From the NCBI GenBank assembly GCA_022730245.1, contig DZCK01000003.1, positions 1 through 48,878 of the forward strand: DNA of 48,878 bases, read 5' to 3'. A program made the translations under genes and the position numbers. The notes beneath the pieces were generated by a model. It was not told the origin of the DNA, made no database searches, and saw only the letters and a list, made by a program, of their open reading frames with translations. Origin of the DNA: Halothiobacillus neapolitanus. GTDB taxonomy: Bacteria > Pseudomonadota > Gammaproteobacteria > Halothiobacillales > Halothiobacillaceae. Within the stretch, counting starts at the first letter, position 1. Each line of letters opens with the position of its first letter. This document shows positions 1 to 48,878 of the stretch, one piece after another.

Positions 1-114
1 CACAGGCTTAAGCCGCGAATCGTTAGTGCTACAGCAAAAACCCGGCTACAGCGCGGTGTATCGTGTACAAAGAGGCAATGATTCGTCTCTGAAGAGCCCC
101 CGCAAAGTACGCCA

Positions 115-142
115 TAAAAAAACCCGCCAATCGGCGGGTTTT
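115..142 (-). terminator. Intrinsic terminator after amtB
   Basis: A perfect 8-bp stem (AACCCGCC at 121-128, GGCGGGTT at 133-140) with a 4-nt loop lies 30 nt beyond the amtB stop. Read on the minus strand, the stem is followed by the complement of an A run at 115-120, i.e. a U tract. This suits termination of the torF-glnK-amtB transcript. The plus strand also has a short T run, so it may act both ways. Confidence 0.8.
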
Positions 143-170
143 GATTCAAATTCATTTGAACTATTTGATA

Positions 171-1478
171 TTAAACGCGTTCACCGTGTTGGTTAATATC
201 CAAGCCTTCGGCTTCTTCTTCTTCTGTGACGCGCAGGCCGATGGTCATTTTTAACACCATCAGGATGGCGAAGGTAACCACGGCATCATAAATGATGGTG
301 AAGCCCACACCTTTAGCTTGAATGAGGAACTGGGCCAAAATGCTGCCGTTGGCGTTGGCAGATACACCCACACCGCCGAAGGCAACCGCAGAGAAGATCC
401 CCGTCATCAGCGCGCCGACAATACCACCGACCGCATGCACACCAAAGGCGTCCAGAGAGTCGTCATAGCCCAGCATCCGCTTGAGGTAAATCGAAGCAAG
501 GAAGGGGATGATGCCTGCCGCAATACCGATGGCAAAGGCGCCGATGGGCCCAACAAACCCTGAGGCAGGGGTAATGGCAACCAAACCAGCTACTGCGCCC
601 GAGGCCATGCCCAGCAGGGTCGGTTTGCCGCGCATAATCCATTCAATCAGCATCCAAGACATGGCCGCGACTGCTGTTGCAATTTGGGTAACAGCCATCG
701 CCATGCCCGCCGTACTGTTCGCGGCGGCAGCAGAGCCCGCGTTAAAGCCAAACCAGCCAACCCACAGCAGGGCAGCGCCAGCCATGGTGTACACAAGGTT
801 AACGGGTGGCATGGGCTCGGTGCCATAGCCTTTGCGTTTGCCCAGCATAAGTGCCGCAACTAAACCCGCTACACCGGCATTGATGTGAACTACGGTGCCG
901 CCGGCGAAATCTTGCACGCCATCGCCCATTAGCCAGCCGCCGCCCCACACCATGTGCGCGATGGGTGAATATACGAGGATGGACCAAGCCGCCATGAAGA
1001 TGAGTAAGGCGGAGAACTTCATCCGTTCAACAATCGCCCCGATAATGAGCGCGGGGGTGATGATGGCAAAGGTCATCTGAAAGGTCATAAACACCGATTC
1101 AGGAATGGTGCCGGTTAAGCTCGTGAATCCCATGCCATTTAAAAACACGGCAGAAAAATCACCGATATAAGGGCCTGTGCCTTTAAAGGCGAGCGAGTAA
1201 CCGACAACAGCCCACACAATGCTGATTAACGCCGTGGTGGCAAAGGTGGCCGCCGCAACAGACAGCAGGTTTTTACGCCGCACCATGCCGCCGTAAAACA
1301 AGGCAACGCCGGGGATGGTCATTAACAATACCAGCGCGGTAGAGGTGAGCATCCACGCGGTATCGCCGGAGTTCAACACGGGTGCCGGTGCATCGGCATT
1401 GGCCGCCGCTGAAAACACCATGCCCAGTATCGCCATTAGCCCCAGATAAACACTGGGCATTTTTCGATTCATACTCAT
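171..1478 (-). CDS. amtB: Ammonium transporter AmtB
   Basis: Inner-membrane ammonium channel of the Amt/Mep/Rh family, 435 residues. A hydrophobic N-terminal signal-like stretch (to about residue 28) precedes about 11 membrane spans. The family regions are present: FQMTFAIITPALIIGAIVER, AHMVWGGGWL, the first pore histidine in GGTVVHINAG and the second in DAFGVHAVGGIVGAL. The start ATG at 1478 has AAGGAG 8 nt upstream. It lies 12 nt after glnK, the usual glnK-amtB pairing in which GlnK plugs the channel when nitrogen is plentiful. It is the last gene of the operon and is followed by a terminator. Confidence 0.97.
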   Translation of the reverse strand: MSMNRKMPSVYLGLMAILGMVFSAAANADAPAPVLNSGDTAWMLTSTALVLLMTIPGVALFYGGMVRRKNLLSVAAATFATTALISIVWAVVGYSLAFKGTGPYIGDFSAVFLNGMGFTSLTGTIPESVFMTFQMTFAIITPALIIGAIVERMKFSALLIFMAAWSILVYSPIAHMVWGGGWLMGDGVQDFAGGTVVHINAGVAGLVAALMLGKRKGYGTEPMPPVNLVYTMAGAALLWVGWFGFNAGSAAAANSTAGMAMAVTQIATAVAAMSWMLIEWIMRGKPTLLGMASGAVAGLVAITPASGFVGPIGAFAIGIAAGIIPFLASIYLKRMLGYDDSLDAFGVHAVGGIVGALMTGIFSAVAFGGVGVSANANGSILAQFLIQAKGVGFTIIYDAVVTFAILMVLKMTIGLRVTEEEEAEGLDINQHGERV

Positions 1479-1490
1479 GTTATTTGCTCC

Positions 1491-1856
<366 letters not shown>

Positions 1857-2651
1857 TTAGAAGCTTTTGCTCAAAGACAACACCGCCGTTGGGCCGCCCA
1901 AGAACTTGCTCCCTGTGCCACCGGTGTAGGTATAGGCCGATTCCTTCGCATTGGTATCCACATAAGCCAAACTCACCGCCCAGCCCGGTGCAAAGGTGCC
2001 GGCAGGCAAGGTGTAGGTGGCGCCGAGTAACCAATCGGTATAGTTGTAGATGTCGTTGCCTGTGCCTTTAACCCACTGGTGGCCGGCATGCGCATTCAAC
2101 GTCACGGTATCGGTGAGCGGATAGGCGGCATCCAATTGCAAGTAGGTTGAGCCTTTGCTGTCGGCAGCGCCGAAGAAGTTATTGGTCGTTACGTTGTATT
2201 TAGCCGTTAACCACTTGTAGGTTGCGGCGACATGTAGTTCAAAGGTGTTGTATTTAACGCCAGAAGTACCAATAGATGAGCCGGGATAGTAGTAATACAG
2301 TCCGCCGACATCAAACGATAAATCAGGGTTAACTTTGTATACATAACCACCAAACCAGTCGGTTTCCATGCTCATGCCGTTATCTGGGCTGTTGTATACG
2401 TTCGTTGATACGTTAGAGCCCCAAAAGCCGGCATAAAAGCCCGCCGGTAAGCCTAAATTAATACCGACTTGGACTGCGGGTTTTTTGTAGGTTTGTGAAA
2501 TCCCCCGGAAGCGATAATCACTCACCACAGCCGCACTGCCTGTAACACTAACGGCAGGCGCCGCATCGTCTGCATACACGGCGGGCATTGCAAAACCCGT
2601 TACCGCAGCGACAACAGACGAAGCAATTAGGGACATTTTGAATTTGTTCAT
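1857..2651 (-). CDS. TorF family putative porin
   Basis: Predicted outer-membrane beta-barrel of 264 residues with a Sec signal peptide (MNKFKMSLIASSVVAAVTG, ending near AVYADD). The mature part starts with VTGSAAVVSDYRFRGISQT, the hallmark of the TorF / conserved Gcw_chp family, has alternating aromatic strands and ends in Phe. The start at 2651 is chosen because AGGAA lies 7 nt upstream; a start at 2666 would place residues before a normal signal peptide. It is the first gene of the operon with glnK and amtB, which suggests outer-membrane passage of a nitrogen compound; the substrate is unknown. Confidence 0.85.
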   Translation of the reverse strand: MNKFKMSLIASSVVAAVTGFAMPAVYADDAAPAVSVTGSAAVVSDYRFRGISQTYKKPAVQVGINLGLPAGFYAGFWGSNVSTNVYNSPDNGMSMETDWFGGYVYKVNPDLSFDVGGLYYYYPGSSIGTSGVKYNTFELHVAATYKWLTAKYNVTTNNFFGAADSKGSTYLQLDAAYPLTDTVTLNAHAGHQWVKGTGNDIYNYTDWLLGATYTLPAGTFAPGWAVSLAYVDTNAKESAYTYTGGTGSKFLGGPTAVLSLSKSF

Positions 2652-2700
2652 GAAACTATTCCTCATAAAAATCAGATTATGCGAGTTGCATCCGAGTCAT

Positions 2701-2716
2701 ATCAGGAAGTGTGCCA
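2701..2716 (-). promoter_or_regulatory. Sigma-54-like promoter of torF-glnK-amtB
   Basis: On the minus strand this reads TGGCACACTTCCTGAT, against the sigma-54 consensus TGGCAC-N5-TTGCW. The -24 half is perfect. The -12 half has GA in place of GC, which is a weakness. The predicted transcript start near 2690 gives a leader of about 39 nt before the porin ATG. The tandem NtrC-like sites upstream make the assignment much more likely. Confidence 0.55.
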
Positions 2717-2779
2717 AACATATAACCATCTGATTAATAACATTTATACTTTACGAGGAGGATTTGAAAACGAAGCTTT

Positions 2780-2794
2780 GCTTATTATTGGTGC
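2780..2794. promoter_or_regulatory. NtrC-like site (proximal, imperfect)
   Basis: GCTTATTATTGGTGC keeps the right half-site TTGGTGC of the NtrC palindrome (GCAC-N6-GGTGC), but its left half is degenerate. Its centre is 33 bp (about three helical turns) from the stronger site and about 97 bp upstream of the predicted sigma-54 start. Confidence 0.45.
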
Positions 2795-2811
2795 GCAACT
2801 GTTGCCCCATT

Positions 2812-2828
2812 AGCACTATTTTGGTGCT
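2812..2828. promoter_or_regulatory. NtrC-like site (distal, strong)
   Basis: AGCACTATTTTGGTGCT matches the NtrC consensus TGCACY-N4-TGGTGCA in the whole 15-bp core; only the two outermost bases differ, and they remain complementary. Its centre is about 130 bp upstream of the predicted sigma-54 start. This is close to the tandem enhancer geometry known for the enterobacterial glnAp2 promoter. It also lies about 85 bp upstream of the divergent ubiK start. Confidence 0.7.
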
Positions 2829-2911
2829 TAAACTACGCCTTGCAAGAATGCACCGAATCCCCAAGAATCCATTGCGTAACTCACTCGTTTTTATTCAAGA
2901 GGTTAAAAATT

Positions 2912-3163
2912 ATGTCGCTCGCCCACACCATTGAAGAATTATCGCAACGTATCGAACAAGCCTTACCCGAAAGCCTGAAACAAACTAAAAACGAAATGGA
3001 TAAAACCATTCGCCAAGCGGTGATGAATGCGTTTCAAAAAATGGAATTAGTAACCCGCGATGAATTTGATATTCAAACCCAGGTGCTAGCACGCACGCGC
3101 GCAAAGTTAGAAGCGCTCGAGCAGCGCGTCGCCGCGCTTGAATCCGCAAAACCAGCACCCTAA
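2912..3163 (+). CDS. ubiK: Ubiquinone biosynthesis accessory factor UbiK
   Basis: Small protein of 83 residues of the BMFP/YqiC family. UbiK helps the UbiJ-UbiK lipid-binding complex in aerobic ubiquinone synthesis. Seen here: an amphipathic N-terminal helix (IEELSQRIEQALPESL), the central FQKMELVTRDEFDIQTQVLA block, and a C-terminal coiled coil (LEALEQRVAALE). The ATG at 2912 has AAGAGG about 9 nt upstream; an in-frame upstream extension to 2840 has no such site and no family counterpart. It is divergent from the nitrogen operon and 49 nt before the comM-like gene. Confidence 0.9.
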   Translation: MSLAHTIEELSQRIEQALPESLKQTKNEMDKTIRQAVMNAFQKMELVTRDEFDIQTQVLARTRAKLEALEQRVAALESAKPAP

Positions 3164-3212
3164 TCGCCAAAAAATTACGCTCACCTTAAGGGCTATCAAA
3201 TTAAGGATTTTC

Positions 3213-4724
3213 ATGGCCATCGCAAAAGTATTTAGCCGCGCCCAAGTGGGTATCGATGCCCCCCTCATTACGGTTGAAGCCCATGTAGCCAGCGGTTTAC
3301 CGGCCATTACCATTGTGGGTTTACCCGAAACAGCCGTGCGAGAAAGCCGAGATCGGGTACGTGCCGCTATTTTGTCCTCGGGCTTTGAGTTTCCGCCGCG
3401 CCGACTCACCATTAATTTAGCCCCCGCCGATTTGCCCAAAGAAGGTGCTCGTTTTGATTTAGCTATTGCGGTGGTTATTTTGGCCGTAACCGAACAAATA
3501 CCCGGTTTAAATACGGAAGCTGTATTAAATCGGCTTCGTGATTATGAGTTTTTGGGTGAATTATCGCTTGATGGCAGCCTGCGATCGGTAGCGGGCACTT
3601 TATCGGCAGCCATTGCCGCCCGAGATGCAGGCCGCACGATTATTGTGCCTACACAAAGCGCTGATGAAATTGCGGTTATTCAAAAAATACGGGCATTTAA
3701 AGCCCCAAACCTCGGCGCATTAGTCGCACATTTAGCAAGCCAATCACGGCTTGATGAGGTTGTTCCGCGAACCATGCCACCCGTTAATTTCGCGCAAGAA
3801 GGCGATTTTGATGAAGTTCGAGGCCAATCACGTGCCAAACGCGCATTAAGTATTGCGGCTGCGGGTGCGCATAATTTACTGCTCATAGGCCCACCGGGCG
3901 CCGGTAAAAGCATGTTGGCGCAACGCTTGCCCGGCATACTTCCTCCCATGACGGAAACCGAATCGATTGAATCGGCAAAAATTGCTTCCGCCTCGCACGC
4001 AGGCTTTAAACCCGCTAACTTTGGCATTCGCACGTTTCGTAATCCGCATCATTCTGCCTCGGCGGTGGCTATTATTGGCGGTGGCTCAAACCCAAAACCC
4101 GGCGAAATTTCGCTCGCCCATGGCGGTATTTTATTTCTTGATGAATTACCCGAATTTGATCGCAAAGTTCTAGAGGCTTTGCGCGAACCGCTAGAGAACG
4201 GCAAAATTACAATTTCGCGGGCCGCACAACAAGCTGAGTTTCCGGCTCGGTTTCAATTAATAGCGGCAATGAACCCCTCACCCCAAGGGGTTGAAATTAA
4301 TTCAATCGCCGCACAAAGATATCGCGCTAAATTATCTGGTCCATTGCTCGATCGAATCGACATGCACTTAGATATTCCGCGTGTGCCGGCCGCTGCGTTA
4401 TCCGATAATACCCATGAGGAATCATCCGATATCATCCGCCAACGGGTAACCGCTGCGCGATTAATTATGATTAAACGCCAGGGTGTGGCTAATGCGCATT
4501 TGTCGCCCAGAAAATTAAATGATGTTGCCATCCTAAATTCGAATGATCAGTTATTTTTAAATATGGCGATTGAAAAGCTTAAACTCTCAGGGCGAGCGCG
4601 CAGTCGTATTCTCAAAGTGGCGCGAACAATCGCCGATTTAGAACAAAAAGTTGATATTGATACGGCCGCATTAAGCGAGGCCATTGGGTATCGCAATCTA
4701 GATCGATTATTCAGCACACCTTAA
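3213..4724 (+). CDS. comM: YifB/ComM family Mg-chelatase-like AAA+ ATPase
   Basis: Hexameric AAA+ helicase-type protein of 503 residues. ComM promotes branch migration during natural transformation in Vibrio. Domains: N-terminal Lon-protease-like region (AKVFSRAQVGIDAPLITVE to about 170), Walker A GPPGAGKSMLAQRLPGILP near residue 225, Walker B ILFLDELPEF, and the C-terminal Mg-chelatase segment (SGRARSRILKVARTIADLE). The ATG at 3213 follows TAAGGA; the upstream in-frame extension overlaps ubiK and is not conserved-looking. The context (downstream of ubiK) is common in Gammaproteobacteria. Confidence 0.93.
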   Translation: MAIAKVFSRAQVGIDAPLITVEAHVASGLPAITIVGLPETAVRESRDRVRAAILSSGFEFPPRRLTINLAPADLPKEGARFDLAIAVVILAVTEQIPGLNTEAVLNRLRDYEFLGELSLDGSLRSVAGTLSAAIAARDAGRTIIVPTQSADEIAVIQKIRAFKAPNLGALVAHLASQSRLDEVVPRTMPPVNFAQEGDFDEVRGQSRAKRALSIAAAGAHNLLLIGPPGAGKSMLAQRLPGILPPMTETESIESAKIASASHAGFKPANFGIRTFRNPHHSASAVAIIGGGSNPKPGEISLAHGGILFLDELPEFDRKVLEALREPLENGKITISRAAQQAEFPARFQLIAAMNPSPQGVEINSIAAQRYRAKLSGPLLDRIDMHLDIPRVPAAALSDNTHEESSDIIRQRVTAARLIMIKRQGVANAHLSPRKLNDVAILNSNDQLFLNMAIEKLKLSGRARSRILKVARTIADLEQKVDIDTAALSEAIGYRNLDRLFSTP

Positions 4725-4798
4725 TAAGGCACCTCGAAAGTCCTAATGCGCTGTCTGATTGTCGCGTGCTCGCTACGGTTTTCTGGTAAAAAATAGTG

Positions 4799-5767
4799 TT
4801 ATTTTTTATTGGCTATAATAATAGCGCGCAACGGGGCGGGATAACCCTCGATTGTTTTATTAGGATGTTCAGCATCTAAAAAATCAACTAAAGAGGGCTT
4901 AAAATCGGTCCATTCTGTTGCTCTTTGCTCATCGGGTGACGTGTATTCTAAATTCACCACGCGGATGTTAATGTAACCTGAGCGTATAAGCCAAACCCTT
5001 AATAAAGGGATACTTGGAATAAACCATACATTACGCATGGCCGCATAGCGATCTTCTGGCATTAATACATTTTGATCTTGACTATCCACGATTAAAGTTT
5101 CAAGCACTAATTCGCCACCTGAGCGTAAGCATTCACTTAATTCTTGCAGATGAAGAATCGGACTGCGGCGATGATACAAAACACCCATAGAAAACACAGT
5201 ATCAAAAATGGGTTTACGCTCACTCTGCTCTAAGGTGGTGGGAATAATGAGCGCGCGTGATTCTCCTAACAGGTGCGCTACCGCATAAAATTGCGCAATA
5301 AAGTTAACCGTAGGCTCAATACCTACCGCGCAACGGGCGCCTGCGCCAAGCATGCGCCAAAGATGATAGCCACTACCCGTGCCCACATCGAGCACGCGTC
5401 GATCGATTAGAGGTGTGATATGGGGTGCTAACCTGGCCCACTTATGATCGGATTGCCACTCGGTATCTATAAAAACACCATACAGTGAAAAGGGGCCTTT
5501 TCGCCATGGCGATAATTTTTTAAGCAAAATATTTAATGGGTTGTTTTCTAAAATTAAATTACTCTTAACGCAGATAACCGATTGGTTTAATTCGATCTCT
5601 ATATTTTCCGGTATTTCTGGTAATTTATTTAATATATCAATTAATTCAGGCCAGTTTCCATGTTTTATTTTTTCAAAAAAAACAATATTGCTTTTAATAT
5701 AGGATACTAAATTTATGTCTTTTTCTGTGTAATTTAAAAAGGCATCAATTTTTTGTTTAATTTTCAT
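4799..5767 (-). CDS. cmoB: tRNA U34 carboxymethyltransferase CmoB
   Basis: Transfers the carboxymethyl group of carboxy-S-adenosylmethionine to 5-hydroxyuridine 34, giving cmo5U in tRNAs reading four-fold boxes. It has 322 residues, the usual size. Recognised by SPWRKGPFSLYGVFIDTEWQSDHKW, the Rossmann motif VLDVGTGSGYHLWRMLGAGA, GIEPTVNF and FSMGVLYHRRSPILHL. Its start overlaps the cmoA stop by one base (TAATG), so the two are translationally coupled. The N-terminal third is strikingly AT-rich compared with neighbouring genes. Confidence 0.96.
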   Translation of the reverse strand: MKIKQKIDAFLNYTEKDINLVSYIKSNIVFFEKIKHGNWPELIDILNKLPEIPENIEIELNQSVICVKSNLILENNPLNILLKKLSPWRKGPFSLYGVFIDTEWQSDHKWARLAPHITPLIDRRVLDVGTGSGYHLWRMLGAGARCAVGIEPTVNFIAQFYAVAHLLGESRALIIPTTLEQSERKPIFDTVFSMGVLYHRRSPILHLQELSECLRSGGELVLETLIVDSQDQNVLMPEDRYAAMRNVWFIPSIPLLRVWLIRSGYINIRVVNLEYTSPDEQRATEWTDFKPSLVDFLDAEHPNKTIEGYPAPLRAIIIANKK

Positions 5768-6516
5768 TATTTAATAACTAACCATGCGGTAAAAGAATAA
5801 TTTTTCACAATTATCGATATATTTTTAAATCCCGCTTTGCTAAAGCGTTGAACATGATCATCCTCTGTCTCTGTAATAAGAACATTTTCAAGCGCTTGTC
5901 TTTTTTGTGAAATTTCTAATTCAGAATAGCCATTGCGACGTTTAAACTCATGATGAAGCTCAGTTATTATATTTTGCATGGTGTTGTTTTTATCATGTAT
6001 TTTTTCGATAATAATTAATCCGCCGCCTTCATTAAGCCCTTGGTATATTTTATTTATTAGGTGATCTCTGTGTTCAGGCAAAACAAATTGTAAGGTATAG
6101 GCTAAAACGACGAGTGATGCTTTTTCAATTTTAGTTTCATTCACATCTTCACATAAAAAACAAATGGGGATTTTTGGTTGAAATGCCGCTATATGGGATC
6201 GTGCACGATCTAGCATGGCAGGAGATGAATCAATAGCATACATTTTTACATCGTGTGTTTTTGCGGCAAGCACACCTGCACGTATGGCTAAGGTGATGGT
6301 ACCAAGCGAACAACCCAAATCATAAATATTTGAGTTGGGTTGTACTAAATATTGCGCGGTGTCTTGAATCATTTCTAAACAAAATGTATAGCCAGGCACT
6401 GATCTTGAAATCATGTCGGGAAATACCGCTGCGACTGCTTCATTGAAACAAAAAGCCGTTGGTTTTTCTGTGGTGTTAAAGAGTTGATCTCGATCGCTGG
6501 GTGGATTCTTATTCAT
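5767..6516 (-). CDS. cmoA: Carboxy-S-adenosyl-L-methionine synthase CmoA
   Basis: Makes carboxy-SAM from SAM and prephenate, the donor for CmoB. It has 249 residues. Visible signatures: FNEAVAAVFPDMISRSVPGY near residue 25, the SAM-binding IYDLGCSLGTITLAIR, YAIDSSPAMLDRAR and LAYTLQFVLPEHRDHLI. It is first of the cmoA-cmoB pair. Its start is only 10 nt from a 20-bp block that is repeated upstream of selD, in a leader containing DnaA-box-like sequences. Confidence 0.96.
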   Translation of the reverse strand: MNKNPPSDRDQLFNTTEKPTAFCFNEAVAAVFPDMISRSVPGYTFCLEMIQDTAQYLVQPNSNIYDLGCSLGTITLAIRAGVLAAKTHDVKMYAIDSSPAMLDRARSHIAAFQPKIPICFLCEDVNETKIEKASLVVLAYTLQFVLPEHRDHLINKIYQGLNEGGGLIIIEKIHDKNNTMQNIITELHHEFKRRNGYSELEISQKRQALENVLITETEDDHVQRFSKAGFKNISIIVKNYSFTAWLVIK

Positions 6517-6525
6517 AGATAAGTG

Positions 6526-6690
6526 TTTTAGTTCTGTTGATATTGATGATAGTTAGTTAAGCCTGAATTTACCTAAAAGTGCTTTTAATATTTAAATTTC
6601 ATGATGTTGTTTGAATTTCAACCTGTGCGCCCTGTTCATTTTTAGCTGTGGATAACCTTTTTTATTTTGTGAATAACTTTTTGAATTTTT
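6526..6690. repeat. Diverged intergenic duplicate, copy 1 (with DnaA-box-like 9-mers)
   Basis: The AT-rich gap between cmoA and mnmH. It opens with TTTTAGTTCTGTTGATATTG at 6526-6545, identical to 8928-8947. It shares AAGTGCT (offset +51) and ATAACTTTTTG (offset +147) with copy 2 at exactly the same spacings; the middle is diverged. It contains TGTGGATAA (6647-6655, complement of TTATCCACA) and TGTGAATAA (6668-6676, complement of TTATTCACA), both fitting the TTATNCACA DnaA box and 21 bp apart. Confidence 0.6.
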
Positions 6691-6713
6691 TTCCTCAACA
6701 GGATTAACCCGTG

Positions 6714-7826
6714 TTATACCGATGATTGTGCCAGCCACGATCGAACCGCCTCCGCTTCCCCACTAAATTGAATACGCGCGGTTTTTTTACTAATTTGATA
6801 GTCATACATGGGGTCGTAGTATTCAATTAAAATCTTTGAAATCAGTACGTTGAGTTTATCAGTGCTGTTTTGATTGAAATATTCATTTAACCCTTCTGAG
6901 GCTAAGGTTCGATAGCGTCGGTATCGTTCATCCCCGAGCCTGCGTTGAATTTGGCTTAAGCTTTGAATAAGTTCATCGTGCTGTTGCTTAAAAACGGCTT
7001 CTTCATTGGCCAATCGATGCATTAATTTCTGCCGTTTAAGCACGATATATTCGTTGAATACGCGGGTCATTCGCTGTTCTATGGGCGCTTTTAGAATAAT
7101 AAGTGGCGCCGTTTGCATGGGTTCCCACAAACTGTGCGGCAACCTGCGCGCGCCTATTTTAGCGCCTTCATCTTCAAGCAAAATAGCGCGGTGTTTATCG
7201 ATGGTGTTGAGACGAAGTAATTGAATTGAAAGCTTATGATCTATATCAATTTGATTCGGTTGGGGATCCATTTCTTGTCCAAACGCTGATCCTTTGTGAT
7301 TGGCAATCCCCTCAAGATCGAGTATTCGGGGGCAGGTTTGAATAAATTCCGTTTTTCCACTGCCGGTGCGCCCACCAATCATGATGAAATTTGCGCGGCG
7401 TGATTCGTATTCAAGGGTGTTGATTAAAAACCGCCGCATTGCCTTGTAACCGCCTGCAAGCCTTGGCACGGTGATACCGGCCTCATTGGCGAGCATGGCT
7501 TGGCTTAGGCGCGATCTAAGCCCGCCACGAAAGCAATAAAGCATGCCGTGCGGATGAGTTTTAAAAAATTGTGCCCATTTGGCCAGCCGATCTTGCTTTT
7601 TGGTTTCATCAACCAAGGCATAGCCAAGCGCGATGGCTGCCTCTTGCCCGTGTTGTTTGTACCGAATACCAACTAAATGTCGCTCTTCATTGTTCAGCAA
7701 CGCAATATTTACGCTGTTGGGAAATGCACCGGCTTCAAATTCTATGGGCGCTCGAACATCCAGCAGGGGAATTTGCTCAATGAAAATGCGCTTAAAATCG
7801 GTTTCTGTGGGCAGTGTGGTCGCCAT
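6714..7826 (-). CDS. mnmH: tRNA 2-selenouridine synthase MnmH (SelU)
   Basis: Converts 2-thiouridine 34 of tRNA(Lys/Glu/Gln) to 2-selenouridine through a geranylated intermediate, using selenophosphate from SelD. It has 370 residues. An N-terminal rhodanese domain carries the catalytic Cys98 in YCFRGGLRSRL; a P-loop (GGRTGSGKTEF) follows near residue 147, then LDLEGIANHKGSAFG. The start at 7826 overlaps the selD stop (TAATG), so translation is coupled. A start at 7901 would intrude 75 nt into selD and add an atypical tail. Confidence 0.95.
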   Translation of the reverse strand: MATTLPTETDFKRIFIEQIPLLDVRAPIEFEAGAFPNSVNIALLNNEERHLVGIRYKQHGQEAAIALGYALVDETKKQDRLAKWAQFFKTHPHGMLYCFRGGLRSRLSQAMLANEAGITVPRLAGGYKAMRRFLINTLEYESRRANFIMIGGRTGSGKTEFIQTCPRILDLEGIANHKGSAFGQEMDPQPNQIDIDHKLSIQLLRLNTIDKHRAILLEDEGAKIGARRLPHSLWEPMQTAPLIILKAPIEQRMTRVFNEYIVLKRQKLMHRLANEEAVFKQQHDELIQSLSQIQRRLGDERYRRYRTLASEGLNEYFNQNSTDKLNVLISKILIEYYDPMYDYQISKKTARIQFSGEAEAVRSWLAQSSV

Positions 7827-8881
7827 TATTGGCTGCTGATGTTGATTAATGGTTGATTCTGGCTTTGCGCTTGCATGTGCCCGATCGGTTGATCGTAACA
7901 TTTTGCTTCTTTTAGCATTTGTTGGACTTGAGCCGCGGCTTCTGGGCGAACAGCAATCAGCAACCCCCCTGAGGTTTGTGGGTCACAAATAATGGCTTTG
8001 GTTGACTCGGACATGGCACTTATATCGGTGCCATAGCTTGCAAAGTTGCGGTATGTGCCACCGGGTATTTGGTTTTGGGCTAAATAAAATTCAACCGAAT
8101 CAATTAACGGCAAGTTTTTTAAATTGATTTCTGCTCGGGTTTGGCTCCCACGGCACATTTCTAGCAAGTGCCCCGCTAAGCCGAAGCCTGTCACATCCGT
8201 CATGGCAGTTACATGGGCCAATTGGCTTAGTTTCGAACCTATCTTATTGAGTTTACACATAATATCAGGTGCTTTTTGCGCATCTTCTGCCCGTAATACG
8301 CCCGATTTTTGTGCGGTTGTTAATATGCCGACGCCTAAAGGTTTTGTGAGAAACAAAATATCGCCAACTTGGGCGGTGTCATTTCGTTTTAACGCGGTTA
8401 ACTGAACACGGCCCGTTACAGCCAGCCCAAAAATAGGTTCTGGTGCATCAATTGAATGTCCACCTGCGAGTGGGATTCCTGCCTCTAAACAGGCTTGTTT
8501 GCCGCCATCAATCACTTCGCTCGCGACACGGGCGGTTAGTTTATCTATGGGCCAAGCAAAAATGGCAATGGCAAGAAGGGGATCACCCCCCATCGCGTAA
8601 ATGTCACTAATCGCGTTCGTTGCTGCAATGCGGCCAAATGTAAAGGGATCATCGACAATCGGCATAAAAAAATCAGTCGTACTAATAATGGCTGTGCCAT
8701 CACCTAGATCAAATACGGCGGCATCATCTCGGGTTTCATTGCCCACAATGAGCTTAGGATTTTGAATCGCCGTTATTTTACTTTGATGCAAAATTTCATC
8801 GAGCAGGGCAGGAGAAATTTTGCATCCACAACCGGCGCCATGACTGTATTGGGTTAAAAGTACCTTTGAGGGGTTATTCAT
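7826..8881 (-). CDS. selD: Selenide, water dikinase SelD
   Basis: Makes selenophosphate from selenide and ATP. It has 351 residues. The N-terminal [11 protein letters not shown] motif carries Cys18 where some relatives use selenocysteine, followed by Lys21. Other family segments are [40 protein letters not shown] and [15 protein letters not shown]. It is the first gene of selD-mnmH. No selA or selB lies in the window, so the visible use of selenium is tRNA modification. Confidence 0.97.
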
Positions 8882-8927
8882 GCGATTTACCTTTGTTGCC
8901 GCGTTCTGGGTCTTAATTTAATAATGT

Positions 8928-9092
8928 TTTTAGTTCTGTTGATATTGTTGATGATTAGCGTTTCGTATTTTGGCAGACAAGTGCTATTTTTTCTTTATTT
9001 ATATAGAGTTGCAATCAAACCAACTCTGTGGATACAAAAGGCTAAGCTGCGAGCATATCGCGTTGTGATTGGGGATAACTTTTTGTTTTTTT
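8928..9092. repeat. Diverged intergenic duplicate, copy 2
   Basis: Upstream of selD. The block TTTTAGTTCTGTTGATATTG at 8928-8947 is identical to copy 1 at 6526-6545, and the match continues to 28 of 31 positions. AAGTGCT recurs 51 bp in and GATAACTTTTTG with a T run 147 bp in, the same offsets as copy 1. It holds near DnaA-box sequences TGTGGATAC (9027-9035) and TGGGGATAA (9070-9078 region, 8 of 9). It has no convincing gene. Confidence 0.55.
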
Positions 9093-9133
9093 ATTATACC
9101 CAGCTCTTCCCCAGGTTTTGTTTTTGCGTCACG

Positions 9134-9294
9134 AGGCGCCTGTCGGTCTTTAAGGATATCGGCTGCAAATTCATCTGGACGGCGCCTATTTCACTGCTTT
9201 TTTGGGCAATAGAACCCACTATTACCCTGAAAAAGCAGCAAAAGCTGCTGTTCAGCTCGATTTTCGCACCGATTTTATAAGTCGATAGGCGCCT
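9134..9294. mobile_element. MITE-like dispersed element, copy A (161 bp)
   Basis: Ends are inverted repeats: AGGCGCCT at 9134-9141 and AGGCGCCT (self-complementary) at 9287-9294, extending imperfectly as CCTGTCGG versus CCTATCGA. The interior matches the copy at 30644-30806, including TCGGCTGCA, ATTCATCTG, GCCTATTTCAC, GGGCAATAGAACC and TTTTCGCACCGATT. An internal hairpin AGCAGC-AAAA-GCTGCT is present. It encodes no protein and lies between the mnmE stop and the selD upstream region. Confidence 0.75.
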
Positions 9295-9343
9295 TGGCTT
9301 GATGCGTATTTTTTAGTTTTTAAACCCGGGTTTAAGTAAGGAC

Positions 9344-10687
9344 TTATTTGCCAATGCAAAAATTACTGAAAATTTCACCGAGCAAATCATCGGCGGTAAA
9401 TTTACCGGTAATGGTATCCAGTGCCATTTGTGCTCTCCGCAAGGATTCTGCGGCCAGTTCACCGGCTTTATCTTGTGTGAGCGCAATTTCTGCGGCCGCA
9501 ATTTCTGCTCGTGCTTGAATTAATGCCTCTAGGTGCCTGCGCCGGGCAATAAATTGTCCGCCTTCGGTGGATCTAAACCCCATCAGCTGTTTTAAATGGG
9601 CACGGAGTTCAGGTAAACCCGCGCCCGTTTTTGCGCTGATGTTTAGGATTTGTCGTTCGATATTAAACCCAGCAACACCCCCCGTGAGATCAATTTTATT
9701 ATGAATTTCAATCAGGGGTTTGGCTGGCATTTTGTCACGAAGGGCCTGATCGCTCGGGCTAAAATTATCTCGATCATCCCGAAGTAATAAAATCACATCT
9801 GCTTGTTCGATTTCTAACCAGGCGCGGCGAATGCCTTCTTGCTCAATAGGATCGTCGCTGTGCCTTAACCCTGCGGTGTCAATAATATGAACGGGCAGGC
9901 CATCTATTTGAATTTCTGCGCGTAATACATCGCGCGTGGTGCCTGCTATATCGGTGACAATGGCGCGATCTTCGCCCGCTAATTGATTGAGCAAACTTGA
10001 TTTGCCCGCATTAGGCTGGCCAATAATGGCAATACGCATCCCTTCGCGCAGCAATACGCCTTGCTCTGTTTGCGCCAGGAGCCTATCAACATCATGCAGG
10101 AGTTGTTGATTCTGCTTGGCAATTTGAGGATCGGATAAAAAGTCGATTTCTTCTTCCGGAAAATCTAAAGCCGATTCGATACTGACCCGTAACGCAATAA
10201 GCGCGGTGGTTATGGGGGTAATCCGCTCTGAAAAACCACCGCGTAATGCTCGGCTAGCGGCTTCTGCTGCCGCTTGGCTGCCTGCATCTATTAAGTCGGC
10301 CACCGCTTCTGCTTGAGTGAGGTCGATTCGACCATTGAGAAATGCTCGCTCGGTAAATTCCCCTGGCCGAGCTAATCGCGCGCCTAAATGCAAAAGGAGG
10401 TTTAGCAGGCGATCTAATACCACAGGCCCCCCATGCCCCTGAAGCTCTACAACATCCTCACCGGTATAGGAGTGCGGCGCGGTAAACACAAGGCACAGGC
10501 CATCATCAATGGGATCTTGGGTGAGGGGATCCAAAAAAAGCCCGTGTCGCGCATAACGAACGGGCGGAAGTTTGCCGATGATTTGTTGGGCGATGGGATG
10601 AGCTTGCGCGCCGGATAAACGAATAATGCCCACCCCCCCGCGACCGGGGGCAGTGGCAATGGCAGCAATGGTATCGCGATAATTCAT
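9344..10687 (-). CDS. mnmE: tRNA modification GTPase MnmE (TrmE)
   Basis: With MnmG it installs the (carboxymethyl)aminomethyl group at C5 of wobble U34. It has 447 residues. An N-terminal tetrahydrofolate-binding domain (RDTIAAIATAPGRGGVGIIRLSG) is followed by helical parts flanking a G domain: G1 GQPNAGKSSLLN, G2 DIAGTTRD, G3 DTAGLR and G4 NKIDL. The invariant C-terminal CIGK is present. It follows yidC by 64 nt in the classical rpmH-rnpA-yidD-yidC-mnmE series. mnmG, often next, is replaced here by the selD-mnmH and cmo genes. Confidence 0.97.
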   Translation of the reverse strand: MNYRDTIAAIATAPGRGGVGIIRLSGAQAHPIAQQIIGKLPPVRYARHGLFLDPLTQDPIDDGLCLVFTAPHSYTGEDVVELQGHGGPVVLDRLLNLLLHLGARLARPGEFTERAFLNGRIDLTQAEAVADLIDAGSQAAAEAASRALRGGFSERITPITTALIALRVSIESALDFPEEEIDFLSDPQIAKQNQQLLHDVDRLLAQTEQGVLLREGMRIAIIGQPNAGKSSLLNQLAGEDRAIVTDIAGTTRDVLRAEIQIDGLPVHIIDTAGLRHSDDPIEQEGIRRAWLEIEQADVILLLRDDRDNFSPSDQALRDKMPAKPLIEIHNKIDLTGGVAGFNIERQILNISAKTGAGLPELRAHLKQLMGFRSTEGGQFIARRRHLEALIQARAEIAAAEIALTQDKAGELAAESLRRAQMALDTITGKFTADDLLGEIFSNFCIGK

Positions 10688-10751
10688 TCGTATTAACCCA
10701 ACGAAGTCAAAAGGGTGCGTTCTACCAAAAATACGAGAGAAGCGACGAGAT

Positions 10752-12434
10752 CTAATCCGTTTTGGCTAATGCCATTTGTTTCTCGATTTGCCGCGTAATG
10801 GTGTATTGCTGAGCGATGGAGAGCAAGTTGTTAACAAACCAATACAGCACCAAACCCGCAGGGAAAAAGGAGAAAAATATAGTGAAAATAACAGGCAGCC
10901 AAGCAAAGATTTTTTGCTGCATCGGGTCAACCGGTGCAGGGTTTAGCTTTTGCTGAATGAACATGGAAATACCCATGAGCAATGGCAGGACAAAATACGG
11001 ATCTTTTTGAGATAAATCGTGAATCCAAAAAATCCAAGGGGCTTGACGAAGCTCAACCGATTCTGCCAAAACCCAGTAGAGCGAAATAAAGACCGGAATT
11101 TGAATCACAATCGGCAAGCAACCACCCAAAGGATTAATTTTTTCCTTTTGGTATAACTTCATCATCTCTTGAGAAAGCTTTTGGCGATCTTCACCAAAAC
11201 GCTCTTTCAGTTGTTGCATTTTGGGTGTTACCGCCCGCATTTTAGCCATCGAGCGATAACTAATGGCAGATGGCCACAAGAAGAAGAGTTTGATCACAAG
11301 GGTAACGAGCACAATCGCCCAACCCCAGTTGCCCACCCATTCATGGAAATGCTTCAGCAGCCAGAAAATAGGATCCGCGATGACGGTAAAAATGCCGTAA
11401 TCAATGGTGAGATTCAGCCCTTGCGCGAGCGGCGCTAAATTGGACTGAATTTTTGGCCCCACATATAAGGTGGAGCTGAGTTCACCTTTACTGCCCGCCG
11501 CGATGGTATCTGCCGGTGAGGACATGCCGATGGTGTACAGCGTTTGGTTATTTTTGGTTGAAACCAAGGTGTAAAAATTATTCACTTGCTGTGGGTTCGC
11601 CGGAACCCATGCACTCATAAAATAATGCTCGATGATGGCAACCCAACCATTGCTGAGTGCTTTGTTGAGATTGTTTTTTGCCATGTCTTCAAACGTGACT
11701 TTTTCATAGGCTAGGCGATCTTTACTGCCTGGTATATCGCCGGCATAAACCCCGCCGGTGTAGGTGTGTACGAGTTGGGTCCCGGGTGTGGTGCCCAGCC
11801 GGGTCAGCTGGCGATACTGGCTTGCCTGCCAAGGTTGGTTTGATGTGTTATCAATTTGATATTCAACTTTAATCGCATAATCACCGCGTTTTACCACGAA
11901 CCATTTGGTGATTTTAATGCCATTTTTTTCCCAAGTTAAGGGTATCCGCAGCTCGTTTTGTCCCGGCTGGAGTTGATATTGCGTTTGCTCTGATTGAAAT
12001 TCGGCATAGTGATCTGGAGCGGGAGAACCTTTGTCTCCAAGCAAGCCCGACTGTGCCACATAAACAAATCCGTTGCGGTCACTCAATAAATTGACCGGTT
12101 CTGCTTTGTCTTGTTCTTGGGGATAGTGCAATAAGTCTGCAGAATCAATCACCCCGCCGCGTGGGTTAATTTTTAGTGCCAATACATCGGTTTGAACAGA
12201 AATTAGTGCCTGAGCTGCCACTGCACTGGCTTCTGGGGCGACTTTTGGCGATGCAACGGTGGGTATGGCATTTGGCAAGTCTTTAGCTTGTGCAGGGATG
12301 GCTGTGGCGGGCATAGATTGCGCTTGCGTCACAGCAGCTTGCATTGCCTGCTGTTGATCTTTAGTCCACGCTTGCCAGAGGAGAATCAATACAAAACCAA
12401 GGGCTACAACCAAAATCAGGCGACGATTATCCAT
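10752..12434 (-). CDS. yidC: Membrane protein insertase YidC
   Basis: Inserts and folds inner-membrane proteins, alone or with SecYEG. It has 560 residues. An N-terminal anchor (RLILVVALGFVLILLWQAW) precedes a proline/alanine-rich linker and a large periplasmic beta domain (about 75-345), then five membrane helices with the conserved LKHFHEWVGNWGWAIVLVTL and MMKLYQKEKINPLGGCLPIV segments. The ATG at 12434 sits 13 nt after yidD. Confidence 0.97.
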   Translation of the reverse strand: MDNRRLILVVALGFVLILLWQAWTKDQQQAMQAAVTQAQSMPATAIPAQAKDLPNAIPTVASPKVAPEASAVAAQALISVQTDVLALKINPRGGVIDSADLLHYPQEQDKAEPVNLLSDRNGFVYVAQSGLLGDKGSPAPDHYAEFQSEQTQYQLQPGQNELRIPLTWEKNGIKITKWFVVKRGDYAIKVEYQIDNTSNQPWQASQYRQLTRLGTTPGTQLVHTYTGGVYAGDIPGSKDRLAYEKVTFEDMAKNNLNKALSNGWVAIIEHYFMSAWVPANPQQVNNFYTLVSTKNNQTLYTIGMSSPADTIAAGSKGELSSTLYVGPKIQSNLAPLAQGLNLTIDYGIFTVIADPIFWLLKHFHEWVGNWGWAIVLVTLVIKLFFLWPSAISYRSMAKMRAVTPKMQQLKERFGEDRQKLSQEMMKLYQKEKINPLGGCLPIVIQIPVFISLYWVLAESVELRQAPWIFWIHDLSQKDPYFVLPLLMGISMFIQQKLNPAPVDPMQQKIFAWLPVIFTIFFSFFPAGLVLYWFVNNLLSIAQQYTITRQIEKQMALAKTD

Positions 12435-12447
12435 CTTTAAGACTCAA

Positions 12448-12807
12448 TCATTTGTGTGGGGTAATAATAGGTAAACCCGAGGTGGGTGGGTTCTCGTTGA
12501 CAGGCAAAATAGGCTCTGGTTCAACGGGTGTTGATGTGGAGTTATCTTGCTTATCGGAAGTTAAGTGTGCCTGATGAACATGACAAGTGCATTCAGAGCC
12601 GGGAACGGGATCATATCCCCCGGCACAAAACGGCTGGCAGCGGCCAATTCGCTTCAAGGCCAGCCAGCCGCCGCGCAGCGCGCCATGAATTTGCACCGCC
12701 TCAATAGCGTAATGCGAGCAAGTGGGTTCAAAACGGCAGCTGGGTGGCAAAAAAGGGCTAATCAGTAACTGATAGCCTCGTATCAGTTTAATTAGGAGCC
12801 AGCGCAT
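12448..12807 (-). CDS. yidD: Membrane protein insertion efficiency factor YidD
   Basis: Small membrane-associated protein that aids YidC-dependent insertion. It has 119 residues, longer than many because of a proline-rich C-terminal tail after about residue 75. The family core is intact: [54 protein letters not shown]. Its start overlaps the rnpA end by 16 nt, typical of the rnpA-yidD junction. Confidence 0.95.
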
Positions 12808-13163
12808 CGAGCGGCCACCTTCTCAAAGAGCTGATTCATCATTAAGTTGAGCGCGGGGGGAGACAATTTATCCGCGCCAGATTTTGCCATAACAACATAA
12901 TCAAACACCGGTAATTGCGCGCGATGTAAACGAAAATATTCTCGTGCCGCGCGTTTTATTCTATTCCGATCATGTGCCAACCGGGCTTGACGTTTGGCTA
13001 TGGCCAAACCAAGCCTGGGTGCATCGCCCGCCAAAGAAAACACCACGGCCATTAACTGATCGTGGTGAATACGTTTGCCTGAACTTAAGACGAGCTTAAA
13101 CTCGTCGGGGCGAGTTAAGCGCGCCTCGATCGAAAAACCAAACCGTTTGGGCGGGGCCAACAT
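12792..13163 (-). CDS. rnpA: Ribonuclease P protein component RnpA
   Basis: Protein subunit that helps the RNase P ribozyme mature tRNA 5' ends. It has 123 residues from the ATG at 13163. Family features: [20 protein letters not shown] at the N-terminus, and the RNA-binding RNR-type motif [23 protein letters not shown] longer frame starting at 13241 would run 41 nt into rpmH and adds residues not seen in the family, so the internal start is preferred. No strong ribosome-binding site is visible for either start. Confidence 0.93.
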
Positions 13164-13200
13164 GGCTCGGTGAAGATACGATCCGGTCAGCGGGCTTAAA

Positions 13201-13335
13201 TTAGACAGCGAGACGCTTGCGGCCTTTCGCACGGCGCGCATTGATTACGGCACGACCGCCACGAGTTGCCATGCGGGCACGAAAACCGTGGGTGCGGGCG
13301 CGATGAATAATGCTGGGTTGGTATGTTCTTTTCAT
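13201..13335 (-). CDS. rpmH: 50S ribosomal protein L34
   Basis: Short gene of 44 residues, read directly from the minus strand: it begins [20 protein letters not shown] and ends [10 protein letters not shown]. It is highly basic, as expected for L34 in the large ribosomal subunit. It is the first gene of the left-reading rpmH-rnpA-yidD-yidC-mnmE series, and its stop is 37 nt before the chosen rnpA start. Confidence 0.97.
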
Positions 13336-13661
13336 GCTAAAAATTCCTATCTAAAAACCGAGCGTACCGGCGCGTCTATTGAGTTTAGAAAACGCGGAAA
13401 ATCTTAAATTTAACGCCCAAAATACTAACACGGAGTATTTTGCAACTGCCTGCAAAATACGGGCGTTAGAAGGTTCAAGCGCGGTATGCCAAAAGGCCAA
13501 ATATTAAACCGGAAAAATGCCCAGATGTCAACTAATAGCCCATATAAGGGCATGGACTTCGCGGGTGCTCAGAGGGGTAGAATCAATACGCGGTAGGCTG
13601 CGCTTAAAGAGGAGTCGGTGGTACACTAAAAGTCTTTTTTGTGTAGGTTTGTTTCCCCAAT
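13336..13661. other. rpmH-dnaA divergent intergenic region
   Basis: This 326-bp gap is where many relatives of Pseudomonas have oriC. No TTATNCACA-type DnaA box was found on either strand by eye, and no long AT-rich unwinding region stands out. It must hold the rpmH and dnaA promoters. Its one clear structure is the alternative-hairpin cluster at 13412-13467. Confidence 0.6.
13412..13467. promoter_or_regulatory. Mutually exclusive hairpin cluster
   Basis: An outer 7-bp stem (AACGCCC 13412-13418, GGGCGTT 13461-13467) encloses two overlapping hairpins. One is AAAATACT/AGTATTTT (13419-13426, 13434-13441). The other is the perfect 10-bp GTATTTTGCA/TGCAAAATAC (13435-13444, 13451-13460). They share bases and cannot form together. 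The function is unknown; it could lie in the rpmH leader or be a DNA site. Confidence 0.55.
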
Positions 13662-15068
13662 ATGCCGACTATCACGCCTGACTTTTGGCCGCAGTGTATT
13701 GAGCGATTGGCTCAAGAGCTTTCATCGCAGCAAATTAATATGTGGATTCGCCCCTTGCAGCCTGAGTTTAAAGACGATCAGCTCTTGGTTCTTTGGGCGC
13801 CGAACCGTTTTGTGTTGGATATGGTAGCGCAGCAATTACAGGCGAAAATTTTAGAGCAAGCGCAAGCGTTGTTGAATCGCCCGATGTTGGAAATTAGCTT
13901 GCAAGTGGGTAGCGCACAAACCGCCGCCCCACCGGCCGCCCCTGTTGCCAGCCTGCCAAGAGTATCGCATTCGTCTCAGCCAAAAAACCCAACGGCAGAG
14001 GAGTCAGCGCATCCGGAGGCAGTGGCCAGCAGCGGCCACAAAGAATTTGTGAGTCATATTAATAATCAGTTAAATTTTGAGAATTTTGTCGAAGGAAAAT
14101 CGAATCAATTAGCGCGTGCTGCCGCGCAGCAGGTGGCGCAAAATCCCGGCGGTGGCTATAACCCGTTATTCATTTATGGTGGCGTTGGCTTGGGTAAAAC
14201 GCATTTAATGCAAGCGGTAGGTAATGCCATTCTTGAACATTCGCCCGCTGCCAAAGTGGTGTATCTGCATAGTGAGCGCTATGTGCAGCAGATGGTGAGT
14301 TCCATTAAAAATAATACGATTGAAGATTTCAAGAATTATTATCGTTCAGTGAATGCGTTGTTAATCGATGATATTCAATTTTTTGCCGGAAAAAATCGTA
14401 GCCAAGAAGAGTTTTTTCATACGTTTAACGCCTTGATCGAGCAGGGGCAGCAAATTATTATGACCTGCGATCGCTACCCGAAAGAAATTGAAGGGCTTGA
14501 GGAGCGATTAAAGTCGCGTTTTGGTTGGGGGCTCACGGTGGCCGTCGAGCCCCCTGATTTAGAAACTCGGGTGGCTATTTTGCAAAGAAAGGCGGAGCTG
14601 TCGCACGTCACCTTAAGCACGGATGTCGCTTTTTTTATCGCAAAGCGTATCCGCGCTAATATTCGTGAGCTTGAAGGTGCATTGCGACTCGTGATTGCAA
14701 CTGCGCAATTCACGGGGCGACCCATTACGGTCGAGTCAGCCAAGGAGGCGTTAAAAGATCTGATTGCTGCGCAAGCCAAAATGATTACGTTAGAAAATAT
14801 TCAGCGTACCGTAGCGAAATATTACAACCTTAAGGTCACAGATTTAACGGGTATTCGCCGATCGCGTTCAATTGCACGGCCACGTCAAGTTGCGATGAGC
14901 TTGGCTAAAGAGCTGACCAACCACAGCTTGCCTGAAATCGGTGAGGCATTTGGCGGGCGTGATCATACAACCGTCATTCATGCCTGCAAAAAAATAGAAG
15001 AGTTACGCGAAATAGAAACAAAGTTGAATGATGATTACAACTTGCTTCGACATACATTAAATGTTTAA
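13662..15068 (+). CDS. dnaA: Chromosomal replication initiator DnaA
   Basis: Binds and unwinds oriC. It has 468 residues. Domain I ([25 protein letters not shown]) is followed by an Ala/Pro-rich domain II, the AAA+ domain from about residue 128 ([15 protein letters not shown], Walker [14 protein letters not shown], Walker [11 protein letters not shown]) and the helix-turn-helix domain IV with the signature [20 protein letters not shown] and [11 protein letters not shown]. It begins the rightward dnaA-dnaN-recF-gyrB series; dnaN starts 37 nt later. Confidence 0.98.
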
Positions 15069-15105
15069 TAATTGAACCAATGAAATCACTTTAGGATTCT
15101 ACATA

Positions 15106-16218
15106 ATGCAATTTGTTGTTAACCGGGAAGTTTTTAACGCCGCGATTAATCAAGTGATCGGCGGCGTTGAAAAGCGTCAAACGATGCAAATTTTGAGTAA
15201 CTTATTGCTTGATGTGCGCGAGGGGCAGTTAATATTGGTCGCAACCGATCTTGAAATTCAATTGCGCACCTCGTTAGAAGTCACCGTTGTGGCGGCGGGC
15301 GTCATTACGGTCAATGCGCGCAAATTAGCCGATATCATCAAAGCAGCTCCGCCGGAAGCAGATATAAGTTTGCGCCAAAGCGAAGGTTGGATTGATATTG
15401 ACATTGGTATGGGAAAGTTTCGATTGGCCACCATTGAGGCGGATAGCTTTCCGCAAATGGTCGTTGATTCGGCGCATCAAAGCACAATGACGCTCTCTGA
15501 AAAAAACCTCTACACGTTAATTGAAAAAACACAGTTTTCGATGGCGCAGCAAGATGTGCGTTATTTTCTTAATGGCTTGCTTTTAGAGGTGAATGATTCG
15601 GAGATTATTGCGGTTGCAACCGATGGCCATCGTCTTGCTTATGCGCAATTGATGCATGATAGCGCCGGGCAAGAAAAGCGACAGGTTATTGTGCCAAGAA
15701 AAATGATTGGCGAAGTTCTGAAATCGCTCAACCGAGATAGCGATGCGCAGGTTAATCTTACCTTGCGAGATAATCAAATTGAATTATTAATCGGCAAGAA
15801 TTATTTAATTAGCAAATTGATCGACGGAAAGTATCCTGATTATTCTCGGGTTATTCCGCAGTCAAATAGTAAAACAATGATTGCGTCTAAGTCTGATTTA
15901 AAACTTGTTTTGCAGAGAGCGAGCATTTTATCAAATGAACGATTTGCAGGTGCGTACTTTTATCTATCGCACAATCAGCTGGTCATTGAATCGAATAACT
16001 TAGAGCATGAATCCTCTAAAGAAAGCATGACCGTGCAATACGCATTTGATGATTTAAAGATCTCGTTTAATATCTCTTACCTTTTAAATGTTTTGGCGGT
16101 AATCGATTCCGACCGGGTGTGTATGGTTCTTGAGGCGCCAGAGTCCAGCGTTTTAATTGCGCCGGAAATCACGGGTAGTGTGCATGTTAAATACGTTTTA
16201 ATGCCGATGAAGCTGTAA
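15106..16218 (+). CDS. dnaN: DNA polymerase III beta sliding clamp
   Basis: Ring-shaped processivity clamp for DNA polymerase III. It has 370 residues, near the usual 366-367. Recognised by MQFVVNREVFNAAINQV, RQTMQILSNLLLDV, the middle domain (FSMAQQDVRYFLNGLLLEV, ATDGHRLAYA) and the C-terminal YVLMPMKL that forms part of the partner-binding pocket region. It is in the standard position between dnaA and recF. Confidence 0.98.
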   Translation: MQFVVNREVFNAAINQVIGGVEKRQTMQILSNLLLDVREGQLILVATDLEIQLRTSLEVTVVAAGVITVNARKLADIIKAAPPEADISLRQSEGWIDIDIGMGKFRLATIEADSFPQMVVDSAHQSTMTLSEKNLYTLIEKTQFSMAQQDVRYFLNGLLLEVNDSEIIAVATDGHRLAYAQLMHDSAGQEKRQVIVPRKMIGEVLKSLNRDSDAQVNLTLRDNQIELLIGKNYLISKLIDGKYPDYSRVIPQSNSKTMIASKSDLKLVLQRASILSNERFAGAYFYLSHNQLVIESNNLEHESSKESMTVQYAFDDLKISFNISYLLNVLAVIDSDRVCMVLEAPESSVLIAPEITGSVHVKYVLMPMKL

Positions 16219-16224
16219 TTCTGT

Positions 16225-17286
16225 TTGGCGCGTATTGCAGCGATTTCGGTTACAAACTTTCGCAATTTGGATGTTGCCGATTGCGATTTTTCTGCCGGTT
16301 TTAATCTTCTTACGGGGGAAAATGGCGCGGGAAAAACGAGTTTACTTGAAGCAATTTATTTCTTGGGCAATCTTAAGTCGTTCCGATGCCAAACGCATCA
16401 TGATTTAATCGCGCAAAATCAAGCCTGTGCCGTTGTTCGCGCTTCTGTGAATGCTCAAGATTCATCTTTTTTTATGGCGGTTGAGCGCTGTAAGGAGCGA
16501 GTGCGGCTTAAGGTTGACCTTGAGGATATTCAATCAGCCGGCGCCTTTGTTTCACATTTGCCCGTGCTGGCACTTCATGCGCAATCCGATGATTTGATTT
16601 TGGGTGGGCCAGAATTTAGGCGCAAGTTTTTGGATCGAACCGCGTTTTATTTGTTTGCAGATTTTGCAAATAATTTCTCTCAGTTTTCTCGGGTATTAAA
16701 ACAGCGTAACGCCGCGTTAAAAAATGGCCAATCTACGCTTGCCTGGGATGGTTTATTCATTCAGTACAGTATGCTTTTAACGGAGCAACGATTAGCGGCT
16801 CTCGATTATATTGCAGCGATTTTGCCTGAAGTTCTATTAAGTTTGTCACCTTATTTATCGCTTCAGTTGGAATACTATCCTGGTTTTCGTACTCAAGGTA
16901 CTTTGGCTGAATCTTTGGCTCGCCATGCGCTGCGCGAGCGTGAATTAGGCCAAACTTTGAGTGGACCGCATCGCGGAGACTTGGTTTTATCATTGAATGG
17001 CTTTGGCGTTAAAGCAACCGCATCACGCGGGCAAATTAAAATTATTCTTTTGGCATTATATTTATCGGTTGCCGGTGTATGGCGAGATGTGTCTAATAAA
17101 ACAGCAATCTTGTTATTCGACGATTTTATTTCAGAGCTTGATAATCGGCATGCCGCCCTTTTATTGGATTTTCTATCCCATTTCGGTCATCAGGCGTTCT
17201 TTTCTGCCACGGACCGTAACCCGCTCGCGTTTTCATTTGATGCCAAGTTTAGCCTGAGCGCCGGTAAGATCGCATCCATGTTATAA
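16225..17286 (+). CDS. recF: DNA replication and repair protein RecF
   Basis: SMC-like ATPase that loads RecA at gaps with RecO and RecR. It has 353 residues from a TTG at 16225, chosen because the encoded ARIAAISVTNFRNLD is the normal RecF N-terminus and no ATG lies between the dnaN stop and this segment. Walker A is LLTGENGAGKTSLLEAI, the signature region LSGPHRGDL, and Walker B ILLFDDFISELD. It starts 6 nt after dnaN, and gyrB follows. Confidence 0.95.
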   Translation: MARIAAISVTNFRNLDVADCDFSAGFNLLTGENGAGKTSLLEAIYFLGNLKSFRCQTHHDLIAQNQACAVVRASVNAQDSSFFMAVERCKERVRLKVDLEDIQSAGAFVSHLPVLALHAQSDDLILGGPEFRRKFLDRTAFYLFADFANNFSQFSRVLKQRNAALKNGQSTLAWDGLFIQYSMLLTEQRLAALDYIAAILPEVLLSLSPYLSLQLEYYPGFRTQGTLAESLARHALRERELGQTLSGPHRGDLVLSLNGFGVKATASRGQIKIILLALYLSVAGVWRDVSNKTAILLFDDFISELDNRHAALLLDFLSHFGHQAFFSATDRNPLAFSFDAKFSLSAGKIASML

Positions 17287-19737
<2,451 letters not shown>

Positions 19738-19777
19738 GCTGCGTTTATTTAATCGGTTATAAAAAGGAAGATTGATC

Positions 19778-20353
19778 ATGGGCGTAACGGTTTCAGTGCT
19801 GTTGTTTATGGTTGGATTGCTGGTGGTTTGGGCCATCATTATGTATAACGGGCTTGTCGTGTTGAAGCATAACGTGTCTCAAGCGTGGTCGAATATTGAT
19901 GTTTTGCTCAAGCAGCGGCACGACGAGCTGCCTAAGTTGGTTGAAACTGCAAAGCAATACATGCAGTACGAGCAGTCAACGTTAGAAAAAGTTATGCACG
20001 CGCGCTCAGCGGTGCGCGGAGCGCAAGATCAGGGCGATGTTGAGGCGCTTGGGCGAGCAGAGGGCCAGTTGCGGGCGGGTCTTGCGGGATTTTATGCCGT
20101 GGCAGAGGCTTATCCTGAGTTAAAGGCGGATTTAACCTTTCAGCATTTGCAGCAACGCATTTCAGGGCTTGAAAATATGATCGCTGATCGACGCGAGTTT
20201 TATAACGCATCCGTCAACATTAATAATGTTCGTATTGAGCAATTCCCAGATGTGATGGTGGCGCAGTTATTTCATTTTCGGCCATTTAAATTGCTCACTT
20301 TTCGGGAAGACGAACTTAAGGATGTTAATTTGAAATCGTTGTTCACCACCTAA
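19778..20353 (+). CDS. LemA family protein
   Basis: Membrane-anchored helical-bundle protein of 191 residues. One N-terminal span (VSVLLFMVGLLVVWAIIMYN) is followed by the LemA core VVLKHNVSQAWSNIDVLLKQRHDELPKLV and NINNVRIEQFPDVMVAQLF. The ATG at 19778 has AAGGAAG 7 nt upstream. The general function of LemA is not settled. The next gene encodes a GIDE-domain membrane protein, a pairing that suggests joint action at the envelope. Confidence 0.9.
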   Translation: MGVTVSVLLFMVGLLVVWAIIMYNGLVVLKHNVSQAWSNIDVLLKQRHDELPKLVETAKQYMQYEQSTLEKVMHARSAVRGAQDQGDVEALGRAEGQLRAGLAGFYAVAEAYPELKADLTFQHLQQRISGLENMIADRREFYNASVNINNVRIEQFPDVMVAQLFHFRPFKLLTFREDELKDVNLKSLFTT

Positions 20354-20365
20354 GCGCGCTGCGTG

Positions 20366-21292
20366 ATGGCGTGGTATGCGGTTTGGATTGGGCACCTGGG
20401 TGTCAATGAATACCGAGGGGTTCTACTCGCTTTGTTTTTACTCACCCTGGCGCTTCTAGTGACCGGGGTTTATTTTGTCCGCCGAACCTATTGGATTATC
20501 AACACGCCCACGTCCAAAATTCATTCCGCGCATCAGGGTTATATTGAAATTGAGGGCGTGACAAAGCAGATTGATTCAGCCCCGCTGGCATCGCCGCTGA
20601 CAGGCGCAGCCTGCGTGTGGTATTGGATTGCAGTGGAGCATAAAGAATCATCTTATGGCGACAGCGGTAAAAACACATGGCAACGGGTATATCAGCACCA
20701 AAGCGATCGCTTGATTGCGGTGAGCGATGGGAGCGGTACGTGTTTAGTGGACCCGGATGATGCCCGTATCCACCCTGGGGTTGAGCACCAATGGTATGGC
20801 GATACGGAGATTCCGCGCGGTAATGCGTCTAGCGGCATCACGAATCGGCTATTTGGGGATTATCGATATACGGAAAAATTACTTTTACCCAATCATGCTA
20901 TTTATGTGTTGGGTTGGTTTAAAACGATCGCGCATGATCCGTTTCAAGCAGAGCAAGAAGCCATCAAAGCAACTTTGCGGGCGTGGAAGACAGACCCTGA
21001 AAAAATGCGCGCATTTGATTTTGATGGCGATGGCCACATCAGTGAAAATGAGTGGGCGCGCGTGCGGCAGCAGGCCGCAATTGCGGCGCGCGAGCAGCAA
21101 GTTCAATCGAGCGATCAGGAAATACACACCCATCTGATGAGCAAAGATGCGCAGGGGCATCGGCCATTTATTATTTCTGCTATTAATCAAACTGCGCTCG
21201 CGCGCCGATTTCGCCGCTGGGGTTATTTGGCTTGGTTGGCCAGCGTGCTTGGTTTTTTCTTTTTAATCGTAGCCTATTACGTACGCACTTAA
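20366..21292 (+). CDS. GIDE-domain membrane protein with an EF-hand loop
   Basis: Protein of 308 residues. An N-terminal span (about 18-37) precedes a cytosolic or periplasmic GIDE-like domain (about 55-200; GYIEIEGVTKQIDSAPLASP and CVWYWIAVEHKE), resembling the domain next to the RING in MUL1-type ubiquitin ligases. No RING finger is present. Residues 218-229 (DFDGDGHISENE) form a textbook EF-hand calcium loop. A second span lies near 280-303. It starts 12 nt after lemA with no clear ribosome-binding site, so coupling is likely. The role is unknown; GIDE identification is by eye. Confidence 0.75.
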   Translation: MAWYAVWIGHLGVNEYRGVLLALFLLTLALLVTGVYFVRRTYWIINTPTSKIHSAHQGYIEIEGVTKQIDSAPLASPLTGAACVWYWIAVEHKESSYGDSGKNTWQRVYQHQSDRLIAVSDGSGTCLVDPDDARIHPGVEHQWYGDTEIPRGNASSGITNRLFGDYRYTEKLLLPNHAIYVLGWFKTIAHDPFQAEQEAIKATLRAWKTDPEKMRAFDFDGDGHISENEWARVRQQAAIAAREQQVQSSDQEIHTHLMSKDAQGHRPFIISAINQTALARRFRRWGYLAWLASVLGFFFLIVAYYVRT

Positions 21293-21322
21293 TCACCCTT
21301 AATGAGGGTCGAGATTATCTTG

Positions 21323-22102
21323 ATGAAAATTGCGACTTGGAATGTTAATTCACTGAATGTTCGCCTGCCACAGGTTGTGACTTGGCTTACAACCCATCGG
21401 CCTGCCATATTGGGGCTGCAAGAGCTCAAGCAGGTTAATGAAGCGGTGAATGTAGAGGCTATCGAGGCGCTGGGGTATCGCCTCCTCTTGAATGGGCAAA
21501 AAACCTACAATGGCGTGGCCTTGATTTATGACGCCGCCTTAGCGCCGCCGCAGGATATCGTCTATGAAATCCCCGCGTTACAAGATGCGCAACGTCGCGT
21601 GGTGGCGGCAACTTTTGGTGATTTGCGGCTAATTAACGCGTATGTGGTGAATGGCGAGTCGCTTGCATCAGAAAAATTTGAATATAAGTTGCGTTGGCTT
21701 ACGGCATTTCATGCTTGGCTTGCCGCAGAGTTAATTCGTTATCCAAAGTTGATTGTGATGGGTGATTTTAATATTGCCCCCACCGATGAGGATGTCTATG
21801 ACCCCCTGAAATTTCAGGGCCAGGTGTTATGTAGTGAATCGGAGCGGGCGTTTTTTCAGGGGTTTCTGGCGCTGGGTTTAGTGGACACCTTGCAGCACTA
21901 TAAGCCGCAAACGCACTGTTTTACTTGGTGGGATTACCGAGGAGGTGGTTTTCGGCGTAATCAAGGCTTGCGCATTGATCATCTTTTGGCAAGCCATGCC
22001 GTGATGCCGAGCGTGGTGGATTGTGGGGTGGATGCCGAGCCACGGGGTTGGGAGCGGCCATCGGATCACACCCCCGTTATGCTGACACTTCAAATATCTT
22101 AG
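21323..22102 (+). CDS. xthA: Exodeoxyribonuclease III (first copy)
   Basis: AP endonuclease / 3'-5' exonuclease of the EEP superfamily, 259 residues. Active-site motifs: WNVNSLNVRL, GLQELKQ (metal-binding Glu), MGDFNIAPTDEDVYDP and WWDYRGGGFRRNQGLRIDHLL with SDHTPVML at the end. The start at 21323 gives the family N-terminus MKIATWNVNS; an ATG at 21302 would add seven residues. Its 3' end overlaps the 3' end of the opposing glnE gene by 26 bp. Confidence 0.93.
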   Translation: MKIATWNVNSLNVRLPQVVTWLTTHRPAILGLQELKQVNEAVNVEAIEALGYRLLLNGQKTYNGVALIYDAALAPPQDIVYEIPALQDAQRRVVAATFGDLRLINAYVVNGESLASEKFEYKLRWLTAFHAWLAAELIRYPKLIVMGDFNIAPTDEDVYDPLKFQGQVLCSESERAFFQGFLALGLVDTLQHYKPQTHCFTWWDYRGGGFRRNQGLRIDHLLASHAVMPSVVDCGVDAEPRGWERPSDHTPVMLTLQIS

Positions 22103-24902
22103 ACCAGGCGCCCATAACGACGGCTCGCTCGTGTTCAAACTCAGCACGGGGAGCGGTCATCGGTTTTTGGAGCAGGGTTCGATGATGAATGGCATTGCGG
22201 AGGTTTTGAAACGCGCCCACTAAGGCCTCGCAGGTGGTTTCATCCATGAGGTGGTGTTGCGCTAATGCGCGCAATTGGCGGATATTGTCGGTGAAATGGG
22301 TGATTTCTGGCTGCGCGTGCGCATGGCGCAGCAAAAGATATTGCACCATAAATTCAATATCGGTGATGCCGCCGAGCCCTTTTTTCAGGTGAAATTGATC
22401 GGGTTGCGCGGGTTCTTGCTCGGTGCGCATTTTGACGCGCATATCGATAACCCCTTGTTTCAGCACGGCGGCATCTCGGGCTTGGCTTAAGCAGGCGCGA
22501 CGGATCTGTGTGAATTCGTTTTCGATGTCGGCGCTGCCGGTAATGAATCGGGCTCGGCATAGCGCTTGAGTTTCCCATAGCCAAGCATGCGCATTTTGGT
22601 AGTGGCTGAACCCCAGCAGGCTTGATACCAGAAGCCCGCTTGCGCCATCGGGGCGCAAACGGGTATCCACCTCGTAGAGCACGCCTGCTGGGGTGCGAAT
22701 ACTGAGGATATGAATGATTTTTTGGGTCAGTCGTGCAAAAAATACCTGATTATCTATGGCTTTTGTGCCATTGGTTGAGGCGTTGGTATCGGTTGAGTTG
22801 TGCAGAAAAACTAAATCGAGATCGGAGCCATAACCCAGCTCAATCCCACCAAATTTTCCATAGGCAATAACGGCAAAACCTGGGGTATAACTTAAGCCAT
22901 CAGCCCCTGTGGCACGGGGCTCACCATGTCGATCAACCAATTGCTGATACGCGCGCTTTAGAACGGTTTCTAAAATCACTTCAGCAATCCAAGTGAGCTG
23001 ATCGGATACGCGCATAACCGGTAAAATCCCCATGACATCGGCCGCAGCGACCCGAAGCACAGCCAGCTGCCTAAAACGCCTGAGCTCATCAAATTGACGT
23101 TCCTCGTCATCGGGGAATCGGGCTAAAACTCCAGTGAGTTCTGCTTTAAGCGCCGTTGTGTTGGGTTGCTGGAATAGGCTTTGCGGGTCAATTAACTCAT
23201 CAAGCAAAATGGGTTGCTGGCGCAGCAGTTCGGCAATCCACGGGCTGGCCGCACATAGATGGATGAGCTGATTGAGGGCTTGAGGCTGCTCGATCAGTAA
23301 GGCGAGATAAACCGATCGGCTCAATACGGCACTGATGAGGGCGAAAATGGCACTCAGAATGCTTGCTCGTGCATCAATTGTCGCCACTTGACGAAGCAAT
23401 TTAGGGATGAGCAAATTAAGCCGTTGGCGCACGGTATCGGAAACTTTGCCTTGAAGCTCATGTTGCCATTCGGTTAGTACGGTGAGTGCGGCAATGGGCT
23501 CATGGAAGCCAGCCAGATTGAGCGCGGCAAGCGCCTCATCGCGGGAAAGAGATTGGTGCCAGAGGCGAGATAAGGGGTCGGTGTCGGGCACTTCATCGCG
23601 CTGGGTTTGAAGGACGGAGCTAAAATGCTGATGGATTTGATGCCGATGGCGATTAAGCGCTTCAAGAAAGTCAGCCCAGCTGGGGTAACGCATGGCATAC
23701 GCTAAGCGCGCACGATCGCCCTCATCCAGCGGCAAGGTTTGTGTTTGTTGATCGTGCATCATTTGCAGCCGATTTTCGGCACGGCGCAGAAAATCATAGC
23801 CCGCTTTAAGCTCGCTTACGATCTGGGCGGGGAGTTCTTTAAGTTCAAGTAGCACCGTCAGCGTGGTCAGGATGCTGCGGGTTTGCAGTAGGGGCTCACG
23901 CCCGCCACGAAGCAATTGAAACAGTTGGCCGATAAATTCCACTTCTCGGATGCCGCCCGGGCCTAATTTAATGTTTTCTATTAAGCCCTTGCGGCTCATT
24001 TCCTGCTCAATGGCCTTTTTCATTTCACGCAACTGAGCAAAGGCGCCAAAATCTAAGTATTTGCGATAAACGAACGGTTTAAGCAGATGTAATAACCGCG
24101 CACCCGCCGCGAAATCACCCGCAATGACGCGGGCTTTAATCAGCGCATAACGCTCCCATTCCCGGCCTAAGGTCGTGTAGTAATCTTCGAAGGCATCAAA
24201 ACTGAGTGCGAGCGCCCCTTCGTCCCCGTGTGGGCGCAGCCGCATATCGACACGAAAAACAAACCCATCCCGCGTAACTTCATTGATGGATTTGATGAGC
24301 CGCTGCCCAAGCTTAATAAAAAACTCGGTATTGCTGATGGGGCGCGCGCCATCGGTTTCGCCTTCTTGTTCGAATGCGAAAATTAAATCGATATCCGAAG
24401 AGTAATTTAGCTCGTTCCCGCCCAACTTGCCCATGCCTAAGATCACGAGCTGCTGTGCACTGCCATCCAAGCCTCTGGGGGTGCCGTGTCGCGCGATGAG
24501 CGTGTGCTCATGGTGCGCCAATGCCTGCTGAACACAAAGATCGGCTAATTCAGAAAGATCACAGAGCGTTTCGGCGGTGGGGGCTAAATCATTCACATCT
24601 CGCCAAGCAATGCGCGCCATTTCAGCGCGGCGTATCTGCCGAAGGCGGGAATCAAACTCATCGGGTGGAATTGCATGGAGCTGGGTGCGGATTCGATCAG
24701 CGATGGGTTGGCTGGCATTAGATTCACCCGCATAAGCCAGCAAAAACGGCAAAATATCGGCCTGCTTTTGCACACTGGCCGCCACAAAGGGGCTCGCAAG
24801 CACCAGGCGCTTGAGCTCTGCGCATTGTGACAAGTGGGCACCTGCCGCTTCGGCTGATTGCTCAATGAGCGCCAACAGTTCGGGGTCGATTAAATCGCGC
24901 AT
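22077..24902 (-). CDS. glnE: Glutamine synthetase adenylyltransferase/deadenylylase GlnE
   Basis: Bifunctional regulator that adenylylates and deadenylylates glutamine synthetase under PII control. It has 941 residues. The two nucleotidyltransferase domains are visible: N-terminal LGMGKLGGNELNYSSDIDLIF near residue 150 and C-terminal AYGKFGGIELGYGSDLDLVF near residue 685, each followed by family helices (GPGGIREVEFIGQLFQLL; GLGGITDIEFMVQYLLL). It stands alone on the minus strand and converges on xthA with overlapping ends. Functionally it joins the glnK-amtB genes at the start of the window. Confidence 0.97.
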   Translation of the reverse strand: MRDLIDPELLALIEQSAEAAGAHLSQCAELKRLVLASPFVAASVQKQADILPFLLAYAGESNASQPIADRIRTQLHAIPPDEFDSRLRQIRRAEMARIAWRDVNDLAPTAETLCDLSELADLCVQQALAHHEHTLIARHGTPRGLDGSAQQLVILGMGKLGGNELNYSSDIDLIFAFEQEGETDGARPISNTEFFIKLGQRLIKSINEVTRDGFVFRVDMRLRPHGDEGALALSFDAFEDYYTTLGREWERYALIKARVIAGDFAAGARLLHLLKPFVYRKYLDFGAFAQLREMKKAIEQEMSRKGLIENIKLGPGGIREVEFIGQLFQLLRGGREPLLQTRSILTTLTVLLELKELPAQIVSELKAGYDFLRRAENRLQMMHDQQTQTLPLDEGDRARLAYAMRYPSWADFLEALNRHRHQIHQHFSSVLQTQRDEVPDTDPLSRLWHQSLSRDEALAALNLAGFHEPIAALTVLTEWQHELQGKVSDTVRQRLNLLIPKLLRQVATIDARASILSAIFALISAVLSRSVYLALLIEQPQALNQLIHLCAASPWIAELLRQQPILLDELIDPQSLFQQPNTTALKAELTGVLARFPDDEERQFDELRRFRQLAVLRVAAADVMGILPVMRVSDQLTWIAEVILETVLKRAYQQLVDRHGEPRATGADGLSYTPGFAVIAYGKFGGIELGYGSDLDLVFLHNSTDTNASTNGTKAIDNQVFFARLTQKIIHILSIRTPAGVLYEVDTRLRPDGASGLLVSSLLGFSHYQNAHAWLWETQALCRARFITGSADIENEFTQIRRACLSQARDAAVLKQGVIDMRVKMRTEQEPAQPDQFHLKKGLGGITDIEFMVQYLLLRHAHAQPEITHFTDNIRQLRALAQHHLMDETTCEALVGAFQNLRNAIHHRTLLQKPMTAPRAEFEHERAVVMGAWSKIFEVSA

Positions 24903-24986
24903 GGCTTAGGCTCGCTCGATGGGTGTTCCGGTAAGGCCGTAATCACGGGCTTGCGTTGGGGCTGAATAGACGCTGCCTAAGTGCGA

Positions 24987-25406
24987 TTAGCTTGCGGTGT
25001 TTTCTGCGGCGGGTTCGCCCGTATTGTGTGCTTTATTGATATAAAGCAATCGCATGCCGCGAACAGAATCAGATGGGCGGTGCGCATCGCGAACCTCGGT
25101 TACGATGCCGTGAAAATATTGAGCCCCGCACGGCGCGCTGTCATCATAAACAATCACGTGGTCGTCAGGCACGACTTGGAGTAAGCCTGCCACGGTTAAT
25201 TGCGTGTCTTGCTCAAAAGTTAGCACCGCTAGGTTGGGCGAGCCAAATTCATTGAGTTTTTGCACAAAAACAGGCCGAGGCGAGAAGCCGCCTCGGCGAT
25301 TTTGCTGTTCTTGTTGAATATACTGAGCCACGGCCTCTTGGCTCATGTGCTGTTCGTTCAGCGGGGCAGGTGGCGTGTCTGTCGGTACGTTTGAAGTCGG
25401 CATCAT
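24987..25406 (-). CDS. Hypothetical protein, 139 aa
   Basis: Not recognised. A disordered, Pro/Gln-rich N-terminal third (to about residue 42) is followed by a compact block with beta-rich character (VFVQKLNEFGSPNLAVLTFE, then VAGLLQVVPDDHVIVYDD and YFHGIVTEVRDAH) and an acidic tail. There is no signal peptide or membrane span. The small beta block has a faint look of an Sm/Hfq-type fold, but no diagnostic motif, so this is only an idea. It lies 84 nt upstream of glnE on the same strand. The start could also be the second ATG at 25403. Confidence 0.65.
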   Translation of the reverse strand: MMPTSNVPTDTPPAPLNEQHMSQEAVAQYIQQEQQNRRGGFSPRPVFVQKLNEFGSPNLAVLTFEQDTQLTVAGLLQVVPDDHVIVYDDSAPCGAQYFHGIVTEVRDAHRPSDSVRGMRLLYINKAHNTGEPAAENTAS

Positions 25407-25488
25407 AGGATTACTTGAAAGAGAAGTTAAGAATCATTCGCTAATTTTAACCGTATTAATGCGCGCAATACGAACAAACCGTAACCTA

Positions 25489-25965
25489 TTACGGGCGAAC
25501 CAAAATATAACCCGCATCAACCAGCTCGATCACGCGCACAATGCCTGCCGGCACCTTTTTAGCAACCGGATTTAATGCCGGCTCATGGCCTAAGCGTTCT
25601 GTTGCATTTTTAAGGGCATTCATGCAAGCCGAGAACCGCACGCCTTGTTGCGATAGGGCTTCAATTCGTTTGGCATGTTCATTATTGGCAAACAGCAGGG
25701 TAATGCCTGGGCCGAAGGCAACCACTTCAATATCGACATTATCACCATAGGCTTTTAGCAAATTGCCCGTTACATTTAATAACAGGGTTTGTCGTTGTAA
25801 ATCGCTTTCTGTTTCTTGCAACACAATGTGATGTTTGGCGAGCGAGTTGCCGCCAAGCGCATCAATGGCTTTGTTATCTGCGCTGGCTGTTTGCCATGAG
25901 CCCAAGGTAAACAGGCTGAGTGCGAGCGCGAACCATAGCGCGGGGTTAAAACGGAAGGTGGGCAT
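25489..25965 (-). CDS. Secreted DsrE-fold protein
   Basis: Protein of 158 residues with a clear Sec signal (FNPALWFALALSLFTLGSWQ, cleavage likely after TASA). The mature part reads as a DsrE/YchN-like fold: HHIVLQETESD, VDIEVVAFGPGITLLF, then QGVRFSACMNALKNA with one Cys in the typical place. Cytoplasmic DsrE proteins handle sulfane sulfur; periplasmic relatives are common in sulfur-oxidising bacteria but their task is unclear. The start at 25965 is set by AAAGGAG 9 nt upstream; a start at 26148 would bury the signal peptide. Confidence 0.78.
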   Translation of the reverse strand: MPTFRFNPALWFALALSLFTLGSWQTASADNKAIDALGGNSLAKHHIVLQETESDLQRQTLLLNVTGNLLKAYGDNVDIEVVAFGPGITLLFANNEHAKRIEALSQQGVRFSACMNALKNATERLGHEPALNPVAKKVPAGIVRVIELVDAGYILVRP

Positions 25966-26338
25966 AGTCGTGGGCTCCTTTGGGGCGCATTTTGTTGTTG
26001 TGGCTTGTGCGCGCGTAAAACGAAACAGAATGAGTGTAAGCGCCCAGCTGTTCCGATGCTTATCAAGGTTTTTAATCTGAGCTAAGCTTTGACTGAAAAT
26101 TAATAGGTTGAAATGTGGCATCAAAGGGTAATCAAAACCATTTTTCACAACCGCCGGTTAGGGAGCCTCTGGTTCTTGACGAAAATTTATTCAGGCGCCA
26201 TACTCAGGAATCAATACTTCTTCTTTTTGCCCGTGAACCGATTGCTTCGCGCGGTGCGCACTTCTTATTATTTTTTAGTTGCGGTTTCGCTATAGCGGTG
26301 CCGAATTTTTAATGTACCGAACCACTTGACTCGTATTA
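25966..26338. other. Divergent intergenic region
   Basis: 373 bp between the secreted DsrE-like gene and the phosphatase gene. Short frames here (for example 26113-26295) lack ribosome-binding sites and family likeness. The one promoter-like match is at 26176-26204. No repeat, RNA gene or terminator was seen. Confidence 0.5.
26176..26204 (+). promoter_or_regulatory. Possible sigma-70 promoter
   Basis: TTGACG, a 17-bp spacer and CATACT fit the -35/-10 pattern at 5 and 4 of 6 positions. It would give a leader of about 125 nt for the phosphatase gene. It is a chance-level call on its own. Confidence 0.3.
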
Positions 26339-27193
26339 ATGACACTATTTAAGCAACTCCTGATTAATTCCGGTGGACGGGATTTTGTTGTGGGCGATCT
26401 GCACGGAAATTTAAGCCGCTTGGAAAAAGTGCTTGAATATCATCAATTCAAACCCGACCGCGACCGCGTGATTGCCGTCGGCGATTTGATTGATCGCGGC
26501 ACCGATTCAATGAATACGCTGCGCTTATTATCGGAGCCATGGTTTTTTTCTGTGGCGGGTAATCATGAACGTTTATTAAGCCAATATCGCCAAGGATTAA
26601 CCCAGCGCCAATTAGACGCCGCAGCGCGTAAGCGTTTGGAGCAGGCGGGCGCCCAATGGCTGCTGGATGCCTATGATTCACTTAATGACGATAAATGGGC
26701 GGATTTGATTACAGAAATTATGAATCTAATTGGGCAAATGCCCTTAATGATTCAAATTGGCAACGGCGTTAATGCCGTGGGTGTGGTGCATGCGGAGCTG
26801 CCCGATTGGGATTGGAATCGCAACGTCGCCCGATTAGAGCGAATCAAAAAAGTAAAATTTTGGGATCAGCCGCGTGATGACCCCAGTATTGAGCCGATTT
26901 TGTGGGGGCGCACCCAGTTTCAGGCGTTAATGCGCGGTGAGCATCGGGAGCGGGTCATTAGCGGCATCGCCTGGGTGATTTATGGCCACAGTATTTTGAA
27001 TACGCCGCGCCGCGCGGGCAACCGGCTTTGGATTGATACCGGTGCTTACGAGAATCAGCCTGATCGCGGATTATCGATTGTGGAAGTGGCGTCTACATTA
27101 ACAGTAACAACGCATTTTCGAGATTTACGCATCCGCACGGAGCGGTTTAATTTGAATTTACAACCCCGTTTTCATTCTGTTTTGATGAGTTGA
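26339..27193 (+). CDS. PPP-family serine/threonine phosphatase-like metallophosphoesterase
   Basis: Protein of 284 residues resembling the lambda/PrpA-type bacterial phosphatases. All metal-binding motifs are present: GDLHGNLSRLEKVL, VGDLIDRGTDSMNTLRLL, VAGNHERLL, a later VVHAELPDWDW, and IYGHSILNTPRRAGNRLWID with the final His. It could dephosphorylate proteins or nucleotides; the substrate cannot be read from sequence. There is no clear ribosome-binding site before the ATG. A small unknown gene follows after 6 nt. Confidence 0.87.
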   Translation: MTLFKQLLINSGGRDFVVGDLHGNLSRLEKVLEYHQFKPDRDRVIAVGDLIDRGTDSMNTLRLLSEPWFFSVAGNHERLLSQYRQGLTQRQLDAAARKRLEQAGAQWLLDAYDSLNDDKWADLITEIMNLIGQMPLMIQIGNGVNAVGVVHAELPDWDWNRNVARLERIKKVKFWDQPRDDPSIEPILWGRTQFQALMRGEHRERVISGIAWVIYGHSILNTPRRAGNRLWIDTGAYENQPDRGLSIVEVASTLTVTTHFRDLRIRTERFNLNLQPRFHSVLMS

Positions 27194-27199
27194 TTTCCC

Positions 27200-27403
27200 T
27201 TGAACACGACACTGACTGCTGAATTGAACGATTTATCCACCCTTGAGCTTGAGCAGTTAATTCAAGCGATTGCCGCCGAATTAACCCTTCGCAGCACGCA
27301 GCCTGCCAAGCCGCTGGATGCGGAGGAGTTTGCGCAAGTGCTTAATTTTGAGCTCAAACGGCACCGTAAACAAAAAGAAGACGTATTTAATCCATTCGCT
27401 TAA
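27200..27403 (+). CDS. Hypothetical small protein, 67 aa
   Basis: Not recognised. It would start with TTG at 27200, just 6 nt after the phosphatase stop, and end in a TAA that shares the TTAA palindrome with the opposing rmuC stop. The product is acidic at the front (STLELEQLIQAIAAELTLR, probably helical) and basic near the end (LKRHRKQKE). Being tucked tightly between two genes and of balanced composition favours a real gene, but this is not certain. Confidence 0.5.
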   Translation: MNTTLTAELNDLSTLELEQLIQAIAAELTLRSTQPAKPLDAEEFAQVLNFELKRHRKQKEDVFNPFA

Positions 27404-28995
27404 ATGCGTTCATCTTTCGGCGAATTTGGCGCATCAACCGCGTCTAATGAAGCCGTTAACTCGGGCGCGGTGAGCGGCCGAGTATCGGTGGTGAGGGGCG
27501 TTAAATCGGGCAAATCTTCCCGATCGCTCCGCACGGCGCCCAAGGTTTGAAATTTGCGCGCCGAGGGCAAAACGCGCCCTTCTAGGGTGCCAACCGATTG
27601 GTTAAATGCCCCCACGGCTTGATCTAAATGCTTGCCTACTTTTTGCCAATGGGTGGCTAAATGCCCCATTCGCTCGTAGAGCTCGCGCCCGAGTTCCGCC
27701 ATTTCTTGCGCATTTTTTGCCAGCGCTTCTTGGCGCCAGCCGTAGGCAACGGCTTTGAGCAAGGCGATTAACGTTGTGGGGCTGGCGGGAATTACCCGCA
27801 TTTGCGCGCCATACTCAATTAGCTCAGGGTCTTGCATCAGCGCGGCTGAGAAAAATACCTCACCGGGCACAAACAGCACCACAAACTCCGGCGTGGGGTC
27901 GAATTGATCGAAATATTCTTTTTTGCTGAGTTGGGTGATGTGGTTGCGCACTTGGCGGGCATGATCTTGCAGCGCGGCCGCACGGGCTTCATCGGTGGCA
28001 GCCTCCATGGCGGTTAAATAGGCATTGAGCGGTGCTTTGGCATCGACAATCACGCGGCGGCCGCCGGGCAGATGCACAATCATATCGGGACGCAGGCGGT
28101 TGCCTGTCTCACGGGTACTGACTTGTTCATCGAAATCGCAATGCGCCAGCATACCCGCGAGTTCCACCACCCGTTTGAGCTGCACCTCGCCCCAGCGCCC
28201 GCGCGTTTGCGGTTGGCGCAGCGCCCGTACCAAATCGGCCGTTTCTCGATGCAGTTGCGGCAGATGAATTTGGAGTAAATCGTTAATTTGCTGCGACATG
28301 GCGCTGTAGGCACCGGTGCGGGCTTGCTCAAGCGTGTTGAGCTTGATATCGAACTGATCTAGCCGCTCGCGGATCGGCTGGGTAAGCTGCGCGATGGCTT
28401 CTTGGCGTTGATTGAGATCTTGGGTGGCGCCCGTTTGGAACCGGCTTAAGTTCTCTTGGGCTAACTTTAAAAACGATTCGTTATTGGCGCGCAGCGCATC
28501 TGCTGAAAGCGCTTGAAACGCTTGCTGGAGCTGGGTTTTGGCTTCGGTGAGCAGCGCCATTTTTTCGCCCGCCGCTTGCCGTTCTTGAATGAGTCGCTCG
28601 TGCAACTCGGCCTGCTCGGCGGCGGCAAATTGCGCTTGTTGGCTTAAGCGCTCGATGGCTTGATGGGCGGTTTGCCGTTCCGTTTGCCGCTCTATTTGGA
28701 GCGCATCGAGGCGCTGACTTAACGCCGCCAGCGTTGCTTGGCTTGCCGCTAATTCCACACTGCGCGCCTCAGCTTGCGCGTGCGCGCCAGCTAAGCTTTG
28801 GTTTTTCTGCATCAACTGGATGGTTAATGCGCTGCCTTCTTGCTGGAGTCGCCCAATTTCTTGCTGGTTTTGCTTTAATTTTTGGCGAGAACCCTGCCAA
28901 TAAAAAGCGAACCCCACGGCGAGTAGTGCGCTAATAAATAGGCCAAACCAAGCAAGCAGTGGGGTTATGGCGGGCAAATTATTGAAGAAACTCAT
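27400..28995 (-). CDS. rmuC: DNA recombination protein RmuC
   Basis: RmuC family protein of 531 residues. Members limit inversions between short inverted repeats, and the core has a restriction-endonuclease-like fold. Seen here: an N-terminal membrane anchor (LLAWFGLFISALLAVGFAFYW), a long Gln/Ala-rich coiled coil (about 35-215), and the core with RGRWGEVQLKRVVELAGM, RPDMIVHLPGGRRVIVDAKAPL and FVVLFVPGEVFF. It lies 31 nt after purH on the same strand. Its stop overlaps that of the small plus-strand gene by 4 bp. Confidence 0.95.
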   Translation of the reverse strand: MSFFNNLPAITPLLAWFGLFISALLAVGFAFYWQGSRQKLKQNQQEIGRLQQEGSALTIQLMQKNQSLAGAHAQAEARSVELAASQATLAALSQRLDALQIERQTERQTAHQAIERLSQQAQFAAAEQAELHERLIQERQAAGEKMALLTEAKTQLQQAFQALSADALRANNESFLKLAQENLSRFQTGATQDLNQRQEAIAQLTQPIRERLDQFDIKLNTLEQARTGAYSAMSQQINDLLQIHLPQLHRETADLVRALRQPQTRGRWGEVQLKRVVELAGMLAHCDFDEQVSTRETGNRLRPDMIVHLPGGRRVIVDAKAPLNAYLTAMEAATDEARAAALQDHARQVRNHITQLSKKEYFDQFDPTPEFVVLFVPGEVFFSAALMQDPELIEYGAQMRVIPASPTTLIALLKAVAYGWRQEALAKNAQEMAELGRELYERMGHLATHWQKVGKHLDQAVGAFNQSVGTLEGRVLPSARKFQTLGAVRSDREDLPDLTPLTTDTRPLTAPELTASLDAVDAPNSPKDERI

Positions 28996-29026
28996 GCGTT
29001 ATTGCCCTTAATGGCGGAATGGCGGT

Positions 29027-30604
29027 TTAATGCCGGAAGTGGCGAATGCCGGTAAATACCATGGCGATATTGTGTTCGTTCGCGGCATCAATCACTTCCT
29101 GATCACGCAGCGAGCCGCCCGGTTGAATTACGGCGGTAATACCCACGGCGGCGGCGGCATCGATGCCATCGCGGAACGGAAAAAACGCATCGGAGGCCAT
29201 GACAGAACCGGCCACGGGCAAGCCGGCATCGGCGGCTTTAATGGCCGCGATGCGCGCCGAATACACGCGGCTCATTTGCCCGGCACCTACGCCGATGGTT
29301 TGCTCGCCGCTGGCGTAAATAATGGCATTCGATTTAACAAATTTGGCGACATTCCAGGCGAACAATAAATCGCGCAGTTCCTCAGGCGTGGGCTGGCGTT
29401 GCGTCACGATGGTTAAATCGGCTTGGGAGAGCCTCGCCTCGTCATTATCTTGCACCAGCAGGCCGCCGTGTACGCGCTTGAAATCGAGCCGTGGTTTGCT
29501 TTGAGCCTCGGCAAAACCTGTGGTGAGAACACGGATATTCGGTTTGGCCGCTAATTCCACGCGGGCATCGTCGCTGAGTGCGGGCGCGATAATCACCTCG
29601 ACAAATTGGCGCGCAACGATCTGGCGGGCGGTGTGGGCATCGAGCGGTCGGTTAAAGGCAATAATGCCGCCAAAGGCCGACGTCGGATCGGTGGCATAGG
29701 CGCGATCATAAGCCACGGTTAAATCAGCCCCGATGGCAACGCCACAGGGGTTGGCATGTTTCACAATCACGCAGGCGGGTTCTTTAAATTGCTTCACGCA
29801 TTCCAGTGCGGCATCGGCATCGGCAATGTTGTTGAATGATAACGCCTTGCCTTGAATGATTTGCGCGCTGGCAATGCTGCCAGCCGGTGCGGTGTGCTCT
29901 ATATAAAACGCGGCCGCTTGGTGCGGGTTTTCGCCGTAGCGTAAATCTTGCGCTTTGATGAGTTGCAGGTTGAAGGTGGGCGCAAAGGCATTGCCGCTGA
30001 CCATTTTGCCGAAGTAGTCGGCAATCATGCCGTCATAATGCGCCGTGTGTTCAAAGGCTTGCACGGCGAGTTCAAATCGGGTTTTGCCTTCAATACCACC
30101 CGCTTCTATTTCTGCCAAAACGCGCGAGTAATTGGCCGGATTGACGATAATCGCGACATCTTGATGGTTTTTCGCGGCGGCGCGCACCATGGCAGGTCCG
30201 CCAATATCGATATGTTCAACCGCGTCTTCAAACGTGCAATGTGCCGCCGCGACGGTGCGCGCAAATGGATATAAATTGACTACCACAAGATCGATGGGCT
30301 GAATGCCCTGCTCGCGCATGACGGCCTCATCCTGCCCGCGCCGCGCCAAAATACCCCCGTGAATCTTGGGGTTTAGGGTTTTGACGCGACCGGCCATCAT
30401 CTCGGGAAAACCGGTGACATCGGCCACCTCTGTGACCGGCAAACCCGCTTCCCGTAGCATTTGGGCGGTGCCGCCGGTGGAGATGAGTGCCACGCCATTT
30501 TGATGCAAACCCTGAGCGAAATCGAGCAAGCCGGTTTTATCAGAAACGCTCAGTAAAGCGCGGCGGGGTAGGGTTCGGGGCATGATTTTGGGGGATGAGC
30601 TCAT
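29027..30604 (-). CDS. purH: Bifunctional AICAR formyltransferase/IMP cyclohydrolase PurH
   Basis: Catalyses the last two steps of IMP synthesis. It has 525 residues. The N-terminal cyclohydrolase domain shows [47 protein letters not shown] and NLYPFARTV; the transformylase domain shows [39 protein letters not shown] and the C-terminal FTGIRHFRH. The ATG at 30604 has AGGA 7 nt upstream. purD is not adjacent; rmuC follows instead. A MITE-like element lies 40 bp upstream. Confidence 0.98.
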
Positions 30605-30643
30605 GAAAAATCCTAAGTAATCGCTTGAGTAATCGCCTGTCTG

Positions 30644-30806
30644 GGAGCCTGTCGGGCTTTAGGGGATTCGGCTGCACATTCATCTGCACGGTGCCTATTT
30701 CACCGCTTTTTGGGGCAATAGAACCTGCTATTGCCCAGCAAAATCGGCAAAACAGGCCATCGCCCCGCTAAATTTTCGCACCGATTCCTAACGTCAGATA
30801 GGCTCC
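30644..30806. mobile_element. MITE-like dispersed element, copy B (163 bp)
   Basis: Inverted ends GGAGCCT (30644-30650) and AGGCTCC (30800-30806), extending imperfectly through CTTTAGGGGATTCGG and its partner near 30782-30797. Long stretches match copy A at 9134-9294. Two internal stems are clear: the perfect GGGCAATAG/CTATTGCCC hairpin and CGGTG/CACCG. It encodes no protein and sits between the dehydrogenase gene and purH. Confidence 0.75.
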
Positions 30807-30862
30807 TAATGGGGCGCAAAGACACGCATTTTACACGGCACGCCGCTGTGATCGATGAAAAA

Positions 30863-31747
30863 TCACGGCGCAGCGGGCGGAACCAGTGCGGCATAAAGCG
30901 CGCTGTAGTCGGCATCGCCCGCACCCTCTTGGCAGGCATGCGCCAGCGTATCGGTTAGCGCATGGACGATTTGGGTATTGATGTGACGGTGTTCTGCCGC
31001 CGCTGCAAACAAGCGCAAATCTTTGAGTAAATGCTTGAGGGGGAAGTTGGCATGGGCAAAATCCCGCGCCTGCATTTTTTCTAATTTTTTATCGAATGTG
31101 GGGGCGTACAGCGCGCTGGCGCGTAGGGTTTCCATAAATTGCCCCACCGCAACGCCTTCGCGCTGCACCAACCCAAGGCTTAGGGAAAAAGCGGCCGTTA
31201 GAGAGCCAATTAATTGATTCATTGCCAGTTTTACGGCAGCACCCTGCCCCACATCGCCAAAATGCGTTGGCGTGCCGAGTGCGCCCAGCACCATTTCGGC
31301 TTGCACAATATCCGCGCTTGCCCCGCCCAAGAGGATTTGTAGCGTGCCGGTTTGCGCTTGCGGGGTAGAGCCGAGCACCGGCGCTTCAAGATAGCGACCG
31401 CCGAGCGCATGAATCGACTGCGCCAGTGCGCGAGATTGATCCGGCGAGATGGTTGAGCCGTTAATCACCAGGCGATTGCGCCACAAGGATTGATGCTCGG
31501 GCGCCAGAAATACGGCCTCGCAGGCGGCAAAATCCGCTAACATCACCCAGACGATGTGTGCAGGGGTAACCGCTTGCATCAAAGAGGGCGCTACGCTAAT
31601 CGCCGTCGGCGCCTGCGCGGTCGCACGAGAAAGCCAGGTTTCGGGCAGCGGGCTGCGATTATAGCCGCGCACGGTAAACCCCAATTCGGCTAAGCGCTGC
31701 GCCATGGCGCGCCCCATTAATCCCAAACCCACAATGGCAATGTTCAT
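30863..31747 (-). CDS. NAD(P)-dependent beta-hydroxyacid dehydrogenase
   Basis: Protein of 294 residues of the 3-hydroxyisobutyrate / 2-hydroxy-3-oxopropionate / GLYR reductase family. It has a Rossmann motif IAIVGLGLMGRAMAQRLAEL at the N-terminus, the substrate-site region (GRYLEAPVLGSTPQAQTGTL) near residue 130, and the catalytic-lysine helix GQGAAVKLAMNQLIG. NRS after the second strand (GYNRSP) suggests NADP preference. The exact substrate cannot be told. The upstream site is weak. Confidence 0.88.
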   Translation of the reverse strand: MNIAIVGLGLMGRAMAQRLAELGFTVRGYNRSPLPETWLSRATAQAPTAISVAPSLMQAVTPAHIVWVMLADFAACEAVFLAPEHQSLWRNRLVINGSTISPDQSRALAQSIHALGGRYLEAPVLGSTPQAQTGTLQILLGGASADIVQAEMVLGALGTPTHFGDVGQGAAVKLAMNQLIGSLTAAFSLSLGLVQREGVAVGQFMETLRASALYAPTFDKKLEKMQARDFAHANFPLKHLLKDLRLFAAAAEHRHINTQIVHALTDTLAHACQEGAGDADYSALYAALVPPAAP

Positions 31748-31783
31748 TTTTATGCTCAGCGATTATTTCTAGAGTTTTTCATC

Positions 31784-33268
31784 ATGCCTCAAACACCGCC
31801 GCCGCAGAAACCCGATTTGCGCTCTTCACTTTCGCCGCCTGCCGATTGGGGTGTATGGCTCAATGCTGCCCGCCGCCGCCCGAGCGGTGCGGCGCCGACG
31901 TTGTTTCACACCGAAACGCGCGCTGAAATTGAGCGCGATTACGATCGGGTGTTATTTTCAACCCCGGTGCGGCGCATGGCCGATAAAACCCAAGTGTTTC
32001 CCCTCGATCGATCCGATAGCGTGCGAACGCGCCTCACGCACTCGCACGAGGTGGCCAATTTAGCCCGATCGGTGGGGGTGGATTTGGTGTTTAATCGCGG
32101 CTTGGCTGCAGGGTTACCCACCGCTCTGCGCGATGTGCCCGCTTTGCTTGCCACCATTGGGCTGGCGCATGATTTAGGCAATCCGCCCTTTGGGCATCAA
32201 GGCGAGGCAGCGATGGGGGGGTGGTTTGCCCAGAACTATGCTCGGGTTTTTGGTGATGCCCCCGAATTGACCGATGCCATGCGCCAAGATTTTCTGCGCT
32301 TTGAAGGCAATGCACAAACTTTGCGATTGCTCACCAAATTGCAGCTCATTAACGATGATTACGGCTTGAATTTAACCGCCGCCACCTTGGCCGCGCTAAT
32401 TAAATACCCCGTGGGCAGCGCCGCTATCGATCAAACGAGGGTGGCGCGCAAAAAGCACGGCTTTTTCCAATCCGAACAGGCCTTGGTTTTGGATGTGCAG
32501 ACGCGCTGCGGCTTGATGCCGGGGCAGCGCCATCCATTGACGTGGATTTTAGAGGCCTGCGATGACATCGCCTACTCGGTGCTGGATGCCGAGGATGCGG
32601 TTAAAAAAGGATTGCTCTCATTTTCAGACATGATGGCTTTTTTACGCCATACGGCCGGCGATGATGCGGTGGTTACCCAAGTGTGTGCGGCCGCAGAGCA
32701 CGAGCATTGGCGGTATCGGGCGGCGGGGTTATCGCCGGCAGAATTAAATGACATCTCCATGCAAACCTTTCGCATTCGGGCAATTGGCGCCTTGATGCAG
32801 GCCGTTGCCGATACTTTTTTAGCGCAGTTGCCCGCTATTAGTCGGGGCGATTTTAATCAGGAGTTGATCGCCGCCTCGCCTGCGGGCGCGCTGTTGCAAG
32901 CGCTTAAAGCCTGTAATTGGCAGCATGTGTACCGGCATAAAACCGTGCTAAAAGTTGAGTTGACGGGCTTTGTGGTGATTCATGGCTTAATGGATGCCTT
33001 CTGGTATGCCATTACCTGCCGCATTGATGCACAAAACCCAGCCAGTGCGCGCCGCACACCGTTGGCAAGCTACTTGTACCAATTAATTTCAGAAAATTAT
33101 CGCCGCGTGTTTGAATCGCCCCGCAACCCCATGCCGTTGCGCTACCGAGAGGCGCAGCTGTTAACGGATATGCTGTCGGGCATGACGGATAGTTTTGCGG
33201 TACGCTCCTGGCAGCAAATTCAGGAAGCTGGGTTCAGTTCAACCGTTCATTTAGGAGTTCGCGCGTGA
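31784..33268 (+). CDS. dgt: dGTPase-like deoxynucleotide triphosphohydrolase
   Basis: HD-domain enzyme of 494 residues that cleaves dNTPs to deoxynucleosides and triphosphate. The order of motifs is that of Dgt: RRMADKTQVFPLDRSDSVRTR, THSHEVANLARSVG (metal His), LAHDLGNPPFGHQGE (HD pair) and ACDDIAYSVLDAEDA. The preferred substrate (dGTP or several dNTPs) cannot be inferred. Its stop overlaps the yfbR GTG start by 4 bp, so the pair is translationally coupled. Confidence 0.92.
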   Translation: MPQTPPPQKPDLRSSLSPPADWGVWLNAARRRPSGAAPTLFHTETRAEIERDYDRVLFSTPVRRMADKTQVFPLDRSDSVRTRLTHSHEVANLARSVGVDLVFNRGLAAGLPTALRDVPALLATIGLAHDLGNPPFGHQGEAAMGGWFAQNYARVFGDAPELTDAMRQDFLRFEGNAQTLRLLTKLQLINDDYGLNLTAATLAALIKYPVGSAAIDQTRVARKKHGFFQSEQALVLDVQTRCGLMPGQRHPLTWILEACDDIAYSVLDAEDAVKKGLLSFSDMMAFLRHTAGDDAVVTQVCAAAEHEHWRYRAAGLSPAELNDISMQTFRIRAIGALMQAVADTFLAQLPAISRGDFNQELIAASPAGALLQALKACNWQHVYRHKTVLKVELTGFVVIHGLMDAFWYAITCRIDAQNPASARRTPLASYLYQLISENYRRVFESPRNPMPLRYREAQLLTDMLSGMTDSFAVRSWQQIQEAGFSSTVHLGVRA

Positions 33269-33882
33269 GTGTCTCGGAATCAACCGTGCCGCAGAGCCAT
33301 TTTTTTGCCTATTTAGCGCGCATGAAATACATCGTGCGCTGGGGCTTGATGCGCAATACCCGCCGCGAAAATATCCAAGAGCATAGTCTGCAAGTGGCCA
33401 TGATTGCCCACGCGCTGGCTCTAATCGGCAATGAGCTGTACAGCGAGACGAACGATATTGGCCGAATTGTGACCGTAGCGCTTTACCATGATGCGCCAGA
33501 AATTATTACCGGCGATTTGCCCACGCCGATTAAATATTTTCGCCAAGATATTTTAGATTCATACAAAGCGCTCGAAGCCCATGCCGAGGCTAAGCTGGTG
33601 GGGCTGCTACCCGCTCAATTACGCCAAGCGTTTGCCTCGGTGATTGAAAGTGAGCAGATTGAGCCCGAGGTGGCGCGTGTTGTTAAAGCCGCCGATTCGC
33701 TATCGGCCTACTTAAAGTGCTTGGAAGAAGGCTTCGCGGGGAATTTAGAGTTCAAAAAAGCCGAAGGCTATTTGCTCAGCAAGCTTGAAACCATGCAGGA
33801 AACCTTACCTGCGGTGGCATACTTTCGAAGCCACTTTATCGACGGGTTTAAGTTGACCTTAGATGATCTAAGCCACGATTAA
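33265..33882 (+). CDS. yfbR: 5'-deoxynucleotidase YfbR
   Basis: HD-domain phosphatase of 205 residues that hydrolyses deoxynucleoside 5'-monophosphates. Motifs: YIVRWGLMRNTRRENIQEHS, ALYHDAPEIITGDLPTPIKYF and VKAADSLSAYLKCLEE. The start is GTG at 33265, preceded by TTAGGAG and overlapping the dgt stop (GTGA). Together the two enzymes would degrade dNTPs and dNMPs to deoxynucleosides. Confidence 0.95.
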   Translation: MSVSESTVPQSHFFAYLARMKYIVRWGLMRNTRRENIQEHSLQVAMIAHALALIGNELYSETNDIGRIVTVALYHDAPEIITGDLPTPIKYFRQDILDSYKALEAHAEAKLVGLLPAQLRQAFASVIESEQIEPEVARVVKAADSLSAYLKCLEEGFAGNLEFKKAEGYLLSKLETMQETLPAVAYFRSHFIDGFKLTLDDLSHD

Positions 33883-33895
33883 ACTAGGATGCGCG

Positions 33896-33917
33896 CCCCG
33901 ATTAACGGGGTGTTTTC
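33896..33917 (+). terminator. Possible terminator after yfbR
   Basis: CCCCG-ATTAA-CGGGG followed by TGTTTTCATTT, 13 nt after the yfbR stop. The stem is short (5 bp) but GC-only. It overlaps the stop of the converging membrane protein gene. Confidence 0.55.
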
Positions 33918-34762
33918 ATTTGATAAAAATCGACCCGGCCGCGTAAATAATGCACCGCGCCCGCCACAATTAATCCGCCCAGTGCCAGTAAAAAAAGGCT
34001 CGTCTGTACATAGCCTAGCATGGCAATGGCCGCGCCGATCATGCCCAAATGCCGCCCTAGCACGCGCGTTGCGCTGGTTATGGCAATACTTAAAGCCGAT
34101 AACGCACCCAATTCCAGCGCGAGCAAAACCATTAAACCCATTAAAATACTGGCGTAGGCGGGGTAGATCACCGCGAGTGCACCCAGCCCCAGCGCTAAAA
34201 TTAACACCGCGATAACCACGCGCTGCTGCGTGCGGGTCGGTGTGGATTTAGGCAAGTAATCGTTCAAGCGAAGCCACAGCATTAAGCCGGCGGCGAACGT
34301 CCAAATGCCAATAAATAAGCTTATGACGGCAATCAGCCGCAAATCCCAGGTGTACGCCTCGTGATCGGTTTCAACCCAGCCGGTTAAGCCGAGCAAGGCA
34401 ACCGATACCCCACCACCAATCGTAATGAGGGCTAACCCGCTGAGTATGCTGTCTTGGCCGCCATCCGGTTCGATTTCTGCGCGCTCCCCCCCCGCTGGTG
34501 GACGCCCTTGTTTGCGTGCAGATAAGGGGGCGGCGGCCATGCCGAGCAAAATCATGATGCAGGCTAAGAGCGTGTTGCTGCCATCGGAGGTCCAGAGCAC
34601 AGAGCCCAGCATCATGGCCATCGCTAAAATGAGCAAGCCCACCGCCGCCTTCGGCCAAGGCGCTCGCCCTGATTTTTGCTGGCCGCTTAAGCCATGCACG
34701 GCCACCAAAATGGCAATTAAGGCGAACCAGCCAATGAAATCAATTTGCATGCCCACATTCAT
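33902..34762 (-). CDS. Transhydrogenase beta-like membrane protein lacking the NADP domain
   Basis: Polytopic membrane protein of 286 residues with about eight or nine spans. By eye it follows the membrane part of PntB: an N-terminal LIAILVAVHGLSG similar to the PntB start, then paired spans, LFIGIWTFAAGLMLWLRLND similar to the PntB FIGxxTFTGS segment, and final AMLGYVQTSLFLLALGGLIV. It stops where PntB would enter its NADP(H)-binding domain, about 180 residues short. The membrane His of PntB is not evident. The ATGA overlap with the preceding 121-residue gene indicates coupling. This is homology by pattern only. Confidence 0.6.
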   Translation of the reverse strand: MNVGMQIDFIGWFALIAILVAVHGLSGQQKSGRAPWPKAAVGLLILAMAMMLGSVLWTSDGSNTLLACIMILLGMAAAPLSARKQGRPPAGGERAEIEPDGGQDSILSGLALITIGGGVSVALLGLTGWVETDHEAYTWDLRLIAVISLFIGIWTFAAGLMLWLRLNDYLPKSTPTRTQQRVVIAVLILALGLGALAVIYPAYASILMGLMVLLALELGALSALSIAITSATRVLGRHLGMIGAAIAMLGYVQTSLFLLALGGLIVAGAVHYLRGRVDFYQMKTPR

Positions 34763-35124
34763 GGTCGCGGCTCGTGCTCGGTGGGGTTGGGTGAAGCCGC
34801 TGGCGCTACGGTGTGCGGATGTGCGGATTCGGGCGGTATGAGGGTTTTTCTGGCCAGCGGTTCACAGCAAACTTCTCGCCAGAGCAGTGAGAACGCAGTG
34901 GTGGCTGATTGCGCGGCAAATAGCACGGCCAACGCGGTGAGGATCATGCCGGTTATTGAGGTGACATTGACGAGCGCACTGGTGGCGGCCACCAGCATAA
35001 AACCGGCCAATGCCGCAGCCAGCAAAAGCCCCCGCCCTCGCCGCCGCGCATCGCCGCGCACAAAGCCCGAAAGCCCCAGCGCGACAGCCAGCAGCACGGT
35101 GTAGAGGGCGATCACCGGATCCAT
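34759..35124 (-). CDS. Small membrane protein, PntA membrane-domain-like
   Basis: Protein of 121 residues with three hydrophobic segments (ALYTVLLAVALGLSGFV, GLLLAAALAGFMLVAATSAL, ITGMILTALAVLFAA) and a proline-rich tail. The size and the NVTSITGMILTALAV stretch recall the small PntA2 membrane subunit (VTNAIS...VVGAL), consistent with the PntB-like next gene. A strong AGGAG lies 6 nt before the ATG. It is 25 nt downstream of trxB and overlaps the next gene by 4 bp, so the three form an operon. Confidence 0.6.
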   Translation of the reverse strand: MDPVIALYTVLLAVALGLSGFVRGDARRRGRGLLLAAALAGFMLVAATSALVNVTSITGMILTALAVLFAAQSATTAFSLLWREVCCEPLARKTLIPPESAHPHTVAPAASPNPTEHEPRP

Positions 35125-35149
35125 CGGGGGCTCCTAACGTTTGGCCGCG

Positions 35150-36208
<1,059 letters not shown>

Positions 36209-36229
36209 TCAAACGTTAAGGATAAAGGT

Positions 36230-37342
36230 ATGAAGTTTCAAGGCGAACCGAGTTACGCCCACGGCAGCGCAGAGTGTATCGGCGTTTTATTGCTCAATTT
36301 AGGCACGCCCGATGCGCCCACCACACCCGCCTTGCGGCGCTACTTGAAGCAGTTTTTATCGGATCCACGCGTGATAGAGGTGAATAAATTTCTGTGGTGG
36401 CCAATTTTAAACCTCATTATTTTGAACACCCGCCCCGTCAAATCGGCAGCGGCCTATCGCGAGGTTTGGAGCCATTATGAAGAAGGCTCGCCGCTGCTTA
36501 CCATTTCCCGACAGCAGCAACGCGGCCTGCAAACGCGCCTGACGCAGCACATGGCAGGCCCTGTCACCGTGGCGCTCGGCATGCGTTATGGCAACCCATC
36601 GGTGGCCAGCGCCTTGGCGGAACTGCGTGATGCCGGCGCCCAGCGCATCGTGGTGCTGCCGATGTATCCACAATATGCCGCCGCCACCACCGCATCCAGT
36701 TTCGATGCGGTGTTCGATGAGCTTAAAACCTGGCGCTGGATGCCCGAGCTGCGCCTTATTACCCATTACCATCGTGAACCGGCTTATTTAGACGCGCTGG
36801 CGGCCAGCGTGCGTGCGCATTTTGCCGAACACGGTATGCCGCAAAAGCTCATGATGAGTTTTCATGGCGTGCCCAAACGCTATTTGCTGGCGGGCGATCC
36901 CTACCATTGCGAATGCCATGTGACGGGGCGTTTACTGGCCGAGCGCCTAGGGCTTACGCCTGAGCAATATATGGTTACTTTTCAATCTCGTTTTGGCCGC
37001 GAGGAATGGCTGCGCCCCTACACCGATGAAACCATGAAAGCCTTGCCCGGCCAAGGCATCAAAAATATTGCCGTGATTTGCCCCGGTTTTTCAGCCGATT
37101 GCTTGGAGACCATCGAAGAAATTGGTCAAGAAAATCGCGAATACTTCATGGAAGCGGGCGGGGAAACCTATCATTACATCGAAGCGCTCAACGCCCGAGA
37201 TGACCACCTGGATGGCTTGGCGCGTTTAATTGCCCGCCATACCCAAGGCTGGCCAGAGGCTGCTGGGTTTGATGCCCACGCCGATGAGCAAGAGCGGGCT
37301 TTAGTGCACGCCAATGCCCTTAAAATGGGCGCCGCGCAATGA
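36230..37342 (+). CDS. hemH: Ferrochelatase
   Basis: Inserts Fe2+ into protoporphyrin IX, the last step of protoheme synthesis. It has 370 residues. Family signatures: GVLLLNLGTPDAPTTPALRR, YREVWSHYEEGSPLL, the active-site His in MSFHGVPKRYL, DPYHCECHVTGRLLAERL, TFQSRFGREEWLRPYTDE and PGFSADCLETIEEI. The start at 36230 has AAAGGT/AAGGAT just upstream. The next gene overlaps its stop by 4 bp. Confidence 0.97.
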   Translation: MKFQGEPSYAHGSAECIGVLLLNLGTPDAPTTPALRRYLKQFLSDPRVIEVNKFLWWPILNLIILNTRPVKSAAAYREVWSHYEEGSPLLTISRQQQRGLQTRLTQHMAGPVTVALGMRYGNPSVASALAELRDAGAQRIVVLPMYPQYAAATTASSFDAVFDELKTWRWMPELRLITHYHREPAYLDALAASVRAHFAEHGMPQKLMMSFHGVPKRYLLAGDPYHCECHVTGRLLAERLGLTPEQYMVTFQSRFGREEWLRPYTDETMKALPGQGIKNIAVICPGFSADCLETIEEIGQENREYFMEAGGETYHYIEALNARDDHLDGLARLIARHTQGWPEAAGFDAHADEQERALVHANALKMGAAQ

Positions 37343-38112
37343 GCGCGCTGCCCCCCATCGGGGTGCTGATTATTGGGGATGAAATTCTCTCTGGTCGCCG
37401 CAAAGATACGCACTTGGCAGCGGTTATCGAGCGCTTGGCGCCGCGCGGGTTGCGTTTGAGCTGGGCACAGATGATTGGTGATGAGGTCAGCCTGATCGAG
37501 GCCACCTTGCGCAGAAGCTTCGCTGCGGGGAGCATCACTTTTTGCTTTGGCGGCATTGGCGCCACGCCCGATGACCTAACCCGCGCGGCAGCGGCCGCCG
37601 CCTTCGATCAGCCCCTGGTGCGCCACGCAGAAGCCGAGCGCCGGATTATCGCGCAATTTGGCGCGACAGCGTTCCCGCATCGCGTTTTTATGGCCGATTT
37701 GCCCGCTTCTGCCGATTTAATTCCCAACCCGGTAAATCAAGTCGCAGGATTCAGCTTGGCTAACCATTATTTTATGCCGGGTTTCCCAAATATGGCGCAT
37801 CCGATGCTTGATTGGGTTTTGGCCAACCCGTTAACTCACATCGGCAGCGAGCATTACTGCGAGCAGGCGGTTTGGACGCTGGATGCCACCGAGAGCGATT
37901 TAATGCCGATCATGAATCACCTGAGTGCCGCCTTTGCCGATTTGAAATTATTCAGCCTGCCCACCCTGCAAGCGGGGCGTCGGCTTATTGAGCTCGGCTT
38001 TAAAGGCGAGCAAGCGCGTGTGATTGACGCCATGGCAGAATTGCGAAATCATTTGCAGGCACAGAATGTGGCGTTCTACGCCGCGCGCCCAAGTGAGTTA
38101 TTCCACACCTGA
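37339..38112 (+). CDS. CinA-like MoCF-domain (molybdopterin-binding fold) protein
   Basis: Protein of 257 residues matching the N-terminal part of CinA-type proteins: IGVLIIGDEILSGRRKDTHL, TFCFGGIGATPDDLTRAA, and NPVNQVAGFSLANHYFMPGFPNM. It lacks the C-terminal nicotinamide-nucleotide amidase domain, as in other stand-alone members. The biochemical role of this short form is uncertain (proposed nucleotide-pool or ADP-ribose-type pyrophosphatase functions belong to CinA proper). The ATGA overlap with hemH shows coupling. Confidence 0.88.
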   Translation: MSALPPIGVLIIGDEILSGRRKDTHLAAVIERLAPRGLRLSWAQMIGDEVSLIEATLRRSFAAGSITFCFGGIGATPDDLTRAAAAAAFDQPLVRHAEAERRIIAQFGATAFPHRVFMADLPASADLIPNPVNQVAGFSLANHYFMPGFPNMAHPMLDWVLANPLTHIGSEHYCEQAVWTLDATESDLMPIMNHLSAAFADLKLFSLPTLQAGRRLIELGFKGEQARVIDAMAELRNHLQAQNVAFYAARPSELFHT

Positions 38113-38124
38113 GGTTAGCCCTTA

Positions 38125-38934
38125 ATGAACACGCCATGGGTTTTACCGCACAAAACGCAAGCAGTGATTTTCGATATTGGTGGCGTGCTGTTGGATGGCG
38201 AAACCCCCATGGCCGGTGCGCTTGAGGCCATCGCCGCCTTGCGGGAAGCCCGTTTGCCTTTCTTATTGCTTACCAACACCACCCGCCGTAGCCATGCGAA
38301 CCTTCTCGCGGCGCTCAATCGCGTGGGTTTTTTGCTCCGACCTGAACAGCTTTTAACGCCCGCGCGCGCGGCTGCCGTTTGGTTGCAGGCGCATCAAACG
38401 CCCGCCTTATTTTTAATTCACGAGGGATTGCGTGCCGATTTTGATGGCTGTGCCGCCCTAGGCGCACAAGCCACGAGTGAAGCCACTCAAGCCAGCGCGG
38501 TGGTTATCGGCGATGCGGGTGATGGCTTTACTTATGCGGCACTCAATGCAGCGTTCCGTGCGATCCACGCGGGCGCGCATTTGCTCTCGTTGGCAGACAG
38601 CCGTTTTTTCCGTGAAGGCGGCGCGCTGTGGCTGGATGCGGGGCCTTTTGTGCGGCTGCTGGAAAACGCTGCCTCGGTGCGCGCGGTGAGCTTAGGCAAA
38701 CCCGGTGCCGCGTTTTTTCAACAAGCCATCGATGTGCTTGGGGTGCCCGCCGCGCATATTGTGATGATTGGCGATGACATCACCACCGATATCTTGGGCG
38801 CGGCGGCGGTGGGCTTAAAAACCATGCTTGTGCAAACCGGCAAATACCAGCCGGCGGATCAAGCCAAGTTGCCACCCAACAGCCGGTGTGTACCGGATGT
38901 GCTGGCTGCCGTGCGCGATATTTTGGCGGGGTAG
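38125..38934 (+). CDS. HAD-superfamily IIA (NagD/LHPP-like) hydrolase
   Basis: Protein of 269 residues with a HAD IIA layout: motif I AVIFDIGGVLLDGETP, motif II LLLTNTTRRS, motif III SLGKPGAAFFQQA and motif IV MIGDDITTDILGAAAVG, with a C2 cap between. Motif I has Gly where most HAD phosphatases have the second catalytic Asp (DxD), a deviation shared in kind with the LHPP/HDHD2 branch. It may still act as a phosphatase; the substrate is unknown. It follows the CinA-like gene by 12 nt. Confidence 0.88.
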   Translation: MNTPWVLPHKTQAVIFDIGGVLLDGETPMAGALEAIAALREARLPFLLLTNTTRRSHANLLAALNRVGFLLRPEQLLTPARAAAVWLQAHQTPALFLIHEGLRADFDGCAALGAQATSEATQASAVVIGDAGDGFTYAALNAAFRAIHAGAHLLSLADSRFFREGGALWLDAGPFVRLLENAASVRAVSLGKPGAAFFQQAIDVLGVPAAHIVMIGDDITTDILGAAAVGLKTMLVQTGKYQPADQAKLPPNSRCVPDVLAAVRDILAG

Positions 38935-39102
38935 CGCTTCGGCGGGTCTTGAAGCACGTGCTGAATTATTCCATCTTGGATTTATCCATACCCTAACTGC
39001 GGCTCGAAACGCCCGATTAAATCAGAGCCTTTGTGCCGTCATAACAGCGGGAAAGCGCCGCGCGCCATGTTGAAGCGATTTAATGTTCACTGCGCGGTTA
39101 AG

Positions 39103-39130
39103 TGAACTTAATCCAGCACGCGCCATCTTA
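39103..39130 (+). promoter_or_regulatory. Sigma-E-like promoter upstream of degP/Q
   Basis: TGAACTT, a 16-bp spacer and TCTTA resemble the extracytoplasmic-stress sigma-E consensus GGAACTT-N16-TCTGA. It overlaps a perfect inverted repeat GTTCACT (39085-39091) / AGTGAAC (39101-39107). The leader would be about 85 nt. DegP-type genes are classical members of this regulon, which raises the likelihood. Confidence 0.4.
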
Positions 39131-39220
39131 ATTTGCAAGCCATAACCCGCAGGCAAAGCTAAATTGGCTCTGCTCCCGCGCGGTTATCGCTGATTTGTCT
39201 TCAAATTTATGGGGTATGTT

Positions 39221-40672
39221 ATGACTACATTATCAGTGGCTTCTTCTATTCGTCGCAGCCTTAAACACAGTGGCCGAACCTTGGTTGCCGTATCTATGCT
39301 GGCGGCACCGCTCTTGTTTTTAGCGCCCAGCACCAGCTTTGCCGATACCGCCATGCCGGATTATGTGCAGCTTGTGAAGCAATCCAGCCCATGGGTTGTC
39401 AACATCAGCACCGTTTCCAAGCCTAAGGCGCAATCTGGCTTCAGTAATGGCGCGGTGCCGGATTTCCCCCCGGGGCCTGCGGGCGACATGATGCGGCGTT
39501 TCTTTGAGCAAATGCCGCAAAATCAAAAAGCGGAGCCGGTGCGCTCTTTGGGTTCAGGCTTTATTATTTCCGCTGATGGCTATATTTTAACCAACGCGCA
39601 TGTGATTGATGGCGCAGATAAAATCACAGTCCGCATGCCCGATCGGCAAAGCTACACGGCGAAGGTAATTGGCCAAGATAAGCGCACCGATATTGCCTTG
39701 ATTAAAATTGACGCGACCAACCTGCCCGTGGCGCCGATTGGTAATTCAGACAACATCCAAGTAGGGGAATGGGTGCTGGCAATCGGTGAGCCGTTTGGGC
39801 TCGATCACACCGCAACCCACGGGATTGTGTCGGCGATTGGGCGCGATTTGCCCGATGAAAGCTATGTGCCGTTTATCCAAACCGATGCGCCGGTGAACCC
39901 CGGTAATTCCGGCGGGCCACTCATTGATACCAATGGCAAGGTCATCGGCATTAACTCGCAGATTTACACGAAATCGGGTGGGTTTATGGGAATTTCGTTC
40001 GCGATTCCGATCAATGTCGCGATGAATATTGTCGATCAGCTGAAAACAACGGGCTCGGTGACGCGCGGTTATCTGGGCGTATTGATTCAACCGGTGAGCG
40101 ATGAGCTGGCTAAATCGTTCGGCATGAGCAATACCAAAGGCGCTTTGGTTGCGAAGGTCGAGGCGAATACCCCAGCCGCCAAAGCGGGGCTCAAGTCTGG
40201 CGATGTGATTTTGAAATTCAACGGTAAAGAAATTAATCGCTCCGGCGAGCTGCCGATCATGGTGGGCATGTCGCCCATTGGCAAACCGGCCACCTTAACG
40301 GTTTTGCGCGATGGTACCGTGCGTGAAATGACGGTCACGGTTGAAAAACTCGATAAAGCGGCGATAGAAGCCGAAGGCGGCACCAGCGCAGCCATCGAGA
40401 AAATGGGGCTTAAAGTATCTGAATTAAGCGCGAGTGATTTGCAGCAATTGAATGTGCAGTACGGCGTGAAAGTGGATGCGGTGAGCAATGATTCGCCGTT
40501 TGCGACCGTGTTAGCGCCCAAAGATGTATTGCTTGAAGTGAACCGGTTACCCATGAAAACCACCGAAGACTTGAAAAAAGCCTTGGATAGCGCGCCGAAA
40601 GATCGGCCGATTGCCATCCGCCTACTGCGTGATGGTCAGCCTTTGTTTATGGCGGTGCAGTTGGGTAAATAA
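39221..40672 (+). CDS. DegP/DegQ (Do) family periplasmic serine endoprotease
   Basis: Protein-quality-control protease and chaperone, 483 residues from ATG 39221. A signal peptide (about 1-41, ending in SFADTA) precedes the trypsin-like domain with His127 (TNAHVIDGAD), Asp157 (RTDIALIKI) and Ser230 (NPGNSGGPL), then two PDZ domains (about 280-370 and 390-480). GGGG lies 6 nt before this ATG; another in-frame ATG at 39209 is possible. Whether it is DegP, DegQ or MucD in strict orthology is not decided. A strong terminator follows. Confidence 0.93.
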   Translation: MTTLSVASSIRRSLKHSGRTLVAVSMLAAPLLFLAPSTSFADTAMPDYVQLVKQSSPWVVNISTVSKPKAQSGFSNGAVPDFPPGPAGDMMRRFFEQMPQNQKAEPVRSLGSGFIISADGYILTNAHVIDGADKITVRMPDRQSYTAKVIGQDKRTDIALIKIDATNLPVAPIGNSDNIQVGEWVLAIGEPFGLDHTATHGIVSAIGRDLPDESYVPFIQTDAPVNPGNSGGPLIDTNGKVIGINSQIYTKSGGFMGISFAIPINVAMNIVDQLKTTGSVTRGYLGVLIQPVSDELAKSFGMSNTKGALVAKVEANTPAAKAGLKSGDVILKFNGKEINRSGELPIMVGMSPIGKPATLTVLRDGTVREMTVTVEKLDKAAIEAEGGTSAAIEKMGLKVSELSASDLQQLNVQYGVKVDAVSNDSPFATVLAPKDVLLEVNRLPMKTTEDLKKALDSAPKDRPIAIRLLRDGQPLFMAVQLGK

Positions 40673-40808
40673 CGCATTTCGTACCATCGAGAAGAATGCG
40701 CTGAGTGGGGTTGATGCGTTATCAACCCCATAAATTTTTTTGAATGGCGGGTTGAACTATTTGCCCCGCACTCAATCTCAGTAAGCGGCTCCTCAAGGAT
40801 GAACCATT

Positions 40809-40835
40809 GCCCCGAATGATCCGGGGCTTTTTTTT
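40809..40835 (+). terminator. Intrinsic terminator after the Do protease gene
   Basis: GCCCCG (40809-40814) and CGGGGC (40822-40827) form a 6-bp GC stem with a 7-nt loop, followed by eight T residues. It lies about 137 nt beyond the protease stop and before the second exonuclease gene. Confidence 0.88.
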
Positions 40836-40904
40836 GCCCGTGATTTGTTGAAACCGAGCACCACGGTACACTGCCACCTTCATTTTACGGCTGGGGAATA
40901 GGCG

Positions 40905-41675
40905 ATGCGGGTGATTTCATTTAATGCAAACGGTATCCGTTCGGCGGCCAAAAAAGGGTTTTTTGACTGGCTGAGCCAACAAAATGCCGATTTTGTCTGC
41001 ATTCAAGAAACCAAAGCGCAGCCCGATCAACTCACCGATGCGGCGTTTAACCCGGCCGGTTACACCTGCCAATATGTATCTGCCCAAAAAAAAGGCTACA
41101 GCGGCGTCGCTGTTTATGCGCGGCGTCCACCGGCGCGGATCGTCACCGAGCTGGGTTTGCCCGAATTTGATGCCGAAGGCCGATACTGCGCGTTTGAATA
41201 CCCCGATTTAATCGTCGCATCCTTGTATTTGCCGTCGGGCTCGGCGGGCGATCATCGGCAGGAATCAAAAGATCGATTTTTAGCGGCCTATTTGCCGTTA
41301 CTCACGGCCTATCGCCAAGCGCAAACCAAGCCCTTGATTTTGTGTGGTGATTGGAATATCGCGCACAAAGAGTTGGACTTGAAAAACTGGCGCAGCAATC
41401 AAAAAAACTCAGGCTTCCTGCCGCACGAGCGGGCGTGGTTAGATGAGCTGTTTGATCGGTTGGGCTATGTCGATGCGCACCGCGTCGTGGCGCCCGATGA
41501 GGCGATTTATACTTGGTGGTCGAACCGGGCGAATGCCTGGGAGAATAACGTAGGTTGGCGTATTGACTATCAAATCATCACGCCTGATTTAGCCGAGCGG
41601 GTGGCGGGGGCAGCGGTCTATCGGAGCGAGAAGTTTTCAGACCACGCGCCGCTGGTTATTGATTACCGAGATTAA
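40905..41675 (+). CDS. Exodeoxyribonuclease III (second copy)
   Basis: EEP-superfamily AP endonuclease/exonuclease, 256 residues. Motifs: SFNANGIRSAAKKGFF, CIQETKAQ, the conserved YSGVAVYARR, CGDWNIAHKELDLKNWRSN, YTWWSNRANAWENNVGWRID and SDHAPLVIDY. It is clearly a different subfamily from the copy at 21323-22102, so the organism has two paralogues. Its stop shares the TTAA palindrome with the stop of the opposing terC gene. Confidence 0.93.
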   Translation: MRVISFNANGIRSAAKKGFFDWLSQQNADFVCIQETKAQPDQLTDAAFNPAGYTCQYVSAQKKGYSGVAVYARRPPARIVTELGLPEFDAEGRYCAFEYPDLIVASLYLPSGSAGDHRQESKDRFLAAYLPLLTAYRQAQTKPLILCGDWNIAHKELDLKNWRSNQKNSGFLPHERAWLDELFDRLGYVDAHRVVAPDEAIYTWWSNRANAWENNVGWRIDYQIITPDLAERVAGAAVYRSEKFSDHAPLVIDYRD

Positions 41676-42421
41676 TCGGGCAGCGCGTTTGAGCTGAGCT
41701 GCGCACGCTTTTTGCGCATGCGGATATTGAGCGACTCCACAATCAAAGAAAACGCCATCGCCGCATAGATATAGCCTTTGGGCACATGCTGGCCGAAGGC
41801 TTCGGCGATTAAAAACACACCCACCAAAATCAAAAAAGACAACGCCAGCATTTTAATCGTGGGATGGTGTTCAACAAATTCGCTAATGGACTTGGCCGCC
41901 ACCATCATCACCAAAACCGCCACAATAATGGCCGCCACCATAATTTCAATGTGTTTAACCAAGCCAATCGCGGTGATGACCGAATCGAGCGAGAACACAA
42001 TATCGATCAAAGCAATTTGCGTTACGACCGTCCAAAGCGCTACTTTTTTAAGGGTGGGGCCGGCACTGGTTTCGACATGGCCACCCGATTCCATGGTGTC
42101 GTGCATTTCGGTCACGGCTTTATAAACCAAGAACAAGCCACCCACGAGCAAAATTAAATCGCGCCCTGAAAATGCCAGCGCCCCGATGTGCAAGAAGGGT
42201 TCGGTCAGCCCCATCAGCCAAACCAGCGAGAACAGCAACCCAATTCGTGTCACCATCGCCAATGCCAGCCCAAATAGCCGCCCTGCTGACCGTTGGTGCG
42301 CGGGAAGCTTGGATACCAAAATGGCGATAACAATAATATTGTCGATACCTAAAACAATTTCGAGCGCAGTTAACGTGGCAAACGCGATCCACGTTTCGGG
42401 TAAAAAAAGCAGTTCTAGCAT
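41672..42421 (-). CDS. TerC family integral membrane protein
   Basis: Polytopic membrane protein of 249 residues with about seven spans. The TerC/YgaP-type hallmarks are present: TALEIVLGIDNIIVIAILVSKLP with acidic residues inside the membrane, and IALIDIVFSLDSVITAIGLV. Members are linked to metal (manganese/tellurium) handling, possibly metalating exported proteins. The start at 42421 (MLELLFLPETW) with ACAGG upstream matches the family; the frame extends to 42469 without support. Confidence 0.92.
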   Translation of the reverse strand: MLELLFLPETWIAFATLTALEIVLGIDNIIVIAILVSKLPAHQRSAGRLFGLALAMVTRIGLLFSLVWLMGLTEPFLHIGALAFSGRDLILLVGGLFLVYKAVTEMHDTMESGGHVETSAGPTLKKVALWTVVTQIALIDIVFSLDSVITAIGLVKHIEIMVAAIIVAVLVMMVAAKSISEFVEHHPTIKMLALSFLILVGVFLIAEAFGQHVPKGYIYAAMAFSLIVESLNIRMRKKRAQLSSNALPD

Positions 42422-42601
42422 GGCAAACCTGTTGTATTGCGAAGGATTTTGAAGCGATTTAACGCACAATTTAGCATCACGCGCCCCATTTAAGAAATTT
42501 TACAGCGGCAGATGACCATTTGTTTATCTCTTGTGCGGCGCATCCTGTTTTGCCGGATAGTTTCGTATACTGAGGGTTCGTTTTTTATGGGGGAAAAAAT
42601 C

Positions 42602-43069
42602 ATGAGGTTGCGAATCATCGCGCTGGGCATTTTGGGTGGAATGAGCGTCATTTTGAGTGGCTGCGTGACGCCGATGACCGGTGACGTCTATAGCCAAAAC
42701 AACGCCATGCAAATGCAAACGGTGCAGTACGGCACCATTGAAAGCTTGCGTGGGGTGCAAATTGCCGGTACGCAATCGCCGCTGGGCATGATTGGCGGGG
42801 CGGTAGTCGGCGGCTTGTTGGGTAGTGGCGTGGGCGGTGGGCTGGGGCGTAATTTGGCCACCGTGGGTGGTGCTATAGCGGGTGGTGTTGCCGGTTCTGC
42901 CATTGAAAATAACGTCACGCAGCAAAACGGCGTAGAAATTGTTGTGCGCTTAGATAATGGCCGCACGGTATCGATTGTGCAGGCCGTGGGCGCGCAGCTA
43001 TTTTCATTGGGGCAACGCGTTCAGGTGTTAAGCGCGCCCGATGGTACGAGCCGCGTCACGGCGGGTTAA
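42602..43069 (+). CDS. SlyB-like outer-membrane lipoprotein with glycine zipper
   Basis: Protein of 155 residues. A lipoprotein signal with lipobox LSGC gives a mature N-terminal Cys near residue 19. The central stretch MIGGAVVGGLLGSGVGGG and LATVGGAIAGGVAGSAIE is a glycine-zipper 2TM region, followed by a basic/beta C-terminal part (VRLDNGRTVSIVQAVG). This fits the SlyB/Pcp family of outer-membrane lipoproteins. The ATG at 42602 is preceded by GGGGGA; an in-frame ATG at 42587 is an alternative. Confidence 0.88.
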   Translation: MRLRIIALGILGGMSVILSGCVTPMTGDVYSQNNAMQMQTVQYGTIESLRGVQIAGTQSPLGMIGGAVVGGLLGSGVGGGLGRNLATVGGAIAGGVAGSAIENNVTQQNGVEIVVRLDNGRTVSIVQAVGAQLFSLGQRVQVLSAPDGTSRVTAG

Positions 43070-43108
43070 TGAAGCGCCCTGCCTGTTTTTTTTGCCCGAG
43101 GATTCGCT

Positions 43109-43729
43109 GTGTTTGGCATTGATATCGCCGCCCTTTTGGCGCAATACGGGTTACTGGTTTTAGCCATCGGCTGCTTGCTTGAAGGCGAAACCGTGCTGGT
43201 GCTCGCAGGCCTTGCGGCACACCAGGGTTTGCTCGGTTTGCCGCAGGTTTTGATGGTGGCCATGTTTTTTGGCTGGCTGGGTGACCAGATTTTTTTCTGG
43301 CTCGGACGCTGGAAAGGCGATGCGATTTTGCAGCGCTTTCCGAGTTGGGCGAAGCAAAAACCCCGCTTGGATATTTGGATTCAAAAATACCATGCGCCAG
43401 TCATTATTATGGTGCGCTTTATGTACGGCTTGCGTGCGGCGGGCCCTGTTTTAATTGGCCATAGCGGTTTATGTCCTTGGAAGTTTATGCTCTATAACGC
43501 GATTGGCGCGGTGCTATGGGCTGTTTTATTTGTGAGTTTAGGCTGGGTTTTTGGCCAAGCAGCAGAACAGGTGCTCACCCGAATAGATGCATTGGGCCAT
43601 TATATTTTTTACGTGGGTGCCGGCGTGATTTTCGTGGTGGGCGCAGGGATTTGGCTCTGGAATCGTCGCCGGGCGGCGCGTATTGCGCGGGCGGCTCGGC
43701 TGGCACGCCAAGCGCAGGGTCTTGATTAG
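43109..43729 (+). CDS. DedA family membrane protein
   Basis: Inner-membrane protein of 206 residues of the DedA/SNARE-associated family, whose members have been linked to undecaprenyl-phosphate or lipid flipping. Motifs: EGETVLVLAGLAAHQGLL, GDQIFFWLGRWKGD and the conserved VRFMYGLRAAGPVLIGHSG. It uses a GTG start at 43109 with GAGGAT upstream. It ends in an Arg-rich tail (WNRRRAARIARAARLARQ). It lies 39 nt after the lipoprotein gene and 14 nt before gmk. Confidence 0.92.
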   Translation: MFGIDIAALLAQYGLLVLAIGCLLEGETVLVLAGLAAHQGLLGLPQVLMVAMFFGWLGDQIFFWLGRWKGDAILQRFPSWAKQKPRLDIWIQKYHAPVIIMVRFMYGLRAAGPVLIGHSGLCPWKFMLYNAIGAVLWAVLFVSLGWVFGQAAEQVLTRIDALGHYIFYVGAGVIFVVGAGIWLWNRRRAARIARAARLARQAQGLD

Positions 43730-43740
43730 ATTTGAGGTAA

Positions 43741-44376
<636 letters not shown>

Positions 44377-44415
44377 ACTACGCGGTCAGTTTCACTTATC
44401 CTGGGTAGAGTCATC

Positions 44416-44742
44416 ATGGCGCGTGTCACCGTAGAAGATTGTCTTGTAAAGATTCCGAACCGCTTTGAGCTGGTTTTAATGGCCGCCCGCCGTGCCCGTC
44501 AAATTGAACAGGGCGCCGAGCCGCTGGTGCCGATGGGCAAAGAAAAGCCCGTGGTCATCGCCTTGCGCGAGATTGGCGAGGGCAAAATTGATGCCGCTCG
44601 TATTGAAGAAATTCAGTCCAATATGGTGATTTTGCGCTCGCAAATTTCTGAAGCCGAAATTCGGGCAGAGTTAGCGCAATTTGCCGACGATGATGAAGGC
44701 GGCAGTGTTCGCCGCCCGGCGACAACGAGCGACGAGGGCTAA
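44416..44742 (+). CDS. rpoZ: RNA polymerase omega subunit
   Basis: Small subunit of 108 residues that supports RNA polymerase assembly and forms part of a ppGpp site. [30 protein letters not shown] is the family start. The C-terminal part is acidic ([10 protein letters not shown]) and a little longer than the E. coli protein. The stop is 1 nt before the spoT TTG start, so the two are probably coupled. Confidence 0.97.
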
Positions 44743-44743
44743 A

Positions 44744-46960
44744 TTGCCCGAAGTCCCGCCTTTGTCCCCATTGAGCATGGCGCGGGGGGGCAATCAGACC
44801 GCACTGGTCTTGGTCGCTGAGGCCGCTGGGGCGGAAAAATTCTTCGCGCCTTTGGCGATGGTGCTTGCACCTTATATTGATTCAGAAGGCATCTCGCATG
44901 TGCGGGATGCCTTTATTTTTGGTGCCAATGCTCATGTAGGGCAGTCGCGTCAAAGCGGTGAGCCCTATATCAGTCATCCGATTGCGGTCGCAGAAATTTT
45001 GGCGGGTCTGCACATGGATGAGGCGACCTTGGTTGCGGCCATTTTGCATGATGTGATTGAAGACACCGCGGTGGCGCGCGAGGAAATTGTGCAGCGCTTT
45101 GGTGAAGAGGTGGCGCGCTTGGTGGATGGGGTTTCTAAACTCACCCAAATCCGCTTTAAATCCAAAGCTGAGGCGCAGGCCGCTAATTTTCGCAAAATGA
45201 TGATGGCAATGGTCGAGGATGTGCGCGTTATCCTCATTAAATTGGCCGATCGGCTGCATAACATGCGCACCTTAGGGGTGATGCGCCCCGATAAACGCCG
45301 CCGCATTGCGCGTGAAACCTTGGATATTTACACCCCCATCGCCAGCCGATTGGGCTTGAATTCACTGCGCCACGAGCTGGAAGATATGGGCTTTGCGGCC
45401 TTGTATCCGACGCGGTACCGCGTGCTGTCTGAGTCGGTGCGCAAGGCGCGGGGCAATCGCAAAGAAATTGTTGCGGGGATTGAAGAGCGGTTTGTGCGCC
45501 GGTTTGGTGAAGAAGCCTTAAAAGCGCAAATTGATGCGCGTGAAAAGCGCCCTTATTCGATTTATCGCAAAATGCTGCAAAAACACTTAAGTTTTAAAGA
45601 AGTGTTTGATGTGTTCGCGGTGCGCATCGTGGTGCAAAACGTTGATGAGTGCTACCGCGCACTGGGTATTGTGCACAATTTGTACAAGCCTTTGCCGGGG
45701 CGGTTTAAAGATTACATTGCCATCCCCAAGGCGAATGGTTATCAGTCGTTGCACACTATTTTGTTTGGGCCGCACGGCATTCCGCTGGAAGTGCAAATTC
45801 GCACCAATGAGATGCACCAGTTTGCCGAAAGCGGTATTGCGGCGCATTGGTTGTATAAATCCAGTGGCGATCAAGGCACCGTAACCCAAGCGCGCGCGCG
45901 TGAATGGCTACGCGATTTACTTGAAATTCAGCAAAAAGCGGGTAATCCGCAAGAGTTTTTAGAATCCGTTAAGGTCGATCTCTTCCCAGATGAGGTGTAT
46001 GTATTCACCCCCATGGGCGAGATTATCGAGCTGCCGCGTCGGGCTACGGTCGTGGATTTTGCCTACGCCATTCATACCGATGTAGGCAATCGCTGTGTTG
46101 CCTGCAAAATTGACCGCCGCTTCGCCCCGCTTTCGACCCCATTGGAAAATGGCCAGACGATCGAAATTATTACCGCCGCCGGTGCTGAGCCCAATCCCAA
46201 TTGGCTCTCGTTTGTCGTCACGGCCAAAGCGCGCGCTAACATTCGAAATTACCTTAAAAACCTGCACGATACCGAAGCCATCAAATTAGGGCATCGCCTG
46301 CTGGTTAAAGCGTTGAATGCGGAACAGGTGGAGCTTGAGGCGGTGCGACCTGAACGCATGGCGCGGTTGCTGGCGGAGTATCATTTCGATGGCCTACAAG
46401 ATTTATTGCATGAAATCGGGCTGGGTAACCGGATGGCGCCTTTGGTTGCGCGGTTACTGCTGATGACCGAGGGCGAGGGGGATGCCGCCGAGGGTGGCTT
46501 GCCAGGCATGAGCGCGGCGCAACCGCCGATGATTATTAGCGGCACGGAAGGCTTGGTGGTCGATTTCGCCAAATGCTGTCATCCGATACCGGGTGATGTG
46601 GTGGTGGGGTTTTTGAGCACGGGTCGAGGCATCGTGGTGCACCGCTCTGATTGCAGTAATGCGGTCGATGCCGGCATCCACCCAGAGCGCTGGCTGGCGG
46701 TAAACTGGGCCAGCACGCCCACGGGTGAATATCAGGCGTTAATTATTGTGCATGCTAAAAATGTGCGGGGTGGTTTGGCGCGCATTGCAGGCTCTGTGGC
46801 CGAAACCGGGGCGGATATTGATGATGTGCGTTTCGATGATCGGGATGTCAACCTCACCATTATTACGATTGCACTGCGCGTGGTTGATCGCATTCATTTA
46901 GCGCGCGTGATGCGGCGAATTAAACAAGTGCCTGATGTGGTTAAGGTTATTCGCCCTTAG
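44744..46960 (+). CDS. spoT: Bifunctional (p)ppGpp synthetase/hydrolase SpoT
   Basis: Makes and degrades the stringent-response alarmone. It has 738 residues from TTG 44744, chosen for GAGGG 5 nt upstream; ATG 44777 is an alternative. An intact HD hydrolase domain (YISHPIAVAEILAGL, ILHDVIEDT, KLADRLHNMRTLG) precedes the synthetase (RPYSIYRKM, RFKDYIAIPKANGYQSLHT). The RFKD there is the RxKD form typical of bifunctional enzymes, not the ExDD of RelA. TGS (DEVYVFTPMGEIIELPR) and a C-terminal ACT domain (about 660-738) follow. Confidence 0.97.
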   Translation: MPEVPPLSPLSMARGGNQTALVLVAEAAGAEKFFAPLAMVLAPYIDSEGISHVRDAFIFGANAHVGQSRQSGEPYISHPIAVAEILAGLHMDEATLVAAILHDVIEDTAVAREEIVQRFGEEVARLVDGVSKLTQIRFKSKAEAQAANFRKMMMAMVEDVRVILIKLADRLHNMRTLGVMRPDKRRRIARETLDIYTPIASRLGLNSLRHELEDMGFAALYPTRYRVLSESVRKARGNRKEIVAGIEERFVRRFGEEALKAQIDAREKRPYSIYRKMLQKHLSFKEVFDVFAVRIVVQNVDECYRALGIVHNLYKPLPGRFKDYIAIPKANGYQSLHTILFGPHGIPLEVQIRTNEMHQFAESGIAAHWLYKSSGDQGTVTQARAREWLRDLLEIQQKAGNPQEFLESVKVDLFPDEVYVFTPMGEIIELPRRATVVDFAYAIHTDVGNRCVACKIDRRFAPLSTPLENGQTIEIITAAGAEPNPNWLSFVVTAKARANIRNYLKNLHDTEAIKLGHRLLVKALNAEQVELEAVRPERMARLLAEYHFDGLQDLLHEIGLGNRMAPLVARLLLMTEGEGDAAEGGLPGMSAAQPPMIISGTEGLVVDFAKCCHPIPGDVVVGFLSTGRGIVVHRSDCSNAVDAGIHPERWLAVNWASTPTGEYQALIIVHAKNVRGGLARIAGSVAETGADIDDVRFDDRDVNLTIITIALRVVDRIHLARVMRRIKQVPDVVKVIRP

Positions 46961-47001
46961 TGGGTAGGTTGATTAAAATTTTATTTAATGAGGTGCCGTG
47001 C

Positions 47002-47388
47002 ATGGCTAACAAAACCATTATTCATACCGAACAAGCGCCTCGGGCGATTGGCACCTACTCCCAGGCGGTTCGGGTGGATAAAACCGTGTATTTATCGGGG
47101 CAAATCGCGCTGGATCCGCACACTATGAACATGGTGAATGACACCATCGAGCAAGAAATTCGCCAAGTGTTGACGAATTTATCGGCAGTTTGCGTGGCGG
47201 CGGGTGGCTCGTTGGCAGAGGTTGTGAAATTGCAGGTTTATTTAACCGATTTAGCCTATTTTGCCAGTGTGAACAGCTTGATGGCTGAGTTTCTGCAAGC
47301 GCCTTACCCTGCCCGTGCGGCCATTGGTGTGGCGCAGTTGCCTCGGGGCGCGCGGGTGGAAATGGATGGGGTTTTGGTACTGAATTAA
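47002..47388 (+). CDS. ridA: RidA family enamine/imine deaminase
   Basis: Trimeric YjgF/RidA protein of 128 residues that hydrolyses reactive 2-aminoacrylate and other enamines. Family motifs: IGTYSQAVRVDKTVYLSGQI, EIRQVLTNLSAVCVAAG, VVKLQVYLTDL and the substrate Arg in APYPARAAIGVAQLPRGARVEMD. The ATG at 47002 has GAGGT upstream; the frame open from 46960 begins right at the spoT stop. It is the last gene of the gmk-rpoZ-spoT-ridA run. Confidence 0.96.
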   Translation: MANKTIIHTEQAPRAIGTYSQAVRVDKTVYLSGQIALDPHTMNMVNDTIEQEIRQVLTNLSAVCVAAGGSLAEVVKLQVYLTDLAYFASVNSLMAEFLQAPYPARAAIGVAQLPRGARVEMDGVLVLN

Positions 47389-47420
47389 CGCGTTGGCGGG
47401 ATATTTGGCTGAGGCTTGAG

Positions 47421-48485
47421 TTAGTCGGTTGTGGTGTCGTTTTGAGGCGTGCATTGGTCGTACCAATCTTGCGCGTACTCAGGTAAGGCACGGCACAGGT
47501 GGTAAAACTGCGCTTGATCCAAATACCCGCGCCGGTTAAGCGTGCAAGCCAATGAAAAATAGCGGGCTTCTTCTCGGCGTGAATTGAGCTCGGGCGGGGG
47601 ATTGGAGATGAGCGCGATGGTGCGGGGGGAAAGTGCCCAAGCCTCAGCGATGCGGGCACTATACGCAGGCACCAGTGCCCGAAATGCGGCCACATAAGCA
47701 GCGCTTAAGTTGGCGCCAGTTAAGGGTTTTTGCCGAATAAGCGCGATTAAACCCGTTTGCTCAATAAGCAAAGAGAGATAAAGCTCAAAGCCTACATTGG
47801 CATCAATTTTTGACAGGGCTGGGCTTTGATGTTTTAGCCCTTGGCGCAACGCATTAGCCGCCCTCAGGCTGATGGGCCAAATATCGTGAATCAGCAAGGG
47901 GTGAATGCCTTCGATATGGCTGAGTTGCGCTATGGGGCTGAACATGGCGGCTGAAACCACCTCGCGCATCCCTGAAAACCCAAGCAACATGACGGCCTGT
48001 TCGAGGGAGGTGATATTTTCGCGCCGTACCCGCATGGCGGGGCTATTAATGAGGCGCAATACTTGGGTTGAAATGATGGGATCCGCTTCAATCAACTCCG
48101 TTAGGCTGCGAATGGGGGTGTCGATATTATTCAGTGCGGTCATCAATTTTGGCAGCACGCTCGGCAAGCGGGGCACCAGCCGGGTGAGCTGGGTGGGCGT
48201 TTGATTTAAGTCCTCGGTGCGCGCTTTTAGCCAGAGTGCCTCGGGTGCGCTGAGTTGATCGGGCTTGATGAGTTTAAGGGGCGCTGCATTTAACAATTGT
48301 TGATAGAACGTGAGCGCCACTTCGGCCGCATCAGGGAAGTGGGTCTCTTCCGTGGGTGGCGGAGTGGCGCGCTCCACGGGGCGCTTGGCGGGCACTTCTT
48401 GCGGCGCTGGGCTGCGTGCGCTGCGGTATTGTGGTGCGGGTTCGGCTGGCTTTCTTGCCAGAAGCTTTGTGAGCCATTGCCACAT
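47421..48485 (-). CDS. HDOD domain protein
   Basis: Protein of 354 residues. A Pro/Ala/Arg-rich N-terminal stretch (about 10-45) leads to an HDOD domain (about 110-310): LPSVLPKLMTALNNIDTPIR, ELIEADPIISTQVLRLINSP, ITSLEQAVMLLGFSGMREVV. HDOD proteins are non-catalytic signalling modules related to HD phosphohydrolases; partners cannot be inferred. It converges on ridA, and bolA is 15 nt upstream on the same strand. Confidence 0.88.
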   Translation of the reverse strand: MWQWLTKLLARKPAEPAPQYRSARSPAPQEVPAKRPVERATPPPTEETHFPDAAEVALTFYQQLLNAAPLKLIKPDQLSAPEALWLKARTEDLNQTPTQLTRLVPRLPSVLPKLMTALNNIDTPIRSLTELIEADPIISTQVLRLINSPAMRVRRENITSLEQAVMLLGFSGMREVVSAAMFSPIAQLSHIEGIHPLLIHDIWPISLRAANALRQGLKHQSPALSKIDANVGFELYLSLLIEQTGLIALIRQKPLTGANLSAAYVAAFRALVPAYSARIAEAWALSPRTIALISNPPPELNSRREEARYFSLACTLNRRGYLDQAQFYHLCRALPEYAQDWYDQCTPQNDTTTD

Positions 48486-48500
48486 AATTGATTCTGCCTG

Positions 48501-48806
48501 TTAGTGATTGCGGCCAGCACAATCGGGTGAGGCAGGCGCCGCGCCTTTTTGGGCCCACTCAGCCGGTGTAAACGTGTGCAGCGATAGGGCGTGCATGCCC
48601 GCATCGCGTTCGGCTTGGAGCAGGCTTTGTACATGACGATGCCGCGCAAGCAAACCCAGCGCTTGGAATGATTCGCTCACAATCACTAAGCGATAATGGG
48701 TTTCTTCCCGCGTGCCGGCATGCAGATGGGATTCGTTATCAATTTCAAGATGGGTTGGTGCCAGTTCAGATTGAAGTTGGTTGCGAATACGGTCGGCTCG
48801 GTTCAT
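48501..48806 (-). CDS. bolA: BolA family protein
   Basis: Protein of 101 residues with a BolA/KH-like fold, which binds DNA and, with monothiol glutaredoxins, iron-sulfur clusters. Motifs: IRNQLQSELAPTHLEIDNES, HAGTREETHYRLVIVSESFQ, then ALGLLARHRHVQSLL and MHALSLHTFTPAEW. The conserved His after the second strand is present. It precedes the HDOD gene by 15 nt. Confidence 0.94.
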   Translation of the reverse strand: MNRADRIRNQLQSELAPTHLEIDNESHLHAGTREETHYRLVIVSESFQALGLLARHRHVQSLLQAERDAGMHALSLHTFTPAEWAQKGAAPASPDCAGRNH

Positions 48807-48839
48807 GGTGTGGTTGCCTTGATTAATTAAATTGATGAA

Positions 48840-48878
48840 TCATAACAAGCCAACGCCGAGCATGGGGTAAATTTCTGC
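48840..48878 (-). CDS. Possible C-terminal end of an upstream gene (partial)
   Basis: On the minus strand an open frame enters from beyond the window and ends AEIYPMLGVGLL-stop at 48840, 33 nt before the bolA start. The hydrophobic tail would suit a membrane protein. Only 12 residues are visible, so neither identity nor reality can be judged. Confidence 0.25.
   Translation of the reverse strand, partial: AEIYPMLGVGLL

Follow-up and report, generated by a model that had tools for sequence, protein, structure and literature searches.

A putative NtrC- and sigma-54-dependent control region with an altered -12 element ahead of torF-glnK-amtB in Halothiobacillus neapolitanus

The torF-glnK-amtB locus and its candidate sites

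Does the short stretch of DNA ahead of torF, glnK, and amtB place these genes under nitrogen control, and what is to be made of its imperfect -12 element? The window (the whole 48,878-nucleotide stretch of Halothiobacillus neapolitanus DNA that was analyzed) is contig C110 of a draft genome of 1,977,162 bases (1.98 Mb). It opens with torF-glnK-amtB on the minus strand, ubiK and comM/yifB diverge from torF on the plus strand, and the 260 bases separating the torF and ubiK start codons contain all of the reported sites. We consider it highly probable (about 0.92) that positions 2701 to 2828 are the control region of torF-glnK-amtB, switched by the Ntr system under nitrogen shortage via NtrC and sigma-54. 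The original prediction, which proposed an NtrC enhancer pair and a sigma-54-like promoter ahead of a porin-glnK-amtB operon, is supported by conservation and by the presence of rpoN and ntrBC; observed directly are the sites and their conservation, the association with glnK/amt at distant loci, and the rpoN, ntrB, and ntrC genes.

The first gene, torF (positions 1857 to 2651, minus strand), encodes a TorF/Gcw_chp family putative porin (NCBIfam TIGR02001, 152.2 bits against a cut-off of 47.15; Pfam PF09694). It is followed on the same strand by glnK (1491 to 1829), encoding a PII protein whose best match, NF007946, scores 177.5 bits, slightly below the cut-off of 181, and by amtB (171 to 1478), encoding an ammonium transporter (TIGR00836, 437.4 bits; cut-off, 343.3). 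The order and the families of the genes, as judged from these profile matches, are those of a torF-glnK-amtB (nlmA-like) operon. The divergent neighbor ubiK (2912 to 3163, plus strand) matches NF047835 at 89.9 bits, below the cut-off of 100. Translation of torF more likely begins at ATG 2651, for which AGGA at 2663 to 2660 would be the ribosome-binding site, than at ATG 2666, since in relatives the place of the first ATG is taken by TTG (L015) or holds no start codon (L019). This first ATG shares bases with the AGGA assigned to the second (window 2649 to 2666). A guess from the family name and the operon is that TorF may pass nitrogen compounds through the outer membrane.

Just upstream of torF in one relative (genome G001, contig C9:23262-23698; loci L015 and L160) lie two glutamine synthetase-like gene fragments, one of which carries an internal stop codon. 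Full glutamine synthetase-like genes are located approximately 12 kb from torF in four other genomes (G002, G004, G006, and G009).

The distal NtrC-type palindrome, AGCACTATTTTGGTGCT, lies at 2812 to 2828 with its center at -130 from the predicted start, and both the sequence and the coordinates of the NtrC-consensus match claimed there are correct. A second, weaker site, said to be centered 33 bp away, does exist and is now placed at 2779 to 2795 on the minus strand (CGCACCAATAATAAGCA; center, -97; 33 bp from the distal center); its right half is weak, which counts against the main reading. The sigma-54-type -24/-12 promoter, TGGCACACTTCCTGAT, occupies 2701 to 2716 on the minus strand, exactly where a sigma-54-like element with a perfect -24 had been predicted, with the -24 GG at 2715 to 2714 and GA in place of GC at -12 (2703 to 2702). 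Judged from the -12 position, transcription would start at 2690 on the minus strand, and the site centers relative to this +1, at -97 and -130, agree with the geometry first described (about 97 and 130 bp upstream). An IHF-like block, AATCAGATGGTTA, at 2723 to 2735 on the minus strand has one mismatch to the consensus WATCAA-N4-TTR. At the equivalent position, mismatches number 0 in three of the 10 genus genomes, 1 in the window genome, and 2 to 3 in the other six, and the block is thus a possible IHF site, a candidate unevenly kept across the genus.

The weights and the consensus used in NtrC scoring were our own. With one mismatch or fewer, GCACYA-N3-TRGTGC has a single match in the window, the distal site (0 mismatches), against 0.36 expected; exact matches number two in the entire 1.98-Mb draft genome, the distal torF site being one of them. 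Against a stricter 17-base form, TGCACCAWWWTGGTGCA, the distal site has 3 mismatches, a level at which 0.78 matches are expected. For the promoter, TGGCACG-N4-TTGCW with three mismatches or fewer gives 95 matches in the window versus 109 expected, with the torF site among those having 3. The -24/-12 match by itself is therefore not above chance, and the evidence is the combination of sites together with their conservation. Chance as an explanation of the whole arrangement, though true of the -24/-12 match alone, is rejected by that conservation. Perfect -24/-12 sites are partly due to chance too, since the canonical TGGCAYG-N4-YTGCW occurs 46 times in the 10 genomes versus 21 for a control.

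Conservation and the gene served

The TGGCAY-N6-TG element is kept ahead of torF in all 10 Halothiobacillus genomes searched, whose TorF proteins are 64 to 93% identical to that of the window, and also in one sister-genus locus (L020); loci L027 to L039 were left out of the promoter comparison. The distance from the predicted start to the matched frame is 22 to 34 bases in 10/10 genus genomes. Each of the 10 also carries one NtrC-like site at -130 or -131 and another at -97 or -98. The two are always separated by exactly 33 bp, or about three turns of the helix, and the best site-pair score was equaled by 0/300 shuffles in nine of them and by 15/300 in the tenth (L014). Loss of the sites in close relatives had been named as grounds for abandoning the prediction, and no such loss was found, as both sites and the promoter are kept throughout the genus. 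Exact 33-bp spacing characterizes the genus. Elsewhere in the family the best pairs are spaced otherwise, which counts against the main reading: 22 bp in the sister genus (L020; sites at -117 and -95), and 51, 22, 15, and 23 bp in four loci of another genus (L021 to L024; shuffles as good in 3, 4, 8, and 0 of 300, respectively).

The association of the promoter with glnK/amt extends to distant loci. The best 80 TorF relatives in named genomes were taken; two were from Halothiobacillus and the other 78 were counted, although some of these loci were incomplete. Genes for glnK/amt were recognized by motif within 3.3 kb downstream of torF, and the promoter was scored as TGGCAY-N6-TG within 300 bp upstream. 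The element was present at 53 of the 56 loci with glnK/amt downstream and at 2 of the 22 without, and an opposite-strand control found it at 1/78. Among the beta- and gammaproteobacterial loci examined, torF-glnK-amtB preceded by a sigma-54 promoter is thus widespread.

The divergent arrangement allows another reading, that the NtrC sites act on ubiK-comM or in both directions, and a gap of only 84 bp separates the distal site from the start codon of ubiK. This is highly improbable in our estimate. The site geometry suits the torF promoter, and in three genomes (G009, G001, and G002; loci L159, L160, and L161) both sites and the promoter are retained, with glnK and amtB after torF, while ubiK/comM were not found in the approximately 2.8 to 3 kb fetched upstream of torF. 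Because these genomes keep the sites without an upstream ubiK/comM, the sites are assigned to the torF side. In addition, a separate block, CTTGCAAG ... GATTCTT (TTGCAA-17-AAGAAT, window 2840 to 2868), precedes ubiK in 7/7 genus loci with ubiK and in 0/3 without it. Its distribution suggests that it is probably the promoter region of ubiK itself, perhaps a sigma-70 promoter, though it is absent from the list produced by the promoter scan.

Regulators and known nitrogen-control systems

The presence of rpoN and ntrC in the genome, on which the original prediction also depended, was confirmed for both. The rpoN gene is single copy in the window genome and scores above the family cut-off in 10/10 genus genomes. 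Contig C67 carries ntrB and breaks off 288 codons into ntrC. The last 206 of approximately 493 NtrC residues, including the DNA-binding domain, are missing from the draft where this contig ends, which counts against the main reading. Full-length ntrC is above the cut-off in 8/10 genus genomes and is cut by contig ends in the other two (G000 and G001). A fragment on contig C217 was also considered as ntrC and was dropped, as it matched the ntrC model only and showed no match to the NtrC of the genus.

The only other perfect NtrC palindrome of the genome lies before ntrB (L158:2513-2527), and AGGCATGCTCTTTGC, also before ntrB (L158:2656-2670), is a -24/-12 site with GC at -12. The palindrome and the -24/-12 site (L158:2484-2720) suggest that the ntrBC operon is autoregulated. 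The start of ntrB is probably GTG 2720 rather than ATG 2660 (L158 coordinates).

By analogy with the known Ntr system, NtrB would phosphorylate NtrC when nitrogen is short, and NtrC would assemble on the -130 and -97 sites. Looping of the DNA would bring NtrC to the sigma-54 RNA polymerase waiting at 2716 to 2701, which the NtrC ATPase would open. A nitrogen-dependent transcript would then begin near 2690 and would carry torF, glnK, and amtB together, yielding the putative porin, the PII protein GlnK, and AmtB.

This type of switch is already well known. Escherichia coli glnAp2 has two NtrC sites, near -140 (130 to 140) and -108 (about 100), upstream of a -24/-12 promoter, an arrangement much like that predicted for the window. 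E. coli glnAp2 and glnK-amtB differ from the window in being without a torF gene and in having GC at -12. The glnK-amtB genes of E. coli are reported to belong to the NtrC-RpoN regulon (PMC3224663). A similar gene order is found in the nlmA (orf1)-glnK-amtB operon of Herbaspirillum seropedicae, described as a gene for a membrane-associated protein followed by glnK and amtB, and as NtrC dependent and approximately 21-fold upregulated under nitrogen limitation (PMC3023670). In the same broad bacterial group, TorF-glnK with a sigma-54 site occurs in Noviherbaspirillum (L070) and Herminiimonas (L068), with GC at -12, in contrast to the GA of the window. Our literature search found no paper joining the TorF family with glnK and amtB; among the matches listed, only unrelated work was found on the Gcw_chp/PF09694/TIGR02001/TorF porin family and nothing on the torF promoter. 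The comparisons firmly support placing ammonium uptake, and with it a putative outer-membrane porin encoded in the same operon, under nitrogen control in autotrophic sulfur oxidizers. The oddity of the locus is one apparently inherited -12 change, seen in close relatives too.

The -12 element of the torF promoter

The -24 GG in TGGCAY is present in the window and in 10/10 genus genomes. At -12, the G is kept at the correct spacing in the 10 genomes and the C is replaced by A (six genomes) or T (four genomes), so that the torF promoter is classed as sigma-54 type on its conservation and not on a -12 GC. The one sister-genus genome seen (L020) has GA. The element is GC in four loci of another genus of the family (L021 to L024), in L025 and L026 as read by eye, and in 53/53 distant sites. 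The caveat first attached to the imperfect -12 is right in that GA does stand for GC here, although it is not a strain defect, GA or GT being common to the genus and one sister-genus genome. From this distribution, the departure looks like an inherited change at the torF promoter rather than the decay of one strain, and the simplest history is a single change that predates the split between the two genera and has been retained.

The glnA promoter of the same Halothiobacillus genomes is likewise of the sigma-54 type with NtrC-like sites upstream. It differs in the base preceding GG, which is A (six) or C (two) at glnA and T at torF, and in its -12, which is GC in all eight readable loci, two glnA loci starting too close to a contig end. 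An altered sigma factor behind GA/GT is disfavored, as glnA (8/8 readable) and ntrBC of the window genome have GC. Across the RpoN proteins of eight of the 10 genus genomes (L061 and L064 left out of the alignment), the RpoN box and the helix-turn-helix region are identical.

Structures place the RpoN helix-turn-helix on the -12 site, with distortion of the DNA immediately downstream (PMC7057263), and the -12 change could therefore affect basal binding or opening. A weak or tightly activator-dependent promoter, as first suggested, is one possible result. It is possible, though we hold it only tentatively, that selection has favored GA/GT as a means of tuning the ammonium-uptake promoter of Halothiobacillus and its sister genus: the -24 of torF is perfect and its two enhancers are intact, whereas at glnA and ntrBC a GC at -12 goes with a weaker -24. 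If true, such tuning would give different NtrC thresholds inside one regulon. The lineage-wide loss of GC at -12 provides a natural test of the role of that base, as the same genomes hold GC promoters.

The change could alternatively mark a dying promoter, inactivated at -12 and replaced by another, and the C at -12 is reported as one of five rarely deviating bases in E. coli sigma-54 sites (PMC4591121). We regard this as very unlikely, because decay would have cost other key positions and the enhancers, yet all are intact in 10/10 genomes with TorF proteins as divergent as 64 to 93% identity to that of the window; moreover, some E. coli promoters whose -12 deviates from the consensus have been validated (PMC12316311). 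Least credible is a sigma-70 promoter driving torF, with the sigma-54 resemblance accidental: a pair, CTGATA-18-CATAAT, does lie at 2705 to 2676 (minus strand) and the -24/-12 match taken by itself does not exceed chance, but 1.0 such sigma-70 match is expected by chance, CATAAT is exact in just 2/10 genus genomes (L010 and L013) versus 10/10 for TGGCAY-N6-TG, and distant loci carry the same sigma-54 element.

GA/GT may not be confined to torF, since a pattern built from the torF sites found eight further matches in 6/10 genomes and none in the window genome, with 0 matches for a reversed-pattern control. One 16-base sequence, TGGCATTCATCCTGTT, occurs at G001:C71:8995-9010 and G002:C73:1560-1575, both away from torF, and may be a further promoter whose -12 is GT, or else coding sequence.
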